A DNA stretch of 64,000 bases, taken from Tolypothrix brevis GSE-NOS-MK-07-07A (lineage in GTDB: Bacteria > Cyanobacteriota > Cyanobacteriia > Cyanobacteriales > Nostocaceae). How positions within the stretch are numbered: the stretch's first letter is position 1; every line of letters begins with the position of its first letter. Where the stretch lies: the NCBI GenBank assembly GCA_019358985.1, contig JAHHIJ010000001.1:124001-188000 (forward strand), read 5' to 3'. The notes below the pieces were generated by a model. The model was not told the origin of the DNA, did no database searches, and was given only the letters and a program-made list of their open reading frames with translations. The translations under genes were made by a program, and so were the position numbers. Of this stretch, positions 1 through 64,000 are shown piece after piece.

Positions 1-713
1 CCGCTGATCAAATCCGATCCCGCTGGTTTGCCTAAGGTATCCGTTGAACTGGTGAAATCTAAAATATCATCCACAATCTGAAACGCCAGACCAAGATTAC
101 GACCGTAGCCATACAAATGTTCGGCGGTTTCTTGGGAAACGTCGCTCAGTAACCCAGCGGCTTTAGAACTGTTGGCAATTAACGATGCAGTTTTGTAATA
201 GCTCTTTTTTAAGTAACTCTCAATGGAGGTGTTAGTCTCAAAGCGATTTAGTCCCTGCTGGATCTCTCCTGAAGCCAAATCCATAATCACCTCAGATAGC
301 AGTTTCACTACCTCTAAGTTGTTCAGGTTAGCTAAATACCAGGAAGATTGGGCAAATAGAAAATCTCCGGCTAATACAGCAATGCGGTTGCCAAACAAAC
401 TATGAACTGTGGGAACACCACGCCGCATATCTGATTCATCCACCACGTCGTCATGCACTAAGCTTGCAGTATGAATCATTTCGGTAATTTCAGCTAGGCG
501 TCGGTGTCGCGGCGTAATTTCTTGCTCTAGCATTGTTGAACGCGATACTAACAGAACAATTGCCGGTCTTATGCGCTTGCCCCCAGCTCCAAATAAGTGC
601 TCTGCCGCTGCATAGAGTATGGGGTGGCGATTTCCAACTAGCTGTTTCAGGTTGTCTGCTAGTATTCGCAGGTCTGCTTCCACTGGGGAAAAAAAGGAGG
701 TAGCTGGGGTCAT
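1..713 (-). CDS. sds: Solanesyl/polyprenyl diphosphate synthase, 3'-truncated by window edge
   Basis: Trans-isoprenyl diphosphate synthase that condenses isopentenyl diphosphate onto an allylic primer; in cyanobacteria this makes the solanesyl tail of plastoquinone. Read on the minus strand from ATG at 713, the first 237 codons are present. The first Asp-rich motif DDVVD follows LVH at residues 88-92, GGKRIRP lies near residue 45 and the second Asp-rich motif DDILD near residue 225. The usual length is about 320 aa, so the C-terminal quarter lies outside the window. A GGAGG-like stretch would have to be sought in the reverse strand upstream of 713; none is striking. The order amiC, amiC, murI, sds on one strand is a conserved cyanobacterial arrangement, but here 1.9 kb of RNA-like and mobile sequence separates sds from murI, so it is probably transcribed from its own promoter. 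Confidence 0.93.
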
Positions 714-820
714 GGATGGGCGGACTCTGGCTTAAGTTAAGAAAGTTTACATATCCTATACTCATCTTAAGATAAGCTAGTGCCGTCGCGAAGTTTTCAT
801 CTAAAAACCTTCACCGAAAA

Positions 821-1213
821 GCGGGGCGCAAGCCCCTAGCTTTAGATATGGGGTCTAGCCTGTAGCGGCTTCAGCCGCCTAGTAACGATTGCGCGGCTTC
901 AGCCGCAGTGATAAAATAGGATCAGCGATTAAGAATAATCATCTACGCGATGAAGCATCCTAGTACGGAGCAATCCCGGCAACGGACATATCCAACTTGA
1001 TTTGGAACAGTTAAAGGGCGAATAAAGGCAGGATGTTGAGCGTACCTATCTGGCTGAGCGATGAACTCCCAAAGCACAACTCTAAAAAATGTAAGCCTAA
1101 TTGCAGCGCTGTAAAGCAGTTGTCTTGAGGGTCTAGAGGGATATTTGAATGTCCCGCTGTCGCCTTTTTGGGTGGGCAGGAATCCCCGTGGCTTAAGCCC
1201 TGGGGAGGTTCAA
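821..1213 (+). mobile_element. Deleted IS200/IS605-type element (MITE-like) with reRNA-like right end
   Basis: No transposase ORF survives. The left part holds the hairpin GGGGC-gcaa-GCCCC (823-836) and two copies of GCGGCT-tc-AGCCGC (865-878, 893-906). The right part ends in the hairpin CCCC-gt-GGCTTAAGCC-ct-GGGG followed by GAGGTTCAA, with TTCAA at 1209-1213. That layout is typical of the right end of TnpB-encoding IS605 elements, where the scaffold of the right-end guide RNA finishes in TTCAA and the guide begins immediately after. I infer an internally deleted element; the left boundary is approximate. Confidence 0.45.
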
Positions 1214-1660
1214 TCTCCTGCTTCCTCTTTGGAACTTAAGCTCAAAGGAGGAAGCATTTGACGACTAATTAATTAGCCGTCAAAAATGGTATAATCAAAT
1301 CAGCCACAATCAACTCTAAAATTAGGTAAAAATCCCTATTGTGGGACGTTAGGTTATATGTATAGTTAAGTAAATTTATTAAGAAGTTTTATTAAGCTTC
1401 AAAATAACCTCCGTAAGATAAACGTAACTATACGCCCTAGTAATAAATTTATTTTTGCGAAGATAATTTATAAGCAACCTTCGCAACACCTGAAAGTATC
1501 TCTTCTACTAGATCCGTTATTTATTTCCAACTTAAAACTAAATTGTTTCACCCTTTTGTGTAGCTGCCCTTAAAATTTTTAAATTTATCACTAAAGTTGG
1601 CTTAAAAGTCTGGACTGTTGTGTTACGCTAAAATCAAGGGATTAAAAATTTTTCAGATAT
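1214..1660. other. AT-rich non-coding stretch
   Basis: No open frame with a plausible start and no strong palindrome is visible between the IS605-like right end and the hairpin at 1661. The sequence is AT-rich with A/T runs and could contain the promoter of the RNA element that follows, but no -35/-10 pair stands out enough to annotate. Confidence 0.4.
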
Positions 1661-1935
1661 TCACCCCGAAAAGATAAATTATCAATAGGTGATTTTACTC
1701 GAAAGCCGGGGTGAGTCTAAATAACGTATCGTAGGTTGAATCAAAAAAATTATTCTTTTGATTTTTGCTGCGGTGTGCAAACCTACACGGGAAGGCATTT
1801 GGTGAGGGCAGTTTCTCCCGCAACTGATTGTCTATTGGGAGCTAAGGGTCGCCCTTATGGGAAACTCGTACACGGTTTCAGCATAGGTTGAGCATAAGTG
1901 TTGCTCCTGCCATGAGGTGAGCTTTTTAAGAACGC
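1661..1935 (+). ncRNA. Structured leader RNA, cobalamin-riboswitch-like
   Basis: A long hairpin opens the region (TCACCCCG 1661-1668 with CGGGGTGA 1707-1714). The following 200 bases carry, in order, GGGAA (about 1790), GGTG (1801), CCCGCAACTG (1818-1827) and an AGCTA segment, the order seen in adenosylcobalamin riboswitches. AACCTA (1781-1786) can pair either with TAGGTT just upstream (from 1732) or with TAGGTT at 1884-1889, giving two mutually exclusive folds; AAGGG-tcg-CCCTT and GAGC-N9-GCTC hairpins follow. Two tiny membrane ORFs lie immediately downstream on the same strand. The canonical P4 stem and a clear B12 box are not convincing, so a 6S-type RNA or another cyanobacterial structured RNA remains possible. 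Confidence 0.38.
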
Positions 1936-2001
1936 AGACTGGGTAGACTGCTGAAGCAGCGGTTGTAGTTGCTATTTGGCAATTTAACTGTTGTGGTACG
2001 T

Positions 2002-2154
2002 ATGGTCTGTGAAAAAACTAATTTAATCATTAATTGGTTAACCGTAGAGAATAAAAACTCTATGGATAAATTCACCATAGCAAATTACAGCCATCAAAGA
2101 TTTACTTTGCTGACTGGGGTTCTACTAATTTTATGCAATTTTATATTCGTTTGA
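2002..2154 (+). CDS. Small hypothetical membrane protein (50 aa)
   Basis: First of two tiny ORFs after the structured RNA. The C-terminal 20 residues form a hydrophobic segment (LLTGVLLILCNFIFV at the end), so the product would be a single-pass or tail-anchored peptide. The start is uncertain: TTG at 1969, ATG at 2002 and ATG at 2062 are all in frame, and none has a strong ribosome-binding site. I recognise no family. Position directly behind a candidate riboswitch and 19 bases before the next small ORF is the main reason to list it. Confidence 0.25.
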   Translation: MVCEKTNLIINWLTVENKNSMDKFTIANYSHQRFTLLTGVLLILCNFIFV

Positions 2155-2173
2155 GAAAGGTGCAGGTGGAAGA

Positions 2174-2368
2174 ATGATTTACACAAACATGCCTATGATG
2201 ATCTTTATTTTAGCTGCCGGTTATTTATTCACCGTCTATTTATTATTAGCTTTGGCGAAGCGAACAGGACAAAAGCCTGTACCTAAAAGTTTCACTTCAG
2301 CTTCTAGCGAGAAACATAACCGGGAAATATCGCTAACGCCAAATGTGACGAAAGTAGTCAATAGTTAA
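2174..2368 (+). CDS. Small hypothetical membrane protein (64 aa)
   Basis: ATG is preceded by GGTGGAAGA, an acceptable Shine-Dalgarno stretch. The N-terminal 30 residues form one transmembrane segment (MIFILAAGYLFTVYLLLAL), followed by a basic AKRTGQKP and a polar tail, which suggests one membrane span with a cytoplasmic tail. No family recognised. It is the second ORF behind the candidate cobalamin-like riboswitch, so control by that RNA is a reasonable guess. STRR-like repeats begin right at its stop codon. Confidence 0.4.
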   Translation: MIYTNMPMMIFILAAGYLFTVYLLLALAKRTGQKPVPKSFTSASSEKHNREISLTPNVTKVVNS

Positions 2369-2450
2369 GAGTCAAGGGTCAAGGGTCAATAGTTAAGAGT
2401 CAAGAGTCCAAGTATCTTTAGATTATGGACTATTGACTTTTTGACTATTG
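2366..2450. repeat. STRR-like short tandem repeats (AAGAGTC / AAGGGTC)
   Basis: Degenerate heptamers of the AGAGTCA/AGGGTCA type run directly from the stop codon of the preceding ORF. Such short tandemly repeated sequences are characteristic of heterocystous cyanobacteria. Confidence 0.7.
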
Positions 2451-2456
2451 ACTAAC

Positions 2457-2568
2457 TAGTAGTCTGTCAATATAAAAATGATGGACTGTAGTGTGAGCGT
2501 CTCGCTCACGCGGGCAAGATGCCCGCACTACCAAAAACCCCTCAAAATAAAATTGACATGAACTACTA
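2457..2568. mobile_element. MITE with TAGTAG ends and two internal hairpins
   Basis: Terminal inverted repeats TAGTAGTctGTCAAT and TAGTAGTtcatGTCAAT enclose two perfect hairpins, GTGAGCG-tct-CGCTCAC (2493-2509) and GCGGGC-aagat-GCCCGC (2510-2526). No coding capacity. Its right end shares the bases CTAGT with the start of the next element, so the two abut at a CTAG. Confidence 0.6.
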
Positions 2569-2675
2569 GTACAGCACGGCGTAAATAAACCACCCATTCT
2601 CAATCGCTAAAAAGCTTACTCCATATTACTTTTGACTATTGAATGAGTGAATGCGTGACTTCACGGCGGTACTAG
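2566..2675. mobile_element. MITE, CTAGTAC-ended family, copy 1
   Basis: Starts CTAGTACAGCACGGCG and ends CACGGCGGTACTAG; the internal segment (cacccattctcaatcgctaa and AAGCTTACTCCATAT) recurs at 11940-12026. The two copies differ by an extra 20-odd bases near the right end of this one. The right-end TAG forms the stop codon of murI on the minus strand. Confidence 0.75.
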
Positions 2676-3544
2676 TCTTTCTGGATGTAAGAAATTGCGG
2701 CATCGGTGAAGCTCACAACTTCAACCATTGGGGTACAGCCTAGCCACGGTAAGGAGGACTGGGCAAACTGTTGTGGACAACCACTGACAGCGAAGCGAGT
2801 TGGCTGTGGTGGGTGGGTATTTTTTAAGCCCAGAAGGTCTAACTCTTGGGTACAAGCGGCAACGACATGAACAGCTGGATCAACTAACTTAACCGAGGAA
2901 GGAAGAAGCGATCGCAGTACTGGCTCAAGATGAGGATAATGGGTACAGCCGTAAACTAAAGTATCAATTTGGTTCTGTATTAAAGGTTCCAGATAAGACC
3001 GGGCTACATCAGTAGTATAAGGGTCTTGAATTCGGTTTTGTTCAATTAGGGGCACAAACTCCGGACAGCTGACTTGCCAAACTTGAGCATCTGGATCAAT
3101 TTCGAGAATAGCTTGTCGATAAGCATTGCTTTTGGCAGTTGCTGGGGTCGCAATTACCCCAATCCGCTTTCCTTGTTGCACTGCTGCTCTCGCTCCTGGG
3201 AGAATGACTCCGAGAATGGGCAGGTCAAATTCTTCACGCACCGTCTCTAAAGCTAAAGCAGAACTGGTGTTACATGCCATAATTACCATTTTCACTTGTT
3301 GCTGTTGCATCCAGGTGAGAATTTCGCGCACGAACTGCAAAATTTCTGCTTGTGAACGAATACCGTAAGGGAGTCGAGCTGTATCCCCAAAGTAAATGAT
3401 TGATTCATTGGGGAGTTGTCTATAGAGTTGTCGCAGTACCGTCAAACCACCGACACCACTATCAAAAATACCAATGGGGGCACGTTGGGGTTCAAGATCG
3501 AAAAAATAATTTTGATTGCCTTCAAAAATGGAATATGGAAGCAC
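2672..3544 (-). CDS. murI: Glutamate racemase
   Basis: Cytoplasmic cofactor-independent racemase making D-glutamate for peptidoglycan. The 290-aa product has the family motifs GIFDSGVGG (about residue 27), the first catalytic cysteine in MACNTSSA and the second in GCTHYPHL. Length is slightly above the usual 260-285 because of a 20-residue N-terminal extension common in cyanobacterial MurI. The start is GTG at 3544. The stop codon TAG at 2674-2672 lies inside the terminal repeat of a MITE, so the last codons may have been altered by its insertion. It follows amiC2 by 125 bases that contain STRR repeats. Confidence 0.95.
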   Translation of the reverse strand: MLPYSIFEGNQNYFFDLEPQRAPIGIFDSGVGGLTVLRQLYRQLPNESIIYFGDTARLPYGIRSQAEILQFVREILTWMQQQQVKMVIMACNTSSALALETVREEFDLPILGVILPGARAAVQQGKRIGVIATPATAKSNAYRQAILEIDPDAQVWQVSCPEFVPLIEQNRIQDPYTTDVARSYLEPLIQNQIDTLVYGCTHYPHLEPVLRSLLPSSVKLVDPAVHVVAACTQELDLLGLKNTHPPQPTRFAVSGCPQQFAQSSLPWLGCTPMVEVVSFTDAAISYIQKD

Positions 3545-3585
3545 AGGTAGATTTTTAGTTAGGTTTTGGATTTAAAATACAGGAT

Positions 3586-3663
3586 TGTTGATGGTTGATA
3601 GTTGATGGTTGATGGTTGTAAAAAATTACTCTTATCCACTAACCACTAACCACTAACCACTAT
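3586..3663. repeat. STRR heptamers GTTGATG / CCACTAA
   Basis: Five GTTGATR units followed, after a short spacer, by four CCACTAA/CCACTAT units, filling the murI-amiC2 gap. The same pair of heptamer blocks recurs at 17521, 22304, 32920, 33870 and 43612. Confidence 0.8.
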
Positions 3664-3669
3664 CCAGTT

Positions 3670-5604
3670 TTAACGTTGTAGATACCTGAGGACACCACGA
3701 GCGATCGCTTCTGCCATGCGATTTTGGTATTCTGTAGTTGCTAGCCTGGGATTATCCTCGCGACCGGTCATGTAGCCTGTTTCTACAAGAATTGAGGGCA
3801 TAGAACTTTTCCTCAGAACATAAAATCTAGCTTTGCGCGTTCCCCGGTCTTTGATAGTATCGATATTTTGCAGAATACTTCGGCGAACTACTTCCGCCAA
3901 ACCATAACCGCCGTCGTAATAATAAACTTCTAACCCATTCACATCTGGGCGGTTACCAACTGCGTTAGCGTGAATACTGACAAACAAAGTCGCATTAGAT
4001 CGGGTTGCTATATCTACAATTCCTGGAAGTGAGACAAAAGTGTCAGAATTCCGCGTTAGAATTGCATTTACGCCATTTTGCTCTAAAATAGCCGCAACTC
4101 TTTGACCAATAGGTAAAACGACATTTTTTTCTTGTAGTCCCCCAATACCAACGGCACCGGAGTCTTTACCGCCATGTCCTGGGTCAATAACTACTATCGC
4201 TCGTCCTCTAGGAACTTGCCGTGACGGTAGGGGTGATCTCGGTCGGTCGTTAGTCAGTGGATCTGGGAATGGGACTCTGTTTGGTGGTGGTAGGGGAGGG
4301 AAAGGAAGTCCAGAAATGCTGGATGATGATGTTGGTACCCGCCGAGAGGGTTGTATTTCTAAAGCGACAAACTGATCGCCAACTTGGTTGAGTTCGCCAA
4401 TTTGTGCGCCCGGTGTCGGTTGAACAAAGATGGCAACAGTATTCGAGTCTTGCTGTTGCAAGCGTACTTTTAGAATGGGGCTATTAGGACCAAATACCGG
4501 ACCTCTGACAGAGTTCGCCAAGCGAGCATTGGGAATGGTGATGCGGTAAAATCCAGTGGATCTATCCCAAGAGCCGTTTGCAGATAAATTGCGATCGCCT
4601 CTAACTATCAATTGGGTGCCAGTAGCTGCCAGTTCCACAGATTGAATTGTGGCTGGCAAGTTGGCGACAACTGGTGGTGGGATGGGACGTGGGTTGCTGC
4701 TTCCGGGAACTGAAATATTACTACTTCCCGGTAATCTGACTACACCAGTATTCGGTAAAAGTATAAAACCACCAACACTACTGGTACTTGCCCGCCAGTC
4801 AGAACTATTTGTGTCCACCTGCAAAGTCATGCGAACAACAGGTGGGCTGGTTTGCAGTTGCGAAAATTGGATGCGGTTAACACCATAGCGATTAACCGAC
4901 AGATCCCGTTGCGGCAAATTTGGTGATAAAGATGCACCAGCGATATCAATATTAATTGCCCTTCTATCGTCGCTGCGATTTATTTGAATTTGAGGATTAC
5001 CCCCACTAGTGCGGACAAAAAATCCATCCCCTGTAATCCGCAAATTTTCAATTTGAGTCGTTCCTTCTGTCGCGCTGATAACCGATGCCTTAGTCGCTGG
5101 GGCTAAATTGCTCGGTTGGGTTCTCACCACATTGTAAATATTTCTAGGCGGTAAGGCGCTGGTAGCTGTTGATTGCGTCGCGGCAATCTCTGTGGGCTGA
5201 GTTGCTACTCCCTCTGCTACTGGCGTTGGTATTTGTACAGTCCAGCGGCTAGCAGTTGTGCCGACAAATTTGACCTGATTGGGGTCTAGGGTATAACCAG
5301 GAGTCAATTCGACGACGATGCGAGTTGTTTGTTCATCAAACTGCCCGACACGAATTGAGGTAATTGCACCACCTACCTGTTGCCTTAGCTGTGGACGCCC
5401 AAAGGTTGTTTCCGGCAAGTCAATTACTAAACGAGTGGGGTTAAATATTAATTGCGCTTTGGGTTGAACAGCGCCTGTAGTATTAATTTCTAGTCGATTT
5501 TGGTTGGCATCAAAACGCCAAGAGTCCAATTGCGCCGCCAAAGCTGGTGACGATAACATCAAAATACTTCCAAAAGTACCGGGTAGTAACCAGTGTAATT
5601 TCAC
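3670..5604 (-). CDS. amiC2: N-acetylmuramoyl-L-alanine amidase, AMIN domains plus Amidase_3
   Basis: Zinc amidase that cleaves the lactyl amide bond of peptidoglycan; in filamentous cyanobacteria AmiC proteins perforate the septal wall for cell-cell communication. A signal peptide (residues 1-23, ending ALAA) precedes two AMIN-type beta-rich segments (about 25-110 and 325-400), a Pro/Ser-rich linker and the catalytic domain (about 460-640) with IDPGHGGKDSGAVG, EKNVV, FVSIHAN and ILVETGYMTG supplying zinc ligands and catalytic Glu. The start is GTG at 5604 behind AGGAGAAAAGACT, the same arrangement as its paralogue at 7335-9206. Expected in the periplasm at septa. 644 aa is normal for the family. 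Confidence 0.93.
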   Translation of the reverse strand: MKLHWLLPGTFGSILMLSSPALAAQLDSWRFDANQNRLEINTTGAVQPKAQLIFNPTRLVIDLPETTFGRPQLRQQVGGAITSIRVGQFDEQTTRIVVELTPGYTLDPNQVKFVGTTASRWTVQIPTPVAEGVATQPTEIAATQSTATSALPPRNIYNVVRTQPSNLAPATKASVISATEGTTQIENLRITGDGFFVRTSGGNPQIQINRSDDRRAINIDIAGASLSPNLPQRDLSVNRYGVNRIQFSQLQTSPPVVRMTLQVDTNSSDWRASTSSVGGFILLPNTGVVRLPGSSNISVPGSSNPRPIPPPVVANLPATIQSVELAATGTQLIVRGDRNLSANGSWDRSTGFYRITIPNARLANSVRGPVFGPNSPILKVRLQQQDSNTVAIFVQPTPGAQIGELNQVGDQFVALEIQPSRRVPTSSSSISGLPFPPLPPPNRVPFPDPLTNDRPRSPLPSRQVPRGRAIVVIDPGHGGKDSGAVGIGGLQEKNVVLPIGQRVAAILEQNGVNAILTRNSDTFVSLPGIVDIATRSNATLFVSIHANAVGNRPDVNGLEVYYYDGGYGLAEVVRRSILQNIDTIKDRGTRKARFYVLRKSSMPSILVETGYMTGREDNPRLATTEYQNRMAEAIARGVLRYLQR

Positions 5605-5848
5605 AGTCTTTTCTCCTGATTCACATTCATGGGAGCCGTCAATCCGTCAAAATATTGATAAATCCTCACACCGTCACCGCCCAGTCTTTAGCTTTGATGC
5701 TGCGCTCATGGCGCGTGCGTTTGTATTAAAGACATGGCTAATGGCGTAAGATTTTAGCACGTAATAGTCAATTTGCCATGATGTTAAAGCATAAAAGTTC
5801 TGTCTTTAAAGCATCAGATTACACCAAAAAAGAGCTGATTAGAATAAC

Positions 5849-6967
5849 TCATCGAACTCCTGTGGGTTTGAAACCCCGTCCTTTAGTACTTGCTTTATAT
5901 TGATTTGTGACAATTAATCCAGTTGTTCGCCGGATTAATCGCACCTTGTTTTTACTGAATTGTCCCAGTCGCTTCCAATTAACGTCAGATACAGAAATCT
6001 GTTTTTCAGTGTCGCCACTTACCCAACCGCGATATGTTTTATCGCTTTGGGTAGCCTCCACATAATCGCCCTTTCTGAAACCATGACGGGTTACAGTGCC
6101 TCCGTATTTGCGGCGTATCCCGCCCTTAGCTGGAGCCATTAAATGAAGTTGGCGACGCGATATTGGGGGGCGACGAATTACCGCAAAAGGTGCAGGAGTT
6201 ATGGCTACATCACCTTTCCAACCCATTGAGGAATGGGAAGTGATGCCGTACTTGATGAAGACACTGCACGCTAGTGCAATGCCGTCAACTGCATGGGTTG
6301 CGGGTATTGCATCGCCCTTTGAGTGTTTTTGTTTTTCTAGTCCTAGCTGGGTACGGATTTGTGCTGTTTCCCAGCCCTGAACTTGTTTGACATTGCCAAA
6401 AGCTTCTAGTCTTTCTAGTTGCCAAACCTGTCCCACCATCACCGGGCTAAACCCTTTATCCCCGCCAGCTTTGACGACTTCGTAGGCGACAGTCTCAAAA
6501 GGAAATATTACAGTTAGCTCGTTTAGGACGCGCCACTCTAAATCCCTATTAGCTCTGATGCTAGGAGGGATTTTGTTACCCCTGCGGTTATCAAAGCGCT
6601 TTTGGCGATGAGCGCGTTTATTGAATGCAACTTTACGATTGATGCGGCGACCTCTGCGACCTCGGCGCATCATGGCGCGTTGCTCCATGCGGTCTTTAAC
6701 GGTTTTAAAAGGTAGTTGGAGGTGCGCTAGCCACAAAGTGAATTTTGCGGATTGAACTCCAATACCTGTATATAGTTTGCCGGGATCTACACCAACTACT
6801 ATTGGTTGCGTTTCTTCTCCTGCGTCCACCGTTAGCTGAATTTGGAAGATTCCGAAATCGTTGTGAACAATTCGCGCTTTTCCCTCTTTCAGCCAACGTC
6901 GCGCCCTACCGGGTTTTGTTGGCATTATGGGAAGTCCCAATTTTGATAAAACTGGTACTCGTAACAT
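5849..6967 (-). CDS. isrB: IsrB-type RNA-guided nickase (HNH-less IscB, RRXRR protein)
   Basis: 372 aa from ATG 6967, which has AAAGGA eight bases upstream; an in-frame TTG at 7009 is less likely. The N-terminal PLMP-like motif (LPIMPTKPGRARRWL, residues 12-26) is followed by RuvC-I with Asp61 in GVDPG, an arginine-rich bridge helix (RRGRRGRRINRK, 101-112), RuvC-II with Glu163 in AYEVV and RuvC-III with His225 and Asp228 in THAVDG. Only about 60 residues separate RuvC-II and RuvC-III, too few for the HNH domain of IscB, so this fits IsrB, which nicks DNA with an omega-RNA guide. The C-terminus has the family block RRQLHLMAP-KGGIRRKYGG. All four RuvC residues are intact, so it may be active. 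No TnpA gene accompanies it. It sits between two amiC paralogues that are normally adjacent. Confidence 0.85.
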   Translation of the reverse strand: MLRVPVLSKLGLPIMPTKPGRARRWLKEGKARIVHNDFGIFQIQLTVDAGEETQPIVVGVDPGKLYTGIGVQSAKFTLWLAHLQLPFKTVKDRMEQRAMMRRGRRGRRINRKVAFNKRAHRQKRFDNRRGNKIPPSIRANRDLEWRVLNELTVIFPFETVAYEVVKAGGDKGFSPVMVGQVWQLERLEAFGNVKQVQGWETAQIRTQLGLEKQKHSKGDAIPATHAVDGIALACSVFIKYGITSHSSMGWKGDVAITPAPFAVIRRPPISRRQLHLMAPAKGGIRRKYGGTVTRHGFRKGDYVEATQSDKTYRGWVSGDTEKQISVSDVNWKRLGQFSKNKVRLIRRTTGLIVTNQYKASTKGRGFKPTGVR

Positions 6968-6989
6968 GGAGATAATCCTTTCGAGTTTA

Positions 6990-7200
6990 GTAATTGTCCC
7001 CTCGCCCAACTAATTACAGATGGCTCGGCATTATCCGACGACTCAACAAAAAGTCTTAAAGTATTTCCAAACTGGGGAAGCATTTGGAGGTTTTAACCGC
7101 AATTAGTCTCAGTGGGCTAGTCAGACACGTAAGATTTGTTTCTTACAAGCTCCGTCCGCGACGGTCGGAGTTATTGACACTTAGTAATCTTCGGGTTAAT
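6990..7200 (-). ncRNA. Candidate omega-RNA of the IsrB gene
   Basis: Directly upstream of isrB on the same strand, where omega-RNAs of IscB/IsrB genes are encoded. Visible stems: CTCCG-a-CCG-tcg-CGG-a-CGGAG (7150-7170), GTAAGA with TCTTAC (7129-7134, 7141-7146), CCAAA with TTTGG (7067-7071, 7083-7087) and CGG-N6-CCG within the GAGTCGTCGG segment (about 7025-7040). No ORF crosses it. If the model holds, the guide would be the 15-20 bases 5' of the first stem on the minus strand (around 7180-7220). Limits are approximate. Confidence 0.55.
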
Positions 7201-7334
7201 TACATTTGAATCAGCCAAGAATTGATGTATGAATGGATTTTTGATGTTAGATGCACAAATTCACTCAAAAGTCAAAAGTCAACAGTCAATAGAAAAAACA
7301 TGATTGTGTATTTACTCAGATTTTGTCAAATGAG

Positions 7335-9206
7335 TTATCTTTGTTTTAGATACTGGAGGACACCGCGAGCGATCGCTTCCGCCATTTGATCTTGATATTG
7401 GGGATTTTTTAGTTTAGCAATATCCTCCCTACCAGTCATGTAACCAGCTTCTACGAGAATAGAAGGCATAGAACTTTTTCTCAAAACGTAAAATCGCGCT
7501 CGTCGAACTCCTCGATCTCTAACATTCACACTTCGGAGAATGCTGCTATGAACAATACGAGCCAAACCTAAACCACTGTCGTAGTAATACGTTTCCAATC
7601 CGCTCACATCCGGACGTTCTAAACCGGCAGAATTAGTGTGGATACTGATAAATACATCAGCATTAGCTCGCTTTGCTAAATCTACTCTTCCCTGAAGACT
7701 GACAAAATAATCAGAATCTCTTGTCAATATTACTTGCACTCCATTTTGCTGCAAAATCCGCCCCAATTTTTGACTAATCGGCAAGATGATATTTTTCTCT
7801 TGTAGTCCCCCAATCCCAACGGCACCAGAGTCTTTACCACCGTGTCCAGGATCAATCATAACTACCACTCGTCCCGACGGGATGCGGGGACGACTCCGCG
7901 ATGGTGCGGGATATGGAGCATTTGGATCTGGAAATAGAACTTGATTTGGTAGCGGCAAAGGAGGTAAACCACTAATTGGGGGTATGATTCGTCCAGAACG
8001 TTGCCCAGAAAGTTTTAATTGTAAAGCTATAGTCTGGCTATTGATTTGCTTTAGTTCCCCAATTTGTACTCCCGGATTTGGTTGGACAAAAACAAGCACA
8101 GTATTTGAGCCTGACGATTGCAGACGGACTCTAGCGATTGGGCTATTGCTATTTAAAACCGGACCTTTGAGTGAAGGTGCTAATCTAGCATTATTGATGC
8201 TGATACGGAATAAACCAGAAGCTCTATCCCAGCTACCAGTAGCAGATAAAGTGCGATCGCTATCGCCTTTGAGGAGCAATTGCGTACCACCATTAACAAG
8301 TTCTACAGACTTAATTGTAGAGATATTATCTGTCGAAGTATTTGGCGCTGAAAAAGGTAAGGTGCTAGTGCTACTTGTATTATCTAGATTACTACTACCA
8401 GGCAATCTAACAACAGTACTGGGTAAAAGTACCAAACCACGGGGACTATTAACATTTACCTGCCAATCTGAACTATTTTTATCTACCTGCATACTTATAC
8501 GGACAACAGGTGGTTTTGTTTGGCGCTGAGTAAATTGAATCCGCTTGACACCATAGCGATTAATCGCGCGTTCCCGTTGCAAATTAGGCGATAAAGATGC
8601 ACCAGCAATATCGATATTAATTGACTTTCTGTCGTCGCTGCGATTTACCTCAACTTCAGGACGGACGCCATTTGTGCGGATAAAAAAACCATCTCCGGTA
8701 ACAAATACATTTTCGATTTGTGTACCCGCGTTTGTGGTATTGGCAATTTTGGCATCTGGTTTGGTAGCTCCTATCACCACATTGTAAAGATTTCTGGGGG
8801 AGTCAGGTACTTGCTTTGCGGCTGGTTTTGGTAATTGTACCGTCCAGCGACTGGCAGTTATGCCGACAAATGTCACCTGTTTGGGGTCTAGGGTATAACC
8901 AGGGCTAAGTTCAATGACTATGCGAGATGATTTTTCATTTAGCTGCTTAACACTGATAGAGCGAAATCCGCCAGTTAATTGCTGTTCCTTTGGCAATCGC
9001 TCGAATGTTGTTTCTGGTAAGTCAATGACCAAACGCGTGGGGTTGAAGAGTAATTGCGCTTTGGGTTGAACATCTCCAGTGGTATTAATTTCTAACCGAT
9101 TTTGATTAACATCAAAACGCCATGATTCCAATCTTGCAGCCAAAGTCGGTGACGATAGCATGGAGATAGTTCCAAAAGTGCCAGGTAGTAGCCAGTGTAA
9201 TCTCAC
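7335..9206 (-). CDS. amiC1: N-acetylmuramoyl-L-alanine amidase, AMIN plus Amidase_3 (paralogue)
   Basis: Paralogue of the amidase at 3670-5604 with the same layout: signal peptide beginning VRLHWLLPGTFG and ending TLAA, AMIN segments, linker, Amidase_3 domain with MIDPGHGGKDSGAVG, EKNII, FISIHTN and ILVEAGYMTG. The frame is open to 9287, but GTG at 9206 is chosen because it follows AGGAGAAAGAACT and matches the start of the paralogue exactly, giving 623 aa. The mRNA leaders of both genes also match, so the duplication included the 5' untranslated region. Likely role is septal wall drilling or remodelling; division of labour between the two copies cannot be read here. Confidence 0.93.
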   Translation of the reverse strand: MRLHWLLPGTFGTISMLSSPTLAARLESWRFDVNQNRLEINTTGDVQPKAQLLFNPTRLVIDLPETTFERLPKEQQLTGGFRSISVKQLNEKSSRIVIELSPGYTLDPKQVTFVGITASRWTVQLPKPAAKQVPDSPRNLYNVVIGATKPDAKIANTTNAGTQIENVFVTGDGFFIRTNGVRPEVEVNRSDDRKSINIDIAGASLSPNLQRERAINRYGVKRIQFTQRQTKPPVVRISMQVDKNSSDWQVNVNSPRGLVLLPSTVVRLPGSSNLDNTSSTSTLPFSAPNTSTDNISTIKSVELVNGGTQLLLKGDSDRTLSATGSWDRASGLFRISINNARLAPSLKGPVLNSNSPIARVRLQSSGSNTVLVFVQPNPGVQIGELKQINSQTIALQLKLSGQRSGRIIPPISGLPPLPLPNQVLFPDPNAPYPAPSRSRPRIPSGRVVVMIDPGHGGKDSGAVGIGGLQEKNIILPISQKLGRILQQNGVQVILTRDSDYFVSLQGRVDLAKRANADVFISIHTNSAGLERPDVSGLETYYYDSGLGLARIVHSSILRSVNVRDRGVRRARFYVLRKSSMPSILVEAGYMTGREDIAKLKNPQYQDQMAEAIARGVLQYLKQR

Positions 9207-9801
9207 AGTTCTTTCTCCTGATTCGCGTTTGCGTTCATATGTCAATCTGTCAAAATATTGGCAAATCTTCACAACCCAAGTCCCCAAATTGTCTGATGGC
9301 GTGCTTTTTTGAAATTTGCCCTGCTATCAAAATACATTTAATGATGCCATTTTTTTGCACTTTGCTTTAATTTTTCACGTTGTTAATACATCACTCATTG
9401 CATCGAGGGAGTATCCGATTGCACTAACAAAGAAATGAAATTTCCTAATTGCTTGTAAAACATCGCATCGATTATTGGTACGCTTGAAATCGCTTCAGAC
9501 TGCAAATAAATAACATTATGTTAGTAGTAATTAGAAAAAAACTGCTAAAATTTTACATTTTTAGGCGACGGATGTTAAAGATGGAAAGTTTCCAGTCCTG
9601 CCTCAGACTAAAGTAGTATCGGCTAATAGCACAAGTCCGTTGAAACGGACTATTAAATAATTTGAGTCGGATTTATCCGACTTTAGCTTTGAGACTGGGA
9701 CTTAAGTCCCAGTCTGTTGCGGCTGATAAAGGAGGATTTAGAGATGTTGGTAATGGTTAGGGCTTTCATGGCGTGCGCGGGAGCGCAGGGGGATAATTTG
9801 A
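9207..9801. other. Leader of amiC1 and hairpin-rich spacer
   Basis: No gene. Proximal part carries the amiC1 leader (GTCAATCTGTCAAAATATTG, like the amiC2 leader). At 9634-9713 three perfect hairpins follow each other: AGTCCGT-tgaa-ACGGACT, GTCGG-atttat-CCGAC and GACTGGGACTT/AAGTCCCAGTC. These look like a dispersed palindromic repeat rather than a terminator, since no T-run follows on either strand. Confidence 0.5.
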
Positions 9802-11265
9802 TTAATGCCCATCTGGGTTTACTTCCGGATTTGTGGCATCCTTTGACTTTGAATTGATCGCAGTTAGTGATTCAACTGTCAACGGTGTACCATTCGTGTC
9901 TAAAATCAGTTCGCTTGGAACACCCACCGTTTTTGGATCGGGAAATACAATTCTTAACAGAGGAGGAGCTAAAAAGGTGGTAAGAATAACCATCATGATA
10001 ATTGCTGCTTCCAGTGGTTTGGAGAGAATACCAATAGAAGAGCCAATACCAAGAAACACTAAGCCTACCTCACCTCTGGGAATCATTCCTACACCAATTG
10101 CCAAGCGGTTAATTCCTGGTTGACCAAACACTACAAAGCCCGTGATTAGTTTACCGAAAATGGCGACTAAAATCAGGAAAGTTGCAATAATTAAACCTTC
10201 GCGGTTGCTGGGGATTGCTGGGTTTAAGACTCCTAAATCGGTTTTTGCGCCAACACTAACAAAGAAAATTGGTACCAGCATATCAGCAATGGGACAGATT
10301 AGCTTTTGCAGTTCTTTGCGTTTATCAGTTTCTTCTAGAACTAAACCGGCTGCAAAAGCTCCCAAAATCGCTTCTAGTTGAATCGCTGCGGCAAGATATG
10401 ACATGAGAAAGGCGAAGATAAAAGCAGGTATGACCAATTCGCCCCGTGTCTTGAGTTTATCAGCGATCGCTACAAAAGATTTATTGAAAAAATTACCCAA
10501 AGCGATGGCGCCCAACAGAAAACCACTAGCGCTGATAATTAAATAAACAACTTGGCTGACATCCACCGCACCATTTTTCGCCAAGCTAGCAACCACCGCT
10601 AAAACGATAATTCCCAGCACGTCGTCAATTACCGCAGCACCGAGAATAATCTGCCCTTCTCTAGAATTGAGCCGCCCCAATTCTGACAATACCTTAGAAG
10701 TAATACCAATACTAGTGGCAGTCAAAGCTGCCCCAGCAAAAATCGCTGGCAAAGCATCGATCCCGAACAAAATCATCAATCCGGCAGTGCCAGCAGTAAA
10801 GGGTACTACAACCCCCACCACTGCCACAACACTCGCTTGAATGCCTACTGCCATCAAGTCTTTTAAATTCGACTCCAAGCCGATTTCAAACAGCAGAATG
10901 ATCACACCCAGTTCTGCCAAAACCGAAACCACCTCAGACTGCGCTGCAAATACTCCAGGAGCAGCGTCCGGGCTTAAACCCGCAGTGCTTTGGAGAAAGG
11001 TGATAATCAAATTAGAACTGTCTGCACCACCAGAGGAAAACACCAACAGATGTAGAACAGACACACCCACTATTACACCGCTGACGAGTTCACCTAACAC
11101 AGGTGGTAAACCAAATCGGTTGGATAACTCCCCGCCAACTTTGCTGGCGAGGTAAATCACTACTAAACTTAGCAGCACGGCTGCTAGTACCATCGAACTG
11201 TCTGCTGTTTCTGTTGCGCTTGCCAGCAGAGGCAAAGGAAAGTTAATTGCACCTAAAAACTGCAT
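9802..11265 (-). CDS. Monovalent cation/proton antiporter, CPA2 (NapA/NhaS3-like)
   Basis: 487-aa integral membrane protein with about 12-13 hydrophobic segments. The paired aspartates in AAVIDDVLGI are the ion-binding DD motif of electrogenic CPA2 antiporters, and GLPPVLGELVSGVIVG and GAFAAGLVLE are typical of the family. It exchanges Na+ or K+ for protons; the closest characterised cyanobacterial type is NhaS3, reported in thylakoid membranes. A short polar C-terminal tail lacks a TrkA-N domain, so it is not a KefB/C-type channel. Start ATG at 11265; single gene with its own spacer on both sides. Exact substrate is not deducible. Confidence 0.88.
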   Translation of the reverse strand: MQFLGAINFPLPLLASATETADSSMVLAAVLLSLVVIYLASKVGGELSNRFGLPPVLGELVSGVIVGVSVLHLLVFSSGGADSSNLIITFLQSTAGLSPDAAPGVFAAQSEVVSVLAELGVIILLFEIGLESNLKDLMAVGIQASVVAVVGVVVPFTAGTAGLMILFGIDALPAIFAGAALTATSIGITSKVLSELGRLNSREGQIILGAAVIDDVLGIIVLAVVASLAKNGAVDVSQVVYLIISASGFLLGAIALGNFFNKSFVAIADKLKTRGELVIPAFIFAFLMSYLAAAIQLEAILGAFAAGLVLEETDKRKELQKLICPIADMLVPIFFVSVGAKTDLGVLNPAIPSNREGLIIATFLILVAIFGKLITGFVVFGQPGINRLAIGVGMIPRGEVGLVFLGIGSSIGILSKPLEAAIIMMVILTTFLAPPLLRIVFPDPKTVGVPSELILDTNGTPLTVESLTAINSKSKDATNPEVNPDGH

Positions 11266-11378
11266 TGGTTCTGTGAAAGTCGTTCTTTTTTACTTTTTAC
11301 TCTTTTATTTAAACGAACAATTAAGCTACGCAGAGTCTTCCTTCAGATTTTCGTTATGAATTTATGCAAGGGTTGTAC

Positions 11379-11520
11379 TAAGTAGGTAGGCGCAAATAAA
11401 GTCAACTATGTAACAGAATATAAACGGTTCATAATCATTGCGATTATTTGTCTGCGACACGCTCCGCGAACGCTTCACTCCGTTACGCTCGCTTCGGACA
11501 TAGCTGTAAATTTTTCGGTA
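11379..11520. repeat. Dispersed repeat (GTAGGTAGGCGCAAATAAA type)
   Basis: Begins with AAGTAGGTAGGCGCAAATAAA and ends with the CTTCACTCCGTTACGCTCGCTTCGGAC block; an equivalent copy lies at about 29960-30065. Contains the CTCCGCGAACGC palindromic motif common in Nostocales intergenic DNA. Confidence 0.5.
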
Positions 11521-11799
11521 CACCGACTTAAGTCCCCAATCTCTATTTATCTAAAAATCATGAAATAAAGATGTAATTTTATATAATTCAACATCAGGAA
11601 TTTTTATACTTAATTATGCGAATATTTTCGTAAACTTGTAGTAATATGCTTTATGTCTGCTATTTAAGTGAAAATTGCGATTATTCAGCTAAATACTTAA
11701 AAACGTTACTATTTGTAATACACGTAGTGAAGTTGACACTCATAATTCTTCCGGATAACTGTTCATGACAAAAGAATATTAGATAATATCTCAAAAATT

Positions 11800-11943
11800 A
11801 TGAATACATCACCTTTTTGTCCGCCAGATGATGCTCAATTGGAGTACATACTATTACTCCTAAAATTCTTACCTAACTCAACACACGAAAGAGTTATTAA
11901 TTATTTTTACTCAAGTGTTTGTCAGCTTAACAAAGCAATCTAG
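11800..11943 (+). CDS. Small hypothetical protein or gene fragment (47 aa)
   Basis: ATG at 11800 opens a 47-codon frame (MNTSPFCPPDDAQLEYILLLL at the start) whose TAG stop is the terminal trinucleotide of the MITE at 11940. No clear ribosome-binding site and no recognised family. It may be the 5' remnant of a gene cut by that insertion, or chance. Listed because murI shows the same stop-at-MITE arrangement. Confidence 0.25.
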   Translation: MNTSPFCPPDDAQLEYILLLLKFLPNSTHERVINYFYSSVCQLNKAI

Positions 11944-12026
11944 TACAGCACGGCGTAAATAAACTACCCATTCTCAATCGCTAAAAAGCTTACTCCATAT
12001 GACTTTTGACTTCATGGCGGTACTAG
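11940..12026. mobile_element. MITE, CTAGTAC-ended family, copy 2
   Basis: Near-identical to 2566-2675: same CTAGTACAGCACGGCG start, same internal AAGCTTACTCCATAT block and a matching right end CATGGCGGTACTAG, but shorter by about 23 bases before the right repeat. Confidence 0.75.
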
Positions 12027-12552
12027 CCTAAGTCTTACTTTCAACAATCTAATATCTAGGTTGAATAACCTCGGCATCAGCTATGTGCAGTTATATATTG
12101 CTTGTAATAAAAATTAACATAATTGAATACCTCTCTCGACTACATGAAAGACTAAGAATTAAACATTTTCAAACTTTGCTTTTATTTTAAGTAGCATCAT
12201 TAATTTTCAGCTACTACTTAGGGTGCTAAAATTGAAACACAAGCATATGTTGCGTCAACTTATGGGTGTGTTTGCATTAAAAGGTTTATCTCAGCATCAG
12301 CTGAGTTTTATAATATCTTTTTAGGAGCCAAAATTTGGACTATTTTGCAATGGACAGTAATGCTTTGTAAATCATGAAAAAGGCATTCACAATATTCATT
12401 GTAAATTTTTACGCTTTTAATTTTAATATTAAGGAAGAGAATACCCATACTACAAAAATTGTCTTCAATTTTGTTGTGCAGAATAAAAAACTTTTAGCTT
12501 AACTAGCATCTAGTAAAAGCTAATTTGGTTAAATAATTACAAAAACTAAGCG
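12027..12552. other. AT-rich upstream region of the chemoreceptor gene
   Basis: No gene. One hairpin, CTCAGC-atca-GCTGAG (about 12291-12306), is visible; the last 200 bases are very AT-rich and presumably hold the promoter of the chemoreceptor gene, though no clear promoter elements can be assigned. Confidence 0.35.
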
Positions 12553-15330
12553 ATGAATAACAAAAATAGTCCTGACAAAAATGGTGTAGTCAAAAATAGT
12601 AATTCTCAAATGATTGTCTACTCTCCAAAAGAAACTTTGGATCAACCCAGAAGCGGTTATGTTATTTCCCCAATCAATGCTGTAATCTCAGCGTTAAAGC
12701 GAATAAGTTTACATAGCAAAGCAATTATTTTTAGCGTCGCTCTTGGTACGCTACCAGTATTAGGAATAGAAACATTTGCTTATTACCTAGTCAACCAATC
12801 ACAAACAAAGCAAATTATCTCCTTGAAAGAAGAAAAAGCCACTCTTCTGATAGATAATATCAACCGTTTTATGCAAAGACGGTATGGAGATATTCAGATA
12901 TTTTCTAATCTGATATTTTTACAAAATCGCAAAATAAGAGAAACTATGACTCGCGAACAGATTCAAGCGCGACTGAATAACTATTTAAGTATTGAAAATA
13001 GTTATGAAAGCATTGCTGTGTTTGATCTTAATGGTAATGTAATTGCCGAGTCAAAAGGACAATTTATTTTTAACCAAAAAAACGAAGATTATTTTAAAGA
13101 AGTACTCAAAACCAACACACCTTATATTAGCAAACCCTCAAGCACAAAAAGTGGAGATAAGCCACAAATTTACATGGCTGCTCCTGTCAAAGATAGCGAG
13201 ACAAGTCAAACTATCTATATTATTCGTACAGTCATACCTGTGAAGTCTTTAGAAAATGCATTAAATATAGCCTTAATTAATCAGGATGATTACGATGTGA
13301 TAGATGCTTCCGGAAAAATTTTCTTGTGTAAGGAAAACATAGATGTCGGTAAAAACATTGAAGAAGTTATTCCCCGATGGAAAGAAATGCAAGCAGAAAA
13401 TCAGCCAAATGCCCGTGTATTGTGGAACAAAAAGGAGAAAATTGAGGAATTAGTAACTTACGTACCTTGGCAAACAATGGAAGGTTTGCCTCCTTTAAAA
13501 TGGAACTTAGCTCTGAGTAGCAATACAGCGATCGCTTTTGAACCATCAAGGATATTATTGCACATACTGGCAATTGGCACAATCGTCATAATATCACTAG
13601 TCGGTGCGATCGCTGCAATTATTGCTCACCGTCTAACATTGCCAATTCGGATTGCTGCTACAGCTGTGATAAAATTGGGTGAGGGCGATCTCGATACCCG
13701 TATACCCGTCAAAGGCAAAGACGAATTTGCGATATTGGGTTCTAACATTAACCAAATGGCACAGCAATTGCAAGACTTGCTACGTCAACAAACAGCGCAG
13801 AAAGACCTTGCCATACATTTATCTGAAACTCTCAACTTGCAAGATATCTATAATTTAGCGGTTGAAGATACCCGACAAGCTTTGAAAGCAGATCGAGCAG
13901 TTATTTATAAATTTAATGATAATTTGCACGGAAAAATAATTGCTGAATCAGTCGTTGCTGAATTTCCTAAAGCTTTAGGAGCAGAAATTTATGACCCCTG
14001 TTTCTCGAGGTACATTGAAAAATATCAGCAAGGTTATGTTGTAGCAATCAATAATATTCACGAAACCGATCTTAGTGAGTGTTACATTCAGCTACTTGAA
14101 TCATTTGCAGTCAAAGCTAATTTGGTAGCACCAATTCTACAGGGTGATAAAGTGCTAGGCTTGCTAATTGCTCATCAGTGTTCTCAACCTCGTGTGTGGC
14201 AACAGTCAGAAATCGATTTATTTGAACAATTCACCAGAATTGTTGGGTTGAGTTTAGAACGAGCCAATTTTTTAGAGCAAACAGCAAAAGGACGCGATGT
14301 AGCAGAAAGATTTTCTGAACTTGAGCGTCAACAAAAAGAAAAACTGCAACTGCAACTACAAGATTTGCTGGTTCAGATTGAAGGAGCATCCAGAGGAGAC
14401 TTAACAGTGCGTGCTGAAGTTACTTCAGGGGAAATAGGCACTGTCGCTGACTTTTTCAATTCTATCGTGGAAAGTTTGCGAGAGATTGTCACCCAAGTAA
14501 AGCTTACCGCGACTCAGGTCAATCAAGCGATCGCCGGAAATTCTGGAGCAATTGATAAACTTGCAACTGAAGCACTTAAACAATCAGAACAAATCAGTCA
14601 CACTTTAGATTCCGTTGAGCAAATGAGGCTTTCGATTAAAGAGGTGGCAAAAAGTGCAAATATTGCCGCAAAAGTTGCCGGGAATGCCTCTCACACTGCT
14701 CAAATTGGCGGCACGACAATGGATCTCACAGTAGAAAATATCTTGAGTCTGCGAAAAACATTAGGGGAAACTTCTAAAAAAGTCAAGCGTCTTGGAGAAT
14801 CTTCTCAGCAAATTTCTCGCGTGGTGTCATTGATTAACCAGATTGCCCTGCAAACAAACTTATTAGCCATTAACACGGGCATTGAAGCCACACGTGCTGG
14901 TGAAGCAGGTCAAGGTTTTAGCGTAATTGCCGAAGAAATCACCACCCTATCAGGTCAGTGTACTACAGCAACCACTGAAATCGAAGAAATTGTTGCCAAT
15001 ATTCAATTTGAAACTACCGAAGTAATCAAAGCTATGGAATTAGGAACTGCACAGGTGGTTGAAGGCACACATCTTGTTGGGCATACAAAACAAAGTTTGA
15101 ATGAAATTCTTAATGTATGTCACCAAATTGATGACTTGGTGCAGTCTATTTCTGCTGCAACAATATCTCAAGTGCAAACGTCTACAGAAGTTACTAATCT
15201 CATGAAAGCAATGGTAAAAGCATCGGAAATGACGAGCAAGTCATCTCACCAAGTTATCCTTTCTCTGCAAACAACAGTAGATATTTCTCACAAATTGCAG
15301 AAGAGTGTTGGGACTTTCAAAGTGGATTAA
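12553..15330 (+). CDS. Methyl-accepting chemotaxis protein: Cache-HAMP-GAF-MCP
   Basis: 925-aa transmembrane sensor. TM1 is about residues 58-80, a periplasmic dCache-like domain about 85-325, TM2 about 335-358, HAMP 359-411, GAF about 425-575, a second HAMP-like linker about 610-660 and the MCP signalling domain about 690-925 (QIALQTNLLAINTGIEATRAGEAGQGF at the hairpin tip is somewhat divergent). It should dimerise and control CheA/CheW, probably for phototaxis or chemotaxis of hormogonia. The GAF domain resembles cyanobacteriochrome GAFs: Asp481 in YDPCF and Cys510 in the SECYIQLLE segment line up with chromophore-site positions, but Tyr511 replaces the usual His. No cheA or cheW is in the window. 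A terminator-like hairpin follows. Confidence 0.9.
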   Translation: MNNKNSPDKNGVVKNSNSQMIVYSPKETLDQPRSGYVISPINAVISALKRISLHSKAIIFSVALGTLPVLGIETFAYYLVNQSQTKQIISLKEEKATLLIDNINRFMQRRYGDIQIFSNLIFLQNRKIRETMTREQIQARLNNYLSIENSYESIAVFDLNGNVIAESKGQFIFNQKNEDYFKEVLKTNTPYISKPSSTKSGDKPQIYMAAPVKDSETSQTIYIIRTVIPVKSLENALNIALINQDDYDVIDASGKIFLCKENIDVGKNIEEVIPRWKEMQAENQPNARVLWNKKEKIEELVTYVPWQTMEGLPPLKWNLALSSNTAIAFEPSRILLHILAIGTIVIISLVGAIAAIIAHRLTLPIRIAATAVIKLGEGDLDTRIPVKGKDEFAILGSNINQMAQQLQDLLRQQTAQKDLAIHLSETLNLQDIYNLAVEDTRQALKADRAVIYKFNDNLHGKIIAESVVAEFPKALGAEIYDPCFSRYIEKYQQGYVVAINNIHETDLSECYIQLLESFAVKANLVAPILQGDKVLGLLIAHQCSQPRVWQQSEIDLFEQFTRIVGLSLERANFLEQTAKGRDVAERFSELERQQKEKLQLQLQDLLVQIEGASRGDLTVRAEVTSGEIGTVADFFNSIVESLREIVTQVKLTATQVNQAIAGNSGAIDKLATEALKQSEQISHTLDSVEQMRLSIKEVAKSANIAAKVAGNASHTAQIGGTTMDLTVENILSLRKTLGETSKKVKRLGESSQQISRVVSLINQIALQTNLLAINTGIEATRAGEAGQGFSVIAEEITTLSGQCTTATTEIEEIVANIQFETTEVIKAMELGTAQVVEGTHLVGHTKQSLNEILNVCHQIDDLVQSISAATISQVQTSTEVTNLMKAMVKASEMTSKSSHQVILSLQTTVDISHKLQKSVGTFKVD

Positions 15331-15377
15331 ATTCTACAATCATATATTAATTTCTGGGTGAAAAATTTACCAATAAA

Positions 15378-15424
15378 AAAAGGGAGTCATCTCAATTTTC
15401 TTAATGTTTTAAACACTCCCTTTT
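15378..15424 (+). terminator. Probable rho-independent terminator of the chemoreceptor gene
   Basis: AAAAGGGAGT (15378-15387) pairs with ACTCCCTTTT (15415-15424), ending in a short T-run 48 bases after the stop codon. The long loop (27 bases) makes it a weak example. Confidence 0.6.
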
Positions 15425-15470
15425 CGTCTCAGCTTTAAACAAATATTAATTTGAGCAAAGAGTGTTTACA

Positions 15471-16529
15471 ATGAATACCTTTCCGATCATTAGATACAGA
15501 ATCTCACAGAAATTACAACCTTTATCTCTATTAAGTCAAATAACCAGTAATTCTTCTACTTGTTGTTTGCAAGTATTTAGTGCTTCAGAATCTTGGTTAA
15601 TCTATGCAGAGAAGGGAAAACTCATTTATGCCTGCTATTTAAATAATATGTTTGATCTACTTGATAGAAAGTTGCAGCAGTTTAGTCAAGAAAATCCTAC
15701 TTTTTTAAATAGTGAAGTTAATCAGCAGTTGCGTGCAATATTTAAAACTGATGTTGAAAACCAAATAACACCACGTCCAGAGTATATGGCTATTTGCTGG
15801 TTAGTTAAGCAGAAATATATTAGCTCCGAACAAGCAAGTATCCTCATCAAGGAATTGGTATTAGAAGTCTTGAAGTCATTTATGACTTTAGACGAGGGGA
15901 ATTATGAAATTACTCCTGAAAACTTCTTAAACGATATACCAAAGTTCTGTCATCTAGATGTGGATTCATTAGTTGAACAGTGTCAAACAAAATCACGAAA
16001 TCCGAAAATTATCGAGTCAGTATTTTCTCAACAGTCGTATTTTCAACCTTTAAACCAAATTCAACCACCAGATGAACCAAAAATTGAACAAAAATTGTCA
16101 CAACAAAACGTTGTTATGGATGGTAATAAACCTCCCAAAATAAAAGAGCAAAATACAAAGGATAAAATTTACACAATCATCTGTATCGATGATAGTTTAA
16201 CTGTTTTGAATGTGATGAAGCTTTTTTTAGATGATCAAATATTTTCTGTTATCGGAATTAACGATCCATTGAAAGCTTTAACACAGATCATCCGCAGTAA
16301 ACCAGATTTAATTTTACTAGATATTGAAATGCCGAATATAGGTGGTTATGAACTATGTAGTTTATTACGTAAACATTCATCTTTCAAAAGAATACCTGTA
16401 ATTATGGTAACAGGAAGAACAGGTTTTAAAGATAGAGCAAAGGCAAAAATCGTTAGGTCTTCAGGCTATTTGACTAAGCCTTTTACAAAAGCTGAGTTAT
16501 TGAAAATAGTATTTCAAAATATTGGTTAA
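15471..16529 (+). CDS. PatA-type response regulator (PATAN plus C-terminal REC)
   Basis: 352 aa from ATG 15471; an in-frame GTG lies nine bases upstream. The start MNTFPIIRYRISQKLQPLSLL matches the PatA/PixG style N-terminus. The N-terminal PATAN (DUF4388-like) region spans about 1-190, followed by a variable Gln-rich linker and a receiver domain (about 225-350) with the acidic pocket CIDDS, the phosphoacceptor Asp in LLLDIEMP, Thr in VMVTGR and Lys in YLTKPF. No DNA-binding output. PatA-like proteins act in pattern formation and in phototaxis che clusters. Its position behind the chemoreceptor suggests a shared pathway, but the intervening terminator argues for separate transcripts. Confidence 0.85.
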   Translation: MNTFPIIRYRISQKLQPLSLLSQITSNSSTCCLQVFSASESWLIYAEKGKLIYACYLNNMFDLLDRKLQQFSQENPTFLNSEVNQQLRAIFKTDVENQITPRPEYMAICWLVKQKYISSEQASILIKELVLEVLKSFMTLDEGNYEITPENFLNDIPKFCHLDVDSLVEQCQTKSRNPKIIESVFSQQSYFQPLNQIQPPDEPKIEQKLSQQNVVMDGNKPPKIKEQNTKDKIYTIICIDDSLTVLNVMKLFLDDQIFSVIGINDPLKALTQIIRSKPDLILLDIEMPNIGGYELCSLLRKHSSFKRIPVIMVTGRTGFKDRAKAKIVRSSGYLTKPFTKAELLKIVFQNIG

Positions 16530-16555
16530 CACTAAATTTTGGAGTAAAAAATATA

Positions 16556-16603
16556 AAACAGCCTTTTTACATCTATGTAAATAAATGTAAAAAGGCTGTT
16601 TTC
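16556..16603 (+). terminator. Strong rho-independent terminator
   Basis: Perfect 18-bp arms (16556-16573 and 16586-16603: AAAACAGCCTTTTTACAT and its complement) with a 12-base loop and terminal T-run, 27 bases after the response regulator stop codon. The symmetric A and T runs would allow use in both directions. Confidence 0.85.
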
Positions 16604-16776
16604 TTTCCATGCCCTATGATATGAGATACACAACTATTGACAATTACCCAATTTTCAGTTGCAAAAAATGTAACCGCTCTCACCTTTGACTATTGCAATG
16701 CGAAAGTAGGAATATATCACTGGTGACGCCATAGTTGAAGCGTTTACAGAAAATAGTTTGAGGAGTGGAATAAAGT

Positions 16777-17520
16777 ATGAATAGAGCCGTTTTAGCTGGT
16801 TCTCGGTTTAATAGTGGCAACTTGTGGAAAACACTGCCTTTCGTCTTGATTGCCTTTATAAGTTTTGCCCAACCTGGTTTGGCAGAAGAAAAAGAAAAAA
16901 TGTTGCGATCGCTTACCGTTACTGGTCGAGGGATGGAATCAATTGCGACAACTCTGTCTCTAGTAAATCTAGGTGTGGAAGTTCAGGGTAAAACTGCACA
17001 GGATGTACAACAAGAGGCTGCCCGGAAATCATCAGCCGTGGTAGGGTTGCTCAAGAGCCGGAATGTAGATAAATTAGAAACCACGGGTATTAGACTTAAC
17101 CCAGTTTATAGCTACAACAATAATGTACAGCGAATTACAGGATATGCGGCTACGAATACTGTGAGTTTTCGGATTGCTACCGAGAAAGCTGGTACATTAT
17201 TAGATGAAGCTGTGAAAGCGGGAGCCACGCAGATTAATAGTGTTAGTTTTGTTGCTAGTGATGAAGCGATCGCTCAAGCGCAAAAACAAGCACTCAGAAA
17301 AGCGACTCAAGAAGCTCAACAACAAGCTGATGCCGTTTTTGCTTCTTTAGGTTTTAAATCCAAAGAAATAGTCAGTATTCAAGTTAATAATGCTTCTTCG
17401 CCAACCCCATCGCCTATTGCCTATCGTAGCGCCAAAGTAACCGCACAAGATGCTTCCACCCCCGTTGTTGGTGGTGAACAAGAAGTAGATGCATCGGTAA
17501 CGCTGCAAATTAGTTATTAG
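16777..17520 (+). CDS. SIMPL (DUF541) domain periplasmic protein
   Basis: 247 aa with a signal peptide (hydrophobic 19-34, cleavage near GLAEE). The remainder is a SIMPL domain: RSLTVTGRGMESI at the N-terminus, the repeated Ala/Gln-rich helix AIAQAQKQALRKATQEAQQQADAV and a C-terminal beta segment ending VDASVTLQISY. The family includes oxidative-stress protein YggE and several outer-membrane-linked proteins; its biochemical function is unsettled. Start ATG 16777 with GAGGAGTGGAATAAAGT upstream. Single gene, convergent with ssb. Confidence 0.85.
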   Translation: MNRAVLAGSRFNSGNLWKTLPFVLIAFISFAQPGLAEEKEKMLRSLTVTGRGMESIATTLSLVNLGVEVQGKTAQDVQQEAARKSSAVVGLLKSRNVDKLETTGIRLNPVYSYNNNVQRITGYAATNTVSFRIATEKAGTLLDEAVKAGATQINSVSFVASDEAIAQAQKQALRKATQEAQQQADAVFASLGFKSKEIVSIQVNNASSPTPSPIAYRSAKVTAQDASTPVVGGEQEVDASVTLQISY

Positions 17521-17582
17521 TTAGTAGTTGGTTGTTAGTTGACCGTTGATGGTTAAGAGTTAACCACCAACCACTATTCACT
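17521..17582. repeat. STRR heptamers between convergent genes
   Basis: TTAGTTGG/GTTGATGG units followed by CCACCAACCACTA units fill the space between the stop codons of the SIMPL gene and ssb. Confidence 0.7.
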
Positions 17583-17588
17583 AACGAA

Positions 17589-17939
17589 TCACTCATCATT
17601 GCCCATATCGCTATCTGCATCCCGCTTGGAACCTAACAAATCCAGTTCGTCTACTTGGATAATTGGTGATGAGCGAGTGATGCCTGTATTGCGATCGCTC
17701 CATGAGTCGAACTTTAAGGAACCTTTAACGGCGATTTGCTTACCTTTTTTTACGTAGTTACCTGCTACTTCCGCCGTTTTTCCCCATAGCTCTAGGGTAA
17801 ACCAATCGGGTTCATCGCTATTGCGCGATCGCCGATTTACCGCCAGTGTTAACCGACACTTAACTTTTCCCGACTCAAAATACTTCATATCTGGGTCAGT
17901 GCCAACACGACCAACCAGAGTCACAACGTTGATACTCAT
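17589..17939 (-). CDS. ssb: Single-stranded DNA-binding protein (short type)
   Basis: 116-aa OB-fold protein starting MSINVVTLVGRVGTDPDMKYFESGK, with WFTLELWGKTAEVAGNYVKKGKQIAVKGSL and an acidic end (DADSDMGNDE). It binds ssDNA in replication and repair. Shorter than E. coli SSB (178 aa) because the Gly/Gln-rich linker is missing, as in a known class of cyanobacterial SSBs. Encoded divergently from mreB, separated by 332 bases, a neighbourhood I recall as common in Nostoc relatives. Confidence 0.92.
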   Translation of the reverse strand: MSINVVTLVGRVGTDPDMKYFESGKVKCRLTLAVNRRSRNSDEPDWFTLELWGKTAEVAGNYVKKGKQIAVKGSLKFDSWSDRNTGITRSSPIIQVDELDLLGSKRDADSDMGNDE

Positions 17940-18271
17940 ATCTTTCAGCTTTCAGTACATCAGTACAGGCGTACTTACTATTATAATAGCGAATTGCAAA
18001 GCAATTGATTGTATGTTCGATAATTAACAATTATAATTATTTAACAAATGATAAAATTTTCGTGATTTTACTGAAAATTTTATACGGATCTACTGATATA
18101 ACGGGAGAATATCAAACAATAATCGTCCATTGAAATAGTCAAAATTCTCGAATATTACTGAGAAAATAGTCTAGTAAACTAGACTATGGATAAAAAACGT
18201 AATAGAATCCTGCATAAATCGCTCTTATGGTAGTTGTCAAAAGTATTAAATATTAGGGGGCGTAGAGAGGC
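17940..18271. promoter_or_regulatory. Divergent ssb/mreB promoter region with perfect palindrome
   Basis: AT-rich spacer. ATAGTCTAGT (18166-18175) and ACTAGACTAT (18178-18187) form a perfect inverted repeat around AA, 85 bases before the mreB start. No stop-codon or T-run context supports a terminator, so an operator or dyad at the promoter is more likely. Confidence 0.4.
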
Positions 18272-19315
18272 GTGGGTCTTTTCAGTAAATTTTCCTTATC
18301 GCGGGATATGGGTATCGACCTCGGTACCGCCAACACCCTAGTTTATGTATCTGGAAAAGGCATTGTACTCCAAGAGCCTTCAGTAGTTGCCATCGATCAA
18401 AACGAAAAGGTAGCACTGGCAGTAGGAGAAGAAGCCAAAAAAATGCTTGGTCGGACACCGGGAAATGTGATTGCGCTGCGCCCCTTGCGGGATGGTGTAA
18501 TCGCCGACTTCGATACAGCCGAGTTAATGCTAAAAAGCTTTATTCAGCGTGTGAATGAAGGCAGGTCTTTGGTTTTACCACGGATTGTCATAGGTATTCC
18601 CAGCGGAGTCACAGGTGTAGAACGACGAGCCGTAATGGATGCAGCCACCCAAGCCGGTGCAAGAGAAGTTTTCTTAATCGATGAGCCAGTAGCAGCGGCA
18701 ATTGGTGCAGGTTTACCCGTTGCTGAACCAACTGGAAACATGATTATCGATATTGGAGGTGGCACCACAGAAGTTGCAGTGTTGAGTCTTCAAGGTACGG
18801 TGATCTCCGAATCAGTTCGCATCGCTGGTGATGAACTGACCGAAGCCATCATGCATTATATGAAAAAAGTTCATAACTTAGTGATTGGGGAACGAACCGC
18901 CGAAGACATTAAGATTCGCATTGGTTCAGCCTATCCCACTCATGAAGACGAAGAAGCGATGATGGAAGTCCGAGGTTTACACCTGCTCTCTGGACTACCC
19001 CGCACTGTCACTATCAAAGGTCCAGAAATTCGTGAAAGTATGGCGGAACCGCTTTCAGTAATTATTGAAGCTGTGAAGCGAACACTAGAACGGACACCTC
19101 CAGAACTGGCGTCAGACATTATTGATCGGGGGATCATGTTAGCCGGTGGTGGCGCTTTGCTAAGAGGTTTGGATACACTAATTAGTCACGAAACAGGGAT
19201 TGTTACCCACGTAGCGGCTGACCCTTTGAGCTGTGTTGTGCTGGGAACGGGACGTGTATTAGAAAACTTCAAGCAGTTGGAACGTGTCTTCAGCGGACGT
19301 TCTCGCAATATGTAA
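18272..19315 (+). CDS. mreB: Rod shape-determining protein MreB (actin homologue)
   Basis: 347-aa bacterial actin that polymerises under the membrane and directs lateral peptidoglycan synthesis. Phosphate-1 motif [14 protein letters not shown], connect-1 and phosphate-2 [13 protein letters not shown], and adenosine motif [15 protein letters not shown] are all present. The start is GTG 18272 behind GAGAGGC. First gene of an mreB-mreC-mreD operon: mreC starts 87 bases after its stop. Confidence 0.97.
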
Positions 19316-19401
19316 CACCGATTAACAATTCTAGATATTTGGGTTCTACATCATAGAATCCAAATACCTTTTACAAAAATATTCTTATAAAAAAGGTATA
19401 T

Positions 19402-20214
19402 ATGTTTACTTCGCGTCGTTGGTGGGAGCGGAAAGGATTACAAATCGGGCTGCTAAGTTTAGTAGTTGGTAGCGCTTGGATGCTTCGACAAACTCAAGGC
19501 GGTCTTCTGCTTGATATGTATCAAGAAATAACCCGTCCATTACAAATGTTGCACACTGGTTCAACTCAAGAAGAACGTGTTAAGGATGCGCGGGTGTTGG
19601 AGTTGAAAACGCGCATAGAAGATTTGGAAAGCCAAAATCAAAAGCTAAAAGACTTACTGGGTTACATTGAAAAAGAACCGCTCTCAGCCCGCCCAATTCC
19701 GGCACGGGTAGTAGGACGCGGTGCCGACCATTGGTGGCAACAAGTAACCCTCAATCGCGGTAGCCGTGCCGGAATAGAAGAAGGTTACATTGTCAAGGCT
19801 GAGGGTGGATTGGTAGGTTTGGTAGAAAAAGTTACTGACAATTCCAGCCGCGTGTTGTTAATTAGCGATCTCAAGAGCCAAGTAGGTGTAACAATTAGCC
19901 GCACTGGAGCTAAGGGCGTTTTGCGTGGAGATGCTTCTGCTGATGGTGTGCTGGAATTTTATGAAAAAGTTCCCAATGTCAAACCCGGAGATTTAGTTTC
20001 TACATCTAATTACAGTCAGAAGTTTCCTTCTGGCTGGGCAGTAGGACGAGTGAAATCTCTGAATTTGAAGAAACTTCCAGCATCAGTGGCAACTATTGAA
20101 CTTTTCCCGCCAATTCGGTCTTTAGATTGGGTAACTGTATACCCCAAGCCGGAAAACCAAATGCCGGAAATTCAACAACAAGCAAAACCTGAATCGACAA
20201 ATCAAAAACCATGA
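19402..20214 (+). CDS. mreC: Rod shape-determining protein MreC
   Basis: 270-aa bitopic protein: short cytoplasmic N-terminus, one transmembrane segment (about 13-30), a coiled coil (about 55-85, EERVKDARVLELKTRIEDLESQ region) and the periplasmic double beta-barrel domain with ARVVGRGADHWWQQVTLNRGS and DLVSTSNYSQKFPSGWAVGRV. It links MreB to the wall-synthesis complex. A Pro/Gln-rich tail ends the protein. Second gene of the mre operon. Confidence 0.95.
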   Translation: MFTSRRWWERKGLQIGLLSLVVGSAWMLRQTQGGLLLDMYQEITRPLQMLHTGSTQEERVKDARVLELKTRIEDLESQNQKLKDLLGYIEKEPLSARPIPARVVGRGADHWWQQVTLNRGSRAGIEEGYIVKAEGGLVGLVEKVTDNSSRVLLISDLKSQVGVTISRTGAKGVLRGDASADGVLEFYEKVPNVKPGDLVSTSNYSQKFPSGWAVGRVKSLNLKKLPASVATIELFPPIRSLDWVTVYPKPENQMPEIQQQAKPESTNQKP

Positions 20215-20217
20215 TCA

Positions 20218-20336
20218 AGAGGGGGAAAGGGGAAAGGAAAAAAGGGGAAAGGGAGATGGAGTCATTTAAAATCAGTCGAAATATTTAAAAATAATTCTTC
20301 CTTTTCCCTTTCCCCTTTCCCTTTTCCCTTCTTTGG
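20218..20336. repeat. Purine-tract inverted repeat between mreC and mreD
   Basis: GGGGAAAGGGGAAAGG-type units at the left and CCTTTCCCCTTTCCC-type units at the right can fold into a long imperfect hairpin. A similar pair of blocks lies at 31798-31965. Located inside the mre operon, so it could affect mreC-mreD message processing. Confidence 0.6.
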
Positions 20337-20375
20337 TAATAGTCTAATAAAATTTTCCCAAATATATTAAAAATA

Positions 20376-21014
20376 ATGAAGATTCCTGCATTTGGTCGCA
20401 GCAGGCAGCCAAAATCACCAGAGCGAAAATCGCCATCAAAATCCCAATCGAAACCACCATCGAAACCGAAAATTAAGCCTCTTTCTCAATGGCATCCTCG
20501 CTTGCGTCAAGTGTTAGATTTGGCGGTGACGGCTGGGTCTGTACTGTTATGTTTAATGATGTTGCCTACCCGTCTTCCAGGGATGGAATTGTTGGGAATT
20601 GCACCTAGCTGGCTATTGATTTGGGTAGTATCTTGGAGCGTGAAGCGCACGGTTTTTCAAGGAGCATTAGCAGGTATAGTTTTGGGGCTGCTTCAAGATG
20701 CCATGACATCGCCCAACCCAAGTCATGCTATTAGTTTGGGGATAGTGGGAATGATTACTGGCTTTATGCAGAAACAACGTTTTATCCAAGAAGACTTTAT
20801 TTCTATTGCCTTAATTGTCTTTGCAATGACAGTTTTAGAAGAAACTATTTTTGCGTCGTTATTAATTTGGATGGGCGATCGCAATATGCAAGATATCTGG
20901 ACACATTACCAGAAAGTCGCCCTTGCCTCTGCTATTCTCAGTAGTCTTTGGGCACCTGTGATTTATTATCCCTTAAATCGGTGGTGGCAGCAGATAAAAT
21001 TGGCACAGTCATGA
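20376..21014 (+). CDS. mreD: Rod shape-determining protein MreD
   Basis: 212 aa; a basic, Pro/Lys/Ser-rich N-terminus of about 40 residues precedes five to six transmembrane segments (LDLAVTAGSVLLCLMMLP, LLIWVVSWSV, GIVLGLLQDAMTS and others). The Asp-containing LGLLQDAM motif is typical of MreD. It is the membrane partner of MreC. Third gene of the operon, 161 bases behind mreC. The extended basic N-terminus is usual in filamentous cyanobacteria as far as I recall. Confidence 0.9.
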   Translation: MKIPAFGRSRQPKSPERKSPSKSQSKPPSKPKIKPLSQWHPRLRQVLDLAVTAGSVLLCLMMLPTRLPGMELLGIAPSWLLIWVVSWSVKRTVFQGALAGIVLGLLQDAMTSPNPSHAISLGIVGMITGFMQKQRFIQEDFISIALIVFAMTVLEETIFASLLIWMGDRNMQDIWTHYQKVALASAILSSLWAPVIYYPLNRWWQQIKLAQS

Positions 21015-21097
21015 GGAAATGGGCATTGGGCATGGGGCATTGTTAATTTTAACTCCCCCCTGCTCCCTACTATTTAATCATTGTATTGCCCAAAGTT

Positions 21098-22303
21098 ATG
21101 GATAATTCCCCAGTCGTTGATCAACCAAATGCATCAAACAATAATTACAGTGAAGAAAATGTACTTTTAGTAAAGTCGGCAGTTGGTTTGGATTCACACT
21201 TACAGAAAATGGTGGGAAATGACTTTGACTCTCGCATGATGCAGCGGTGTTTGGAACTCGCAAAACGCGCTACCGGACGCACTTCGCCAAATCCTTTAGT
21301 GGGAGCGGTAATTGTCAAAGATGGCGAAATTATCGGGGAGGGGTTTCATCCTCGTGCCGGGGAACCTCATGCGGAAGTTTTTGCTCTCAAAGCAGCCGGT
21401 GCTGCCGCTCGTAGAGCGACAATTTATGTCAGCTTAGAACCTTGCAATCACTACGGACGCACTCCACCTTGTTCGGAGGCGTTAATCGCCGCTGGAGTGG
21501 CAAAAGTGGTAGTAGGTATGGTTGACCCCAATCCACTGGTTGCGGGGGGTGGCATTGCCCGTTTACGCGCCGCTGGAATAGAAGTTGTGGCAGGGGTTGA
21601 AGAGGAAGCCTGCCAGAAAATTAATGAAGGTTTTGTTCATCGTATTCTCTACAAACGACCTTTGGGCATTTTGAAATATGCCATGACTTTAGATGGCAAA
21701 ATTGCTACTAGTGCCGGTCACAGTGCTTGGGTGACAAATCAAGATGCCCGCACTGAAGTACATCAACTGCGGGCTGCTTGTGATGCTGTAATTGTGGGTG
21801 GGAATACAGTCCGACAGGATAATCCTTATTTAACCAGCCATCAAGAAGGGGCAAATAATCCCTTGCGGGTGGTGATGAGTCGCAGTCTGAAATTGCCAGA
21901 AAATGCCCACTTGTGGCAAACTTCTGAAGCTCCCACTTTGGTGTTAACAGAAGTAGATGCTAACCCGTCCGTTAAAGAATTGTTGCTTCGTCAGGGAGTA
22001 GAGGTGCTGGAACTAACGCCACTCACGCCAGATCGGGTAATGGCTTACTTGTATGAGCGGGGTTTTTGCAATGTATTATGGGAGTGTGGGGGGATATTAG
22101 CCGCTAGTGCGATCGCTCAAGGTGCTGTACAAAAAATTCTTGCCTTTATCGCTCCAAAAATCATTGGTGGTAACAATGCACCCACACCTGTGGGTGATTT
22201 AGGCTTCACCACTATGACTGAGGCTTTGCCCTTAGAACGTGTTACTTGGCGCGTGGTAGGTTCCGATTGCTTGGTAGAAGGTTATTTGCCACGAAAAAGT
22301 TGA
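21098..22303 (+). CDS. ribD: Bifunctional riboflavin deaminase/reductase RibD
   Basis: Deaminates and then reduces the pyrimidine intermediate of riboflavin synthesis. Zinc deaminase motifs GEPHAEVFAL and SLEPCNHYGRTPPCSEALI, then the DHFR-like reductase domain starting GILKYAMTLDGKIATSAGHSAW. From ATG 21098 the product is 401 aa; an in-frame TTG four codons upstream is less likely. About 40 residues precede the conserved MMQRCLELAKRATGRTSPNPLVGAVIV block, longer than usual. Second-domain C-terminus is complete (LVEGYLPRKS). Confidence 0.95.
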   Translation: MDNSPVVDQPNASNNNYSEENVLLVKSAVGLDSHLQKMVGNDFDSRMMQRCLELAKRATGRTSPNPLVGAVIVKDGEIIGEGFHPRAGEPHAEVFALKAAGAAARRATIYVSLEPCNHYGRTPPCSEALIAAGVAKVVVGMVDPNPLVAGGGIARLRAAGIEVVAGVEEEACQKINEGFVHRILYKRPLGILKYAMTLDGKIATSAGHSAWVTNQDARTEVHQLRAACDAVIVGGNTVRQDNPYLTSHQEGANNPLRVVMSRSLKLPENAHLWQTSEAPTLVLTEVDANPSVKELLLRQGVEVLELTPLTPDRVMAYLYERGFCNVLWECGGILAASAIAQGAVQKILAFIAPKIIGGNNAPTPVGDLGFTTMTEALPLERVTWRVVGSDCLVEGYLPRKS

Positions 22304-22398
22304 TGGTTGATGGTTGGAGCATTGGAACGTTGATGGTTAAGAGTTATCCACTAACCACTAACTACCATCCACTAACCACTAACCATTAACAACCAACC
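22304..22398. repeat. STRR heptamer block
   Basis: GTTGATGG units, then CCACTAAC/CCATTAAC units between ribD and the convergent small gene. Confidence 0.75.
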
Positions 22399-22411
22399 AA
22401 TAAAAATTGTC

Positions 22412-22633
22412 TTAGCCGTAACATTGACGGTCATGGGCGATGTCACGAATTAGGCTTAACCTGGCTTGAATGTAATCACAGAGAAAATCGGTTTCGTTAC
22501 AATCTAACAATGCTTGCGTTTTGGTTTGTTTGACTAACCATTGCACCAAGCTAGCATCGTCTAGTTGCAAGAGGGTCTTGGAATGGGTTGTTTCAACCAC
22601 AGTCCAAAGCTGACGCATAATCGTAGGAGTCAT
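22412..22633 (-). CDS. Conserved-looking hypothetical protein (73 aa)
   Basis: Starts MTPTIMRQLWTVVETTHSKTLLQLDDASLV and contains two conserved-looking helical segments with a Cys-Asn-Glu-Thr-Asp stretch. No signal peptide or membrane span. The regular domain-like sequence (LLQLDDASLVQWLVKQ, LCDYIQARLSLIRDIA) suggests a real, small cyanobacterial protein of unknown role. ATG at 22633; an alternative ATG lies five codons in. Confidence 0.6.
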   Translation of the reverse strand: MTPTIMRQLWTVVETTHSKTLLQLDDASLVQWLVKQTKTQALLDCNETDFLCDYIQARLSLIRDIAHDRQCYG

Positions 22634-23299
22634 CAGACCTCAATCTAATTATTAGCTTAGTTATTTTCAGCGTACACAATTGCGGCAATAAATTGGGCGT
22701 GAGTGTACAAGCCGACATAAGTATTATCAAAAACTTCATAATCGGATTTATAACTTGATGAAGATTAAGAATCAGCAACGCGCTGACTTCAACTTAATCG
22801 TAACTAGGTAGATTAAGAAAAATTACATATCACTCATTGAGCATGGGGCAATGGATATGGGGCATGGGGCAGAAAAGAAAAGTAAGTTAAATTTATTGAC
22901 GATCGCCTACTTAATTAGATAATCACTCTTTTCATAAAGTTAAAAACTTAAAAAATAATAAAAATATTTGTTTCAAGGCTTTGATTATGAAAGAACTTAA
23001 CTTAATGACAATATGGCAAGATGTTACAGCAGATTGCGTTTTAATCCAATACACGTAGAGACGTAGCAGTCGTAAAGACGTAGCACTGCTACGTCTCTAC
23101 AAGATCTTGGGTTCTATATATGTACTTCCTAAACCTGAAATTTGCTGTAAGTAGCCGGAATGAACTGCATTTTCCCTAGCAGGCATATAAAGCTCTATTC
23201 CCAGCGTTCCTATTTGAGACATGGGAAAAAAATCAAGTTGACTATGGCGACTTGAAGCGCGATTGCCTTCTATGTGCGGTTCAATGGTACTCTGTAAAC
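22634..23299. other. Spacer holding a MITE and GCATGGGG repeats
   Basis: No gene. Holds GCATGGGGCA-type repeats (about 22841-22875), an AT-rich stretch and the MITE at 23024-23150. A possible leader of the 131/115-codon ORF follows. Confidence 0.4.
23024..23150. mobile_element. TTACAGCA-ended MITE carrying a GACGTAGCA hairpin (copy 1)
   Basis: Ends TTACAGCAGATTGCG and CCTGAAATTTGCTGTAA; core hairpin GTAGAGACGTAGCA..TGCTACGTCTCTAC with a partial internal duplication. Other copies: 29855-29963, 35579-35841, 42220-42402. Confidence 0.75.
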
Positions 23300-23647
23300 A
23301 TGAATTACGGAACTGCTCGCAAATTGCTTATTGACCAGGCAATGACAACCGAGGAAAACCCAGATGCTCTGTTAATGCGGATGCAGCAGGGAAAACCACC
23401 TATCCCTGGTCACGTTACTTCTATTTTATTGGCGTTGAAAGTAATTTTTGAAGAACTCAAGGATGCTACAATTATAGACAAAGAACTAGCTAACTCGCTG
23501 TATCAGTTAAGCATCAAAAGTCAACAGTTGTTTGCAGTAGGGCGTAAAGCTGGAATTGAATGGCCCCCCCTCCTAAAAGAAGACTTGCTGCGAATTGCGA
23601 TCGCTGTTGAAAGTATATTTTCTGGCGATTGGCAAACTCTACATTAG
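23300..23647 (+). CDS. Conserved hypothetical cyanobacterial protein (115 aa)
   Basis: The frame is open from 23252, but ATG 23300 (MNYGTARKLLIDQAM) is preferred because the protein reads as a compact helical domain from there. Segments PPIPGHVTSILLALKVIFEEL and GRKAGIEWPPLLKEDLLRIAIAVESIF look strongly conserved. I believe close homologues in Nostoc carry a doubtful dethiobiotin synthetase label; no P-loop is present, so that function is not supported. The TAG stop is part of a MITE end. Confidence 0.7.
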   Translation: MNYGTARKLLIDQAMTTEENPDALLMRMQQGKPPIPGHVTSILLALKVIFEELKDATIIDKELANSLYQLSIKSQQLFAVGRKAGIEWPPLLKEDLLRIAIAVESIFSGDWQTLH

Positions 23648-23771
23648 ATATAGGCGTAAAAAAGAATGTAGAGACGTAGCAGTGCTACGTCTTTCCGGAA
23701 AACAGACGTAGCAGTGCTACGTCTCTACAATGGTTTCGGGCAACGCATAATTAATTTTTACCAGATGTCTA
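23645..23771. mobile_element. TAGAYATAGGCG-ended MITE (copy 1)
   Basis: Starts TAGATATAGGCG, contains two GACGTAGCAGTGCTACGTC hairpins, then GGGCAACGCATAATTAATT, and ends AGATGTCTA. It fills exactly the space between two convergent stop codons. Second copy at 28636-28728. Confidence 0.7.
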
Positions 23772-24383
23772 TTAACGATTTCGCAATTCGGCTTCTAGCT
23801 TGTCTAAATCGGTTTTGAGTAAAACTGTCATCTGACCGACGAAGGCTTTACCTTCTTTGGGTTGGGCAACTTCTACCCAATATGCATAGCGATCGCCTAC
23901 TCGCAATTCTCCCTGCAAAGCTTCTCTAATGGGAGTTTTCGCGAAACGGGCACTATTTATCGCACTTTGGTTCGGATACTCATATATCACCTGAGCGCGA
24001 TTGAAATCTTGATATATATCTAACCCATAAATCACGCGCAACGATTCTTGCAAACGTTCAGATGTAATCCCGTTAATTGCATCATACATCGCAATCCGTT
24101 CGGTGCGTATTCTGCTGCGGTCTTTGGTAAAAGCGACTCTACCAGGTGGCAACACCGATGCTTGAAAACTAAATCGCTGTGCTGCCGTATCAGTCTTTTG
24201 AATCAAAAAGCGCTCATTTGGGCTGGGACGAAGTGTAGAATTAGCTTTAATCCATGTGCCGACTTCTTCTGTACTTTGTCCTGGTAAAGCATTAACTTTG
24301 GAATCAGAAAGGATTCCCAGGCAAATTAAGGGAACTACAGAACACGGTACAATCAGAAAATTCAGTAAAGGTTTTTTTAGCAT
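23772..24383 (-). CDS. Hypothetical exported or membrane-anchored protein (203 aa)
   Basis: N-terminal hydrophobic segment (residues 6-27) resembling a signal peptide or anchor, with a possible cleavage near VNALPGQ. The rest is soluble: GTWIKANSTLRPSPNERFLIQK, then FSFQASVLPPGRVAFTKDRSRIRTERIAMYD and GDRYAYWVEVAQPKEGKAFVGQMTVLLKTDLDKLEAELRNR. It looks like a conserved cyanobacterial protein of unknown function. ATG 24383 is chosen from the basic MLKKPLLNF start. Single gene. Confidence 0.65.
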   Translation of the reverse strand: MLKKPLLNFLIVPCSVVPLICLGILSDSKVNALPGQSTEEVGTWIKANSTLRPSPNERFLIQKTDTAAQRFSFQASVLPPGRVAFTKDRSRIRTERIAMYDAINGITSERLQESLRVIYGLDIYQDFNRAQVIYEYPNQSAINSARFAKTPIREALQGELRVGDRYAYWVEVAQPKEGKAFVGQMTVLLKTDLDKLEAELRNR

Positions 24384-24598
24384 TTTTTCTTTTGGGGATT
24401 ACATTACGATTCCCTCCATAGAGGGTGTAATCATAGTTTTCCCTTTTTTGCAGAAATAAATGCTGATACCAGTTTTTGATTATGTTGCGCTTTATTCGCC
24501 CTGCGCCGAGCGAACAGGCGCCAGATTCCTGGGGCTTCTCCTGTCGGAGACGCTGCGCTCTCCTAGAGGCACGCGGCTACGCGAACGTGGGCTAATTA

Positions 24599-24736
24599 CC
24601 AACCTTTGTGCAGAATTCTCTATTAGGACTTACGCAAAAAGACCAAAAAACGAACCGCTCCAGAGCGCAGAGGAAACAGAGGAATAAGAGTTTGAGAGAA
24701 TTTTTGCGTAAGTCCTGTCTATGATGCGTTTACACA
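24599..24736. repeat. Left copy of a 39-bp direct repeat, split by a MITE
   Basis: Bases 24599-24623 plus 24723-24736 reconstruct exactly the 39 bases found intact at 25796-25834. The repeat includes the start codon region of the TPR-CHAT gene (ATGATGCGTTTACACA). Confidence 0.85.
24624..24717. mobile_element. 94-bp MITE with GGACTTACGCA ends and TCTAT target duplication
   Basis: Inverted ends TAGGACTTACGCAAAAA and TTTTTGCGTAAGTCCTG flanked by TCTAT on both sides (24619-24623, 24718-24722). The empty site 25811-25826 shows that the element plus one TCTAT was added. A second element with the same ends lies at 40606-40696. Confidence 0.9.
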
Positions 24737-24907
24737 GGTAAGGCGATCGAATTAGACATATCTGAATCTGACATAATTAATAAAGTCCTTAGATGTTTTC
24801 TTGGATTGGGTATTGATAACGACTGCGATACTTACCAAACTGAGTTAAACATTCTAAAAAATCGAATAGAGAAAATAATCAAAATTAACAATCTCAAAGA
24901 GGTTTAG
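24728..24907 (+). pseudogene. Start-less ORF remnant ahead of the orphan gene pair
   Basis: A 59-codon frame open from just after a TGA, without a usable start, reads VYTGKAIELDISESDIINKV and continues to a TAG two bases before the next gene. Acidic and helical. It looks like the 3' end of a gene whose beginning was replaced when the 39-bp repeat was joined here. Family unknown. Confidence 0.4.
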
Positions 24908-24909
24908 CT

Positions 24910-25329
24910 ATGAAAACCGAGCAAGAAAGACAAGAACTAATTAAAGTTATCAACGAATTACTAAACCAAGCTTATGATACTGATTTAGATAATATTCTTT
25001 CCTATTTAGAACATATCGACACTCTGGAAGATAAATCAGATATAAAAGCCATAAGAGCAGCTATAAACGAACCAAAAATACCTTGGGAACAAGTGGTTAA
25101 AGAATTATTTGCAAGACGAGAAAAACTTAGAGCTATCGCTTACAGTATGGACTTACTGATACTAGGATTCTATTTTTGGTGTCCATACTTCACTATTAGA
25201 ATTGGCGGTGCAATACCGGATGATAACCCTTACAAATATCCGGGTAAAATTCACAGTTCTACAGGTATCGGGATAGTGCTACCAGGATACAAAATATTTA
25301 CAAGTTATCAGGGTAGCTATGACGCTTAA
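24910..25329 (+). CDS. Hypothetical protein (139 aa), first of an overlapping pair
   Basis: ATG 24910 follows AAAGAGGTTTAGCT. Residues 1-75 are charged and helical (MKTEQERQELIKVINELLNQ, then LDNILSYLEHIDTLEDKSD), followed by a hydrophobic stretch SMDLLILGFYFWCPYFTIRIGG and a Gly/Pro-rich C-terminus. No family recognised. The last 11 bases overlap the next gene, indicating translational coupling. Base composition is clearly more AT-rich than the flanking genes, and the pair lies inside a segment bracketed by 39-bp direct repeats. Confidence 0.55.
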   Translation: MKTEQERQELIKVINELLNQAYDTDLDNILSYLEHIDTLEDKSDIKAIRAAINEPKIPWEQVVKELFARREKLRAIAYSMDLLILGFYFWCPYFTIRIGGAIPDDNPYKYPGKIHSSTGIGIVLPGYKIFTSYQGSYDA

Positions 25330-25546
25330 TAAACACACAATACAGGGTATAGCAGCATTTACCAGTAAAACGTTACCGTCAAGCGAGTTTGAAAAACTGA
25401 TGATTAACGCTGGATATTTTGAAGTAGGAACCGCACCAGGGCAAGGTGGGAGAATAAAAGTATGGTGGTCACACGACAGTTATCCAAGAGTTGAATCTAT
25501 TTACAGTCCTGATAAAAATACAGTTTTGACTGCATATCATGTTTAA
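25319..25546 (+). CDS. Hypothetical small protein (75 aa), possible toxin-like fold
   Basis: Starts inside the previous gene (ATGACGCTTAA shared). Compact 75-aa protein with FEVGTAPGQGGRIKVWWSHDS and a C-terminus IYSPDKNTVLTAYHV. A beta-strand ending in TAY near the C-terminus recalls small RNase toxins of the BECR/RNase A-like superfamily, but this resemblance is weak and by eye only. The partner overlapping upstream could be an antitoxin or immunity protein; equally the two may be fragments of one frameshifted gene. Confidence 0.5.
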   Translation: MTLNKHTIQGIAAFTSKTLPSSEFEKLMINAGYFEVGTAPGQGGRIKVWWSHDSYPRVESIYSPDKNTVLTAYHV

Positions 25547-25573
25547 AGCTAATAATCTAAAATCCTCTATGTA

Positions 25574-25705
25574 CTAAAGATGTACGAAATTTTCTGCTAA
25601 ATATTTAAGAACTTCATCCAAAGTTTCTGAGTCTGTTAGAACCAATTGTTCTGATGAAATAGTCATTTTTTTAGCCAACGCAGGCACAAATACTACTTCC
25701 ATCAT
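25574..25705 (-). pseudogene. MoaD/ThiS-like N-terminal fragment
   Basis: A 43-codon minus-strand frame starts MMEVVFVPALAKKM and continues LVLTDSETLDEVLKYLAENF before a stop. This resembles the first half of small ubiquitin-like sulfur carriers (MoaD/ThiS, about 80-95 aa), including the beta-alpha start and the ETLDEVLKYL helix, but the C-terminal Gly-Gly half is absent. Probably a gene remnant inside the inserted segment. Identification is by eye. Confidence 0.3.
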
Positions 25706-25818
25706 TTCATTTTTAAGGACATCCCAGAATATGATAAGTATAAATTATATAAATGGTATTATATTGCATTAACCACATTTTTATAGACCGCTTTGCCAAC
25801 CTTTGTGCAGAATTCTCT

Positions 25819-28443
25819 ATGATGCGTTTACACAATTTGGGATTGAGTGCGTTTGTTTGTCTGTTGGTGGTTTTCTCGACTTCTTGGGTTCCTAATTGGT
25901 CGATGGTATTTACAGCGTCGCAGGTGTTGGCGCAAACAGGAAATCAACGGAAAACCGAAGCAGATAGACTTCACGATCAAGGACTTCAGGAATTAGAGAC
26001 TAGTCAATTTGAAGCAGCTTTACAGTCCTTTCAGCAGGCACTTAAAATCTACCAGGAAATCAAAGATCGTAAAAACGAAATTGCAGCACTGGGAAATATT
26101 GGCATAGTTTACAATAACTTGGGAGACAATACAAAAGCGATTGGCTACTACCAGCAGATTTTGGTAATTGCACAGGAAATCAAAGACCGTCGAAGCGAAG
26201 GTAAAACACTGGGAAACATCGGTAATGTCTACGATGATCTGGGTGATTATTTGAAAGCTATCGAATATCAACAGCAGTGGTTGGCGATCGCACGAGAAAT
26301 CAAATATCGTAAAGGCGAGGTTGCTGCACTGGGAAATATCGGTAATGCTTACCTCTCTCTGGGAAACTACCCGAAAGCTATTGATTATAATCAGCAGGGT
26401 TTGGCGATCGCACGAGAAATTAAAGACCGTCAAGGTGAGGCTATTTCGCTAGGAAATCTTGGTATTGCTTACTTATCTCTGGGAGACTACCCGAAAGCTA
26501 TTGATTATCAAGAGCATAAGTTAGTAATTATACGAGACATCAAAGACCGTCTTGGCGAGAGTGTTGCATTAGGAAATCTCGGTGTTGCCTACTTTTACCT
26601 GGGAAACTACCTCAAAGCTATTGACTACTGTGAAAAGCAGAGGAAGATCGCACGGGAAATAAAACACCGTTACAGCGAAGGTTCTGCACTCTCGAATCTT
26701 GGTCTTGCCTACTTTTCCCTGGGAGACTACCCAAAAGCAATTGATTACCAACAGCAGCACCTGGCGATCGCACGAGAATTAAAAAACCCTGAGAATGAAA
26801 GTTCTGCACTCTCAAATCTTGGAATTGCCTACGATAAACTGGGAGAATACCCGAAAGCAATTGATTACCATCAGCAGAGTTTAGCGATCGCACGGAAAGC
26901 AAAAATCTTGAATAATGAAGGTTCTGCACTCTCGAATCTTGGTGTTACCTACCTTAACCTAGAAGACTACCCGAAAGCAATTGAGTACCATCAGCAGAGT
27001 TTAGAAATAGCCAGGGAGATTAAAAGTCGTTTTGGCGAGGGTGTCTCTTTAAACAATTTAGGACTTGCGTTCTACAAATCAGGTAATCTCTCCGCAGCAG
27101 AGAAAAAACTGTATGAAGGAATTAAGGTTTATGAATCTCTACGAGATAAAAAATTAAATGATACCAACAAAGTTTCGATTTTTGAAACGCAACGTCATAT
27201 TTACCGTACTTTACAAAAAGTCCTCATCGCCGAAAATAAAAGTGATACAGCTCTAGAAATTGCTGAACGCGGTCGTGCTAGGGCGTTTGTTGAGTTAATA
27301 TCATCTCGCTTGGCTAATGGTAACACTGAGGCGAAATCGCCCAAACCACCAACAATTGCTGAGATTAAACAAATTGCCAAGGTGCAAAACGCCACTTTGG
27401 TACAATACTCGATTATCTACGATGAATTCAAAGTAGCAGGTAAACCACAAACCAAAGAATCAGAACTATATATTTGGGTGATCAAACCCACAGGTGAAGT
27501 CACATTTCGCAAACTTGACCTCAAACCCCTGTGGCAACAACAAAATACTTCTCTAGAAACTGTAGTTGAGAGTATCCTTCAAACTAGCCCGTCGCAATGG
27601 AATAAACCGTTAAAGCAACTACATCAAATCCTAATCCAACCAATTGCTTCAGAATTACCCAAAGATCCTAGCGATCGCGTCATCTTCATTCCCCAACAAT
27701 CGTTATTCCGGGTTCCGTTCCCAGCTCTGCAAGACGAGAAAGGCAAATACCTCATCGAGCAACATACTATCCTGACAGCTCCCTCGATTCAAGTTTTGCA
27801 ACTAACTCGTGAGCAACGAAAGTTAGCGTCTGGAAAGGGTTTCTTAATTGTGGGTAATCCGATTATGCCCAAGATTGGTGATCCACCTAAGCAGTTAGAT
27901 CCTTTACCAGAAGCAGAAAAGGAGGCTATTGAAATTGCTGATCTCTTCAAAACCAAAGCGATTATCGGCAAAGATGCCACCAAGGTTAATATCTTACAGC
28001 AGATATCCAAAGCGCGAATTATTCATTTAGCAACCCACGGACAGGTAGATGATAACCAAGCTCTGGGAAGTTGGATTGCTTTGGCTCCCTCAGGAAAAGA
28101 CAATGGCTTACTAACCGCTGGGGAAATCTTTGATTTTAAATTTAAATTGAAAGCTGAACTGCTTGTTCTCAGCGCTTGTGAAGCTGGACGAGGAAGACTT
28201 ACAGGGGATGGGGTTATCGGATTGTCTCGTTCGTTGATTTATGCTGGAGTACCCAGTGTAATTGTCTCCCTATGGACAGTTCCCGATGATTCTACCAAGT
28301 TGCTGATGACTGAATTTTACAAAAATCTCCAGCGCAATCCTGATAAAGCCCAAGCCTTGCGTCAGGCTATGCTGACAACAAGTAAACAGTATGATAAACC
28401 CGTAAACTGGGCTGCGTTTACATTAATTGGTGAAGCTGAGTAA
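25819..28443 (+). CDS. TPR-repeat protein with C-terminal CHAT (caspase-like) domain
   Basis: 874 aa from ATG 25819; the frame is open 66 bases further upstream but the signal-peptide-like MRLHNLGLSAFVCLLVVFS supports this start. After the signal segment come about ten 40-residue TPR/Kinesin-light-chain-type repeats (residues 55-445: GNIGNVYDDLGDYLKAIEYQQQ and variants), a helical linker and a CHAT domain (about 590-870). His740 in IIHLATHGQ and Cys787 in LSACEAGRG form the expected catalytic dyad. CHAT proteins are clan CD proteases related to caspases and separase; TPR-CHAT proteins are numerous in filamentous cyanobacteria and their substrates are mostly unknown. The export signal suggests a periplasmic or surface role. 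Confidence 0.88.
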   Translation: MMRLHNLGLSAFVCLLVVFSTSWVPNWSMVFTASQVLAQTGNQRKTEADRLHDQGLQELETSQFEAALQSFQQALKIYQEIKDRKNEIAALGNIGIVYNNLGDNTKAIGYYQQILVIAQEIKDRRSEGKTLGNIGNVYDDLGDYLKAIEYQQQWLAIAREIKYRKGEVAALGNIGNAYLSLGNYPKAIDYNQQGLAIAREIKDRQGEAISLGNLGIAYLSLGDYPKAIDYQEHKLVIIRDIKDRLGESVALGNLGVAYFYLGNYLKAIDYCEKQRKIAREIKHRYSEGSALSNLGLAYFSLGDYPKAIDYQQQHLAIARELKNPENESSALSNLGIAYDKLGEYPKAIDYHQQSLAIARKAKILNNEGSALSNLGVTYLNLEDYPKAIEYHQQSLEIAREIKSRFGEGVSLNNLGLAFYKSGNLSAAEKKLYEGIKVYESLRDKKLNDTNKVSIFETQRHIYRTLQKVLIAENKSDTALEIAERGRARAFVELISSRLANGNTEAKSPKPPTIAEIKQIAKVQNATLVQYSIIYDEFKVAGKPQTKESELYIWVIKPTGEVTFRKLDLKPLWQQQNTSLETVVESILQTSPSQWNKPLKQLHQILIQPIASELPKDPSDRVIFIPQQSLFRVPFPALQDEKGKYLIEQHTILTAPSIQVLQLTREQRKLASGKGFLIVGNPIMPKIGDPPKQLDPLPEAEKEAIEIADLFKTKAIIGKDATKVNILQQISKARIIHLATHGQVDDNQALGSWIALAPSGKDNGLLTAGEIFDFKFKLKAELLVLSACEAGRGRLTGDGVIGLSRSLIYAGVPSVIVSLWTVPDDSTKLLMTEFYKNLQRNPDKAQALRQAMLTTSKQYDKPVNWAAFTLIGEAE

Positions 28444-28604
28444 TATCATGTCCGACAAATCATATCATGACAGGCTTATCACACATACTGTAAAGACGTT
28501 CCGCCGGAACGTCTTTACGACGGTAGGTAGGTTTTTATTACTGTTAATTAAACGGACATGATATCACACATTTTGTAGAGACGTTCCGGTGGAACGTCTC
28601 TACG
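28443..28604. mobile_element. ATATCATGTCCG-ended MITE plus adjacent GACGTTCC hairpin
   Basis: ATATCATGTCCG (28443-28454) and CGGACATGATAT (28553-28564) enclose the hairpin AAAGACGTTCCGCCGGAACGTCTTT; a second hairpin GTAGAGACGTTCCGGTGGAACGTCTCTAC follows at about 28574-28602. Related half-copies lie near 37799, 40345 and 51158. Confidence 0.65.
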
Positions 28605-28635
28605 ACGGTTGGAATGTTTTTATTAATCTTAATTT

Positions 28636-28728
28636 TAGACATAGGCGTGGAAATGACCCGAAGACGCGATAAATCGCGTCTCTACAAAAGGTTTTGGGCA
28701 ACGCATAATTAATTGTCGGAGATGTCTA
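28636..28728. mobile_element. TAGAYATAGGCG-ended MITE (copy 2)
   Basis: TAGACATAGGCG start, GACGCGATaaATCGCGTC hairpin core instead of the GACGTAGCA core of copy 1, the same GGGCAACGCATAATTAATT segment and GGAGATGTCTA end. Same frame, different core. Confidence 0.7.
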
Positions 28729-28747
28729 TTTAATTCAACCTACCTAC

Positions 28748-29782
28748 TTACGGAATCATCGCTACTTTAATTACTTTACGCGCTTTCATATCACAAAATA
28801 CCTGTTCTAAATCCTTCAAAGGACGGTGTTCGCTAATAAGTAACTCAAAAGGAATTCTCCGACTTGCGATGAGTGATAAAGCTTCCCGCACAAACTTCGG
28901 AGTGTTGTGAAATACACCTTTTAGTGTAAGCTCACTGTAATGTAGCTGTTCTGTATTTACAGTAATTGTCGTATCTCGCGGACAACCACCGAATAAGTTG
29001 ACTGTAGCACCAGGACGAGCGCAGGCGATCGCACTTTCCCAAACGCTTGGTACACCAGTCGCTTCAATCACTACATCTGCACCCCATCCATCAGTTAGTT
29101 CTTTCACTAAACTGGGAATATCTGCTATTTGACGATAATTAAAAGTCTTTGCTGCACCCAGCTTTGTCCCAATTTCTAACCGAGAGTCATTACCACCCAA
29201 CAGAAACACCTCAGCAGCCCAATCATACGCTAACTTGGCGACAAACATCAAGCCGATCGCTCCATCTCCCAATACGACTACTTTATCCCCAGCTTTGACG
29301 TTAGAACGCGCTACCCCATGCAATACACAAGCTAAAGGTTCTGTCATCGCTGCCAATTCATCTGGCAATTCATCGGGAATCGGCAACAAATTATGCTGAA
29401 CTATCGCTGCCGGAATTTTCAAGTACTCTGCAAAAGTACCATTATTCCAAGTTAGATTCGGGCAAAGGGAATATTCTTGACGTTGACAAAAAAAGCATTT
29501 CATGCAGGGGGCAGAGTTATTAGCCACTACGCGATCGCCTATTTTCCAACCCCTAACATCTGCACCTAATCCGACAATTTGCCCAGCTCCCTCATGACCA
29601 AACAAAGTTGGAAGCTTAAGCATTTTAGCATGACCGCCGCGCCGCCAAACTTTCAAATCTGTACCACAAGTTGTGGCACATCCCACTTGGATGACGACTT
29701 CACCCTCACCAGGAGTAGGATTGGCAACTGACTCTAACCGTAAATCTTCCTGACCATAAAGCAATGCTGCTAACACAGCCAA
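28748..29782 (-). CDS. Zinc-dependent alcohol/polyol dehydrogenase (MDR family)
   Basis: 344-aa medium-chain dehydrogenase. Catalytic zinc ligands in CGTDLK and GHEGAGQIV, structural zinc cysteines in CMKCFFCQRQEYSLC, and a Rossmann motif in VVVLGDGAIGLMFVAKLA. Most like sorbitol/threonine/galactitol-phosphate dehydrogenases; the substrate cannot be fixed from sequence. ATG 29782. Monocistronic, flanked by MITEs on both sides. Confidence 0.9.
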   Translation of the reverse strand: MAVLAALLYGQEDLRLESVANPTPGEGEVVIQVGCATTCGTDLKVWRRGGHAKMLKLPTLFGHEGAGQIVGLGADVRGWKIGDRVVANNSAPCMKCFFCQRQEYSLCPNLTWNNGTFAEYLKIPAAIVQHNLLPIPDELPDELAAMTEPLACVLHGVARSNVKAGDKVVVLGDGAIGLMFVAKLAYDWAAEVFLLGGNDSRLEIGTKLGAAKTFNYRQIADIPSLVKELTDGWGADVVIEATGVPSVWESAIACARPGATVNLFGGCPRDTTITVNTEQLHYSELTLKGVFHNTPKFVREALSLIASRRIPFELLISEHRPLKDLEQVFCDMKARKVIKVAMIP

Positions 29783-29854
29783 AACCCATTAATTAGCTCC
29801 ACCTGATTTTACCAGGTGAAGGCGACAACTTGATCAAAAGATATTTGTTGGGAA

Positions 29855-29963
29855 TTACAGCAAATTTCAGGTAAATGAAGTACATATAGAACCCAAAACC
29901 TTGTAGAGACGTAGCACTGCTACGTCTTTACGTGTATTCGATATTAGCGATAGGCTGCTGTAA
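29855..29963. mobile_element. TTACAGCA-ended MITE (copy 2)
   Basis: Inverted orientation relative to copy 1: TTACAGCAAATTTCAGG start, hairpin GTAGAGACGTAGCACTGCTACGTCTTTAC, end GGCTGCTGTAA. Confidence 0.7.
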
Positions 29964-30150
29964 GTAGGTAGGCACAAATAAACCTACCTATGTAACGAAA
30001 TGTAAAACCCTCGAAACCCTTGTGATTGCTTCACTTCGTTACGTTCGCTTCGGACGTAGTTAGGTTTTATCGTACTTATCTACTTACTGTAATTCTGCGT
30101 TGCACGAAAAACAATGTAGAAACGCGAGATTTCGCGTTTCTACATTGTTT
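29964..30150. repeat. Dispersed repeat and 19-bp-arm hairpin
   Basis: First part (to about 30070) repeats the GTAGGTAGGCACAAATAAA...CTTCACTTCGTTACG block seen at 11379. Then 30109-30150 forms a perfect hairpin with 19-base arms (AAACAATGTAGAAACGCGA and its complement, loop GAT), another core variant of the GTAGAGACG family. Confidence 0.65.
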
Positions 30151-30202
30151 TTCTACCAGACGTATAAAGGTTAATTAATCTCGAGTTTTAGCAACTTGGG
30201 AA

Positions 30203-30418
30203 CTATGAACTTTGAGAACCAGTCTGTGTAATCAAGGAGTTCACTGGTGGAGGGGTAAGCACTCCGGTGGTTCTGGTTTCTGGGTTAGTCAAGGTACAAA
30301 CTGTTAGCTGTGGAACCTCTTGGCGACAAGATTGACAAAACCAGTATAATTCACCATGACGGACATGACGTAGCAGCGAAGCACCGCAACACGGACAGGT
30401 GTTGGCTTTCATACTCAT
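30203..30418 (-). CDS. Small zinc-ribbon protein (71 aa)
   Basis: ATG 30418 is preceded by GGAGG eight bases away, which decides the start over ATG 30433. Two CxxC pairs, CPCCG (near residue 8) and CQSC (near 31), form a zinc ribbon; the remaining half is a Thr/Pro-rich tail. No recognised function; small zinc ribbons of this sort occur beside glycosyltransferases and regulators in cyanobacteria. It lies 55 bases downstream of the glycosyltransferase gene on the same strand and may be cotranscribed. Confidence 0.65.
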   Translation of the reverse strand: MSMKANTCPCCGASLLRHVRHGELYWFCQSCRQEVPQLTVCTLTNPETRTTGVLTPPPVNSLITQTGSQSS

Positions 30419-30472
30419 ACGAATGTCCTCCATAAAAATCGTTGTTTGTTTTAAGTAGAAAAAAAGCGTTAA

Positions 30473-31540
30473 TTAAAAGCTGATTTTGCCGACACGAACG
30501 CGTCCATTTAAATCAATACGGTCTTGAATTATTTTTTCATAAACCGTTTCGTAGCCGTTAACCATTTGGCTAACACTAAAGTTGTTTTCTACGTATTCTC
30601 GGCAAGTTTGACGATTTAATTCTAAAGCAGATTTAATCATTGCCGCCATTTCATCATAACTTTGGCAAACCATACCTGTAACGCCTTGGGCGATGACTTC
30701 CGGTACTGAACCTAAGTTCAGGGCAATTACTGGTGTGCCAGTAGCCATTGATTCAATCATTACTAAACCAAAAGGTTCGCTCCAGGTAATGGGAAAAAGC
30801 GTAATAGTAGCATTGCCCAGAAGTTCAGCTTTTTCGGCGTGGTTGATTTCACCGAGGTATTCAATTTGCTGACCATCGATTTGGGGGGCAATTTCTTGTT
30901 CAAAAAACTGAGAATCTACTAAATCGAGTTTTCCAGCCATTTTCAGACGCCAACCTGTTTTTTTCGCAATAGCGATCGCATGTTGTGGTCCCTTTTCTGG
31001 TGAAAAGCGTCCTAAAAATGCTAAATATGGTGGTTCTTGAGGTTTGGCGACAAAAGGATAATCTACCGGATTAATTCCGTTGTATACTGTGCTGACGTAG
31101 TTAAGATCGATTTGACGTTGGGCGTTACTAATGCTGACGTATGCCTGCTTTTGGTGGTAAGAAAATACGTGACGATTGTCGTTCGTAAATCTACTATGCA
31201 AAGTATGGAGTGTGGGTGTGGACACCAAACTTGCTAAAGGTAATGCCGAAATCCCTACATGGGAATGGATTATGTCAAATTCCCCTGAATTTTGGTAAAC
31301 TTGGCTGAGTTCGAGTGTTTCATACACGCCATAATCTTTGACATTCGGGTCTAAGCGTAATGCACGCGGATAAACTGCTTTTAAATCAGCTAAGGTTTGT
31401 GAATCTCCAGAAGCGAACAAAGTTACATCATGACCTCGACGCACTAGTTCATCAGTCAATCGACTCACTACCAATTCAATTCCTCCATAACTCGGAGGTG
31501 GAACTTGTTCCCATAAGGGGGCTACTTGAGCGATTTTCAT
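30473..31540 (-). CDS. Glycosyltransferase family 4
   Basis: 355-aa GT-B fold enzyme. N-terminal acceptor lobe with PPPSYGGIELVVSRLTDELVRRGHDVTLFASGD and HSHVGISALPLA; donor lobe with FLGRFSPEKGPQHAI and the EX7E block EPFGLVMIESMATGTPVIAL. Retaining transferase using a nucleotide-sugar; acceptor unknown, possibly a surface glycolipid or polysaccharide. No signal peptide. ATG 31540. Possible two-gene unit with the zinc-ribbon gene. Confidence 0.9.
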   Translation of the reverse strand: MKIAQVAPLWEQVPPPSYGGIELVVSRLTDELVRRGHDVTLFASGDSQTLADLKAVYPRALRLDPNVKDYGVYETLELSQVYQNSGEFDIIHSHVGISALPLASLVSTPTLHTLHSRFTNDNRHVFSYHQKQAYVSISNAQRQIDLNYVSTVYNGINPVDYPFVAKPQEPPYLAFLGRFSPEKGPQHAIAIAKKTGWRLKMAGKLDLVDSQFFEQEIAPQIDGQQIEYLGEINHAEKAELLGNATITLFPITWSEPFGLVMIESMATGTPVIALNLGSVPEVIAQGVTGMVCQSYDEMAAMIKSALELNRQTCREYVENNFSVSQMVNGYETVYEKIIQDRIDLNGRVRVGKISF

Positions 31541-32050
31541 TGCTTTGCTTTGCTTGTTCTGCTGAAACAGTCCTCACATCATGCACTTAAATATTATGGC
31601 ATTTAGAGCATTTATACTTAAGCGTTTGCAATTTAAATTAACCTTATTTACTCCCCACACCGCAACATCGGTTAACCGTACCTTGAAAATACAATTAACT
31701 AATTAAATACTTTTACCACAGAGGTATCAGACAACCTAATTGTCAATATACACCGTAATCTTAAATACTTTCATCTATCTTGGGGATCATATATTACCAA
31801 GAAGGGGAAAGGGAAAAGGGACGGAAATAAAATAGCGCAAAGTTGGCTCTTTCTTCGGTTTCCGTCCCGTCAACCTTTGTAAGAACGGATTTATTCACTA
31901 TAACTCTATATTTCTTACCCTTTCCCCCTTACCCTTTCCCCTTTCCCCCTCTTTTTCATTAGATGTTTTGTAGCTGAAAATACCAATTTTTTGTCTCAAA
32001 TGAATTTTGTTGACTAAAACTAACTTAATAAATCTTGATAATTTAAAAGA
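31541..32050. other. Divergent intergenic region with purine/pyrimidine inverted repeat
   Basis: No gene. GGGGAAAGGGAAAAGGGA (from 31802) and the CCCTTTCCCC units (31917-31957) form an imperfect long hairpin like that between mreC and mreD; within it CGGAAATAAAA and TTTCCGTCCCG also pair. The rest is AT-rich promoter-like DNA for the divergent genes. Confidence 0.5.
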
Positions 32051-32833
32051 ATGAAAATAGCTACTTGGAATGTCAACTCAATTCGTACTCGTTTAGAACA
32101 GGTTGTTAATTGGTTGAGTGAAAATCCGGTTGATGTGCTTTGTTTACAAGAAACCAAAGTTGTAGATAGTAACTTTCCGCGATCGCCTTTTGAAGAATTA
32201 GGCTATCATTTGTATACATCAGGACAAAAAGCTTACAACGGTGTGGCTTTGATTAGTCGCAAACCGCTGACAGATGTAAGTACTGGTTTTACACCAATTT
32301 TGGCAAACATAGAGCCAACTTGGGATGAGTCCAAGCGAGTGATTACAGGTGTAAATAATGGCATTCGCATCGTTAATCTTTACGTTCCCAATGGTTCAGC
32401 AGTGGGAAGCGAGAAATATGAATATAAGCTCGAATGGTTAAAATTGCTCTATGAGTATTTGCGATCGCTCTTATTATCTCAAACAACAATCTGCATCTGT
32501 GGCGACTTTAATATAGCCTTAGAGCCTGAAGATATTCATCAAGGCGTAATTGCGGAAAATCATATTATGGCATCTCAAGCAGAACGCCAAGCCTTAAGAA
32601 ACATTCTCGCATTAGGATTTGCCGATGCCTTTCGCAAATTTACCACAGAAGGCGGACATTATAGCTGGTGGGACTATCGCGCTGCTGCTTTTCGCCGTAA
32701 CTTAGGTTGGCGAATTGACCATCATTATCTCACACCTCCCTTGTATGAGCGTGCAGTAAGCTGCACTATTGATGTAGCACCGAGAAAATTACCTCAACCC
32801 AGCGACCATACACCTGTCATTGTTGAATTTTAA
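32051..32833 (+). CDS. xthA: Exodeoxyribonuclease III
   Basis: 260-aa AP endonuclease/3'-5' exonuclease of base-excision repair. Motifs: MKIATWNVNSIRTRL, LQETKVVD (metal Glu), CGDFNIA, WRIDHHYLT and QPSDHTPVIVEF with the catalytic His. Length normal. ATG 32051 behind AATTTAAAAGA, a weak ribosome-binding site. Monocistronic. Confidence 0.95.
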   Translation: MKIATWNVNSIRTRLEQVVNWLSENPVDVLCLQETKVVDSNFPRSPFEELGYHLYTSGQKAYNGVALISRKPLTDVSTGFTPILANIEPTWDESKRVITGVNNGIRIVNLYVPNGSAVGSEKYEYKLEWLKLLYEYLRSLLLSQTTICICGDFNIALEPEDIHQGVIAENHIMASQAERQALRNILALGFADAFRKFTTEGGHYSWWDYRAAAFRRNLGWRIDHHYLTPPLYERAVSCTIDVAPRKLPQPSDHTPVIVEF

Positions 32834-32847
32834 ATTTTAGGATGTGG

Positions 32848-32976
32848 TAGAGACGCGATTAATCGCGTCTGTACAATGTGGTAGAGATGCGATTAATCGC
32901 GTCTGTACAATGTTAGTGGATGGTGGATAACTGTTGACTGTTAACCACCATCCACTAACACCCAACACCCAACACA
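32848..32976. repeat. Two GACGCGATTAATCGCGTC hairpins followed by STRR
   Basis: GTAGAGACGCGATTAATCGCGTCTGTAC and a near-identical second copy separated by AATGTG, then GTTGACTG/CCACCATCCACTAA/CACCCAA short repeats up to 32976. Confidence 0.75.
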
Positions 32977-32990
32977 TAATTTAAATTTAT

Positions 32991-33866
32991 ATGTTTTTGG
33001 TAACAGGAGCAACAGGAGATATTGGTCGCAAAGTCGTGCGACTACTACGTACACAAGAGATGTCCGTGAGGTCATTTGTGCGTTTGTCATCACGTTACAG
33101 CGAGTTAGAACACCGAGGATCTGACATCTTTATCGGTGATTTGCAAGAAGAAAAAGACATCCAGAAAGCTTGTCAGGGCGTACAGTATATTATCAGCGCC
33201 CACGGTTCTGGGAGCAATGCCTTATCTCTGGATTACCGAGCGAATATTGAATTAATCGATCAAGCAAAAGCCAATAGAGTAGAGCATTTTGTCTTTATTT
33301 CTGTATTAGGTGTTGACCGGGGGTATGAAGATGCTCCGGTTTTCAAAGCAAAACGAGCAGTAGAGCGCTATTTACAAGCCAGTGGTTTAAATTACACTAT
33401 TTTACGCCCATCTGGATTAGCATCAAATTTGCTGCCATTAGCAGAACGGTTTCGGGAAACGGGACTTTATTTCCTTATTGGCGACCCCAAAAATCGTACT
33501 TCAATTGTGAGTACAGATGATTTAGCAAGAATGGTAGTAGATTCTGTGACAGTTTCAGATGCTCGTAACAAAATTTTACCAGTGGGAGGACCAGAGATTT
33601 TATGGCGAGGAGATATTCCTCTGATTTTTGGACGTATATTCAACAAAGAGCCAGTATTGATTAACGTACCACTTTTATTAGTTGATGGGTTACGGGGTGC
33701 ATTAGGTTTATTTAATTCCGAAGGACAAAAAGCTTTGGGAACCTTCCGGACGTTGCTAGCGAATGAATTTTTCTGTACAAGTGAGGAAATTGCCAATTTA
33801 GAGGCGATTTATAATTTTAAGCTAGAAAGCTTGGAAAGTTTCATCAAGCGTTATTTAGCAGTTTAA
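32991..33866 (+). CDS. NAD(P)-binding NmrA-like reductase (atypical SDR)
   Basis: 291-aa atypical short-chain dehydrogenase. FLVTGATGDIGRKVVRLL is the cofactor loop; YRANIELIDQAKANRVEHFVFISVLG and AVERYLQASGLNYTILRPSG are typical of NmrA/Ycf39-like proteins. The Tyr-x3-Lys catalytic pair of classical SDRs is absent, so it may act as a redox sensor or assembly factor rather than a reductase. ATG 32991. Precedes hlyD by 82 bases filled with STRR; likely separate roles. Confidence 0.85.
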   Translation: MFLVTGATGDIGRKVVRLLRTQEMSVRSFVRLSSRYSELEHRGSDIFIGDLQEEKDIQKACQGVQYIISAHGSGSNALSLDYRANIELIDQAKANRVEHFVFISVLGVDRGYEDAPVFKAKRAVERYLQASGLNYTILRPSGLASNLLPLAERFRETGLYFLIGDPKNRTSIVSTDDLARMVVDSVTVSDARNKILPVGGPEILWRGDIPLIFGRIFNKEPVLINVPLLLVDGLRGALGLFNSEGQKALGTFRTLLANEFFCTSEEIANLEAIYNFKLESLESFIKRYLAV

Positions 33867-33869
33867 CTG

Positions 33870-33945
33870 GATAGTCAATAGTCAATAGTCAATAGTGGTT
33901 AGTAGAACAACTAACCACTAACAACTAACCACCAACAACTAAACA
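33870..33945. repeat. STRR heptamers (GTCAATA / CCACTAAC)
   Basis: Three AGTCAAT units followed by AACTAACCACTAAC-type units immediately before hlyD. Confidence 0.75.
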
Positions 33946-33948
33946 AAT

Positions 33949-35445
33949 ATGAAAACTTCCATAGTTGCAAATGCTGCTCAAGCACGTCAGACAAAACAAA
34001 GATTTGCTAAACCAGAAGACCAATTATCTTATGAATTAGGTAAAGCGGTACAAGAATTACCACCGCTATACACGAGAATTTTAGCAGGAACAATTAGTGC
34101 GGTGATATTTGGAACGATCGCCTGGGCAAATTTTTCGCGAATAGATGAAGTAGCAACAGCACCAGGGGAATTGATTGCTTCCACACAAGTGCGACCGGTA
34201 ACATCGCTAGGTGGTGGGTCAATTATCGCAGTTAACGTTAAAGAAGGCGATCGCGTTGCTAAAGACCAAGTTTTGCTTCAACGTGACCCAGATGTGCAAA
34301 AAACTGATGTTGCTCGCCTCAGCAAATCTGTAAAATTGATTCAAGAAGACATGCGGCGTTTGGATGCAGAACGTATTGGTGGTACAATAGCTGGAACACA
34401 AATCCAAGATGAACTTTTAAACTCTCGTTTGCAAGACTTCAAAGCACGTCAAGCTGCTGCTGAAGCTGACGCCAACCGCCAATTAGCATTAATAGACCAA
34501 TCAAAAGTACGCCTCACCCGTTTGGAAGATAATCTAGATAATGCTAGAAGTAATCTTGCCAATATTAGAAATAATCTGGAAAACGCCAAACAAGTCCGCA
34601 ACCAAACATTGCCTAACTTGAAGATTGCCCAAGAAAGAGTAGACAGACTTGGATCTTTACTTGCTAGCGGTGGAGTAGCGAAATTACAATACTTGCAAGC
34701 ACAAGAATCATACAATCAAGCAAATGCACAAATAACTAGAGCAAAAGATGAAATAGTCAATGCCCAAACCAAAATTAACGAAGAGCAAGACAAAGTTTCG
34801 TCTTTAGAAAAAGATATCGCTGGGCAGAAGCAAGAAATTCGCTCCATCCAAGCAGCTTATCAAGGCGCCCGCAATCAAACCCAGCGTGTAGCATCAGAGC
34901 GTCAAAGTGAAATCTTAACTGGACTCAACAAGCGCAAAGAAGAAATGGCTAACGTTGCAGGTCAATTAGAACAAGCAAGAAAGCAACAAGATAACGAAAC
35001 CATCAAAGCTCCGGTTGCCGGAACTATCTACCGAATCAAAGTAACTAAAGGACCAGTGCAATCAGGTGAAGAGTTATTATCTATTTTACCAGAAGGCGAG
35101 GACTTATTGCTAGAGGTGAAAGTTTTAAATCGCGATATTGGCTTTATTCGGGAGGGAATGAAAGCCAAAGTGAAAATGGCAACTTTTCCGTTTCAGGAAT
35201 TTGGTACTGTTAATGGTGAGGTTGTGCAAGTAAGTCCGAATGCGATTGTAGATAAAGATTTGGGCTTAGTTTTCCCGACAAGAATTAAGCTGAATAAACA
35301 CTCTGTAATTGTCCGGGGTCAAGAAGTTGCATTCACACCAGGGATGACTGCTAATGGTGAAATTGTCACTCGGAAAAAGTCGATTTTGACTTTCATCGTC
35401 GAGCCGGTGACTCGTAGATTTAGTGAGGCTTTCTCTGTGAGGTAA
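33949..35445 (+). CDS. HlyD-family membrane fusion protein
   Basis: 498-aa periplasmic adaptor of a type I secretion or ABC export system. One transmembrane segment (about 45-66), a biotinyl/lipoyl half-motif (PVTSLGGGSIIAVNVKEGDRV), a long alpha-helical hairpin (about 125-345, with LDNARSNLANIRNNLENAKQ) and the second lipoyl half and beta-barrel (ETIKAPVAGTIYRIKVTKGPVQSGEELLSILP). No ABC transporter or TolC partner is in the window, so it is an orphan here. The two following minus-strand genes encode proteases of a type that could be exported by such a system, but they are convergent, not cotranscribed. Confidence 0.9.
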   Translation: MKTSIVANAAQARQTKQRFAKPEDQLSYELGKAVQELPPLYTRILAGTISAVIFGTIAWANFSRIDEVATAPGELIASTQVRPVTSLGGGSIIAVNVKEGDRVAKDQVLLQRDPDVQKTDVARLSKSVKLIQEDMRRLDAERIGGTIAGTQIQDELLNSRLQDFKARQAAAEADANRQLALIDQSKVRLTRLEDNLDNARSNLANIRNNLENAKQVRNQTLPNLKIAQERVDRLGSLLASGGVAKLQYLQAQESYNQANAQITRAKDEIVNAQTKINEEQDKVSSLEKDIAGQKQEIRSIQAAYQGARNQTQRVASERQSEILTGLNKRKEEMANVAGQLEQARKQQDNETIKAPVAGTIYRIKVTKGPVQSGEELLSILPEGEDLLLEVKVLNRDIGFIREGMKAKVKMATFPFQEFGTVNGEVVQVSPNAIVDKDLGLVFPTRIKLNKHSVIVRGQEVAFTPGMTANGEIVTRKKSILTFIVEPVTRRFSEAFSVR

Positions 35446-35450
35446 TTTGG

Positions 35451-35482
35451 GTGTAGAGACGCGATATATCGCGTCTCTACAA
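35451..35482. repeat. GACGCGATATATCGCGTC hairpin after hlyD
   Basis: TGTAGAGACGCGATA/TATCGCGTCTCTACA, perfect 15-bp arms, 6 bases after the hlyD stop codon; could act as a terminator or RNA stabiliser. Confidence 0.75.
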
Positions 35483-35578
35483 TAATTTTGGGTTCGCTAA
35501 TTTTCTTTTCTGAACCGTATTGCCATTAATGCTAAAGATTTGAGCGGTAAACCGCTCACTACGAATTAGGAGGGTAGT

Positions 35579-35841
35579 TTACAGCAAATTTCAGGTTTAG
35601 GAGGTACATGGGTCAAACCTAAAACTCTGTAGAGACGTAGCAGTGCTACGTCTTTACGTGTATTAGACATCTCCAGAAACTAATTATGCGTTGCCCGAAA
35701 CCCTTGATTAGACGTAGCAGTGCTACGTCTTTACGTGTATTAGACATCTCCAGAAACTAATTATGCGTTGCCCGAAACCCTTGATTAGACGTAGCACTGC
35801 TACGTCTTTACGTGTATTTAATAACAACGCAATCTGCTGTA
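35579..35841. mobile_element. TTACAGCA-ended MITE (copy 3) with internal tandem expansion
   Basis: Starts TTACAGCAAATTTCAGG and ends CGCAATCTGCTGTA. Three GACGTAGCA(G/C)TGCTACGTC hairpins are present because a unit of about 77 bases, including AGACATCTCCAGAAACTAATTATGCGTTGCCCG, is repeated twice. That unit is the end sequence of the TAGAYATAGGCG family, so one MITE appears nested in the other. Confidence 0.7.
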
Positions 35842-35845
35842 TTTT

Positions 35846-37342
35846 CTAAACTATTTCCGAGTTGATATCAAACAACCAATCGCGATAGTCTTCGATTTGT
35901 GTTTTCGATTGATTTAATATGTTTTCAACAACAGCATCGCTGTCAATGTTGCTGACGCCGAGAGGATTCTGATAGTATTGGGATTGTAACTGAAGTTTTG
36001 GTATCAAGATTTGGCTCTTTTGCATAGAATTATCTGTGGGACTAAAAGTTGCGGGTTTGTAACTTTGGAAAAGGTTTCTAGAATTACTTTCAATTCCACT
36101 GTTAAAACTTTGTAAAAAATCGTCGGCTATTTCTGGGGAAGATTGGAATGAGGTAGTAGATATGTTTGCAAAAAGTCCATCGCTCTGAGTTGTAGAACTT
36201 AAGCTGAAGTTAGAATTTGCGCTTTCTTGTGTACTATTTCCAGAAGTATCTGCGAGAATCTGACGCACTTGGGCATCTGTTAAATTAGGGTTAGCACTCA
36301 GCATCAACGCTACTACACCAGCAACGTGAGGACTTGCCATTGATGTGCCACTATAATTCGCATATTTATTACCCGGAAGTGTCGAGTAAACATCGACTCC
36401 TGGAGCTGTGACGTAGGTGAGTGGGTTAAATCCGGCTAGGTTAGAGAAGCTAGCCAAATTATTATTCTTATCGACAGCACCAACAGCAATTCCGGTTTCG
36501 TCTGCGTAGCGTGCCGGGTATCCTGGTTGTAAACCACTGTCGTTACCCGCTGCCATGACAACGATCGCTCCTTTGCTGCTAGCATATTTTAAGGCTGATT
36601 CTAAAGCGCTGTTAGGATAATCGCCACCTAAACTGAGGTTAATGACATTGGCTCCATTATCAGTAGCATAACGAATACCCTGTGCGATCGCATCATAAGA
36701 ACCACTACCAGAGTCATTCAAAACTTTGACTGGCATAATATAAGCATCATAAGCAATACCAGTCACACCAAAGTCGTTTTTCTCTCCCGCAATAGTACCA
36801 GAAACATGAGTGCCATGACCAGCTACATCCAAAGTGTTGTTGTCGTTGCCGTCAAAATTCCAACCGTTGAAATCATCAACATAGCCATTAGCATCATCAT
36901 CTATGCCATTACCAGCAATTTCTTTGGTATTAGTCCAGATATTATCTTTTAAGTCGTCATGGTTGCGGTCAACTCCAGTATCCACCACTGCAACCACAAC
37001 ACCTTTACCAGTGTATCCCTTTGCCCATGCTTCTGGCGCTTTTACAAGGTCAGCACCCCAATTATTTCCACCAAGGTTAGGAACATCAGCAAAAGTCTTG
37101 TTACCAGCAGCTTTACTCACTGCATCTGCGGCATTAATTAAACCATAACCATCAATATAATTATAGTTTTCACTATTCGCAGTAGTAGAGGAATCGAGCA
37201 TCTGCACGTCATTTGTCGCTGCATTGAAGCTGCTGTGACTGCCAAAATGAAGGTTGTAATCATCCTTTTGATTAAAGGAATCTACTGAGGATAGAGGAGT
37301 GAAATTGAGCTTTTTGTCATAATAATTAGAATCAATTTCCAT
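35846..37342 (-). CDS. Subtilisin-like serine protease (S8)
   Basis: 498 aa. The catalytic triad is complete: Asp121 in AVVDTGVD, His176 in GHGTHVSGT, Ser334 in SGTSMASPHVAG, with Asn267 in MAAGND as oxyanion residue. Around 60-80 the segment YIDGYGLINAADAVSKAAG precedes the catalytic domain. There is no Sec signal peptide at the N-terminus, and the C-terminal 120 residues are Ser/Asn/Gln-rich without RTX nonapeptides. Secretion through an HlyD-type system is plausible but unproven. Ca2+-binding acidic loops (NGIDDDANGYVDDFNG) are visible. ATG 37342 behind AGGAAAGAAGACTT. Confidence 0.93.
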   Translation of the reverse strand: MEIDSNYYDKKLNFTPLSSVDSFNQKDDYNLHFGSHSSFNAATNDVQMLDSSTTANSENYNYIDGYGLINAADAVSKAAGNKTFADVPNLGGNNWGADLVKAPEAWAKGYTGKGVVVAVVDTGVDRNHDDLKDNIWTNTKEIAGNGIDDDANGYVDDFNGWNFDGNDNNTLDVAGHGTHVSGTIAGEKNDFGVTGIAYDAYIMPVKVLNDSGSGSYDAIAQGIRYATDNGANVINLSLGGDYPNSALESALKYASSKGAIVVMAAGNDSGLQPGYPARYADETGIAVGAVDKNNNLASFSNLAGFNPLTYVTAPGVDVYSTLPGNKYANYSGTSMASPHVAGVVALMLSANPNLTDAQVRQILADTSGNSTQESANSNFSLSSTTQSDGLFANISTTSFQSSPEIADDFLQSFNSGIESNSRNLFQSYKPATFSPTDNSMQKSQILIPKLQLQSQYYQNPLGVSNIDSDAVVENILNQSKTQIEDYRDWLFDINSEIV

Positions 37343-37972
37343 AAGTCTTCTTTCCTGATATGAATCAATATTTTTGACAGCACAAACTGTTAAAATCTTC
37401 GTCGAAAGATTTTAAAAAAGAAATTACTTCCCTTTGCCAATAATTACTATGGATTTAAATGTGAAAATGCCAATTTGCTTACAAACAAGAAAATGTCAGT
37501 AATAATTGTCAGTGAAAAAATATTTTAATAAAGTCTTTATTTTTATATTTAGAAACTAATAAATAGACATAAAAAATACGCCTAAATAATAAAAACCTAC
37601 CTACCGTCGCAATACGGTTCGGTTAAGATGCACAGTCATTAAAGATCCCCCATTATCCACGCCAGTTCCTTCAAGTCGGGAAACCCGCCCAACGGACTGG
37701 CTCCCCTTAAAAAGGGGGAAATAGAGCCAATAAAAGTCCCCCTTTTTAAGGGGGGTTGGGGGGATCAAGTCTTATCCGAACCGTATTGCCTACCGTCGTA
37801 GAGACGTTCCGGCGGAACGTCAATACAATTGTAAGTAATTTTCCGGACATCATATCATTACTTGACGACTAAAGTCGTGACGACAAAATAAAGTCCGTCT
37901 ACGCGGACTTAATGTCTAAAAGCCTGCGTGTGCCTGCTTTGTTCCTATAGTCCCAGGCTTCCAATCTGAGGG
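37343..37972. other. 630-bp protease spacer with nested palindromic elements
   Basis: No gene. The outer pair AATACGGTTCGG (37611-37622) and CCGAACCGTATT (37776-37787) encloses an inner element with GATCCCCC (37644-37651) and GGGGGATC (37759-37766), itself containing a CCCCTTAAAAAGGGGG/TCCCCCTTTTTAAGGGGG pair. A GTAGAGACGTTCCGGCGGAACGTC hairpin follows at 37799, then AAAGTCCGTctacgCGGACTTA (about 37890-37910). Confidence 0.6.
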
Positions 37973-40072
37973 CTAAGTTGATATAGTTTTTGTAGAATCC
38001 CAATAACTAAAGTTGCTTGTTATTTCATTCCAAGCCAATTCTATGATGCCCGGTTTTGAGGAGTTATTATCAATTCCCCAAGGGTTGAAAAGAGTAAGCT
38101 TTTGAGTAGAGGAATTGTAACCTACCACTGCATAACCATGACCAGCGACGATATTTGATGCAACTCCAGTTTCTAAAGTCGCTAACCCAATTAATTGACC
38201 AGAATTAAATGCATTGACTATTGAGTTCAACTCAAGAACATTAAAACTAGAAACCTTACGTCCAGTGATTTGGGAAAAAGCATCACTCATATATCCACCA
38301 TGACCAATACCGTTGTAAGAATTGGTATTATCTTGATAAATCGATCCAGATTCATTGAGTTGAGCATAAGCTTTTTCGGCAAGAGTTACCCATAATTCAT
38401 TTGTAGAATTATTATAGTAATTGCCCTTGTTTGCATAAGCTAAATATCCGGTATCAGTGGTTGGTAAATATCTGTCTACAGTTACATAGTCAGCCACCCC
38501 ATTTTGCCAAAAACGCACGGTGAAAGTATTATCACCGTTATCAATAAACATATTTTCAATTGTGCTAGGTGAGCGGAAAGCTGTTTGAGATAAACCTGCT
38601 AAGAAGAAGCAGTCATTAATCACACCTTGTTTGATGTCTTGATAACTGATGCCATTTTGGAACAGAGAACCACTAGCATATTGATAAGTATAGGGTGTTG
38701 TTGGGCGATCGCTACCATAAAACCACTTACTAATTAAGTTCTCTAACTGCACGTCACTACTACCAACATCCAAGTTACCGAGTGTATTACTTTGATACTT
38801 TTGATTAGCAACATCACCGTTAACAACTTTGTTAGCCAAAACGCGGACATATTCGGGAATTTTTAAGTATGAGGCATTGCTAACTAAAGTACGAAGGTCT
38901 TTAACTTCTATAGCATCAACTACACTGTTATCTTTAGTTTCACGCAAGATGCTAATAATATCATTGCGGTCTAACACGTTATCTGCAAAACGCAACCTTG
39001 TCGCTGCACGTATACCGTCAGATTGAATATTCTGGTCAAACCAATCCCCTACTTCCTTAGTAACTACAGGAGTTGGTTGCAAAATGCTAAAGCTTGTTTG
39101 GTAAGTGTTACTAGTAGCACCGGATTTATCGTATCCTCGTGCCCACAACTGATATTTACCATTAGTTAAATTACTTAAACTGTAGTTAAAGCTAGCATTG
39201 CGGTTATCGCTACCCTGAGCGCTGAATTTATCCACATTGCTGATGATGTCCCAGTTTCCACCATCTTTTTGCAATCGAAACTCTACTTGTGCTAAGTCAC
39301 TGACACCATTGCTATCAAATATTTGAGTGTTAGTAAGTTTGACATTTTCACCTACTTGATAACTACTTTTATCGGTGCCAAATTGTAATAATTGCGGTGC
39401 TTCGTTGCCATAAATGCTAAAGCTTGTTTGGTAAGTGTTGCTAGTAGCACCGGATTTATCGTAGGCTTTTGCCCATAACTGATATTTACCAGCAGTTAGA
39501 TTACTTAAACTGTAATTAAAGCTAGCACGGTTATCTTTGCTGTCAGCGCTGAACTTGTTTACATTGCTGATGATATCCCAGTTTCCACCATCTTTTTGCA
39601 ATCGAAAATCTACTTGTGCTAAGTCACTGACACCATTGCTATCAAATATTTGAGTGTTAGTAAGTTGGACATTTTCACCTACTTGATAACTACTTTTATC
39701 GGTGCCAAATTGTAATAATTGCGGTGCTTCGTTGCCAGAAACGCTCAATTTGTAGCTCGTATTCGCACCATTTACTTGGTAGACTCGGATGTAGTAACTA
39801 CCTGTTTCTAAAGTTCTGCTGATAGATTCACCCTTGCGACTAGCACTATAAGAACCTGTAACTACGGCTCCATTTTTGTTTAACAGCTGCACATCTGCAT
39901 TGGCTGATAGATCATTAAGGGCAAGATTAAAGCTACTACGACCACTTAGATTAAAAGTGTAATAATCGTTTAGATCGCTTGTACCAACCCAATCAGAAAT
40001 ATTACTGTTGATTGAAGTAATTTTTAACTTATTTGCTGTACTTAAACTATTGCCGGCGGAATCAACTGGCAT
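37973..40072 (-). CDS. Calpain-like cysteine protease with PPC and bacterial surface repeats
   Basis: 699 aa. Residues about 1-110 form a PPC-like (bacterial pre-peptidase C-terminal) domain with DWVGTSDLNDYYTFNLSG; then two nearly identical 105-residue repeats beginning NEAPQLLQFGTDKSSYQVGENV; then a C2 (calpain) catalytic domain from about 460 with Cys488 in GVINDCFFLAGL, His645 in AGHGYAVVGY and Asn663 in LFNPWG, the full triad. There is no Sec signal; such cyanobacterial calpains are thought to be exported. ATG 40072. Same strand as the subtilase, 630 bases upstream of it, so cotranscription is unlikely. Confidence 0.92.
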   Translation of the reverse strand: MPVDSAGNSLSTANKLKITSINSNISDWVGTSDLNDYYTFNLSGRSSFNLALNDLSANADVQLLNKNGAVVTGSYSASRKGESISRTLETGSYYIRVYQVNGANTSYKLSVSGNEAPQLLQFGTDKSSYQVGENVQLTNTQIFDSNGVSDLAQVDFRLQKDGGNWDIISNVNKFSADSKDNRASFNYSLSNLTAGKYQLWAKAYDKSGATSNTYQTSFSIYGNEAPQLLQFGTDKSSYQVGENVKLTNTQIFDSNGVSDLAQVEFRLQKDGGNWDIISNVDKFSAQGSDNRNASFNYSLSNLTNGKYQLWARGYDKSGATSNTYQTSFSILQPTPVVTKEVGDWFDQNIQSDGIRAATRLRFADNVLDRNDIISILRETKDNSVVDAIEVKDLRTLVSNASYLKIPEYVRVLANKVVNGDVANQKYQSNTLGNLDVGSSDVQLENLISKWFYGSDRPTTPYTYQYASGSLFQNGISYQDIKQGVINDCFFLAGLSQTAFRSPSTIENMFIDNGDNTFTVRFWQNGVADYVTVDRYLPTTDTGYLAYANKGNYYNNSTNELWVTLAEKAYAQLNESGSIYQDNTNSYNGIGHGGYMSDAFSQITGRKVSSFNVLELNSIVNAFNSGQLIGLATLETGVASNIVAGHGYAVVGYNSSTQKLTLFNPWGIDNNSSKPGIIELAWNEITSNFSYWDSTKTIST

Positions 40073-40344
40073 AAATATTTCTGCGTCCTATGCTATGAAG
40101 ATAAATTGACAAGACGCACCCTGAAAACTGTGTCTTGTAAAGCTTTTATAGCTACGTTTCAAAATTAAGTTGATATGCTTAGTTCTATACTGCTGCTTTA
40201 TTTACCCAAAGAGCTATGATAAATTTACGTATTTTTAAATACGATAAATAAATATATTTAGGAGAATATATTGAAATATTAGGGAAAATTTTTTATTATA
40301 TTCTATGTAATTACTTTAGACATCATGTCTTATATGTCATATAT

Positions 40345-40393
40345 AATGTAAAGACGTTCCACCGGAAAGTCTCTCAATACGGTTCGGTTCAGG
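40345..40393. repeat. Partial GACGTTCC hairpin and CAATACGGTTCGG half-element
   Basis: GTAAAGACGTTCCACCGGAAAGTCTCTCAATACGGTTCGGTT joins a degraded hairpin of the GACGTTCC family to the arm that forms the outer end of the nested element at 37611-37787. Confidence 0.5.
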
Positions 40394-40422
40394 TTGCAAA
40401 CCATCTAAACTGATAATTGTCA

Positions 40423-40605
40423 TCAGGGTGCGAAGGGCAAAAATGCAAGTAACATGGTCATCAATTCATCGCGCAATTCTTGATCGGTCATGGGATTTCC
40501 TTCTTCATCCTGCGCTGACATCAGTAAGGAGAGAATATCGACGCGATTTGGATCGGGTTGCTCTCGACGTTCCGCAATTTCGGTGTAAATCTTGCAATTT
40601 TCATC
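40423..40605 (-). pseudogene. Cytochrome P450 fragment
   Basis: About 55 codons match the region just before the I-helix of a bacterial P450: ERREQPDPNRVDILSLLMSAQDE, then GNPMTDQELRDELMTMLLA. The oxygen-binding AGHETT that should follow is missing; the frame ends in unrelated FLPFAP and a stop. The upstream side is cut by the MITE at 40606. Haem-binding Cys region absent, so a relic. Confidence 0.75.
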
Positions 40606-40696
40606 AGGACTTACGCATGGACTACGTATTTCCGTCATTGCGACGTAAGGAAGCAATCTCAAAGCCTTATTTTCTCGTAAGGAGTGCGTAAGTCCT
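40606..40696. mobile_element. MITE with GGACTTACGCA ends (copy 2)
   Basis: AGGACTTACGCA at 40606 and TGCGTAAGTCCT ending 40696, same ends as 24624-24717 but a different 65-bp interior. TTCAT occurs close to both ends and may be the target duplication. It truncates the P450 relic. Confidence 0.8.
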
Positions 40697-40724
40697 AATT
40701 CATTGTAAACAACTCAAAACAAGA

Positions 40725-41285
40725 TTAGTGTTGATTTTTGTCCATATGTCTGAATATTGCAGCAATGTTGCGGGCATCATCTATGCCGCGATGGTGTGTA
40801 CCCTTTAATTCTAGCCCAAGCTGTTGTAAAGCCTGCGCCATGCCAAATCCTTTAGATACACCAAGATATTCTGAAAATTCCTTTTTAATATTTCTGTGTT
40901 CTGAGCCAAAAGGATAAGCAATATTGTGATATTTGCAATCTTGAATAAATTGTTTTTTATCATATTCTCCCCAAGAACAAAATATATAATTCGTAAATGA
41001 TTCCAGCCATTTTTCTAGACTAGACATTGCTTCGGGAAATATTGGTGCTAATTCAACATCTGATTGAGAAATGCTAGTTAATTCTCTACAAAAAGCTGTT
41101 AATTGCGGATTTATTACAGGTTGAATGAATTGCTGAAATTCTGAATCAATTTCCCATGTTGCTCTATTGAGCATGACCGCACCAATTTCGATTATTTCCA
41201 TTTTATGGCGGGGAATACTATTATCGTCAGAGCAAGTTGCTTCTAAATCTATTATTAAAAAATAGGAGGAAATATCAGTTTTCAT
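40725..41285 (-). CDS. DEDDh 3'-5' exonuclease (ERI-1/KapD-like)
   Basis: 186 aa. Exo I motif FLIIDLEATCSDD (Asp, Glu), an Asp-bearing middle motif in FCSWGEYDKKQF and Exo III HRGIDDARNIA supply the DEDDh residues. The pattern FLIIDLEATC...EIIEIGAVML is that of the ERI-1/SNX/KapD group acting on RNA or short ssDNA rather than a polymerase proofreading subunit. ATG 41285. Same direction as the membrane protein gene upstream, 32 bases apart, so possibly one transcript. Confidence 0.85.
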   Translation of the reverse strand: MKTDISSYFLIIDLEATCSDDNSIPRHKMEIIEIGAVMLNRATWEIDSEFQQFIQPVINPQLTAFCRELTSISQSDVELAPIFPEAMSSLEKWLESFTNYIFCSWGEYDKKQFIQDCKYHNIAYPFGSEHRNIKKEFSEYLGVSKGFGMAQALQQLGLELKGTHHRGIDDARNIAAIFRHMDKNQH

Positions 41286-41317
41286 ATCATGATTTTTATC
41301 AGGAAGTATTACACAAC

Positions 41318-41779
41318 TTAAGTTGATTTAAAAGGTTTGACCCAGCCTAATTTGATGGCGGTATTGAGAGCGATCGCAGCGATCGCAAACCAAACAATAC
41401 TTTCCGCAGCCACTATGACAAAAGGTAAAATTGTACTATAACAACAAAGTCCCACATCCACCAAAGTTAAGCCTCGCACCAACCCAAAAGCTAGCACTCC
41501 CCCAGCTTTGAGTTGTGGGTTTTCATCGGAACGAATGATATAGCGGTAGGTAACACCAAATAGCAACCCACAAAAGCAGGATATACCACCGCTGATCCAC
41601 CAATGCCAATCCTGGATATTTAGCTGGAAAATGCTGAGTGCTGTAAAATACTTCGCAAGCAGCAGATTGTTAAGAAAACTGGTAATCAGGAACGTTAAGC
41701 AAAGAGATAATCCCCCGAAAATCCCAGCTTTGACAGATTCTAGACGTTCAGCCATATCGTTCGTATCTTTCATGAACAC
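41318..41779 (-). CDS. Conserved-looking integral membrane protein (153 aa)
   Basis: About four hydrophobic segments (GGLSLCLTFLITSFLNNLLLA, ISGGISCFCGLLFGVTY, GVLAFGLVRGLTLVDVGL, ILPFVIVAAESIVWFAIAAIAL). ERLESVKAGIFGG at the N-terminus and KLGWVKPFK at the end look conserved. No catalytic motif; function unknown. ATG 41779. Encoded divergently from petN, 84 bases away. Confidence 0.75.
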   Translation of the reverse strand: MFMKDTNDMAERLESVKAGIFGGLSLCLTFLITSFLNNLLLAKYFTALSIFQLNIQDWHWWISGGISCFCGLLFGVTYRYIIRSDENPQLKAGGVLAFGLVRGLTLVDVGLCCYSTILPFVIVAAESIVWFAIAAIALNTAIKLGWVKPFKST

Positions 41780-41863
41780 AAAAGAAGAAATAAATGACTA
41801 ATGACCATTTCCAGTATCATAAATATTAGAGGCGTTTTCTAAATTAGTAGAAGAATTAGGACT

Positions 41864-41953
41864 ATGGCGATTTTGACACTGGGTTGGGTTTCACTATTGG
41901 TTGTGTTCACTTGGTCAATTGCAATGGTAGTATGGGGTCGCAACGGACTGTAA
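41864..41953 (+). CDS. petN: Cytochrome b6f complex subunit VIII (PetN)
   Basis: 29-codon gene beginning [14 protein letters not shown] and ending MVVWGRNGL, which is the near-invariant PetN sequence: one membrane helix at the periphery of the b6f dimer in thylakoids. The ATG follows GAAGAATTAGGACT. Too short for ordinary ORF calling; a spurious reverse-strand frame (41839-42096) overlaps it. Confidence 0.95.
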
Positions 41954-41960
41954 GAAAATC

Positions 41961-42119
41961 GTGGAAAGTCCATTTTTGAGCATTTTAACTTTGTCTGGGT
42001 TGGTGCTATTATTGGCACTAACTGGCGGTGTTGGTTATTTGACGGTTTCCGAATGGCGCGATCGCCGTTTGCGAGAAGAAGAAAAACGCGAAACACGACG
42101 CACTCCCAAGCGACGTTAA
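41961..42119 (+). CDS. Small membrane protein downstream of petN (52 aa)
   Basis: GTG 41961, seven bases after the petN stop. One transmembrane segment (ILTLSGLVLLLALTGGVGYLTV) followed by a strongly charged cytoplasmic tail (SEWRDRRLREEEKRETRRTPKRR). No family name known to me, but the tight spacing to petN and the clean anchor-plus-basic-tail layout suggest a real gene cotranscribed with petN, possibly a b6f-linked or assembly protein. Confidence 0.65.
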   Translation: MESPFLSILTLSGLVLLLALTGGVGYLTVSEWRDRRLREEEKRETRRTPKRR

Positions 42120-42219
42120 TTTATTGGCGTTACATATATGTTTTGAGGGACACGATAATTTCGTGTCCCTTAGCTTTTGTGGTGGCATAATTTTAATGCA
42201 TTAAGCAAAAACCACCTAC

Positions 42220-42402
42220 TTACAGCAGATTGCGTTGTTATGAAATACATGTAGAGACGTAGCATTGCTACGTCTCTATAGGGTTTTGGGTTTTACAGCA
42301 GATTGCGTTGTTATGAAATACATGTAGAGACGTAGCATTGCTACGTCTCTATAGGGTTTTGGGTTTTACGTATGTACCTCATTTACCTGAAATTTGCTGT
42401 AA
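42220..42402. mobile_element. TTACAGCA-ended MITE (copy 4) with core duplication
   Basis: A 67-base unit starting TTTTACAGCAGATTGCG and containing GTAGAGACGTAGCATTGCTACGTCTCTA is present twice in tandem, then ACCTGAAATTTGCTGTAA closes the element. Confidence 0.75.
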
Positions 42403-42428
42403 ATAAAATTCACTTTCATCACGTCCAA

Positions 42429-43604
42429 TTAAGCGATGCTACCGCGCTTTCTGGCTTCTTTGTAGGAAGTAGCCACATTTTTCAAGCCGGCTTTAATCAT
42501 TTGTTGTTCTAATAAAGCAAAGAAACGCGCTTTATCACCACCTTTGACAACAGCTTGATTATGTGCTTCAGCGATCGCTACTGGATACCCATATCCTTTC
42601 TGCACTTGTGCCAACATCAATCCCAATGCTTGGTCTAACATGATTGTATTTTCCGCTACCCATGCCGGAATTTCTATCCGAGCAATTTCGGCACCAACAT
42701 GGACGTAGCAAAAGTAAATTTTTTGGTCTTCATACTGTTCTAAAATGTGGGCATTACTCCGCCATAAATTACTGCGTTGTCCTGGTTGAAGTTGAGTTGA
42801 CCAAAGTGTAGTATCTCGTAAAGGTTCAAATATTTTACACGGTACTTTTTCTAATTGATTGGGGCAAAAACTTTTACAATCAGGTACTGGATGAGAACAA
42901 GCTGTTAAACGTAAAAAGTTCATCGCTTCAATGTTGCGAGAAGCGCTGAGATAACCCATAATCGGAATTTCAGCAGAGCGCATTTGTTTCCATGCTTCGA
43001 GGATGGGAGGTAAAATGCGATCGCGTGCTTCAATTGGCAACTGTTCCAAAAACCAATAAATTAACGAACCATCCACCATCGCTAATGTTGGTGCTTTCGT
43101 CTTTTCTGCACAAGCAAGCTCTGCTAACACAGTTGTTTCACTGGCAGTGCGTCGATAACCCATCCATTCTTCGGTGCGAATTCCCCACTGCCGCGACATA
43201 TATAAATCTTCTGGGCGGTAAAATACTTCTGGTAAACTATCTAAAATCGGGTGAAGATTTTGTCCGTAGTGCAGAACGACTCTACCGATGTTGAGAAGAT
43301 AGCAGTAAGCAATTTCGTGGTGATTCGGGGCTATTTGGGAACCGTCGGTTGCAATAACAGTATGTATCTTCGGTGGAGTTGGGATATTGATACAGCTGTC
43401 TAATGGCTCAACTGGTGTAGCATTAGAAAATATAATGCGATCGCGCCATTTATCCTGTCGCTGTACTAAATCATCTTGGCAATCATAAGCATTTTTCAAA
43501 TGTTGTTGCGCTAATTCTAAACGCTGACGACTTGCAGCAACTTCTAAAGTCAGATGCTGACTTAAACCTTGCATTTGTCGCGCTAGTTGTGTAAGGTCAA
43601 GCAT
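42429..43604 (-). CDS. NurA-domain nuclease
   Basis: 391 aa. The block VIATDGSQIAPNHHEIAYCYLLNIG matches the first metal-binding motif of NurA 5'-3' nucleases, and TLAMVDGSLIYWFLEQLP and IARIEIPAWV the later motifs. In archaea NurA works with the HerA ATPase in end resection; many cyanobacteria have a NurA-domain protein whose partner is not obvious, and no herA is in the window. ATG 43604. Monocistronic. Confidence 0.85.
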   Translation of the reverse strand: MLDLTQLARQMQGLSQHLTLEVAASRQRLELAQQHLKNAYDCQDDLVQRQDKWRDRIIFSNATPVEPLDSCINIPTPPKIHTVIATDGSQIAPNHHEIAYCYLLNIGRVVLHYGQNLHPILDSLPEVFYRPEDLYMSRQWGIRTEEWMGYRRTASETTVLAELACAEKTKAPTLAMVDGSLIYWFLEQLPIEARDRILPPILEAWKQMRSAEIPIMGYLSASRNIEAMNFLRLTACSHPVPDCKSFCPNQLEKVPCKIFEPLRDTTLWSTQLQPGQRSNLWRSNAHILEQYEDQKIYFCYVHVGAEIARIEIPAWVAENTIMLDQALGLMLAQVQKGYGYPVAIAEAHNQAVVKGGDKARFFALLEQQMIKAGLKNVATSYKEARKRGSIA

Positions 43605-43611
43605 AAAATTT

Positions 43612-43695
43612 TGTTAATTGTTAGTTGGTTGATAGTTGGAGCGTTATTAATATTTACCACTATCCATTATCTATTATCCACTATCAACTATCCCA
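43612..43695. repeat. STRR heptamer block upstream of the NurA gene
   Basis: GTTAGTTG/GTTGATAG units then CCACTATCCATTATC units. Confidence 0.7.
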
Positions 43696-43719
43696 ATACG
43701 TTTGGTGTTAAGGATAATT

Positions 43720-43794
43720 GTAGGTTGGGTTAAACGAAGTGAAACCCAACAAACCCCCCGAAAATGTTGGGTTTCGTTCCTCAACCCAACCTAC
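43720..43794. mobile_element. 75-bp MITE with GTAGGTTGGGTT ends
   Basis: GTAGGTTGGGTT and AACCCAACCTAC termini, with a second inner pair GAAACCCAACA/TGTTGGGTTTC, so almost the whole element folds into one hairpin. Confidence 0.8.
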
Positions 43795-43832
43795 GCAGTT
43801 TAAAGTTTTTGACGCTAACACCAAGCGGATTG

Positions 43833-44624
43833 TCAACTATCCACTACCCAGTGATCAAAATCTTGACCAAATTGAGAAAGCGATATTAGCTGAATTATTG
43901 AATCATTTTCAGCCGCGTTTCTTTCTGGTTGAGTATTATAACCCCAGTCTGCCAGAAAGAGTTTCACATTTTCCAAATCCCTTTGCTGTTTAACTAACTC
44001 TAACGTTTTGATTCTGTCTTCTACAAACCATAAACTGACTGCTTTATCCTGTGCAGCCTGAATTAATTTTCTCAAAATTTCGTATTTAGGACGCTTGACT
44101 TCTTTCCCAAAAATTGCTTCTTTGGTTAAATTAACTCCTTGTTGTTGCAACAATTGTTGTACAAAACGCCCTTCTTTGGTAGTGACAATATACAGCTTGA
44201 CTTGACAACTAAGAGTTGCTTTAATTTTTTCTACCACACCCGGATAAAATCGATGCAGACTCAGCCAACCATCTAAATCTGTAGCAATCCATTCATCCCG
44301 GAGATTATCTAATTTAGTGGCAATTTCTTTTGCCTGTAGTTTGTCTTCTAACAAAATTTGTTGAGCGATGCTAGCCCATTCTTGAAGAATCTTTTCATCA
44401 TCAATTCCCGCTACCAAAGCTTTAATTAAGACGGGCATTTCCCAACCCGTTTCAATTACAGGTCTAAGCTGATAGAATCTAGAAGCTAAATCATTTGATG
44501 GCGTTTGGTTAGCTGACAACCATACTTGACAATAGGCACGCCATGCTACTTGAAAATATTCAATTAGTCCGTCGCAAATTACACCATCAAAGTCTAAAGC
44601 GAGAATTGTAGGACTATTTGCCAT
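43833..44624 (-). CDS. HAD-superfamily hydrolase
   Basis: 263 aa from ATG 44624 (ATG 44627 also possible). Motif I LALDFDGVICDG with the nucleophile Asp, motif II VTTKEG, motif III Lys in GKEVKRPKYEIL and motif IV FVEDRIKTLE. A four-helix cap follows motif I, as in phosphatases of the phosphoglycolate type. Substrate unknown. Confidence 0.85.
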   Translation of the reverse strand: MANSPTILALDFDGVICDGLIEYFQVAWRAYCQVWLSANQTPSNDLASRFYQLRPVIETGWEMPVLIKALVAGIDDEKILQEWASIAQQILLEDKLQAKEIATKLDNLRDEWIATDLDGWLSLHRFYPGVVEKIKATLSCQVKLYIVTTKEGRFVQQLLQQQGVNLTKEAIFGKEVKRPKYEILRKLIQAAQDKAVSLWFVEDRIKTLELVKQQRDLENVKLFLADWGYNTQPERNAAENDSIIQLISLSQFGQDFDHWVVDS

Positions 44625-44800
44625 CATTGTTTTGGGAATTAAAACTGCTATTGTCAGATTAGCTGAATCTCCAGAGGAATAAAAGGAAAATTTACTGAAA
44701 AGGCTGCCGGTCGTCCAGTGGGATTAGTGCGCTAGCGCTGTTTTGCTTTCAAAGCTGCAAAGCTACTATTTAAGGAATTAGTTAAAAGGATTTATCTAGA

Positions 44801-46399
44801 GTGAAATTAATATCCGAACCATCGATTCCAGTGAAAATCCAAAAGATGAAGGAACGAGTGCGATGGAATCATTCCAGTATTGTCTCACGCTTGATTGACC
44901 AAACTAGCATGGTTTTGGACGACGGTAGAGACGATAGCCCAGAATTTTCTTTTATGGTTATCGGTGATACTGGCACAAAGTCCCATTATGGCGAACATCC
45001 CCAACGCAAAATTGCCGAATTAATGCTGAGGGGGCGTGACTCTTGCCGTTTTGTGTTGCATACGGGGGATGTAATTTATACGGTGGGTTCTCATGAGTAT
45101 TATTCCTCAAACTTTATTGAGCCTTACCGCGAATTTTTGGAGGGTGGCGAGAATCCTAAAAGCATTCGTTACGATCGCATGGTCTTCAATTTACCAATAT
45201 TACCTGTGCTTGGCAATCACGACTACTACGATGTACCGTTGATGTATCGCTTGCTGACAGGAACAACGCAACCCCTACGTCGTATGTTCGGCTATAAAGA
45301 TATTGAAATTGGCTGGCATGGTTCGTATCAAGGCAATGCTTATGCAAAAGCATTTCTTGATTATTTGAATGCGATCCCCTCTCTATCGGAGTTAGAGCGT
45401 CACCTCGACACCCATTATACTGCTAAAACTGACACCGGGCGCTGTTTGCGTTATCAACCCGGACATTTTACCCGGTTGCCCAATCGTTATTATACGTTTC
45501 GTTACGGCGGTATTGACTTTTTCGCCCTCGACTCGAATACTTTTAATGAACCATTACCGCTGGCGGCAACCAAAGAAGGGGAAATTAATCGGCGCGAATT
45601 AGAAAAACGTCGGCGGGAAATAGACCAAGAAGAATCAGAGATTTTGAGAATATGCGTAGACGCGGAGCGGCTTGTCGATAGACATCGCCTGAATCCAGAT
45701 ATCCCCAAACAAGCAGAACAACTTGATGAACTCAGTGCCAAATTAGAGGAAATCAACCAAATCAAACTTGACATTGAGAAACAACTCACATCTGACAAAT
45801 CGTCTGCTATCGACTTTGAACAACTGGAATGGTTGAAACAAAGATTAATTGAATCTTGGCATAATTCAGACGTGCGCGGACGTATAATTTATTTTCACCA
45901 TCCGCCCTACGTCACTGAAAACAGTAAATGGCATCAAGCAGAAACATTAGCGGTGCGTCGTCACTTGCGTGCTTGTTTTGATGCGGTTGCCCTTCAAGTT
46001 GGTTCCCTAACTCAAGGACGTTCCATAGTCGATTTAATCTTAAACGGTCACGCGCACTGCTTTGAATATCTCCGCACCGCTGATACTGGATACGCAGACT
46101 CGCACATCAACTGTATCATCAGTGGTGGTAGCGGTCATTTTCCCCGTCGCCAACGCCAAGAGGGAACAGAATTGATGGAAACTTTTGAGGAAATTGACGG
46201 CAGTCCAACGCGTAAGATTGCAGATTCATTGCTTTTTGTTGGTCGCGAGGGCTACAAACCGCACAGGCGATTGCCTTACTCATTCGTGCGAATTGATGTA
46301 CAGTCCGGTTCCCCACCCAAGTTTATCATCAGACCGTTTGTCGCAGAGCGAGTTGGAGAAAATTGGTGCGATCGCGCAATGGATGCGTTTGTAATTTAA
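44801..46399 (+). CDS. Metallophosphoesterase (calcineurin-like)
   Basis: 532 aa. Dinuclear metal motifs in order: VIGDTGTKSH, LHTGDVIYT, VLGNHDYYD, IIYFHHPPYV and LNGHAHCFEY. A helical, charged insertion (about 258-350) lies between the third and fourth motifs. No signal peptide, so cytoplasmic. Substrate unknown; the N-terminus and insertion are outside the basic fold. Start GTG 44801. A terminator hairpin follows. Confidence 0.88.
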   Translation: MKLISEPSIPVKIQKMKERVRWNHSSIVSRLIDQTSMVLDDGRDDSPEFSFMVIGDTGTKSHYGEHPQRKIAELMLRGRDSCRFVLHTGDVIYTVGSHEYYSSNFIEPYREFLEGGENPKSIRYDRMVFNLPILPVLGNHDYYDVPLMYRLLTGTTQPLRRMFGYKDIEIGWHGSYQGNAYAKAFLDYLNAIPSLSELERHLDTHYTAKTDTGRCLRYQPGHFTRLPNRYYTFRYGGIDFFALDSNTFNEPLPLAATKEGEINRRELEKRRREIDQEESEILRICVDAERLVDRHRLNPDIPKQAEQLDELSAKLEEINQIKLDIEKQLTSDKSSAIDFEQLEWLKQRLIESWHNSDVRGRIIYFHHPPYVTENSKWHQAETLAVRRHLRACFDAVALQVGSLTQGRSIVDLILNGHAHCFEYLRTADTGYADSHINCIISGGSGHFPRRQRQEGTELMETFEEIDGSPTRKIADSLLFVGREGYKPHRRLPYSFVRIDVQSGSPPKFIIRPFVAERVGENWCDRAMDAFVI

Positions 46400-46406
46400 A
46401 TTTTCC

Positions 46407-46438
46407 GCAAGATAGCGGGGCAAAATAACCCCGCTTGC
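46407..46438 (+). terminator. Terminator-like hairpin after the metallophosphoesterase gene
   Basis: GCAAgataGCGGGG - caaaataa - CCCCGCTTGC, eight bases after the stop codon; no strong T-run. Confidence 0.55.
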
Positions 46439-46778
46439 AGTTATATAACTCACATTCCGCCTTTGCTGTGGTGGCAGACTTTCCGTGGTGCGGATAGCTC
46501 CAGGGGTTGATGATGAATTTTTCTCTCGTTGACGAATTTACCTGCAACCAAATCAAATAAGGCTGTACCCTAAAAGATAAATTGATGCTAAAATCAATTT
46601 CTTCTTATAAAAGCCCCAGTACCACTGGGGCAAGTTGAACGTTTCCATTTGTCAATATACTCACTGTTAGACGGTTAAGGGTAGGGGTTTCCCTGACCTT
46701 GACATGAAAACATGACAAACGTTAGGATAAAACATGACAAAAATATGTTAACACTCCTTATCGCCCGCTACTTAGGGG
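46439..46778. other. Spacer with hairpin and ACATGACAAA direct repeats
   Basis: No gene. GCCCCAGT-acc-ACTGGGGC (46613-46631) is a clean hairpin; further on AACATGACAAA occurs twice (about 46709 and 46731) around CATGAAAACATG. Purpose not clear. Confidence 0.35.
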
Positions 46779-46891
46779 GGCGTTGCTGAATTCAGGTATG
46801 AATCCGGATGTAGAGACGTAGCACTGCTACGTCTCATCAAGGGTTTTGACCAGAGCGCAGAATCATTTTCATACATCTAATCAGCAACGCC
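46779..46891. mobile_element. MITE with GGCGTTGCTGA ends
   Basis: GGCGTTGCTGA and TCAGCAACGCC termini; inner segment has TATGAATCCGGATGTAGAGACGTAGCACTGCTACGTCTC, i.e. the same GACGTAGCA hairpin core inside a third kind of MITE frame. Confidence 0.75.
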
Positions 46892-46983
46892 GCGTTTTTT
46901 AACGCAGAGGAGCGCGGAGGTAAGCGCAGAGTGACGCAGAGTTTTTCTGATAAATTTTCGTCATGAATTTATGCAATATTGTA

Positions 46984-47256
46984 CTAAGATACTTTCGGTT
47001 GCTGCCATAGGATGAGTTTCAATTTTTCGCAGTTGCAAACCCCATTACTAACTTCTCCTTCGTGGTCAGCTAGCCAATCATAAATTTGTGCAGCTTTGGC
47101 TAGTGCCAATTTTTCTGAACGATAAAGCCGAGGGGTAGGACAGTAGGCTTGCCCATTGATGTGTATAGCTGCAATCTGCCAATAGTCGCTGTCTTCACCC
47201 TCTGGTACAACGTCTAAAAATCCGCTATTGTAAGACTCGATTATTCCCATGTTCAT
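46984..47256 (-). CDS. Hypothetical protein (90 aa)
   Basis: MNMGIIESYNSGFLDVVPEGEDSDYWQIAAIHINGQ start; domain-like, with YCPTPRLYRSEKLALAKAAQIYDWLADHEG. No membrane span. Two in-frame ATGs (47256, 47250). No family known to me; sequence regularity suggests a real cyanobacterial gene. Confidence 0.6.
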   Translation of the reverse strand: MNMGIIESYNSGFLDVVPEGEDSDYWQIAAIHINGQAYCPTPRLYRSEKLALAKAAQIYDWLADHEGEVSNGVCNCEKLKLILWQQPKVS

Positions 47257-47378
47257 CTACAATTATCAAACCTTTTGGGCGTTGGTTACAACAAAGCCGA
47301 TGCCAGCCCTCTCTGAGCAAGTCAAAGCTGGAATCACGAGGGAATACAGTAGCAACCCTTGCTAATAATTTTGTGTTC

Positions 47379-47522
47379 ATGACCAATGGAAATCTGAATT
47401 ATTGGTCACTTTTTGGCTTGATTGGGTTATTGGCAGGAATAATGGCGAGAGGAACAGCCACTTTGGGTTGGCTAAATTACTCCTCGGTCAGTAATGTAGT
47501 TTCGATATTCAAGCGAACATAA
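47379..47522 (+). CDS. Possible small membrane peptide (47 aa)
   Basis: ATG 47379 opens a 47-codon frame with one hydrophobic segment (WSLFGLIGLLAGIMARGTA). No good ribosome-binding site and no known family; it precedes the methyltransferase gene by 77 bases. The only coding candidate in the 343-base spacer 47257-47599. Confidence 0.25.
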   Translation: MTNGNLNYWSLFGLIGLLAGIMARGTATLGWLNYSSVSNVVSIFKRT

Positions 47523-47599
47523 TCGATTAGTCTTGAGAATGGGGGTTTTAGCGTTTATTTTCAGCACTAAAGTGTAGACTACAAAATAAAACAAATCAG

Positions 47600-48358
47600 A
47601 TGATGAAACTTAAATTAAAAGATAACTTTGTACTTTTAACGGTAAGCATCCTACTAATACTGTGCTTTTGGCTGCTTAATCCTATGCTGTCACCAATTGC
47701 ACTTACCCCAGGAGGAACATATCAACAAAAGGCTGTCCATAGCCCAGATGGTATCGGCAAATTCTACCAAGGACGAGAAATAGCCAAAGTTATGGGACAC
47801 ACCGGCGCCTCATGGCTAGAAAGACCAAGCCGCGAGGATGAAGAACAGCCTAGTAAGATTGTAAATGCCATCGACCTCAAACCTAACGATGTCGTTGCAG
47901 ACATTGGCGCAGGTACGGGTTATTTAAGCTTTCGCATGGCACCTTTAATTCCCAAAGGAAAGGTGTTTGCTGTGGATATTCAGCCGGAAATGTTAGATAT
48001 TATTAAATCTTTGAAAAAAGATAAAAATATCAGCAACGTTGAACCGATTTTAGCAACGGTGAATAACCCCAACCTACCGCTTGAAAGTGTAGATTTGGCG
48101 ATTATGGTCGATGCTTACCACGAATTTGAATATCCCCTAGAAGTCATGCAAGGAATTGTCAGCGCCCTCAAACCTGGTGGTAGAGTTGTTTTGGTTGAAT
48201 ATCGGGGCGAAAATCCCTTTGTTATGATTAAAGCTTTGCACAAAATGAGTCAGAAACAAGTAAAAAAAGAAATGCAAGCTGTTGGTTTGCTTCACCGCGA
48301 AACCAAAAACTTGCTACCACAGCAGCATCTAATGGTGTTTGAAAAGCCCCAGACATGA
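47600..48358 (+). CDS. Membrane-anchored class I SAM-dependent methyltransferase
   Basis: 252 aa. An N-terminal membrane segment (FVLLTVSILLILCFWLLNPM) is followed by a Rossmann methyltransferase core: VVADIGAGTGYLSFRMAPL (motif I), FAVDIQPEMLDII (motif II), VDLAIMVDAYHEF (motif IV) and LKPGGRVVLVEY. The phrase MVDAYHEF is typical of a group of secreted or anchored methyltransferases of unknown substrate. ATG 47600, with a second ATG directly after it. Confidence 0.87.
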   Translation: MMKLKLKDNFVLLTVSILLILCFWLLNPMLSPIALTPGGTYQQKAVHSPDGIGKFYQGREIAKVMGHTGASWLERPSREDEEQPSKIVNAIDLKPNDVVADIGAGTGYLSFRMAPLIPKGKVFAVDIQPEMLDIIKSLKKDKNISNVEPILATVNNPNLPLESVDLAIMVDAYHEFEYPLEVMQGIVSALKPGGRVVLVEYRGENPFVMIKALHKMSQKQVKKEMQAVGLLHRETKNLLPQQHLMVFEKPQT

Positions 48359-48415
48359 ATCTGTGCCTTTAGAATAACTGCTTTGTGTTTCTTGAAAGTT
48401 CAGCAATAATAGCAG

Positions 48416-48697
48416 TCAAGAAGCAACTTTATCTTGAATACTATTCAGACAAAAACTCAGATGAGAACGAATAGCCCGCTCATAAACCAAAGTTTGCTCT
48501 GTGCGTACCCCTACAGGCTGATATATTAAGTTAACGTCGGGAAATTCCAGCCAAGACAGCAAAAAAATGTCTTTGGCTGGAGTAGTAATTTGATAATTAT
48601 TCTCTTGTCTTTTCTTAATCAGCCGACAATTATTTAGCTTTAACTTTTGTCTAAATAATTCTTCAAATTCGGGAACTAAATTTGCATAAGTTGTCAT
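48416..48697 (-). CDS. Hypothetical protein (93 aa)
   Basis: MTTYANLVPEFEELFRQKL start, basic, no membrane span; ends LSFCLNSIQDKVAS. No family recognised. Convergent with the methyltransferase gene. Confidence 0.55.
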   Translation of the reverse strand: MTTYANLVPEFEELFRQKLKLNNCRLIKKRQENNYQITTPAKDIFLLSWLEFPDVNLIYQPVGVRTEQTLVYERAIRSHLSFCLNSIQDKVAS

Positions 48698-48925
48698 AGT
48701 CTATACACACTCAAACGTTTTAGTGAGAGAATTCGCATCTGGTGATAATAACAATTATGACACCTTATCTACTGAAAATCTAAAATTATTTTTAATGTAT
48801 AAAGTAGCCTCAGTATTTATTAGCCAAATTAATTAACTTTATTCGACAAATTTGTAACAGTAAATACTATTTTGTCAAAATTAGTCTATAGTGGTTAGTA
48901 GATTACACAAAACTAGGTTAAAAAA

Positions 48926-49327
48926 TTGGCTGACATAATTGATACCGCTGTAAAAGCAGGTTCTTTTGGTACCCTAGTTGCTGCAATCAAAGCTGCTAAT
49001 TTGGTAGATACTCTTAAAGGCGCTGGTCCCTTCACCGTCTTTGCACCTACTGATGCAGCATTCGCAAAGCTTCCAGCAGGGACAGTAGACGCACTACTTA
49101 AGGATGTTCCCAAGCTCACGAAAATCCTGACTTATCATGTCGTTTCCGGCAAAGTCATGGCATCTGACGTGGTTAAGCTCAAATCAGCCACCACAGTTGA
49201 AGGAAGTGATGTGAAAATTGACGCTTCTCATGGCGTAAAAATAAATGATGCTACCGTTGCAACACCAGATGTTGCTGCTGATAACGGTGTCATTCACATC
49301 ATTGATACTGTGTTAATTCCTGCGTAA
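48926..49327 (+). CDS. Fasciclin (FAS1) domain protein
   Basis: 133 aa, a single FAS1 domain: [34 protein letters not shown] (H1 region), [15 protein letters not shown] and [13 protein letters not shown] (H2 region). Start is TTG 48926 because the family begins MADIVDTA and no ATG is available. No signal peptide, so cytoplasmic; small cyanobacterial FAS1 proteins are stress-linked but of unknown mechanism. Confidence 0.92.
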
Positions 49328-49584
49328 TTAAACGCTTAGATAGGTAATGCTATCTGTGGGGCAGCGACTATAAATAATCGCTGCCCCATTATTGTATAGA
49401 TGTATTTTATATCATGTCCTAATAATCACACATACTGTAGATATTAATTCCTTAAACAAACGGTCGTGGTCAATCATACTCTCAATCAAGTCGTCAGGGG
49501 AAACGCATCAAAGCCAGAATTTGAAATTAAACCGCAGATAAATCTGTGATTCAAAAGATGCTAATTCGGGTTTTGGCAATAATT
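49328..49584. other. Short spacer with hairpin and ATCATGTCC half-element
   Basis: GGGGCAGCGATTAT/AATCGCTGCCCC just after the fasciclin stop is a probable terminator; TATATCATGTCCTAATAATCACACATACTGTAG (split) at about 49408 resembles the left end of the ATATCATGTCCG family. Confidence 0.5.
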
Positions 49585-49872
49585 CTATTTTGATGTAGAA
49601 AGAGGAATGAGGCTCGCGCTTTTTGCTGCACTATCCCAAACTATCCAATTACAAGAATCATCCACATCAGCCGCATTAGTTGTCACTTTAAAATAAAGCT
49701 TTGGGCTGCCTTTGGGTTCAATAGCAAAGTCGGCATTTTGAGCATATACTACTTTGAATCCTCTGTCTTGCAGGCAATACTTTGCCCAATTTTTCAATGA
49801 TTCCTTATATGGATCGTGTGGAATTGGTGGACTTGTGATTAATGCTTCTTCGATGACTTCAAATATTTGCAT
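49585..49872 (-). CDS. Hypothetical protein (95 aa)
   Basis: ATG 49872 is preferred; the 20 upstream codons are made of GGGCAATG repeats. Product MQIFEVIEEALITSPPIPHDPYKESLK, later VVYAQNADFAIEPKGSPKLYFKV, looks like a small alpha/beta domain reminiscent of nuclease-like or restriction-endonuclease-like proteins, but no motif decides it. Confidence 0.55.
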   Translation of the reverse strand: MQIFEVIEEALITSPPIPHDPYKESLKNWAKYCLQDRGFKVVYAQNADFAIEPKGSPKLYFKVTTNAADVDDSCNWIVWDSAAKSASLIPLSTSK

Positions 49873-49874
49873 AG

Positions 49875-49925
49875 TTGTTGGTTGGGCAATGGGCATTGGG
49901 CAATGGGCAATGGGCAATGCCCCAT
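49875..49925. repeat. GGGCAATG tandem repeats
   Basis: Six degenerate GGGCAATG/GGGCATTG units between the 95-aa ORF and the VOC protein gene; they encode the artificial N-terminal extension of the former. Confidence 0.75.
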
Positions 49926-50395
49926 TACCCATTTACATCATCCGGATCGCAACGAATTTCAATCATAAAGCCATCGGGGTCGTAAAAATACACGCCTCTA
50001 CCTGTGGGACGAGTGACTGGACCGTGTGCGATCGCTATTTTATTTTCTCTTATTACTGCCACTGCTCGCTCAAATAATTGCGGCTCGATGTCAAACGCCA
50101 AATGATATGCTCTAGTAAAAGTCTGCTCTGGATTTGGATCGGGTGGTGATAATTCCGGTTCCCAAAATAAATCGAGGATTGTCCCATCTGGAGTGACGAA
50201 ATTGGCAACTTTACCTTGTGCTACCAACTCAACTAAGGTTTTCGGAACTTCTTCACCTGTAAGTTCGTGCAAACCCAAAATTGTACTGTAAAAGTGGCGC
50301 GAAGCTTGCATATCATGCACATTTAAGGCAATATGATGCACGCGGCGCAGATTTCCGGTGACAAGGGTAGAATTGGAAGTGGTGCTAGAAAGCAT
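49925..50395 (-). CDS. VOC-family (glyoxalase/dioxygenase-like) protein
   Basis: 156 aa from ATG 50395 (TTG 50407 less likely). Paired beta-alpha-beta-beta-beta units: VHHIALNVHDMQASRHFYSTILGL (metal His), HLAFDIE in the second half and YFYDPDGFMIEIRCDP with the metal Glu. Metal-dependent; reaction unknown. Confidence 0.88.
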   Translation of the reverse strand: MLSSTTSNSTLVTGNLRRVHHIALNVHDMQASRHFYSTILGLHELTGEEVPKTLVELVAQGKVANFVTPDGTILDLFWEPELSPPDPNPEQTFTRAYHLAFDIEPQLFERAVAVIRENKIAIAHGPVTRPTGRGVYFYDPDGFMIEIRCDPDDVNG

Positions 50396-50468
50396 AGTAT
50401 GACTCAATTACTTACCTAAGATAGAAGCAAAGTTCGTTTCTAAAGTTTATTATTCATCATAAAAAGCT

Positions 50469-50957
50469 ATGATGCAATTTGATTATTCTTTAGACTTTAA
50501 GAATATCGACTTTCGCCAACATCCCGAACTATATCGCGTTGGCAAAGGTGAACAGGGTGTACTTTTGGTAGAACCCTATAAATCAGAAATTCTTCCCCAT
50601 TGGCGATTTAAGACTCCGGATATTGCGAGAGAGTCGAGTGAAAAAATCTACGAGATGTTTCTTGCTTATCTTGAGGCTGATGATTTTGTTGGTGCGGATA
50701 TGGCACGGAAATTTATCCAAATGGGCTATACGCGATCGCGTCGCTATGCTAATCACAAAACTGGCAGAAAATACAAAACCAACCCGCAAAAAGAAGCTTC
50801 ACTAGAAGCACAACTGCAAGCGAGAAAAGATATTTTACCTTATGAAGTAGACCCAGTGAAAGCCGAGTCAGCAGCGATATTTAAAGAAAAATGGATACAA
50901 GCGAAGACAAACGATAAATATCTTTTGTTGTTAAAAAAACATCAAGAAAAAGTTTGA
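50469..50957 (+). CDS. DUF4385 family protein
   Basis: 162 aa with FDYSLDFKNIDFRQHPELYRVGKGEQGVLLVEPYKSEILPHWRFKTP, the hallmark of DUF4385. Basic patch TRSRRYANHKTGRKYKT. Cytoplasmic, function unknown. ATG 50469 (second ATG at 50472). Confidence 0.85.
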   Translation: MMQFDYSLDFKNIDFRQHPELYRVGKGEQGVLLVEPYKSEILPHWRFKTPDIARESSEKIYEMFLAYLEADDFVGADMARKFIQMGYTRSRRYANHKTGRKYKTNPQKEASLEAQLQARKDILPYEVDPVKAESAAIFKEKWIQAKTNDKYLLLLKKHQEKV

Positions 50958-50980
50958 GCAAAAGTCGATAGATGCAATTT

Positions 50981-51190
50981 AGTAGAGACGTTCCGGCGGA
51001 ACGTCTCTCCGGTGGAACGTCTCTCCTCTCCGGCGGAACGTCTCTCCGGTGGAACGTCTCTCCGGCGGAACGTCTCTCCGGTGGAACGTCTCTCCGGTGG
51101 AACGTCTCTCCGGCGGAACGTCTCTCCGGTGGAACGTCTCTCCGGTGGAACGTCTCTACAAAGACGTTCCACCGGAACGTCTCTACAAGG
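50981..51190. repeat. Tandem array of a 16-bp hairpin-derived unit
   Basis: Ten units of CCGGYGGAACGTCTCT (50993-51157, with one 5-base slip after unit 2) follow a normal GTAGAGACGTTCCGGCGGAACG start and end in a reverse-orientation hairpin AAAGACGTTCCACCGGAACGTCTCTAC. The array is the right half of a GACGTTCC hairpin multiplied. It has no spacers, so it is not CRISPR; ORFs running through it are artefacts. Confidence 0.9.
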
Positions 51191-51307
51191 GTAACGTCTG
51201 TACAAGATGTGTGATATCATATCCAATAAATCGCCATAATCATGTTTTACAGTTTTCGATTACTGTTGATTTGCCGGATATAAAAATTTAAATAAAAATA
51301 ATTTTTT

Positions 51308-51568
51308 CTAGCTGCGAGAGTTTCTTCTATCTTGGCTGTTCTGCCCTCTATTGATTTGGTACTCATTTTTTTCTAAAAGTCTCTGAGTACTGATAAGAAC
51401 AACAATTAGCAATAAAAGCTGAAACTGCCAAGGAGCTAAAACCAAACTTATAATTAAGCTGATAACTGCAAGTATGCCTGCAAAGTAGGTGATTTCGTCA
51501 ACACCTTTTTTAAAGATGTAACCACTTATCAAACATGTAAAGAGTGGTATCAAAAAAAACAAAGTCAT
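51308..51568 (-). CDS. Small membrane protein (86 aa)
   Basis: ATG 51568 with GAGG upstream is preferred over GTG 51586. Two or three hydrophobic segments (MTLFFLIPLFTCLISGYIF, YFAGILAVISLIISLVLAP, FQLLLLIVVLISTQ) and a charged Asn/Arg/Ser tail. No family recognised. Confidence 0.65.
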   Translation of the reverse strand: MTLFFLIPLFTCLISGYIFKKGVDEITYFAGILAVISLIISLVLAPWQFQLLLLIVVLISTQRLLEKNEYQINRGQNSQDRRNSRS

Positions 51569-51799
51569 TTTAACAAACCTCTGCACTAGAAATACGTTAC
51601 TCTGAGGATATAAAGATTTCTGGTAAGTGTACTTACTTTACATCCAAACATGTTTTCAGTACAATACCTAATCTATAACTACAACCTCTCAAATATCAAT
51701 TCCGGAATTATGATTAATTTAGCTTAACACTCTAGGCTTGTACTGAAAGTGCCATTTGGCATATTACTTGAAAAATATATTTTCGTTCCTTGACAATTA

Positions 51800-53959
51800 A
51801 TGCTGAACATTCCTCAATTCTTGGCAACTGAACTAGACCTTAAACTTGATCAGGTGCAAAACGCACTCTCACTATTTGCAGAGGGTGCGACAATTCCCTT
51901 TATTGCACGTTACCGCAAAGAGCGCACCGACGAGATGAATGAAGTGCAATTGCGTGATGTTGCGGATAGGTATACTTACTTACAGGAACTGGAAGAAAGG
52001 AAAGCGGCGATCACCAAAGCGATCGCCGAACAAGGTAAACTGACTGATGAACTCAAAGCGAAAATTGAATTCTGTTTACAAAAAACTGAGCTTGAGGATT
52101 TATACTTACCCTATCGACCAAAGCGACGCACTCGCGCTACTATCGCTAGAGAAAAGGGACTCGAACCTTTAGCTGAGTTTATCAAGTCGCTAAATGTTAA
52201 GAATGGTGTAGCAGCTTCACTGGAAGAAGAAGCAGCGAAGTATATTTCCGAAAGTTTGGGAGTGAAGACAGCAGAAGAAGCACTAAAAGGCGCTGGTGAC
52301 ATTTTAGCGGAAGAAGTCGCAGAAAAAGCCAATTTGCGGGCATATGTGCGGGAATATTTGTTAGAAGAAGGAGTGTTTATCTCTCGCATCAAAGATAAAC
52401 ATCCTGAAGGTACAACCAAGTTTGAAATGTACCGCGATTATAAAATTAGAGTGCCAAATATCGCACCGCATAATATGTTAGCTTTGTGTCGCGGTGAAGC
52501 TGAAGAAATATTACAGTTTGAAATTTCCTTTGATGAAGATGTGGTACTTTCTTATTTAGAGTCGGAGGAAATTCACTCAAAGCAGCGTGTAATTAGAACT
52601 TTTTATCAGGATATGCTCAAAGATGCATTCAATCGCCTGATGAAAAATTCTTTAATCAGTGAGGTAATATCTGAAAAGAAACTTTATGCAGATATTGAGT
52701 CAATTAAAACATTTGAAACAAATCTGCGAGAGTTATTACTAGGAGCGCCGGCGGGAATGAAACCAACTTTGGCGATAGATCCGGGGTTTAGAACTGGATG
52801 CAAAGTTGCAGTACTCGACGAAACGGGGCAATTTTTAGAGTATCAAGCGGTGTTTCCCCACCAAGCATCAGAACAACGCGCTAAAGCTGCACAAACCATC
52901 AAAAAGATGATGGAAAAATATAAGATAGAATTGATTGCGATCGGTAATGGTACAGCTTCGCGAGAGACAGAAGAATTTGTTTCGGAAGTTTTGCAAACAA
53001 TGGAACGCAAGCCGATTAAAGTGATGGTAAATGAGTCTGGTGCATCTATATATTCTGCCAGCAAACTAGCCGGTGAAGAGTTCCCCGATTTAGATGTTAC
53101 TGTACGCGGTGCAATTAGTATTGGGCGTCGTTTGCAAGATCCATTGGCGGAACTTGTAAAAATCGACCCGAAATCTATTGGTGTGGGACAATATCAACAT
53201 GATGTCGATCAAAAGTTGTTGAAAAAGAAGTTAGATGAAACGATAGAAAGCTGTGTTAATTATGTTGGGGTGGATTTGAATACTGCATCAAAAGAACTTC
53301 TAACTTTTGTATCGGGAATTACCTCAAGCGTGGCGAATAATATCGTTAAATATCGTAATGAGAACGGTGCATTTAAAAATCGCCGCCAACTTTTGAAAGT
53401 TCCCAAATTGGGACCAAAAGCCTTTGAACAAGCTGCGGGTTTTCTTCGCATTCGCGGTGGTGACAACCCTTTAGATAATACCGCAGTGCATCCGGAAAGT
53501 TACTCATTGGTGCAGGCGATCGCATCCGATTTAGGTGTACCCATACAACAGGTAACGGAAATTGCCGAAAAGTTGCAAAAAACCAACTTGAAAAAATACG
53601 TTACTGATGCGATCGGTGAACCTACCCTGCGTGACATCAAGAGTGAACTAGAAAAGCCAGGAAGAGATCCGCGTGCTGAATTTAAGTATGCCACTTTTAA
53701 AGAGGGAATCAAAGAAATTTCTCATTTAAAAGCAGGGATGGAATTAGAAGGTATCATTACTAATGTCGCAAACTTCGGCGCATTTGTCGATATCGGTGTG
53801 CATCAAGATGGGTTGGTGCATATTTCCCAACTTGCTGATAGATTCGTAGACGATCCAAATAAAGTCGTGAAGGTGGGGCAAGTTGTGAAAGTGCGAGTTA
53901 TGGAAGTTAACGAGAAATTGAAGCGAATCGGTTTGTCGATGAAGGCTGTTAAGCAGTAA
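51800..53959 (+). CDS. tex: Tex-family RNA-binding transcription accessory protein
   Basis: 719 aa, full length for Tex. N-terminal Tex domain (FIARYRKERTDEMNEVQLRDV), YqgF-type RuvC-like domain (about 325-450, LAIDPGFRTGCKVAVLDE), helix-hairpin-helix domains (VNTYVGVDLNTASKELLTFVSG region, about 495-565) and a C-terminal S1 domain (about 645-715, VANFGAFVDIGVHQDGLVHISQLA). It binds nucleic acid and affects transcription and tolerance to stress. ATG 51800. Confidence 0.95.
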   Translation: MLNIPQFLATELDLKLDQVQNALSLFAEGATIPFIARYRKERTDEMNEVQLRDVADRYTYLQELEERKAAITKAIAEQGKLTDELKAKIEFCLQKTELEDLYLPYRPKRRTRATIAREKGLEPLAEFIKSLNVKNGVAASLEEEAAKYISESLGVKTAEEALKGAGDILAEEVAEKANLRAYVREYLLEEGVFISRIKDKHPEGTTKFEMYRDYKIRVPNIAPHNMLALCRGEAEEILQFEISFDEDVVLSYLESEEIHSKQRVIRTFYQDMLKDAFNRLMKNSLISEVISEKKLYADIESIKTFETNLRELLLGAPAGMKPTLAIDPGFRTGCKVAVLDETGQFLEYQAVFPHQASEQRAKAAQTIKKMMEKYKIELIAIGNGTASRETEEFVSEVLQTMERKPIKVMVNESGASIYSASKLAGEEFPDLDVTVRGAISIGRRLQDPLAELVKIDPKSIGVGQYQHDVDQKLLKKKLDETIESCVNYVGVDLNTASKELLTFVSGITSSVANNIVKYRNENGAFKNRRQLLKVPKLGPKAFEQAAGFLRIRGGDNPLDNTAVHPESYSLVQAIASDLGVPIQQVTEIAEKLQKTNLKKYVTDAIGEPTLRDIKSELEKPGRDPRAEFKYATFKEGIKEISHLKAGMELEGIITNVANFGAFVDIGVHQDGLVHISQLADRFVDDPNKVVKVGQVVKVRVMEVNEKLKRIGLSMKAVKQ

Positions 53960-53962
53960 AAT

Positions 53963-54197
53963 CGGGAGCATCCCAGTTTTTATTTCGCGACCATAAAAAA
54001 ATAAACCTGTCATTGCGTTCGCGTAGCGTCTCGTAGAGAGGAGGAACGACGTTCGCGGAGCGTGTCGCAGACAAGCAATCGCATAGACTTGTTCTAAGCT
54101 GAAAACCCTGCGATTGCTTCGCTTCACTTCGTTACGCTCTCTACGAGACGCTACGCGAACGCAATGACAGAATATTTAAAAAAGCGGGATGCTCCCG
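53963..54197. mobile_element. Two nested palindromic elements behind tex
   Basis: Outer arms CGGGAGCATCCC (53963-53974) and GGGATGCTCCCG (ending 54197) enclose an element with about 30-bp inverted ends beginning TGTCATTGCGTTCGCGTAGC (54008) and ending at 54169. The outer pair could originally have been the tex terminator or an older MITE. Confidence 0.65.
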
Positions 54198-54484
54198 TAA
54201 AATCTTAGTATTTACCTCTCCTCCCTTGCTGTGGAGCAGATTTTGCTTGCTCTTTACGAGGCTTTGTTGTGCGTTTTTTAACTAAAAGATTTTACTAAAT
54301 CTTAATTGACTAATGTTCTGATTTGTGGAATCATGTGTTTGAAACAAGCAAAGCAAAAATTTAGATTACCTCGTTTTTTGGCGAAAGTATTGTTACAAGA
54401 AGACAAAAGGAGATGACAGGTGACTGAATTCAAGCTTCATACTCCAGATGATGTGTTGAATGATAGGGGATAGAAGGTTGCATC
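54198..54484. other. Non-coding remnant upstream of the peroxiredoxin-like relic
   Basis: No intact ORF. Short coding-like bits (GTGACTGAATTCAAGCTTCATACTCCAG region split over 54419-54445) may be the decayed 5' part of the peroxiredoxin-like gene. Confidence 0.3.
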
Positions 54485-54667
54485 CGTCTAAACATCGCGT
54501 TTGAAATTCCAGATGAGTTGAAAGCGCTTTACAGAGAATTTGGTCACGCTCTGCCAGATAGTAATGGCATAGATGACTAGATATTGTCTGTTTCGGCTGA
54601 CTTTGTGATTGACCAAAATCAGCAGATTGTGTTGGCTTATATAAACTATTGGAGAATTGAAAAATGA
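54485..54667 (+). pseudogene. Peroxiredoxin-like (AhpC/TSA) relic
   Basis: Frame reading RLNIAFEIPDELKALYREFG and HALPDSNGIDD, an in-frame TAG at 54578, then ILSVSADFVIDQNQQIVLAY. This matches the C-terminal part of peroxiredoxin-like proteins (LPEEL...LPxFNGxxSWELPMPATFVIDxNGxI). The active-site Cys half is lost and a stop interrupts it. Its terminal TGA overlaps the ATG of the crotonase gene. Confidence 0.65.
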
Positions 54668-55428
54668 TGACTGCAACTCAACCCGCTTATTTCACAAAAT
54701 ACGAAAACCTGAACTTCAAGCGTGACGAAAACGGGATTCTTGAAGTCAGAATGCACACCAATGATGGACCGTTCGTCTTCACTGGACAAACTCACAGAGA
54801 GTTTCCCGATGCTTTCTATGACATCAGCCGCGATCGCGACAATAGAGTCGTCATTTTGACGGGTACAGGAGATTCCTGGATGGCTCAAATTGATTTCAAC
54901 AGTCTAGGCGATGTCACCAATCCGCGTGAGTGGGACAAGACTTTTTGGGAAGGCAAGAAGGTGCTGCAAAACCTACTCGATATCGAAGTTCCAATGATCA
55001 CAGCTGTCAATGGTCCCGCCCTACTGCACACCGAATACATCCTCACCACGGACATTGTTCTCGCGTCGGAGAATGCCGTTTTTCAGGATATGCCGCACCT
55101 CAATGCAGGGATAGTTCCAGGTGATGGGGTACATGTACTGTGGCCAATGGTTTTAGGTCCGTCTCGGGGACGTTACTTCCTGCTGACCCAAGAGACCTTA
55201 ACTGCCAAGCAAGCCTATGAATTAGGGGTTGTAAATGAGGTTTTGCCGTCTTCTAAACTCATGGACCGTGCGTGGGAGTTGGCAAGACAACTGGCAAAAC
55301 AACCGACCCTGACTTTGCGCTACACCCGTGTTGCCCTGACCCAACGAATGAAGCGTCTGGTCAATGAAGGCATCGGATATGGTCTGGCAATGGAAGGGAT
55401 CACTGCAACTGACCTCCGCAACGCTTAA
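54664..55428 (+). CDS. Enoyl-CoA hydratase/isomerase (crotonase) family protein
   Basis: 254 aa crotonase fold. VVILTGTGDSWMAQIDFN is the first oxyanion region, PMITAVNGPALLHTEYILTTDIVLASENAVFQ the second, followed by the family helix PHLNAGIVPGDGVHVLWPMVLGPSRGRYFLLTQETLTAKQAYELGVVNEVL. The usual Gly/Glu catalytic residues are not clearly kept, so the reaction is open. ATG 54664. Next gene (SDR) 66 bases downstream; likely a small operon. Confidence 0.87.
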   Translation: MMTATQPAYFTKYENLNFKRDENGILEVRMHTNDGPFVFTGQTHREFPDAFYDISRDRDNRVVILTGTGDSWMAQIDFNSLGDVTNPREWDKTFWEGKKVLQNLLDIEVPMITAVNGPALLHTEYILTTDIVLASENAVFQDMPHLNAGIVPGDGVHVLWPMVLGPSRGRYFLLTQETLTAKQAYELGVVNEVLPSSKLMDRAWELARQLAKQPTLTLRYTRVALTQRMKRLVNEGIGYGLAMEGITATDLRNA

Positions 55429-55494
55429 CAATAAAACTATTCATGGGCGTTTGTCACACAAACGCCCCTAAGCTGAATTTGTGATCAGACAACC

Positions 55495-56286
55495 ATGAAT
55501 AACTCTTTTGCACAGACATTACGCGATCGCTGGACACTACAGGGAAAAAAAGCTTTGATTACTGGAGCAACTAAGGGGATTGGACTGGCGATCGCAGTTG
55601 AATTTCTCGGACTTGGTGGGGAGGTGATGATTGTTGCCCGTAATTCCGAAGCAGTTGAGCAGCAGCTTAAGTCCTGGCAATCTCAAGGGTGGCTAGCACA
55701 TGGCATTGCCGCCGATGTGGCAACATCCGATGGTCGTCAGATGATTTTTGACCAAGTTGGCGAGAAGTTGTCTGGACTGGATATTTTGATCAATAATGTG
55801 GGTACGAATATCCGTAGGAAAGCGGTGGAATACACGGCTGATGAGTATGACCACATCTTCCAGACTAATTTGACCTCTGTGTTTGAAATGTGCCGACTGG
55901 TTCACCCATTACTTAAAACTGGTGGAAACAGCAGCATTGTGAATGTGGGTTCCGTCGCTGGATTGACCTCAGTTCGCACTGGAACACCTTATGGAATGAC
56001 CAAAGCAGCACTTGTACAACTGACTAAATCCTTAGCTGTAGAATGGGCAGACGATCATATCCGAGTCAATACCGTTGCACCCTGGTTTATTAGTACACCG
56101 CTCACTGAACCCCTGTTGAACAACCCAGAGGTTTTGACTTCAGTTTTAGCTCGTACTCCCTTAAAGCGAGTTGGTGAACCAGAGGAAGTGGCGGGTTTAG
56201 TGGCATTTCTGTGTATGCCCATCGCAAGTTACATAACGGGACAGTGCATTGCAGTGGATGGAGGATTTCTAGCATTTGGCTTCTAA
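55495..56286 (+). CDS. Classical short-chain dehydrogenase (tropinone-reductase-like)
   Basis: 263 aa. Cofactor motif [11 protein letters not shown], structural NNVG in ILINNVGTN, catalytic Ser in IVNVGSVAG and Tyr-x3-Lys in [10 protein letters not shown]-terminal [13 protein letters not shown] of the tropinone reductase/3-oxoacyl reductase type; NADP use likely from the residues after the Gly motif. ATG 55495. Forms a unit with the crotonase gene. Confidence 0.92.
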
Positions 56287-56328
56287 ATTAATTTTCTAAC
56301 CATATCGTAATCGTAAAGTATAGATATC

Positions 56329-57453
56329 ATGATTAATGCTCGCACTTCGACGAATGGCCGATTTTACTCATTTTACAAAGATGCCTTGCTTCCACATTGG
56401 AAAGGTTGTTTAGGTTGGGTAAGTTGCCTAGCAACAGCGATTGTTCTGAATACATTACCAGCAGATGCAGCATCTCTAGTGCAGTCAGACGTAGTGGTTA
56501 CTAGTGCTGCTAACAATGGGAATAATCAAGTACTGCGATTTGATGGGCAAACTGGCACATTTCTTGGACAATTTACTGTTGGCGGTGGGGTAACTGACCC
56601 TCGAGATATACTCTTAAGAGAACCAGAAGGAGATGTTGTTTATGTTAATAGCGGGGATAACAGAGTTCTGACCTATAACTCCACCACGGGAGCTTTCTTA
56701 GGAACATTCGCTTCTTTCCCTAATCTAAATCCTGGTGGTTCAGTATTTGGACCGGACGGTAATTATTACGTAGGCGCTCGTTCTCTCAGTACTATCGTGC
56801 GCTTCGATGGACAAACAGGGGAATTCATTGATAACTTTATCCCACCAAATCTAGTAGCATTTCCCAGAGGATTCACATTTGGTCTAGATGGTAACCTTTT
56901 TTTAGGAAATGGAGCCGATCCAACTACTGGCTCTGGTGGAGGTACAATTTTACAATTCAACGGTCAAACTGGAGAGCTACTAAACCCTAATTTTGTCAAC
57001 GACTCTGAGCTCAGTCCACTAGATTTAGTAACTAGTCCAGATGGCGACATCTATGTCAGCAGTGAATACCCATTTGGCACCACTAACTCTGTTGGCACTG
57101 TTCGCCGTTATGACAGCCAAACCGGAGAGTTGTTAGCTGTCCTCGACGCTGGTGTGGACGAACAAGGAAGACAGAGGCTAAGTCGTCCCAGAGGTATAGG
57201 CTTTGGACCAGATGGTAACCTCTACGTTAGTAGCACTGGAACAGGAAGTGTTGTCCGCTTCAACGGAGCTACAGGAGCATTCATTGATGTCTTCGCTCAA
57301 TATCCTAATCTGAATGGTCAGGCTCTAACTTTCGTCCCCAGTCAAGCTAGGACTGCTGTTGATGAACCCACGAATGTAGTGGGTTTGCTAGTTTTAGCAG
57401 CATTCGGTGTTCAAGCAGCATTGAAACATAAGCATTCTATGGAATTGCGCTAA
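56329..57453 (+). CDS. Exported beta-propeller protein with PEP-CTERM-like anchor
   Basis: 374 aa. Signal segment (CLGWVSCLATAIVLNTLPADA), then six NHL/SMP30-like repeats with the recurrent GPDGNLYVSS and VRFDGQTGEF phrases, and a C-terminus DEPTNVVGLLVLAAFGVQAALKHKH that matches the PEP-CTERM pattern (EP, hydrophobic helix, basic tail). Such proteins are cleaved by exosortase and linked to exopolysaccharide. Ligand unknown. ATG 56329, 42 bases after the SDR gene, probably cotranscribed. Confidence 0.85.
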   Translation: MINARTSTNGRFYSFYKDALLPHWKGCLGWVSCLATAIVLNTLPADAASLVQSDVVVTSAANNGNNQVLRFDGQTGTFLGQFTVGGGVTDPRDILLREPEGDVVYVNSGDNRVLTYNSTTGAFLGTFASFPNLNPGGSVFGPDGNYYVGARSLSTIVRFDGQTGEFIDNFIPPNLVAFPRGFTFGLDGNLFLGNGADPTTGSGGGTILQFNGQTGELLNPNFVNDSELSPLDLVTSPDGDIYVSSEYPFGTTNSVGTVRRYDSQTGELLAVLDAGVDEQGRQRLSRPRGIGFGPDGNLYVSSTGTGSVVRFNGATGAFIDVFAQYPNLNGQALTFVPSQARTAVDEPTNVVGLLVLAAFGVQAALKHKHSMELR

Positions 57454-57465
57454 CCAGGATGTTTC

Positions 57466-59082
57466 TCACTCCTTTATTATTAAGGGAATTCGCCGCACGC
57501 TCAACATGGTAATATCGTCAAACTGGTCATTCTCGGCAATGTGGATGCCTACACGAGTTGCGATGTGGTTAAGCAAGGCACTGGCTGATGAGAAAGGCTG
57601 CTGTAGGAGCGATAGCAGTTGTTTTTCAGTGAAGAACTTGCCGTTTGGATCTCGCGCATCGGTCACACCATCAGTGTAGGCTATCAAAATTTCACCCAGT
57701 TTGATGTGAACCTGATTAATCTTAAAATCTGTGCCGGACAGCAGCCCTACGGCTGGACCAGTGGGAGCCAGACGCTCCCTCACGCCACTTAGACCGAGGA
57801 TAGCTAGAGGTTCATGTCCGCCATTAATGTAGGTTAGCAAGCCAGTGGTCGGGTCTAGCACGCCGAAAAAGAGCGTAGCAAACATATTCATCTGGCTATG
57901 ATTTTGGACGATGTAATTGTTGGTGAAAACAACAGCTTTGAGAATGTTGATGTGAGCCAACTTGGATGCCATCAGTTGGTCAATCGAACTGCTCACCTCT
58001 TGGTCGTCAGCAAGGATGCCCAGTCCGTCAAAGGGAGTTAGATCAGAAAAGACCCGGATTAAGCTGCGGAAGAGAGCCATAAACAGCGCCGCACCCACCC
58101 CTTTGTCGCACACGTCACCAATGACTAGCCCCACGCAATCATCAGGAAGCGGGAATACGTCGTAGAAATCGCCGCTTACTTGATGGGCTGGACTGAAGAA
58201 AGCGGCAATTTCCCAGCCGGGTGGCTGTAGTAGTTTCTGGGGTAGAAAATCTTGCTGAATCTGCCGACCTGTTTCCATCTCATGGCACAGAGCGAAGTTA
58301 GCTTTCTCGAGTTGGTCGCGAGCCACAGTCAAATCTTGAAAAAGTTTTGCCAGTTCCGCCTCGCGGTCTTTAATTTGGTGGTACATTGTGTTAAAAGCCG
58401 CAATGACGTCTCCCAACTCATCCTTGCGCTTGACGGATGAACAATAGAACTCAGGATTAAGTTGATTCTCACCCACAGCAAGCAGATCATTGCGGAGACC
58501 AAGAATGGGAGTAATCACTGTAGATCCTAAAGCCAACATCGTGACGAGTGTAACGAAAACTGAGATCAGTAAAATCAGACCGAAGGTGTTTGCAGTGTAT
58601 AAGTTCATCTCCTGTTCTACCGAAGACGCGTCAAGACGAACGCTCGCAGTATATTTCCCGCTCATTTTCTGTGGTGGCCAGGTTACATCATATCTAGAAC
58701 CATCTTGGCTCAGGACACGAACAACATTGCCACTGTTTATGAAAGAGCGGGAGAGACCAAAAGACTCACCAAAGGTTTGAATCAGGTGTCCGTTAGATTG
58801 GTAGATGGCTACTCCTACAACAGGAGAATCGTAGGTAATATTTTTTGAAATGTCGAGGAGTTGGTCTTGGGTGATTTTTGGTGTCATTAAGCGCAGAATT
58901 TGAGAAATCTTTGCTAAACCAACCTGTTCTAACTGGGATAAAAGCTGATGTTTACGTATTTGATAAGACGGGACTAGGATAATCAGTTCAATAGCAACAA
59001 GGCTATAAAAAACCCAAAGGACAATAGGCTGAGACAAACGAGCTTTAAATAAAGGTAATAAAGACCGAAAGGTAGCTAACAT
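57466..59082 (-). CDS. icfG: PP2C-type phosphatase with sensor and HAMP (IcfG-like)
   Basis: 538 aa. TM1 (about 18-38), a 120-residue extracytoplasmic sensor, TM2 (about 166-190), HAMP (about 190-245), coiled coil and a SpoIIE/PP2C phosphatase domain (about 280-535) with metal motifs SGDFYDVF, VIGDVCDKG and AYTDGVTDARD. It would dephosphorylate a STAS protein in a partner-switching pathway. The surrounding genes match the Synechocystis icfG (slr1860) cluster, which governs use of glucose and inorganic carbon; symbol assigned on synteny. ATG 59082. A TnpB relic now separates it from its partners. Confidence 0.82.
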   Translation of the reverse strand: MLATFRSLLPLFKARLSQPIVLWVFYSLVAIELIILVPSYQIRKHQLLSQLEQVGLAKISQILRLMTPKITQDQLLDISKNITYDSPVVGVAIYQSNGHLIQTFGESFGLSRSFINSGNVVRVLSQDGSRYDVTWPPQKMSGKYTASVRLDASSVEQEMNLYTANTFGLILLISVFVTLVTMLALGSTVITPILGLRNDLLAVGENQLNPEFYCSSVKRKDELGDVIAAFNTMYHQIKDREAELAKLFQDLTVARDQLEKANFALCHEMETGRQIQQDFLPQKLLQPPGWEIAAFFSPAHQVSGDFYDVFPLPDDCVGLVIGDVCDKGVGAALFMALFRSLIRVFSDLTPFDGLGILADDQEVSSSIDQLMASKLAHINILKAVVFTNNYIVQNHSQMNMFATLFFGVLDPTTGLLTYINGGHEPLAILGLSGVRERLAPTGPAVGLLSGTDFKINQVHIKLGEILIAYTDGVTDARDPNGKFFTEKQLLSLLQQPFSSASALLNHIATRVGIHIAENDQFDDITMLSVRRIPLIIKE

Positions 59083-59175
59083 AAAATCCTCCTCTCCTAA
59101 TTGAATGCCCGACCGCTTATAAAAATCTATGCAAATCTAGATTAACTCTGCGGTGTAAGTTTTAAACGCTCTTTT

Positions 59176-59815
59176 CTAATGCGATGCTTCCCCGAAATTG
59201 GGGTTGGTTAGAAAACTCCAGTTAGAAACAGTAAAATAATCGTGTCGCCGATTTATTTGACTGGAGCGTTTGATTTTTTTATTCAGTTGTGACCACCAGT
59301 GCCATACGTGCTTCTCGTCATTCACTGACAAGTAGGCGGTTATGGCACTGGGTAATCGTTCAGATAGCTTCATCCCACGACGGGCAATTACTAACGCCGC
59401 AGCACAATCACTAGACAGTCCGTACATTTTCATGTACTTAACTAATCCAATCAAGCTGGAATAGGCTGGGTTCACCGTGATAAGTTCAACGCCGCGATTC
59501 GATAGATTTGATTTTACCCTCAGTAGTTTTTATATGCAGTTGCCTATGTTCTTTCGCCCCATCTACTTTACAATAAGCAAAACTGATTACACCGTTAGCG
59601 TGTCGTTTATTGATGGCGTATTGCTTCTGTAAATGTGAATTCCAGTTAGACTTCTTAAATTCTTGTGCTGACAACAAATGATTGAGCGTTTCAATCACAG
59701 CAGCACGAAAAATTGGTGCATAGGCAAGAAGAAACATTTCAAGTTCGGTTTGCCCAAGTGCGTTCATCTCTGACTCTGGCGTGGGCAATCCTTTGCAATA
59801 AGTTAAGGTGGGCAT
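59176..59815 (-). pseudogene. TnpB-related protein, internally deleted and frameshifted
   Basis: N-terminal part (59486-59815, MPTLTYCKGLPTPESEMNAL to TEGKIKSIESRR) and C-terminal part (59176-59475, VNPAYSSLIGLVKYMKMYGL, AALVIARRGMKLSERLP, KHVWHWWSQLNKKIK) belong to one TnpB-like protein of IS605/IS1341 type. The middle, including the first two RuvC motifs and the zinc finger, is missing, and the two parts are in different frames (RGVELITVNPAYSS precedes the second). The RuvC-III region is the part kept. Inactive. Confidence 0.8.
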
Positions 59816-59873
59816 TGACCGACCTCTCAATGTGTTTATCATTGTATTGTACTGCAATTCCAGTTACAAAACA

Positions 59874-60026
59874 ATGGCTCAACTTACAGAAACCGTTAAT
59901 TTTCGTCTGACACTAGAAGAGAAAGAACTATGGTTAACCTACTGTACTTCCGTCTCCAGAACCCAGAATGATGTATTCAGAGAATATCTCCGAAACTTGG
60001 CACAAAAACTGCCGAAAAAAGAATAA
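59874..60026 (+). CDS. Small RHH-like protein divergent from the TnpB relic (50 aa)
   Basis: MAQLTETVNFRLTLEEKELW start with VNFRLT as a ribbon-helix-helix beta strand and two helices (LEEKELWLTYC, TQNDVFREYLRNLAQKL). ATG 59874. Small proteins like this are found divergently beside TnpB-related genes in cyanobacteria in my recollection and may regulate the element. It is intact although its neighbour is broken. Confidence 0.6.
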   Translation: MAQLTETVNFRLTLEEKELWLTYCTSVSRTQNDVFREYLRNLAQKLPKKE

Positions 60027-60034
60027 GAGGTGAA

Positions 60035-60093
60035 TAAATATATAGATTTATCGAGAATTTTATTTTCTAAATTTCAATAAATCTATATATTTA
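60035..60093. terminator. AT-rich inverted repeat (17-bp arms)
   Basis: TAAATATATAGATTTAT (60035-60051) pairs perfectly with ATAAATCTATATATTTA (60077-60093). Placed between the small RHH-like gene and the convergent HATPase gene; either a bidirectional terminator or the end of the inserted element. Confidence 0.6.
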
Positions 60094-60125
60094 GGCAACA
60101 GTCATCTACCCCTTTTTACCTCCTG

Positions 60126-60551
60126 CTAACTGACAGGTCGATACACAACAAAAATGTTTTGATTCCCATTTCCTACCCGGTTATACATGAACTTATCAAC
60201 ACCCTGAATGGCGAGATAGACTCCCAGCCCGCCAAGTTGTCGTTGTTCGAGTGGCAGATGTAATTCCTTCTCATCCGGGGTCGGAGTCTGATAGGGGTCG
60301 TAGGCTACACCTGTATCCTGAATGGAGATTGTTAAAGTTTTTTGGTCTATGTCAGCTTGCAAGTGTAATAGCCCTTCGCTACCTGGTGTCTTATAGCCAT
60401 GAAAAATGATATTAGTAGCGATTTCGTCCACAGCGTGGCGGAGACGGTAGGAGGCTTTTTCATCCAAACCAGCTGCACATGCAGCTGCCTTCACATATTG
60501 TGCGATCGCGCTCAAAGAGTTCAGCGTTCCTGATACAATTAAAGGTTCCAT
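60126..60551 (-). CDS. HATPase anti-sigma-like kinase (RsbW/SpoIIAB type)
   Basis: 141 aa. HATPase_c motifs: RHAVDEIATNIIFHGY (N box), QDTGVAYDP (G1) and GLGVYLAIQGVD (G2). It would bind or phosphorylate one of the STAS partners. Equivalent position to slr1861 in Synechocystis. ATG 60551, 30 bases downstream of the STAS gene 60582-60929; same transcript. Confidence 0.85.
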   Translation of the reverse strand: MEPLIVSGTLNSLSAIAQYVKAAACAAGLDEKASYRLRHAVDEIATNIIFHGYKTPGSEGLLHLQADIDQKTLTISIQDTGVAYDPYQTPTPDEKELHLPLEQRQLGGLGVYLAIQGVDKFMYNRVGNGNQNIFVVYRPVS

Positions 60552-60581
60552 TTTCTAATCTCTTTGATTAGCTATTAACAA

Positions 60582-60929
60582 TTAGTTATTAGATAAGTTT
60601 TCTATCTCGTCAGCGTCATATTCATCCCACACAATCACACTGTGAAGGAATCCAGTTTTCTCCAAGGTACTCATCACCAATTCCTGAGCGCCAACAATAT
60701 AAATGTCAACATTTGCACCCATCTTTTGCTTCGCGAAGATGAGTATCCGCAAACCAGCACTAGCCATATATTCCAGGTCTTGCATCAGCAGAACGAGGCG
60801 TTTCACCTGATCTTTTAGCACTTTTTCCACTGCGTCCTTGAAAATCGGTGCCGTACTTGCATCAAGTTCTCCGGACAAAGTCAGTTTAGCTGTTGCGCCC
60901 GTCATTTCCATGGTTGCATTGAACGTCAT
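60582..60929 (-). CDS. STAS-domain anti-sigma factor antagonist
   Basis: 115 aa from ATG 60929, five bases downstream of the glgX stop; TTG 60938 is the upstream alternative. LTLSGELDASTAPIFKDAVEKVL and the phosphorylatable serine in MQDLEYMASAGLRILIFAK are the STAS/SpoIIAA signature. Switch protein of the partner-switching module, phosphorylated by the HATPase kinase and reset by the PP2C phosphatase. Confidence 0.9.
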   Translation of the reverse strand: MTFNATMEMTGATAKLTLSGELDASTAPIFKDAVEKVLKDQVKRLVLLMQDLEYMASAGLRILIFAKQKMGANVDIYIVGAQELVMSTLEKTGFLHSVIVWDEYDADEIENLSNN

Positions 60930-60934
60930 AATCT

Positions 60935-63055
60935 TCAACCTTTCCCTACAAGGATAACTACCGACCGATTCCCCACAAGGAATTGGCGTTGTGAAGCCAG
61001 CACCGGTTCGGTTCCCGGTTCCCAGATGTCCTCAGGTGGAGTCGCACTAGTGTTAGTAAAGACATGCCACTGCATTCGGTCTGGCAAATCTGGGATTTGG
61101 AACCAGTGACTCTCCCAATGCATATTCATGGCTACATAGATGTAATTGTCGGTCAGCGTCTCCTCATCTAGTTGTTTCCCGGAAAGCATAAACGCCAGGG
61201 TACGGCTTTCGCCAGACCAATCAGCGTTCCAAGCTTGGGTGCCATGCCAGCTGATATTCCCATAGTCACGAATAGCGCAGTCTACATTCTGGAAGTAGAA
61301 ACGGTTTCTCAATATAGGGTAGGCGTTGCGGAAGGCAATGCACTGTTTGAAAAACCGAAATAAATCCACTTGGGATTTTAATAATGTCCAGTCCAGCCAG
61401 TTGAGTTCATTATCGTGGCAGTAAGTATTGTTGTTGCCAAGCTGAGTCCGCCCTACCTCATCCCCCATGAGAATCATTGGGATGCCCTGGCTCACCATTA
61501 GCATAGCCACAGCATTTTTCATCTGCCGCAGCCGCAAGGTCTTGATCTCTAGATCATCGGTGGATCCTTCCCAGCCACAGTTCCAACTGTAATTATCATT
61601 CGTGCCATCTTTATTGTCTTCACAGTTAGCTTCGTTGTGCTTCTGGTTATAAGAAACCAGGTCAGCCAAGGTAAAACCATCGTGGCAAGTAATGAAGTTG
61701 AGCGAAGCAGTAGGTCCCCGGTTCGCCGATGCATACAGGTCTGGCGAACCCTGTAGTCGCTGTGCCATTTCCCTCACCAAGCCAGAATCCCCCTTCAGGA
61801 ATTTGCGAATAGCGTCGCGGTACTTACCATTCCACTCAGCCCAACGCCCAAAGGCTGGGAAGGAACCCACTTGATAAAGACCGCCAGCGTCCCAAGCTTC
61901 GGCAATCAGTTTACACTTAGCCAGAATTGGCTCAAAGGCGAGGGTTTCCAAGAGGGGCGGGTTGGTCAGCGGTGCCCCCTGAGGGTCGCGTCCCAAGATG
62001 GAAGCCAGATCAAAGCGGAAGCCATCGATGTGATATTCAGCTGCCCAGTAGCGCAGACACTCCAGCACCATGTCGCGGACAATTGGGTTGTTGCAGTTCA
62101 GCGTATTGCCGCAACCACTGAAGTTAAAGTAGTACCCCTCCGGCGTCAGCATATAGTATATTTGGTTGTCAATCCCTCGGAAGGATATTGTGGGACCGTA
62201 CTCGTTGCCTTCAGCTGTGTGGTTGAAGACAACGTCCAGAATCACCTCAATGCCGTTTTTGTGTAGTTCTTTGACCAGCGCTTTGAATTCATCCATTTGC
62301 ATCCCCAACTTGCCGGTCGCCGCGTAGCCCGTCTTGGGTGCAAAGAAGCCGACAGTGCTGTAGCCCCAGTAATTCACCAACATTTCCCCCGATAACGGGT
62401 TGAGACGGCTGTTTTCAAATTCATTGAATTCAAAGATCGGCATCAGTTCTACACAGTTGACGCCTAACTCTTTAAGGTAGGGGATTTTTTCGCGGACGGC
62501 GGCAAATGTCCCTGGATGCTTCACCCCAGATGAAGGATGGCGGGTAAAGCTCCGCACATGCATTTCGTAGATAATCAGATCCTGGATCGGAATTTCCAAA
62601 GGACGGTCTGATTCCCAGTCAAAGTCGTCGAAAGAGAGGCGTCCACGATGCTGATAGACGTTATTCCAGTCTGGCGTCTGGCGCCAGATGTCTCGCCCCC
62701 CGATGCTCTTGGCATAAGGATCTAGGAGAATTTTACCCGCGTCAAACCAGTGACCGTCCTTCGGGTTGAAAAGTCCGTCCATCCGGTAACCATATTCTGT
62801 GTTTTCGTAATCTAGGTCGAATACGACCATGCTAAAGACATTCCCGATGCGGAACTCGTCCGGGAAGGGAATTTCTGCCATTGGTTCAAAGGCGTTCTTT
62901 TTGAAGAGTACCAAAGTACAGGATTTAGCATGGCGTGAAAATATCGAGAAGTTAACCCCCCCCGGCACAAGAGTAGCGCCGTAAGGAGATGGTCGCCCCC
63001 AGCGCAGCTTGAAGTCGCCGTAGGTGTGGGTAGGATAAATATCTATTCGTTCCAT
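60935..63055 (-). CDS. glgX: Glycogen debranching enzyme (isoamylase-type, GlgX/TreX)
   Basis: 706 aa from ATG 63055, which lies five bases after the preceding STAS stop; a longer frame to 63124 overlaps that gene and is rejected. GH13 family: CBM48-like N-terminus (GRPSPYGATLVPGGVNFSIFSRHAKSC), EVILDVVFNHTAEG, DGFRFDLAS (nucleophile Asp), LIAEAWDAGG (acid/base Glu) and FITCHDGFTLADLVSYN (transition-state Asp). Cleaves alpha-1,6 branches of glycogen. Its place between two STAS genes suggests glycogen breakdown is under the partner-switching control of this cluster. Confidence 0.93.
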   Translation of the reverse strand: MERIDIYPTHTYGDFKLRWGRPSPYGATLVPGGVNFSIFSRHAKSCTLVLFKKNAFEPMAEIPFPDEFRIGNVFSMVVFDLDYENTEYGYRMDGLFNPKDGHWFDAGKILLDPYAKSIGGRDIWRQTPDWNNVYQHRGRLSFDDFDWESDRPLEIPIQDLIIYEMHVRSFTRHPSSGVKHPGTFAAVREKIPYLKELGVNCVELMPIFEFNEFENSRLNPLSGEMLVNYWGYSTVGFFAPKTGYAATGKLGMQMDEFKALVKELHKNGIEVILDVVFNHTAEGNEYGPTISFRGIDNQIYYMLTPEGYYFNFSGCGNTLNCNNPIVRDMVLECLRYWAAEYHIDGFRFDLASILGRDPQGAPLTNPPLLETLAFEPILAKCKLIAEAWDAGGLYQVGSFPAFGRWAEWNGKYRDAIRKFLKGDSGLVREMAQRLQGSPDLYASANRGPTASLNFITCHDGFTLADLVSYNQKHNEANCEDNKDGTNDNYSWNCGWEGSTDDLEIKTLRLRQMKNAVAMLMVSQGIPMILMGDEVGRTQLGNNNTYCHDNELNWLDWTLLKSQVDLFRFFKQCIAFRNAYPILRNRFYFQNVDCAIRDYGNISWHGTQAWNADWSGESRTLAFMLSGKQLDEETLTDNYIYVAMNMHWESHWFQIPDLPDRMQWHVFTNTSATPPEDIWEPGTEPVLASQRQFLVGNRSVVILVGKG

Positions 63056-63060
63056 ATAAC

Positions 63061-63417
63061 TTAAAGTAATGAGAAATTCCCTGAGGACGGGAAAGTTTCT
63101 AATCCTAAATCCAGAGTTTTGCAAATTGTAAAAAAGTTGAGAAAACCGGTAATGAACATGGTATCCTCAATATCTTGAGAAAGCCCCACTAGTACCATGC
63201 GCCCTTCTTGACTGGATGCCTGCCGATATACTAACAACAGCATTCGCAACCCCGCACTAGACATGTAGAGGACCTCAGTCATATCCAAAAGAAGTCGGCA
63301 GTGTGGCTGAACCAACGGTAGCACTATCTGCGTGATTCCCGTAGCCGTATTGGCATCAATTTCACCAGCAATCTCTACTACCGTTACTTCTTTGATGGTC
63401 TTAATATTAATGTCCAT
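63061..63417 (-). CDS. STAS-domain anti-sigma factor antagonist
   Basis: 118 aa. MDINIKTIKEVTVVEIAGEID start, LDMTEVLYMSSAGLRMLLLVYR with the phosphorylation serine. Second STAS protein of the cluster (slr1856-like position). ATG 63417, 13 bases after the AGE gene; stop five bases before glgX start. Confidence 0.9.
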   Translation of the reverse strand: MDINIKTIKEVTVVEIAGEIDANTATGITQIVLPLVQPHCRLLLDMTEVLYMSSAGLRMLLLVYRQASSQEGRMVLVGLSQDIEDTMFITGFLNFFTICKTLDLGLETFPSSGNFSLL

Positions 63418-63430
63418 CTTCCTTCTTAAG

Positions 63431-64000
63431 TTATTTAGGGACGATTTGAACCTTGACTTTCAGTTGTTCTTGAGCGATCGGCAGCTTTACCGTCAGGGCA
63501 TCCGCGTTGAAATCGAAATAAGGTTCCCCGTTGACCCAACAGGCACCAATATACACACTACCCGCAGGGAGAATATCCGGTTGCACCCGCAGAATATTGT
63601 CCTTAAATCCGCCTAACATTGGCTTAAAGTAAAAATCCATCGGCTGCTTGGTAATTAGTAGATTACTATAGACTGTAGCCAGATAGGTCAGTTCAAACGA
63701 GTGATAACCGCTCATGGAATGGCTGCCCTTGAATCGCTCAGTTCCCATTAGGTAGGGAAGTCCATTAGCCAGAACGTTGAAGTAGACGCCTCCGTCGTCA
63801 TGGTCTAGGAACCAGGCATTATAAAATGCCGCTGATTCCCGTGCCAACTGGCGATATTCGGGATTCTTAAAGGAGCCGGACAGGATCAGGTATGCCAAAA
63901 TAGCCTGTTCTTGCTGCCACCAAGCTTTGCGATCGTGCCACACAAAGCGGTGACACTCTTGTGTTTCGCTCTTGTAGCGCTCTAGGACATCATACCACCC
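63431..64000 (-). CDS. AGE-family sugar epimerase/isomerase, 5' end outside window
   Basis: The C-terminal 189 codons are present and the frame is open to the window edge. (alpha/alpha)6-barrel features: WHDRKAWWQQEQAILAYLIL, ESAAFYNAWFLDHDDGGVYF with the catalytic His region, GSHSMSGYHSFELTYLATVY. N-acylglucosamine 2-epimerase family; sugar substrate unknown. In the Synechocystis icfG cluster the equivalent is slr1855. Codes into the STAS gene with 13 bases spacing, so it heads or belongs to the AGE-STAS-glgX-STAS-HATPase operon. Confidence 0.88.
   Translation of the reverse strand, partial: GWYDVLERYKSETQECHRFVWHDRKAWWQQEQAILAYLILSGSFKNPEYRQLARESAAFYNAWFLDHDDGGVYFNVLANGLPYLMGTERFKGSHSMSGYHSFELTYLATVYSNLLITKQPMDFYFKPMLGGFKDNILRVQPDILPAGSVYIGACWVNGEPYFDFNADALTVKLPIAQEQLKVKVQIVPK

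Follow-up and report, generated by a model that had tools for sequence, protein, structure and literature searches.

The sequence separating two paralogous amidase genes of the cyanobacterium Tolypothrix brevis is, with high probability, a non-autonomous single-gene transposon of the IS200/IS605 superfamily (ISC/IsrB type) equipped with a guide-RNA system, as judged from the 64,000-nucleotide stretch of DNA analysed here (the window) and its relatives. Among the related elements examined, those that adjoin the motif ATGA are concentrated at apparent start codons of host genes: about half of them are situated directly in front of one, far beyond the chance expectation.

The Element and Its Insertion Site

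The transposon comprises 1326 bp on the minus strand, and the empty sites of two relatives define both of its ends to the base. In these genomes, G001 (locus L057) and G003 (L058), the same two amidase genes (85–90% identical where read) flank an uninterrupted site, CTAAGT followed directly by ATGAG; there, CTAAGT runs straight into ATGAGTTATTC, whereas in the window the element is found in between. The original prediction, which had proposed such a comparison with insertion-free relatives, rightly described an insertion splitting a normally adjacent amiC pair, but its extent of 5849–7230 has to be corrected to 5853–7178. The features of the locus are as follows:

5853–7178, minus strand: whole transposon (exact ends via the empty sites in G001 and G003)
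5849–6967, minus strand: isrB, 372 aa (PF14239; DtIsrB 8DMB; RuvC residues; dN/dS)
6990–7178, minus strand: omega-RNA scaffold, HEARO-type (RF02033 match, covariation, folding z-score; the 3′ end is the end of the model match)
7179–7198, minus strand: putative guide, 20 nt of the left host flank (position relative to the scaffold; length taken from DtIsrB in PMC9581776)
5849–5852, minus strand: target-adjacent motif (TAM) ATGA, directly 3′ of the element (empty-site comparison; contiguous with the guide target there)
5853–5901, minus strand: right end of the element, resembled by stretches in many other parts of the genome (genome sequence matches)
7335–9287, minus strand: upstream AMIN/Amidase_3 paralogue, amiC-like (domain matches; adjacent pair in three relatives)
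3670–5604, minus strand: downstream AMIN/Amidase_3 paralogue, amiC-like, 60% identical to the upstream one (domain matches)

The third relative with both paralogues adjacent around an empty site is G002 (L059), but AGAA replaces ATGA there (around L059 2886), so the site would be closed to the element. In G004, a genome 54% complete, the amidase site was absent among the matches of the flank search. The window insertion is devoid of a target duplication and the element adjoins a fixed short motif, as is typical of the IS200/IS605 superfamily. The right junction falls within the last sense codon of isrB, CGA, and the TAM, which is host DNA, contains the stop codon TGA. Provision of the stop codon by the TAM was considered as a constant trait of these elements and rejected, since apart from the window copy only a few others show it.

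The IsrB Protein

The isrB frame (6967–5849) is intact. Its 372-aa product matches PF14239 (E 2.8e-44), and its residues 2–351 align with DtIsrB of 8DMB (E 8e-50), while IscB structures match the N-terminal part only. The RuvC residues D61, E163, H225 and D228 are all present, and the PLMP-like motif reads PIMP. Domain, profile and structure-sequence searches of the protein returned no HNH family, and its NCBIfam IscB score lies below the cut-off (102.8 vs. 175). Hence, the protein combines a PLMP domain, a split RuvC with the bridge helix, the absence of HNH and a length within about 350–400 aa, in agreement with the IsrB identity and the RuvC triad proposed originally. The C-terminal TI domain is recognizable from the alignment through residue 351, which places R333 and Q336 on R323 and Q326 of DtIsrB (the PLMP residues Pro17 and Pro20 served to verify the numbering). 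Overall, the protein is likely an RNA-guided DNA-nicking enzyme of the IsrB kind.

The characterized proteins DtIsrB, DsIsrB and CwIsrB, as described in PMC9581776, share with the window element PLMP, RuvC, an arginine-rich bridge helix and a TI domain without HNH, as well as a 5′ guide followed by the scaffold and a TAM of NTGA (DtIsrB) or NTG (CwIsrB, DsIsrB). The window element differs from theirs in its insertion site and guide, and its model match takes 189 nt vs. scaffold residues 21–282 in DtIsrB. IscB carries an HNH domain, unlike the window protein; the RNA-before-ORF layout and the RNA family are common to the window element and the HEARO RF02033/IscB elements, albeit the window RNA scores below the gathering threshold. 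According to the same text (PMC9581776), IscB, and through it Cas9, likely derives from IsrB.

The dN/dS values of the window isrB against five relatives (0.04–0.10, some of the dS values being saturated) indicate purifying selection. In the home genome, ten places match IsrB, from 100% down to 26% identity; in a wider set, copies at E 1e-80 or better were detected in 52 of the 145 family genomes and, at E 1e-90 or better, in 34 of the 388 class genomes. A 356-codon frame on the minus strand of the same genome (L066) joins an IsrB-like N-terminal part to unrelated C-terminal sequence and represents a broken or fused copy.

The Omega-RNA and the Guide

At gathering scores, the Rfam search of the whole window yielded zero matches. 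A targeted search of the region, as had been suggested, revealed a full-length match of the HEARO model RF02033 at 7178–6990, beginning at the first base of the element; it reached E 1e-6 and 41.6 bits, i.e., less than the gathering score of 83. Since the alignment is full-length at this E-value, though below the gathering score, the RNA is considered a divergent relative of HEARO. Aligning 17 scaffolds of IsrB copies with 4 of ORF-less elements (21 in all) gave a consensus of 48 pairs, 38 of them with compensatory changes; the window scaffold keeps the consensus pairs, and its folding z-score, obtained for this single sequence, is −3.1. Together with the HEARO match, these findings corroborate the structured omega-RNA proposed upstream of isrB, its region being refined to a scaffold from 7178 to about 6990 and a putative guide at 7179–7198. 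Of 12 further IsrB-bearing loci, 8 matched HEARO at E 0.01 or better, and the four that did not were all TTGA-class.

The omega-RNA is situated directly upstream of isrB. The 20 nt of host DNA at 7198–7179, outside the left end, may serve as the guide. In the empty site, the guide target is directly followed by ATGA. With the element in place, GTCA rather than NTG(A) comes after the guide, for which reason the element should spare its own copy. The TAM of DtIsrB, NTGA, is reported to be read by R323 and Q326 (PMC9581776), and both residues are kept in the window IsrB, whose motif is ATGA. The suggestion that the guide might match another genome locus was not supported: when 16 nt of the guide and the adjoining NTG were searched for in the whole genome, with three mismatches allowed at most, 4 matches were obtained, the donor locus included, vs. 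6 for the reversed control, and no second target rose above background.

Mobilization and Relatives without a Protein

The TnpB elements of IS200/IS605 are, like IsrB elements, RNA-guided, adjoin their motif, and often depend on a transposase acting in trans. The guide of TnpB is the 3′ end of its RNA; that of IsrB is the 5′ end, outside the left end of the element.

No transposase gene is present in the 5853–7178 element. The home genome has six Y1 matches, five of them over the cut-off and none on the window's contig; a simple hairpin string scan, which diverged hairpins would escape, tied none of the six to the ends studied here. For one Y1 match, on C15, a right end of the ATAA class lies 2.3 kb off on the same strand, with another frame between. 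At the same time, the home genome harbors no fewer than 11 elements without an ORF, about 280 to 460 bp long, each consisting of an omega-RNA and a related right end. The HEARO model matched ORF-less elements above its gathering threshold in 7 of the 18 loci searched (one from G002), and the IsrB-type ORF-less elements fell below it. In 8 of the 11 ORF-less elements, the ATG of the motif opens at least 150 codons, including those of miaB and a response regulator (these and like gene names, e.g., the permease below, are what we take the sequences to be by eye); in the remaining three, it opens 8, 37 and 46 codons. Given the lack of a transposase in the element and the ORF-less elements with related ends in the same genome, mobilization in trans is likely. 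Thus, between the two fates considered originally for an element without a transposase, the ORF-less elements and the absence of a target duplication speak for trans mobilization, and nothing found favors domestication.

Several other observations were made on the related sequences. Five loci (L042, L043, L049, L055 and L056) and 56 of 141 right-end copies among the matches listed display the same hairpin followed by ATAA, which from the opposite strand reads TTAT and recalls the TnpB-type elements. In L143 (left end 1280), an IsrB element directly follows the apparent right end of another, GGGTTTCAGACCCAGGAGTTTTG being joined to GTCAATAAC, in a tandem or nested insertion. All five genomes of the genus (G000–G004) are rich in dispersed short tandem repeats of the type AACTAACAACC, and the IsrB copy on C64 has one of them in its left flank. 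L211, by its title a contig from a Cytophagales MAG, bears the right-end pattern otherwise encountered under cyanobacterial titles, pointing to misbinning or transfer.

Concentration at Start Codons

The position of the elements relative to host genes was assessed in three sets, with the motifs placed by eye or by the first match from right-end similarity, not blind. The pattern set was collected with a right-end hairpin pattern, silent on the downstream sequence, from the 145 family genomes (41 matching) and from named genome contigs (at least 113 stretches; 79 of 80 titles were cyanobacterial among the matches listed). Among the matches listed, it contains 141 distinct right-end copies followed by ATGA (76), ATAA (56), GTGA (1) or none of these within the range scanned (8). 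The ATG opens at least 60 codons in 43 of the 76 ATGA copies among the matches listed, a count in which one insertion shared by two genomes appears twice and two further copies are close homologues of each other. By chance, 12.6% would be expected for ATGA sites that are intergenic or at gene starts, according to a crude gene call, and 20.7% for ATGA sites of any location. The start of a co-directional gene lies within 30 nt of 38 of 71 ATGA-class vs. 3 of 49 ATAA-class copies with the same hairpin, among the matches listed and after dropping copies with less than 900 nt downstream, no called gene or identical downstream 60 nt.

The first IsrB set comprised 93 loci from 98 rows (four partial matches and row G040:C254 were excluded) and was reduced to 87 by omission of one locus without the TI region and of L126, L298, L306, L309 and L314, which have no recognizable right end. 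At least 60 codons are opened in 33 of its 60 distinct ATG-class insertions (58 ATGA, 2 ATGG) and in 1 of its 26 TTGA-class insertions. The second IsrB set included 42 rows from other families and one further copy of the family, 41 of the 43 being placed. Start-type frames were found there in 18 of 31 ATG-class insertions (30 of the 31 from other families; the frame of L365, among the 18, is repetitive and may be due to chance) and in 2 of 9 TTGA-class ones, with one GTGA insertion not counted. For the TTGA class, both sets together give 3 of 35 insertions opening at least 60 codons. In the pattern set and the first IsrB set combined, 72 of 131 distinct ATGA insertions open at least 60 codons, with 12.2% expected, among the matches listed.

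For three of the start-codon insertions, a search of the genus (five genomes) with the joined flanks revealed uninterrupted sites in the four genomes other than the home genome: for miaB (3/4), the L046 gene (3/4) and the permease adjoining the second IsrB copy, on C64 (4/4), each with the ATG in place. The window copy is away from a recognizable gene start, its ATG opening 12 codons.

Several explanations of the pattern were tried and rejected. The pattern is not explained by right ends that provide a ribosome-binding site: among the matches listed, a purine-rich motif occurs in only 16 of 76 copies (some read AAGGAG-TTTCG-ATGA) and is unlinked to the start position, at least 60 codons being opened in 9 of 16 copies with the motif vs. 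34 of 60 without it. A native ribosome-binding site within the guide was seen in 8 of 34 copies, 4 of 17 in each of the two groups. A general co-directionality with the downstream gene disappears once the start-codon insertions are removed: 17 of 33 non-start ATGA insertions are co-directional among the matches listed, i.e., there is no bias.

The Fourth Base of the Motif

In 128 placed copies (87 + 41, including one duplicate insertion, with by-eye, non-blind placement), the residue at the position of DtIsrB Q326 co-occurs with the fourth base of the motif as follows: Q with A in 124, R with G in 3 (L121, L129 and, with uncertain placement, L385) and Y with C in 1 (L396, likewise of uncertain placement). 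L126 is an H-type copy without a placeable motif. According to PMC9581776, the Q326R mutant of DtIsrB is active on NTGG as well as NTGA, and the cyanobacterial CwIsrB and DsIsrB have the TAM NTG without a fixed fourth base. Since the tested cyanobacterial enzymes read only NTG in this report, the nuclease may not set the fourth base, and the preference for ATGA may come from the transposase rather than from IsrB.

Possible Mechanism and Alternatives

A Y1 transposase acting in trans would insert the element between a 20-nt host sequence and ATGA without a target duplication. Transcription entering from the left flank would then yield an RNA with this flank as its guide and the omega-RNA scaffold behind it. 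Loaded with this RNA, IsrB would recognize the empty allele, in which the guide target precedes ATGA, and nick the non-target strand; repair from the filled chromosome copy would restore or spread the element. The promoter must be external because the guide lies outside the left end, and a start-codon site would supply one: insertion there would put the 5′-guide RNA under a host promoter, a likely reason for the concentration observed.

In its extended form, this scheme depicts the ATGA class of IsrB and HEARO-type elements as a start-codon-seeking family which settles between leader and ATG, has its guide and omega-RNA transcribed from the host promoter and leaves the gene translated from the right end, a natural change of the one TAM-reading residue from Q to R (perhaps Y) being accompanied by a shift of the insertion motif from ATGA to ATGG (perhaps ATGC). 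This combined reading is put forward tentatively, as a somewhat doubtful one; it is weakened by the report that CwIsrB and DsIsrB read only NTG (PMC9581776), and the non-start insertions, lacking co-directional bias among the matches listed, argue against the host promoter as a general rule.

It is also quite conceivable that the concentration reflects a target preference of the transposase (for ATGAA or for single-stranded gene starts) or survivorship only, with no benefit for omega-RNA expression. Among the matches listed, A follows ATGA in 59% of 71 start and 63% of 59 non-start insertions (background 35% and 31%), so ATGAA is favored about equally in both; the unbiased orientation of the non-start insertions listed and the NTG-only reading cited above (PMC9581776) point the same way. 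On the other hand, ATGAA sites alone still expect 15.4%, vs. 42 of 79 observed among the matches listed, and the harm to the host should usually be greater when an insertion separates a leader from its start codon than when it is intergenic.

As to the window copy itself, an immobile relic, i.e., an old insertion with an RNA or ends that have lost their function, seems improbable: the Rfam score is under the gathering threshold and the right-end hairpin is imperfect vs. the sister copies, but the open frame, the RuvC residues, the low dN/dS, the retained consensus pairs and the flanks still matching empty sites contradict it. Least probable by our estimate, and hardly to be expected, is a domesticated IsrB kept by the host with its RNA as an RNA-guided regulator at this site, for the intact frame under apparent purifying selection, the lack of a transposase in the element and of a Y1 match on the contig are outweighed by the site being empty in three relatives, by other copies occupying unrelated sites, and by the fact that the catalytic residues are kept and low dN/dS is expected for mobile copies too.

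Implications

Overall, the window element is a well-bounded IsrB of a known type, and the start-codon pattern and the residue–motif co-occurrence are the parts worth following. A literature search of titles and abstract starts found no description of start-codon insertion of IscB/IsrB elements. HEARO elements were reportedly noted by Weinberg et al. in 2009 to integrate at ATGA or GTGA, so the pattern may be partly in print already.

An RNA with a 5′ guide needs a promoter outside the element, and the concentration at start codons suggests, in a form open to testing, where this promoter comes from; it also predicts which host genes have an omega-RNA within their leader. Should the residue–motif co-occurrence hold up under blind mapping, it would provide evidence from nature that the specificity of the nuclease and the site of insertion change in concert, which fits the published Q326R result (PMC9581776).
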